Source of the DNA: Nitrospinota bacterium
GTDB lineage: Bacteria > Nitrospinota > Nitrospinia > JACRGO01
DNA length: 6,201 bases
NCBI GenBank assembly: GCA_016212295.1
Contig: JACRGO010000026.1
Coordinates: 1 to 6,201 of the forward strand
Reading direction: 5' to 3'
Positions within the stretch are counted from its first letter, which is position 1. The number at the start of each line of letters is the position of its first letter. Position numbers and translations under genes: made by a program. This document shows positions 1 through 6,201 of the stretch, one piece after another. The notes below the pieces were generated by a model. The model was not told where the DNA came from, ran no database searches, and worked only from the letters and a program-made list of their open reading frames with translations.

Positions 1-70
1 CCACAAGGTTCCTTTGAAAGGTTTCATACTTCGACAAGCAATCCCCCTTTCCTGAGCTTACTTGGCGCGA

Positions 71-112
71 CGACGTTCGACGTTCAATGTTGGATGTTCG
101 ATGTTCAATTCT
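71..112. repeat. 7-bp tandem repeat, five copies plus a partial
   Basis: Five consecutive heptamers share the pattern (C/G)(G/A)A(C/T)GTT: CGACGTT, CGACGTT, CAATGTT, GGATGTT, CGATGTT. They are followed by the partial unit CAATTCT. The phase is exact for 35 bp. It lies in non-coding DNA about 65 bp before the coiled-coil gene. Heptameric short tandem repeats of this kind occur between genes in several bacterial phyla. No function can be read from it; copy number could vary by slippage. Confidence 0.8.
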
Positions 113-120
113 TTAAAGTC

Positions 121-133
121 CGCCCGAAGGGCG
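121..133. repeat. Small GC hairpin upstream of coiled-coil gene
   Basis: CGCCC and GGGCG form a perfect 5-bp stem around a GAA loop. It ends 41 bp before the ATG at 175. It has no T-tract on the + strand, so it is not a standard intrinsic terminator. It could end or shape a leader transcript; this is weak evidence. Confidence 0.4.
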
Positions 134-174
134 TTAAGTTCTAACTCGTCACTGTCTTTAATGGATAAACGCCT

Positions 175-705
175 ATGAAAAAATTATTAAGCCTTACCAT
201 AATATTTATCATTATTATGGCTCTTGCCTTCCCCTTAGGCAATCATGCCTGCGCCGAAGATGGTTTCACGCAAAAGGACAGGGAATTATTGATAGAACTA
301 AGGGTAAAAATGGTGGAGATTGATAAAAGATTTGAGCAGATTGATAAGAGATTTGAGCAGGTGGATAAAAGATTTGAGCAGGTGGACAAGAGGTTTGAGC
401 AAGTGGATAAAAGGTTTGAAGAATTAAGAGAGGATATGAATAAAAGGTTTGAGCAGGTGGACAAGAGGTTTGAGCAGATGTTTACATTTTTATGGATATT
501 AACAGGCATATTTACAACTTTGACCGTTTCCGTGATTGGATTTGCATACTGGGATAGAAGGACCATCATAGGGAAGGCAAAAGAGGAAACTATCAGCGCG
601 ATTGAAAAGGATGGGAAATTAAGGGATTTAATCAATGCCTTGAGGACGCTGGCTGAAAATAATAAAGAGATGGCAAATGTATTAAGACGGTTTAACCTTT
701 TGTAA
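175..705 (+). CDS. Exported/membrane-anchored coiled-coil protein with DKRFEQV heptads
   Basis: This is a 176-residue protein of unknown function. Residues 1-27 look like a signal peptide: MKK, a long hydrophobic core, then an A-C-A site before E28. There is no convincing lipobox. Residues 48-102 are a near-perfect heptad repeat (DKRFEQ followed by I or V), interrupted once by an 11-residue segment (EELREDMNKRF), and predict a charged coiled coil. Residues 103-126 form a strongly hydrophobic transmembrane helix followed by WDRR, whose positive charge suggests that the roughly 50-residue C-terminal tail lies in the cytoplasm. The inferred topology is therefore coiled coil outside, tail inside. 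If the N-terminal segment is not cleaved, it would be a second membrane helix. The ATG at 175 is the first possible start after an in-frame TAA at 166-168; only a weak GGA lies upstream. I recall similar proteins from environmental bacteria without a known role. A scaffold or envelope-tether role is speculation. No partner gene is adjacent. Confidence 0.8.
   Translation: MKKLLSLTIIFIIIMALAFPLGNHACAEDGFTQKDRELLIELRVKMVEIDKRFEQIDKRFEQVDKRFEQVDKRFEQVDKRFEELREDMNKRFEQVDKRFEQMFTFLWILTGIFTTLTVSVIGFAYWDRRTIIGKAKEETISAIEKDGKLRDLINALRTLAENNKEMANVLRRFNLL
316..483 (+). repeat. 21-bp coding minisatellite encoding DKRFEQV heptads
   Basis: Inside the coiled-coil gene, units of 21 bp (7 codons) repeat at 334-354, 355-375, 376-396 and 397-417. 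A partial unit precedes them at 316-333. After a 33-bp variant unit (418-450), another full copy lies at 451-471. The copies differ mainly at third positions (GAT/GAC, AAA/AAG, AGA/AGG, CAG/CAA). Unit changes keep the reading frame, so the coiled coil could lengthen or shorten by recombination or slippage without breaking the protein. Confidence 0.85.
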
Positions 706-790
706 AAAATCAACATAGCGCGGCATGGCCGCAAGCAAAATAAATTTCTGAACGTAATAATATAAAGTTTAGTCCCAAAAAAATATAACG

Positions 791-1114
791 CTATTCACAA
801 TTCAAGGTTTTGACCCCAATTCTTTCCCTGGACTTATTGGAGTAATACCCCATGTATCGCGCAGTTTGTTCTCTGGCATTGGGGACGTGGACGCTGAGCC
901 TTGCCAGAAACTCCACGGGATCAAAGCTTAAGGTTTCTTTGTCCGTTCGATAGAAGACAACCTGATTTTCCCTGTCGTAAGTAAGCCGGGCCATGTAAAT
1001 GGGACCAAGACCCACAGCATTTTGCCTGGCCCGGTACAGACCGCCAGAAGACAGGGCGTTCATCCAAGAGATTTTTTGCAAACTCTCATAAGCGAGGATA
1101 CGGCCAAGGCTCAA
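791..1114 (-). pseudogene. IS91-family transposase, C-terminal remnant
   Basis: The readable frame covers 107 residues from a TTG at 1114, with an in-frame stop just upstream. From about residue 36 it matches what I know of the C-terminal end of IS91/IS801-type (Y2, HUH) transposases: a YMARLTYD segment, VVFYRTDK, then FDPVEFLARLSVHVPN and ARYMGYYSNKSR. Full transposases of this family are several hundred residues long, with an N-terminal zinc-binding domain and a catalytic HUH/two-tyrosine domain. None of that is present, so the fragment cannot be active. The first 35 residues have no clear family match and are probably joined non-homologous DNA. The usual C-terminal SRGER-type end is replaced after NKSR by an unrelated tail, so the 3' end is also rearranged. 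It marks an old mobile-element insertion on the minus strand. Confidence 0.75.
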
Positions 1115-1145
1115 GCTGCTCCCTATCAGAACTCAAGCTGATGTT

Positions 1146-1165
1146 TTGATCAACTATTGATCAAC
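1146..1165. repeat. TTGATCAAC direct repeat (2 copies)
   Basis: TTGATCAAC occurs at 1146-1154 and again at 1157-1165, 11 bp apart, so about one helical turn. Each copy contains the palindrome TTGATCAA. This geometry resembles paired operator half-sites, but no intact gene starts here. It may be a leftover of a deleted promoter or a chance duplication. Confidence 0.45.
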
Positions 1166-1190
1166 TCGTGGCTAAACTGTTACCCATGAT

Positions 1191-1222
1191 CGTTGGGTTG
1201 TCAAACAGTAGACAACCCAACG
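1191..1222. repeat. Perfect 12-bp inverted repeat hairpin
   Basis: CGTTGGGTTGTC at 1191-1202 is repeated in exact reverse complement at 1211-1222, around an 8-nt loop (AAACAGTA). Neither strand has a T-tract after the stem, so it is not a classic rho-independent terminator. Read on the minus strand, it begins 17 nt after the stop codon of the possible gene relic at 1240-1395, which would suit a 3'-end hairpin. It could also be a relic of a mobile-element end near the IS91-type fragment. Confidence 0.7.
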
Positions 1223-1239
1223 CAGCTTAAGTCTATAAA

Positions 1240-1395
1240 TTAGCATCCACCGACAGTTGGATTGACATTGGTATCATAGTCGTTGCAATCGGTCTTAACT
1301 TGATAGGAATTTGCTTTTGAGGGTTTGCTTGATTTAGATATCTTTTTGGTGTTTGTGGGGGCTTCGAAGCTCCCGCAAGGCCAAGAAAAAATCTG
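1240..1395 (-). pseudogene. Possible 3' gene relic with a DxDxD-type metal-binding motif
   Basis: A minus-strand frame is open from 1395 to a TAA at 1240-1242, with no plausible start and a TGA directly upstream at 1396-1398. It encodes 51 residues. The last 17 read TDCNDYDTNVNPTVGGC. The DCNDYDTNVNP part fits the repeated DC(D/N)DxDxxVxP calcium/metal-binding pattern found in some large secreted bacterial proteins (MopE-like motifs). The preceding serine/lysine-rich stretch could be a linker. The perfect hairpin just downstream fits a gene end. The motif is short and no second copy is seen, so chance resemblance is quite possible. Confidence 0.25.
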
Positions 1396-1684
1396 TCAGC
1401 CGGATGAAAATGGAAAAAAGTGGAGTAATTTCCCGGTTCCCCCAAAAATTTTGTCAAACTGTAGCAAAAAAGACATTGAAAGTCAAATTTTAGTGCAAAC
1501 CTCTCCCGTCATCCCTTTGGAAATTTTTTAAAATATCTCAGGAGAAAAAGGGCTGATCAACAATATAATGATCCCCGGGGGAAGGAAATCCTTAAAGCAG
1601 GACACATCCTGCATGGCGTCTCCAACCGGTCGCGGTTGAAAATTTGATAGGGGCGGCGTGGAAAGGATTCTCCCGTCGCATAAA
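1396..1684. other. Intergenic region with no recognisable gene
   Basis: I see no convincing gene. A short + frame can be read across 1325-1531 from a TTG, but it has no ribosome site, no family resemblance and biased composition. The DNA around 1440-1550 is rich in A and T runs. The stretch at 1540-1680 is richer in G and C and ends at the promoter of the vapBC relic. It may contain decayed sequence that I cannot identify. Confidence 0.5.
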
Positions 1685-1713
1685 TTGACATTCCCAAGGC
1701 ATGGTAATACTAT
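1685..1713 (+). promoter_or_regulatory. Sigma-70-type promoter of the vapBC relic
   Basis: A perfect -35 box TTGACA lies at 1685-1690. After a 17-bp spacer, TACTAT at 1708-1713 matches the -10 consensus TATAAT at five of six positions. The ribosome site and ATG of the antitoxin relic follow 22 and 34 bp downstream. This is the best promoter in the window, and it appears to have survived the decay of the genes it served. Confidence 0.65.
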
Positions 1714-1725
1714 AACAGGTATTGC
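1704..1725. promoter_or_regulatory. Possible autoregulatory operator over the -10 box
   Basis: GTAATAC at 1704-1710 and GTATTGC at 1719-1725 form an imperfect palindrome (six of seven pairs) around TATAACAG, overlapping the -10 element. AbrB-type antitoxins commonly repress their own operon by binding such palindromes. The site is visible; its use as an operator is inference. Confidence 0.4.
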
Positions 1726-1734
1726 TTCTTTTCC

Positions 1735-1740
1735 GGAGGA
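1735..1740 (+). promoter_or_regulatory. Ribosome binding site of the antitoxin relic
   Basis: GGAGGA lies 6 nt before the ATG at 1747, an optimal Shine-Dalgarno match and spacing. It fixes the start of the vapB relic, and shows that a shortened, frameshifted peptide could still be translated. Confidence 0.75.
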
Positions 1741-1746
1741 AACCCG

Positions 1747-1906
1747 ATGCGGGTTACGACAAAAGGACAGGTGACTATCCCTAGTCAAGGCCACCAAAAA
1801 GGACAAAGGCTTAACCCGAAAAAGCAAATTCCGGCGCTTCCGGGGCGTTGCCACCATCAGGATGACTACTGATGAAATCATGGCTCTCAACAGGGGAGCT
1901 AAATGA
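1747..1906 (+). pseudogene. vapB: VapB/AbrB-type antitoxin relic (internal deletion and frameshift)
   Basis: The first 12 codons read MRVTTKGQVTIP, the hallmark start of AbrB/SpoVT-fold antitoxins. The frame then slips by one. From 1787 a different frame encodes the family's C-terminal tail: K/R-rich, then FRRFRGVATIR and MTTDEIMALNRG, ending at TGA 1904-1906. About 13 head and 39 tail codons remain, against roughly 75-80 in intact members. So around 25 codons, which would carry most of the swapped-hairpin DNA-binding fold, were deleted at about 1783-1787 and the join is out of frame. Translation from the ATG instead gives a 41-residue peptide ending at TGA 1870-1872. The intact protein would neutralise a PIN-domain RNase toxin and repress the operon. 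The identification rests on both conserved ends and on the overlapping toxin start, and I am confident of it. Confidence 0.8.
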
Positions 1907-1956
1907 GAGGCGTGTTAATCGATTCGTGCGTGATATTGGATATTTTTGAGGTTTAA
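1903..1956 (+). pseudogene. vapC: VapC PIN-domain toxin relic (first 17 codons)
   Basis: The ATG at 1903 overlaps the antitoxin stop codon in the ATGA arrangement typical of coupled vapBC genes. The peptide is MRGVLIDSCVILDIFEV followed by TAA at 1954-1956. The VLIDSCVILDIF segment is the first strand of a PIN-domain ribonuclease, and D7 is the first of its metal-binding acidic residues. Intact VapC proteins have about 130 residues and three or four catalytic acids, so everything after the first is lost. The DNA beyond 1950 shows no continuation in any frame I read, so the toxin was removed by deletion or replacement. No nuclease activity is possible from what remains. Confidence 0.7.
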
Positions 1957-2014
1957 ATCTTATTTCCCTACCGTGGAATTAATTTCCCCTCAATAGATAC
2001 TTACACATAACCTC

Positions 2015-2039
2015 TGAGAGTTTATCTCTCACAATTTTT
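2015..2039 (+). terminator. Weak rho-independent terminator candidate
   Basis: TGAGAG and CTCTCA form a perfect 6-bp stem around a TTTAT loop (2015-2031), followed by CAA and a run of five T. It lies 59 bp after the vapC relic. The stem is short and the T-run is offset by three bases, so termination would be inefficient. Confidence 0.3.
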
Positions 2040-2149
2040 AAAAGTCTTTAAAATCAACTACAAAACAAATTTAACAACAGAGAACACAGAGAAAGGCTTA
2101 AAAAAACAATCTTAAAATTTTTTGTAACCGTTCACGGGGTTGCCATGAG

Positions 2150-2178
2150 AAACTGGCGAAGGCCTCATTAGCTAGTTT
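2150..2178. repeat. Small stem-loop inside the nested element
   Basis: AAACTGGC at 2150-2157 pairs with GCTAGTTT at 2171-2178, eight pairs with one G-U when read as RNA, around a 13-nt loop containing the palindrome AGGCCT. It lies between the left middle and left inner arms. Confidence 0.4.
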
Positions 2179-2180
2179 TT

Positions 2181-2283
2181 ACATCCCCCTTGGTCCCCCT
2201 TTGGTAAGGGGGAATTAAAACAGATCCCATTTTAGGGGCATTTTCCCTATTCCCCCTTACCAAAGGGGGACCAAGGGGGATGT
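2181..2283. repeat. Perfect 35-bp inverted repeat (MITE/cruciform core)
   Basis: The left arm (2181-2215) starts ACATCCCCCTTGG and ends GGTAAGGGGGAAT; the right arm (2249-2283) is its exact reverse complement. Each arm also folds on itself through CCCCCTT/AAGGGGG around TGGT, so the unit could form alternative small hairpins or one long cruciform. Perfect identity over 35 bp suggests recent insertion or selection for pairing. CCCCCTT-type palindromes are common dispersed repeats in environmental bacterial genomes as far as I know. Confidence 0.9.
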
Positions 2284-2408
2284 GGTTTTCCCCTGCAATT
2301 GAGCGTGACACCGTTTTCCTTGGCACCCCGTGAACGGTTACAATTTTTTCTTTGTGCTCTCTGTGGTGAAAAATTTAAAATATTTTTTGCTAGCTTTTTA
2401 AGGCAATT

Positions 2409-5400
2409 TTGAAAAAAAACATGCCTGGCACGACCGAAACCATTATCGCCGAAAAGGGCTTGACGCTGCTTGTTGAAAAGCAGGCGGGGGACAAACTCAT
2501 TGAAGTCACCTTCCGCATCAACGGTTCGGCTGATTGCCTTCTGCACTGGGGACTTTCCCGCCGCGCAAGCTCCGCCTGGGAGATTCCGCCTCAATCCTCC
2601 TGGCCCGAAGGGTCGGAGGCAGTTGGAAAATCAGCGGTTCATTCCCCCTTCATTGCCGGCGGTGTAGAAGGACGAATAACTTTCCGGCTGGACCGCGCGT
2701 GGAAGTTTTCCGCCTTGAACTTTGTCCTCTTCTTCCCCAGGGAAAACCGGTGGGACAACAACCGTGGCAGGAACTATATAGTCCAACTCCCTCAACCTGA
2801 AAAAAAAGGCCCCTCCCCGGCCAAGGCCCTTGAGAACGAATTGCGAGGAATAGAGCCGTCTTTTCAGGAGGTCTCAAATTTGGGCGGGGAATGCCGGCTG
2901 GCCTTCGCTGTTTGGAAAGAGGGAGGCAGGCACAACGCGGTTATTTTTTCCGATCTTGACGGTCCGCTGGTTCTCCATTGGGGAGTGGCCAAGGCCAACC
3001 GCTCCGAGTGGCTCGCGCCGCCCCAGTCCCTTTTCCCGCCGCAAACCTCGATATTTGAAAACACCGCGGCGCAAACCCCCTTTGTCTCCGTGGACGGCCT
3101 GAACCGCCTGGCGCTGAAAATAGAAGAGGCTGACGCGCCACTGGGCGTCCCCTTCGTATTAAAGCAGGAAGAGGCCGGCAAGTGGTGGAAGAAAAACGGC
3201 AGGCATTTCTTCATACCTATCGGCGCCCTTTCTCAAAAGGGCATGGGACCTCTTTCCGGCATGTCTGACGAGATAATCCACGCGGAAACGGAAAGAAACT
3301 CGTGGACCCTTATGCACCGCTTCAATCTGTGCCATGATCTTCTGGATGAGGCGCTGGGAGAGGACGGGCTCGCCTTCCTGTTCGTGTGGATGCGTTTTTC
3401 CGCCATCCGGCAGCTTACGTGGCAGCGGAACTTCAACACCAAGCCCAAGGAATTGAGCCACGCCCAGGAGCGGTTGACGCTGAAACTTGCCGGGGCCTAC
3501 GTGAACGCGGACGAGGACGGCAGGGAAATGGTCCGTCTGGTCCTGGAGACCCTTGGACGCGGCGGGGAAGGCCAGAAAATCCGCGACGAGATCCTGAACA
3601 TCATGCACAGGCACAGGATAAAGGAGGTCTCAGGCCATTTCATGGAGGAGTGGCACCAGAAGCTCCACAACAACACAACGCCGGACGATGTTGTCATCTG
3701 CGAGGCGTACCTTGAATTCCTGCGGAGCAATGGGGACCTTTCCCGCTTTTACAAGACCCTCGAAGCCGGAGGCGTCACCAGGGAACGCCTTAGGAGTTTC
3801 GACCGGCCCATAGCCACCGGCCCTGATTTTGTCCATTACATCAAGGACGGCTTGATCCACGATTTTGAAAACTATCTGAGGCTTCTAAGGTCCGTGCATT
3901 CAGGCACGGACCTTGAGACCTCCATCAAAATGGCCGGGTATATGTTTGACGGAGAGATGCGCGGGCTGGCGGATTTCCTGTTCTGGCGCCGCAACGACCA
4001 TGGCATTTCAGTTGTGGAGGTCGTTGGCAAGACTTTAAGCGCGCGGAAGTGGGTCCGGCATAGGCTTAAGGACGAAAAGGACAGCGGAAGGACGCGCGAC
4101 CTGCTTTACCTGGATCTCGGACTGGAGGAATTCAGCCGCATGGCTGTTGAACGCGCAGCCCCTTCGCGTCTGGACAAGGACGCGCTTGCGGAGCTGGTGG
4201 GGCTGGCCCTGGAAAGCATCCGCCTCTCACACGACACCCAGGAGCTTTCCCTGGTCTCAATGCACTGGGAACGCCTCCGCAAGACAACTCCAAGGTTCAG
4301 CCCGGACTGGGCCCTTCACGCGAAATCCATCATGGACAGGCTTGGGCGGGGCTTGGGCTCCTTCATTGACCGCTATTACCGTATCTTTCAATCCAAGGCG
4401 GAGTATTTAGGCAGGGCCTTCAAGGCTGAGCCATGGTCCGTGAATCTTTTCACGGAAGAAGTGGCGCGCGGACGGCTCCCCTTTGTGCTCTCCATGCTTT
4501 TGCGCCGCCTCGATCCCTTTCTGCGCAAGGCCGCCAGCCTCGGCGATTGGCAGATAATCAGTCCCGGCGGAGGAATAGGCCGCGTGGAGGCGGTGGAGCA
4601 TTTGAAATCCGTCCAGGGAGCAAGCTTCAACGGTCCTGTGGTTATAATGGCGGACAAGGTAGGCGGCGACGAGGAGATTCCAAGGGAGGTGACTGCGGTG
4701 ATCACTCCGGACTCCACTGACATCGTGTCCCATGTTGCGGTGCGGGCCAGAAACGCCCGGCAGTTATTCGCCACTTGTTATGATCCGGAAAAATTCCAGA
4801 ATCTGAAATCCTTTCACGGACGTTTTCTACGCCTGGAAGTAAATGCCGCGGGCGATGTAATCGCGAAGGAGGACGCGGAGGGCGGGGCGCCTTCAGCGCC
4901 GGTCCCGAAAAAAATAACGCTCGCCCCTTTCACCCCGCCGGAGCTTCTCTCATACGCGGTTCCAATGGAAAATTTCCGGGAAGGGCTGGTGGGCGGCAAA
5001 TCAAACACCTTGAGAATACTGCGGGAGCGGCTGCCCGAATCGGTCGGCCTCCCCTTGTCCATGGCCCTGCCCTTCGGAGTCCTGGAAAAAGTCCTTGCCC
5101 ACCCGGTCAACAAGGACATAGCGGAAAAATACGAAGGGCTTCTTTTATGCGATGGCGTGGGTTCCCAGGAGAACCTGGCCGATATCCGCAAGACAATTTC
5201 CTCGCTCAGGCCGCCGGATGAGGTGGGGGCAGCCATCCTCAAGCAGATGAAGGAGACCGGCCTTGATTGCCATAAGGACTGGGACAAGGCTTGGGAGCGC
5301 ATCACTCATGTGTGGGCCTCGAAGTGGAACGACAGGGCATACCTAAGCCGCAAGGCAATGGGCATTCCCAATGAAGGCCTCTTCATGGCGGTGCTCATTC

Positions 5401-5903
5401 AGCAGGTGGTGGAAGCGGAGTACGCCTTTGTCGTCCACTCCGCCAATCCCTTCAGCGGGGACAAGAAGGAGTTGTACGCCGAGGTGGTGCTGGGGCTTGG
5501 GGAGACCCTTGTAGGGAACTATCCAGGCAGGGCCTTGAGTTTCGTCGCCTCCAAAACCGCCCCTAAGCCGCGCCTTCTGGCCTTTCCGGGAAAAAGCCTC
5601 GGCCTCTACGGCAAGGGGCTTATCTTCCGCTCGGATTCCAACGGAGAAGACCTGGCGGGTTACGCCGGGGCAGGGCTGTACGACAGCGTCCTGCTGGAGC
5701 CGCCTTGCGAAAGGGCCATGGATTATTCCGAAGAGCGGCTGGTTTGGGACGAAGGTTTCAGGAACGAGTTTTTGGCGGGCGTCACGAAGATCGGGACGCT
5801 GGTGGAAAAGGCCATGGGCGGCGTTCCCCAGGACATCGAGGGCGCCTACGCCAAGGGAAAATTCCATGTGGTCCAGACCCGCCCCCAGGCCGGCGCGGCG
5901 TGA
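2409..5903 (+). CDS. gwd: Alpha-glucan, water dikinase (starch-phosphorylating GWD, CBM45 type)
   Basis: GWD (EC 2.7.9.4) moves the beta-phosphate of ATP onto glucose C6 of starch-like alpha-glucans and the gamma-phosphate to water. It has 1164 residues, against about 1400-1460 in plant GWD1. Two CBM45-like starch-binding modules each show HWG, then W and PPQS: W47/W57 (about 20-130) and W191/W201 (about 160-270). The central region holds EWHQKLHNNTTPDDVVI (414-430), nearly as in plants. The phosphohistidine loop is DIVSHVAVRARN with catalytic H775. The C-terminal PPDK-type ATP domain (about 855-1164) keeps GGKSN (862-866), GLGETLVGNYPGRA, FRSDSNGEDLAGYAGAG (from 1073), QDIEG and the final QTRPQ. 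All key motifs are present with no frameshift, so it should be active. The CBM45 pair excludes PWD, which has CBM20. The start is uncertain: TTG 2409 has AAGG 5 nt upstream, whereas ATG 2421 has no ribosome site; an in-frame TAG lies at 2391. No glucan gene adjoins it. Confidence 0.95.
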   Translation: MKKNMPGTTETIIAEKGLTLLVEKQAGDKLIEVTFRINGSADCLLHWGLSRRASSAWEIPPQSSWPEGSEAVGKSAVHSPFIAGGVEGRITFRLDRAWKFSALNFVLFFPRENRWDNNRGRNYIVQLPQPEKKGPSPAKALENELRGIEPSFQEVSNLGGECRLAFAVWKEGGRHNAVIFSDLDGPLVLHWGVAKANRSEWLAPPQSLFPPQTSIFENTAAQTPFVSVDGLNRLALKIEEADAPLGVPFVLKQEEAGKWWKKNGRHFFIPIGALSQKGMGPLSGMSDEIIHAETERNSWTLMHRFNLCHDLLDEALGEDGLAFLFVWMRFSAIRQLTWQRNFNTKPKELSHAQERLTLKLAGAYVNADEDGREMVRLVLETLGRGGEGQKIRDEILNIMHRHRIKEVSGHFMEEWHQKLHNNTTPDDVVICEAYLEFLRSNGDLSRFYKTLEAGGVTRERLRSFDRPIATGPDFVHYIKDGLIHDFENYLRLLRSVHSGTDLETSIKMAGYMFDGEMRGLADFLFWRRNDHGISVVEVVGKTLSARKWVRHRLKDEKDSGRTRDLLYLDLGLEEFSRMAVERAAPSRLDKDALAELVGLALESIRLSHDTQELSLVSMHWERLRKTTPRFSPDWALHAKSIMDRLGRGLGSFIDRYYRIFQSKAEYLGRAFKAEPWSVNLFTEEVARGRLPFVLSMLLRRLDPFLRKAASLGDWQIISPGGGIGRVEAVEHLKSVQGASFNGPVVIMADKVGGDEEIPREVTAVITPDSTDIVSHVAVRARNARQLFATCYDPEKFQNLKSFHGRFLRLEVNAAGDVIAKEDAEGGAPSAPVPKKITLAPFTPPELLSYAVPMENFREGLVGGKSNTLRILRERLPESVGLPLSMALPFGVLEKVLAHPVNKDIAEKYEGLLLCDGVGSQENLADIRKTISSLRPPDEVGAAILKQMKETGLDCHKDWDKAWERITHVWASKWNDRAYLSRKAMGIPNEGLFMAVLIQQVVEAEYAFVVHSANPFSGDKKELYAEVVLGLGETLVGNYPGRALSFVASKTAPKPRLLAFPGKSLGLYGKGLIFRSDSNGEDLAGYAGAGLYDSVLLEPPCERAMDYSEERLVWDEGFRNEFLAGVTKIGTLVEKAMGGVPQDIEGAYAKGKFHVVQTRPQAGAA

Positions 5904-6109
5904 AAAACAGGAATTAACCACAAGAATCACAAATCTAAATTGGACGATTTTTTTTCGCCCCTTCAGGGCTTATTTGAAGCTACCCACTGCCTTTTTCCTT
6001 CCGCCTGCTATTTCCCGCCTCTTGCCTGTCCCCTTATTTATTAAGCAGACTCGATCAAAATTATTGGTAGTGTAGAAAAAAGGAGACCTGAGTTATAAAG
6101 GAAGCAAAA
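5904..6109. other. Intergenic region after GWD
   Basis: I see no gene here. TTAACCACAAGAATCACAAA at 5914-5933 resembles the ACAGAGAACACAGAG-type motif upstream of GWD. A run of eight T at 5948-5955 is followed by a small GCCC/GGGC stem around CTTCA (5957-5969). The T-run precedes the stem, so it is not a proper intrinsic terminator on the + strand, and the minus strand ends the stem in an A-run. No clear terminator for GWD is visible. Confidence 0.5.
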
Positions 6110-6170
6110 GCCCTCCATTTATGGTAATAAAATAGTTCACCACAAACTATAAAACCATAAAAAGGAGGGC
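6110..6170 (+). promoter_or_regulatory. Long hairpin burying the ribosome site of the downstream ORF
   Basis: GCCCTCC (6110-6116) pairs with GGAGGGC (6164-6170). TTTATGGT (6118-6125) pairs with ACCATAAA (6154-6161). ATAGTT (6132-6137) pairs with AACTAT (6145-6150) around a 7-nt loop. That gives 21 base pairs in three stacked stems separated by small internal loops. The base of the stem contains the Shine-Dalgarno GGAGG of the ORF starting at 6174, so the folded RNA would block its translation. Such fold-back control is known for transposase genes read from outside promoters, as in IS10. It could alternatively be part of a mobile-element end. Confidence 0.7.
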
Positions 6171-6173
6171 AAT

Positions 6174-6201
6174 ATGGGTTTGACCCCACGCAATACAGAT
6201 A
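6174..6201 (+). CDS. 5' end of an ORF cut off by the window
   Basis: The ATG at 6174 sits 5 nt after a strong GGAGG (6164-6168), and the frame reads MGLTPRNTD before the window ends. Nine residues are too few to name a family. The upstream hairpin that hides the ribosome site, and the repeats and element fragments elsewhere in the window, make a mobile-element protein such as a transposase a reasonable guess, but only a guess. Confidence 0.55.

Follow-up and report, generated by a model that had tools for sequence, protein, structure and literature searches.

A bacterial GWD1-family dikinase and a TIM-barrel protein as its candidate phosphatase partner

Alpha-glucan water dikinase (GWD) has been described as an enzyme found only in starch accumulators, and the primary plastid has been proposed as the setting alongside which it evolved (PMC6260743). 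The same report, the genome paper of Goniomonas, mentions homologues in passing in "some bacteria", which may have obtained the gene by lateral transfer (PMC6260743). A disulphide near the catalytic histidine of plant GWD has also been described (PMC12892837), and in a paper from 2025 the mechanism by which glycogen is phosphorylated still counts as unknown (PMC13011383). The bacterial gene presented here resembles plant GWD1 (EC 2.7.9.4) in its two CBM45 modules, its helical core, its phosphohistidine and ATP domains and its catalytic histidine, but the protein is shorter, lacks a transit peptide and carries the motif LFATC instead of CFATC, whereas bacterial GWDs as a group differ from the plant enzyme in their glycogen-type gene neighbourhoods with a TIM-barrel partner. 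Related loci encode a second dikinase, which shares the ordinary ATP-domain order with plant PWD (EC 2.7.9.5) but starts with a TIM barrel and not with CBM20.

The TIM barrel itself shares its fold and nine ligand positions of the trinuclear metal site with endonuclease IV, MJ1311 and CbiR (AP endonuclease 2 superfamily), although it is only about 15-20% identical to them and genomically tied to glucan dikinases. Its proposed role, the removal of phosphate from glucan, would be that of SEX4 and laforin, which are cysteine-based dual-specificity phosphatases of unrelated fold and chemistry. No description of the association between bacterial GWDs and the TIM barrel appeared in the literature searched, most subscription journals lying outside that search, and the bacterial family with its partners is a variant that we did not find described there. 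We consider it likely that this variant consists of a GWD1-family enzyme that phosphorylates an alpha-glucan, with the barrel as its own candidate phosphatase.

The window, that is, the whole stretch of 6201 bp that was analysed, corresponds to an entire contig (C194) of a host genome of 3.74 Mb in 237 contigs, with 90.5% completeness and 0.4% contamination; it contains no Rfam match and no tRNA. The uninterrupted GWD reading frame (Table 1) starts with a TTG codon, with AAGG at about position 2400 and an alternative ATG start at 2421. The Ig-like N-terminal module of GWD1 (PF23166) occurs twice in the protein (4e-47 in Pfam), as CBM45-type modules, the first of them being beta-rich in the AlphaFold2 model. 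Between these modules and the phosphohistidine domain lies the GWD-specific core, where residues 272-709 match the solved core of a plant chloroplast GWD (PDB 9ha9) with E=2e-91 and 43% identity, and where EWHQKLHNNT is found at residue 414. The sequence DIVSHVAVRARN follows at residue 771, its histidine being residue 775, whereas RSDSNGEDL (5628-5654) stands 3′ of GLGET and the C-terminus of the protein is QTRPQ. The AlphaFold2 model, obtained with 38 aligned relatives, has a mean pLDDT of 85; a fold search with it confidently matched the ATP domain alone, and the absence of 9ha9 from those matches is no argument against the sequence match of the core. The full GWD1 plan put forward in the preliminary description is therefore borne out by the Pfam domains, by the 9ha9 match and by every motif it had named, including the two HWG motifs 144 residues apart. 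With a likeness far beyond chance, the gene is, judged from its sequence, a genuine member of the GWD1 family.

Table 1. Features of the window and of related loci
Feature	Position	Strand	Details
IS91-type (Y2) transposase fragment	791-1114	-	PF04986 3.5e-6, NF033538 1.1e-5
MITE-like element, nested inverted repeats/arms	2112-2354		~30 copies across further host contigs
GWD1-type alpha-glucan water dikinase gene	2409-5903	+	1164 aa, uninterrupted
First CBM45-like module	2433-2792	+	HWG at residue 46; one of two PF23166 stretches; repeats aligned
Second CBM45-like module	2874-3221	+	HWG at residue 190; best PF23166 stretch, residues 156-271
Helical core matching plant GWD PDB 9ha9	3222-4535	+	EWHQKLHNNT at 3648-3677
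Phosphohistidine domain	4548-4871	+	PF22973 (GWD1 phosphohistidine domain), 2.7e-35; catalytic His775 codon 4731-4733
LFATC	4764-4778	+	in the phosphohistidine domain
ATP-binding (PPDK_N) domain, rearranged order	5283-5888	+	PF01326 1.7e-22; GLGET near 5493
Second dikinase adjoining GWD (related loci)	L013:10718-14326; L036:10600-14079; L040:10600-14271; L078:10581-14099		these four and about 18 further loci

The catalytic histidine (H775) and the residues of the ATP loop are invariant in 38 diverse bacterial GWDs, and a home-made profile detected two CBM45-like modules in 35 bacterial GWDs, one in 38 and none in one. RSDSNGEDL comes after GLGET in 69 of the 69 GWDs in which both were found and before it in 18 of 18 second dikinases; the ATP-domain segments of GWDs thus show a permuted order relative to the second dikinase. 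The window protein and most bacterial GWDs carry LFATC where plant GWD1 has the redox pair CFATC, a motif seen in none of the bacterial redox loops matched. A thioredoxin-controlled cysteine pair is a regulatory trait of plant GWD1 and does not define the catalytic family, but with LFATC instead of CFATC a thioredoxin control of the plant type is unlikely in bacterial GWDs.

Regarding the origin of the contig, a MITE-like repeat of about 230 bp stands upstream of the GWD gene, and its numerous copies elsewhere in the same genome tie the contig to the bacterial host. These copies, together with the presence of GWD in a genome of the same genus (G002, where the counterpart extends across two contigs and is 55-61% identical), rule out a eukaryotic or contaminant contig. 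The relic flanks of the gene are transposon debris from the same genome, and its placement in a genuine bacterial context, as first described, stands. A small protein encoded at 175-705 shows a signal-like N-terminus, a run of "RFEQVDK" heptad repeats and a membrane segment, and has a relative on another host contig (G000:C37). In a small tree, the RpoB of the host, that of the congener and those of two class-mates together make up a lineage of their own, close to Nitrospirota and Desulfobacterota.

The gene neighbourhoods of related GWDs are the most informative part of the analysis. Among 67 loci in which the sequence runs on for 1000 bases or more past GWD, the next recognised gene on the 3′ side encodes a TIM barrel of 270-300 aa in 25 cases and, in 20 others, a protein of about 1150-1220 aa that joins this barrel to a second GWD/PWD-type dikinase; neither form is next in the other 22, a few of which, such as L038 and L056, do have a barrel by other evidence. 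A barrel, either alone or fused, occurs in 47 of 79 loci, and a GH13/debranching-type protein of 430 aa often follows the barrel or fusion gene. At least one alpha-glucan gene is in reach of GWD in 43 of these 79 loci (GT5 glycogen synthase in 22, GH13/debranching-type in 28, GH57 branching enzyme in 10, GH77 in 4 and GlgB in 3), and the 36 loci with no recognised glucan gene in reach are in many cases short contigs.

The second dikinases combine the Pfam domains AP_endonuc_2, GWD1_pHisD and PPDK_N with a PWD-like core, and Pfam detected no CBM20 in them, their N-terminus being the AP_endonuc_2 barrel instead. A C-terminal segment of PWD matches them at 36-44% over about 310 residues and the bacterial GWDs at about 30%, a likeness of this segment that may serve as a lead. 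Some second dikinases are shortened (L051:11017-13086, L056:10375-12750 and L059:3509-5593), with barrel and core but seemingly ending before the phosphohistidine domain; they seem to be either a natural barrel-plus-core form or broken genes. Directly after the second dikinase, some loci encode a protein of 340-380 aa with no Pfam match (L061:13929-15059, L013:14244-15389), which in L047, L086 and L089 seems to form a single chain with the GH13/debranching-type protein.

The association between GWD and the barrel is also found at the level of whole genomes. In the phylum of L010, 11 of 198 genomes have the barrel; all 11 belong to the 13 that carry GWD, and the 185 GWD-free genomes lack it (Fisher p about 2e-16, genomes counted without kinship correction). 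Several genomes carry GWD and barrel on different contigs, and thus linkage alone does not explain this co-occurrence. In an alignment of 21 barrels, residues H71, H105, E136, D167, H170, H196, D207, H209 and E243 (L012 numbering) are invariant. Nearly all members of a set of 50 barrels and fused barrels, including the one encoded by the host itself (G000:C12:1586-2383), retain the nine positions HHEDHHDHE (5 His, 2 Asp, 2 Glu). In profile searches, H105, E136, D167 and H170 align to E. coli endonuclease IV, whereas H71, H196, D207 and H209 align to other members of the superfamily; the full set of nine presumably corresponds to the ligands of the three metals of endonuclease IV. A structural model of the barrel (pLDDT 90.8) confirmed the TIM-barrel fold, with MJ1311 (3wqo) as the closest structure (Z 24), followed by epimerases (20-22) and endonuclease IV (about 20).

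The host genome offers further enzymes of alpha-glucan metabolism: a GH13/debranching-type partner on C128, 69% identical to that of L018; two GH57 enzymes, namely a branching enzyme on C73 and a GH57-DUF3536 protein on C189; a full-length alpha-glucan phosphorylase on C101; and TreY, TreS and maltokinase on C138. GWD, barrel and GH13 lie on different contigs, so no operon is visible in the host, and the second dikinase is absent from this genome. A search for glycogen synthase (PF08323) found none in the host genome, which is 90.5% complete, whereas PF08323 matched over the cut-off in G002 and in all 28 other GWD genomes tested, one of these matches being weak; either the host gene sits in the roughly 10% of the genome that was not recovered, or this species has lost that route of glucan synthesis. 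A GlgE route is not claimed for the host, as TreS and maltokinase are present but no GlgE-like GH13 is among the four PF00128 matches. Of the host enzymes that the preliminary description proposed to look for, branching and debranching-type enzymes and a candidate phosphatase (the barrel) were found, but no PF08323 glycogen synthase. The link it drew to alpha-glucan storage is upheld by the neighbourhoods of relatives and by the host glucan enzymes.

The view of this GWD as an isolated bacterial oddity is not supported. A scan of named bacterial and archaeal genomes confirmed the enzyme in at least 116 bacterial genome stretches, spread over at least six named phyla; the 80 stretches with the greatest similarity to the query were retained. 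By their titles, these stretches belong to Nitrospirota, Desulfobacterota, Planctomycetota (including the anammox bacteria Scalindua and Anammoxibacter), Verrucomicrobiota, Acidobacteriota and Fibrobacterota, and some carry the labels Gammaproteobacteria, Omnitrophota or Deferribacteres; the majority are metagenome assemblies, and such labels may err. Only 2 of 77 genomes of the host phylum (the host and G002) have GWD, and its phosphohistidine domain exceeds the cut-off in 13 of 198 sampled genomes of the phylum of L010, a patchy occurrence that would fit a gene prone to transfer or to frequent loss. No GWD relatives were detected in the viral contigs searched, and the matches in the plasmids searched were PEP-synthase-type ATP domains only (24-37%).

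A recent horizontal transfer of GWD from an alga or a plant into this bacterium, unaccompanied by any bacterial system, could account for the plant GWD1 plan of the protein and would agree with the lateral transfer into some bacteria already suggested (PMC6260743), but we find it hardly credible. It clashes with the number of bacterial stretches and phyla that encode the enzyme, with the co-occurrence of the partner genes and with the lack of the first cysteine of the plant redox loop in bacterial GWDs. It clashes as well with a tree of the core region (FastTree, SH-like local supports, rooted on the paralogous second dikinase), in which, with one plant sequence, a sampling biased towards the query and a distant root, plant GWD lies apart from every bacterial GWD sampled (local support 0.77-0.80), and the GWD of the window pairs with that of the congener, deep within the bacterial clade. 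This tree argues against a recent plant or algal donor and leaves the ancient direction undecided. Of the two histories proposed at the outset, recent acquisition from plants or algae thus loses ground, with the single plant sequence outside the sampled bacterial clade, and long residence as a separate bacterial clade, together with patchy spread between bacteria, becomes the best-fitting alternative.

A bacterial family could still have taken another substrate, and a GWD-derived dikinase acting on a different polymer or a small molecule, with the glucan genes as incidental neighbours, would be compatible with the absence of a detected glycogen synthase in the host and with an ATP domain common to PEP synthase and to rifampin phosphotransferase, which acts on a small molecule. 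We regard this as improbable in view of the repeated linkage of GWD to GT5, GH57, GH13 and GH77 genes, of the GT5-family matches in the other GWD genomes tested, and of the CBM45-like modules and the GWD core (43% identity), which to our knowledge are known only with glucan dikinases. As for the barrel, both its Pfam match and its structure assign it to a superfamily that includes epimerases as well as endonuclease IV, and epimerases score level with endonuclease IV, so that the fold alone cannot part a phosphoesterase from an isomerase. A sugar isomerase or epimerase, with phosphoglucan made without any dedicated reset, is nevertheless an unlikely reading, though one to be taken seriously, as all nine endonuclease-IV-type ligands are conserved in the barrel, whereas single-metal epimerases keep just part of the set, and as the barrel shows a weak NCBIfam likeness to the phosphodiesterase CbiR. 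The nine-ligand set favours a phosphoesterase, and the barrel is most likely, on these sequence grounds, a candidate phosphoglucan phosphatase, which would remove phosphate from glucan.

Under the preferred reading of a glucan dikinase with its own phosphatase, the window GWD would hold an alpha-1,4-glucan by its two CBM45-like modules and pass the beta-phosphate of ATP, by way of His775, to glucosyl residues, probably at C6 by analogy with the plant enzyme, with release of AMP and inorganic phosphate. Dephosphorylation would then fall to the endonuclease-IV-like TIM-barrel metalloenzyme, and the second, PWD-like dikinase fused to the barrel may join in where a lineage has it. Phosphorylation would in this manner prepare a glucan that is dense or of low solubility for attack by amylases, debranching-type enzymes and phosphorylase, before the system is reset. 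The more ambitious proposal of a full bacterial phosphoglucan cycle, made of GWD, a PWD-like dikinase and a phosphatase of the endonuclease IV superfamily, the last two often fused, is one that we hold tentatively, with doubts slightly stronger than our confidence.

The breadth of the bacterial GWD family, its constant partner and, in some lineages, the second dikinase make the question of where starch phosphorylation began a testable one. They also predict that the glucan stored by anammox, magnetotactic and sulfate-reducing bacteria is phosphorylated, and the barrel is a candidate for a glucan phosphatase of a new class. If the full cycle were true, the two-dikinase switch of starch, believed to have appeared along with plastids, would be older in bacteria or shared with them. 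Altogether, our observations suggest that a phosphate switch acts on the sugar store of some bacteria as well.
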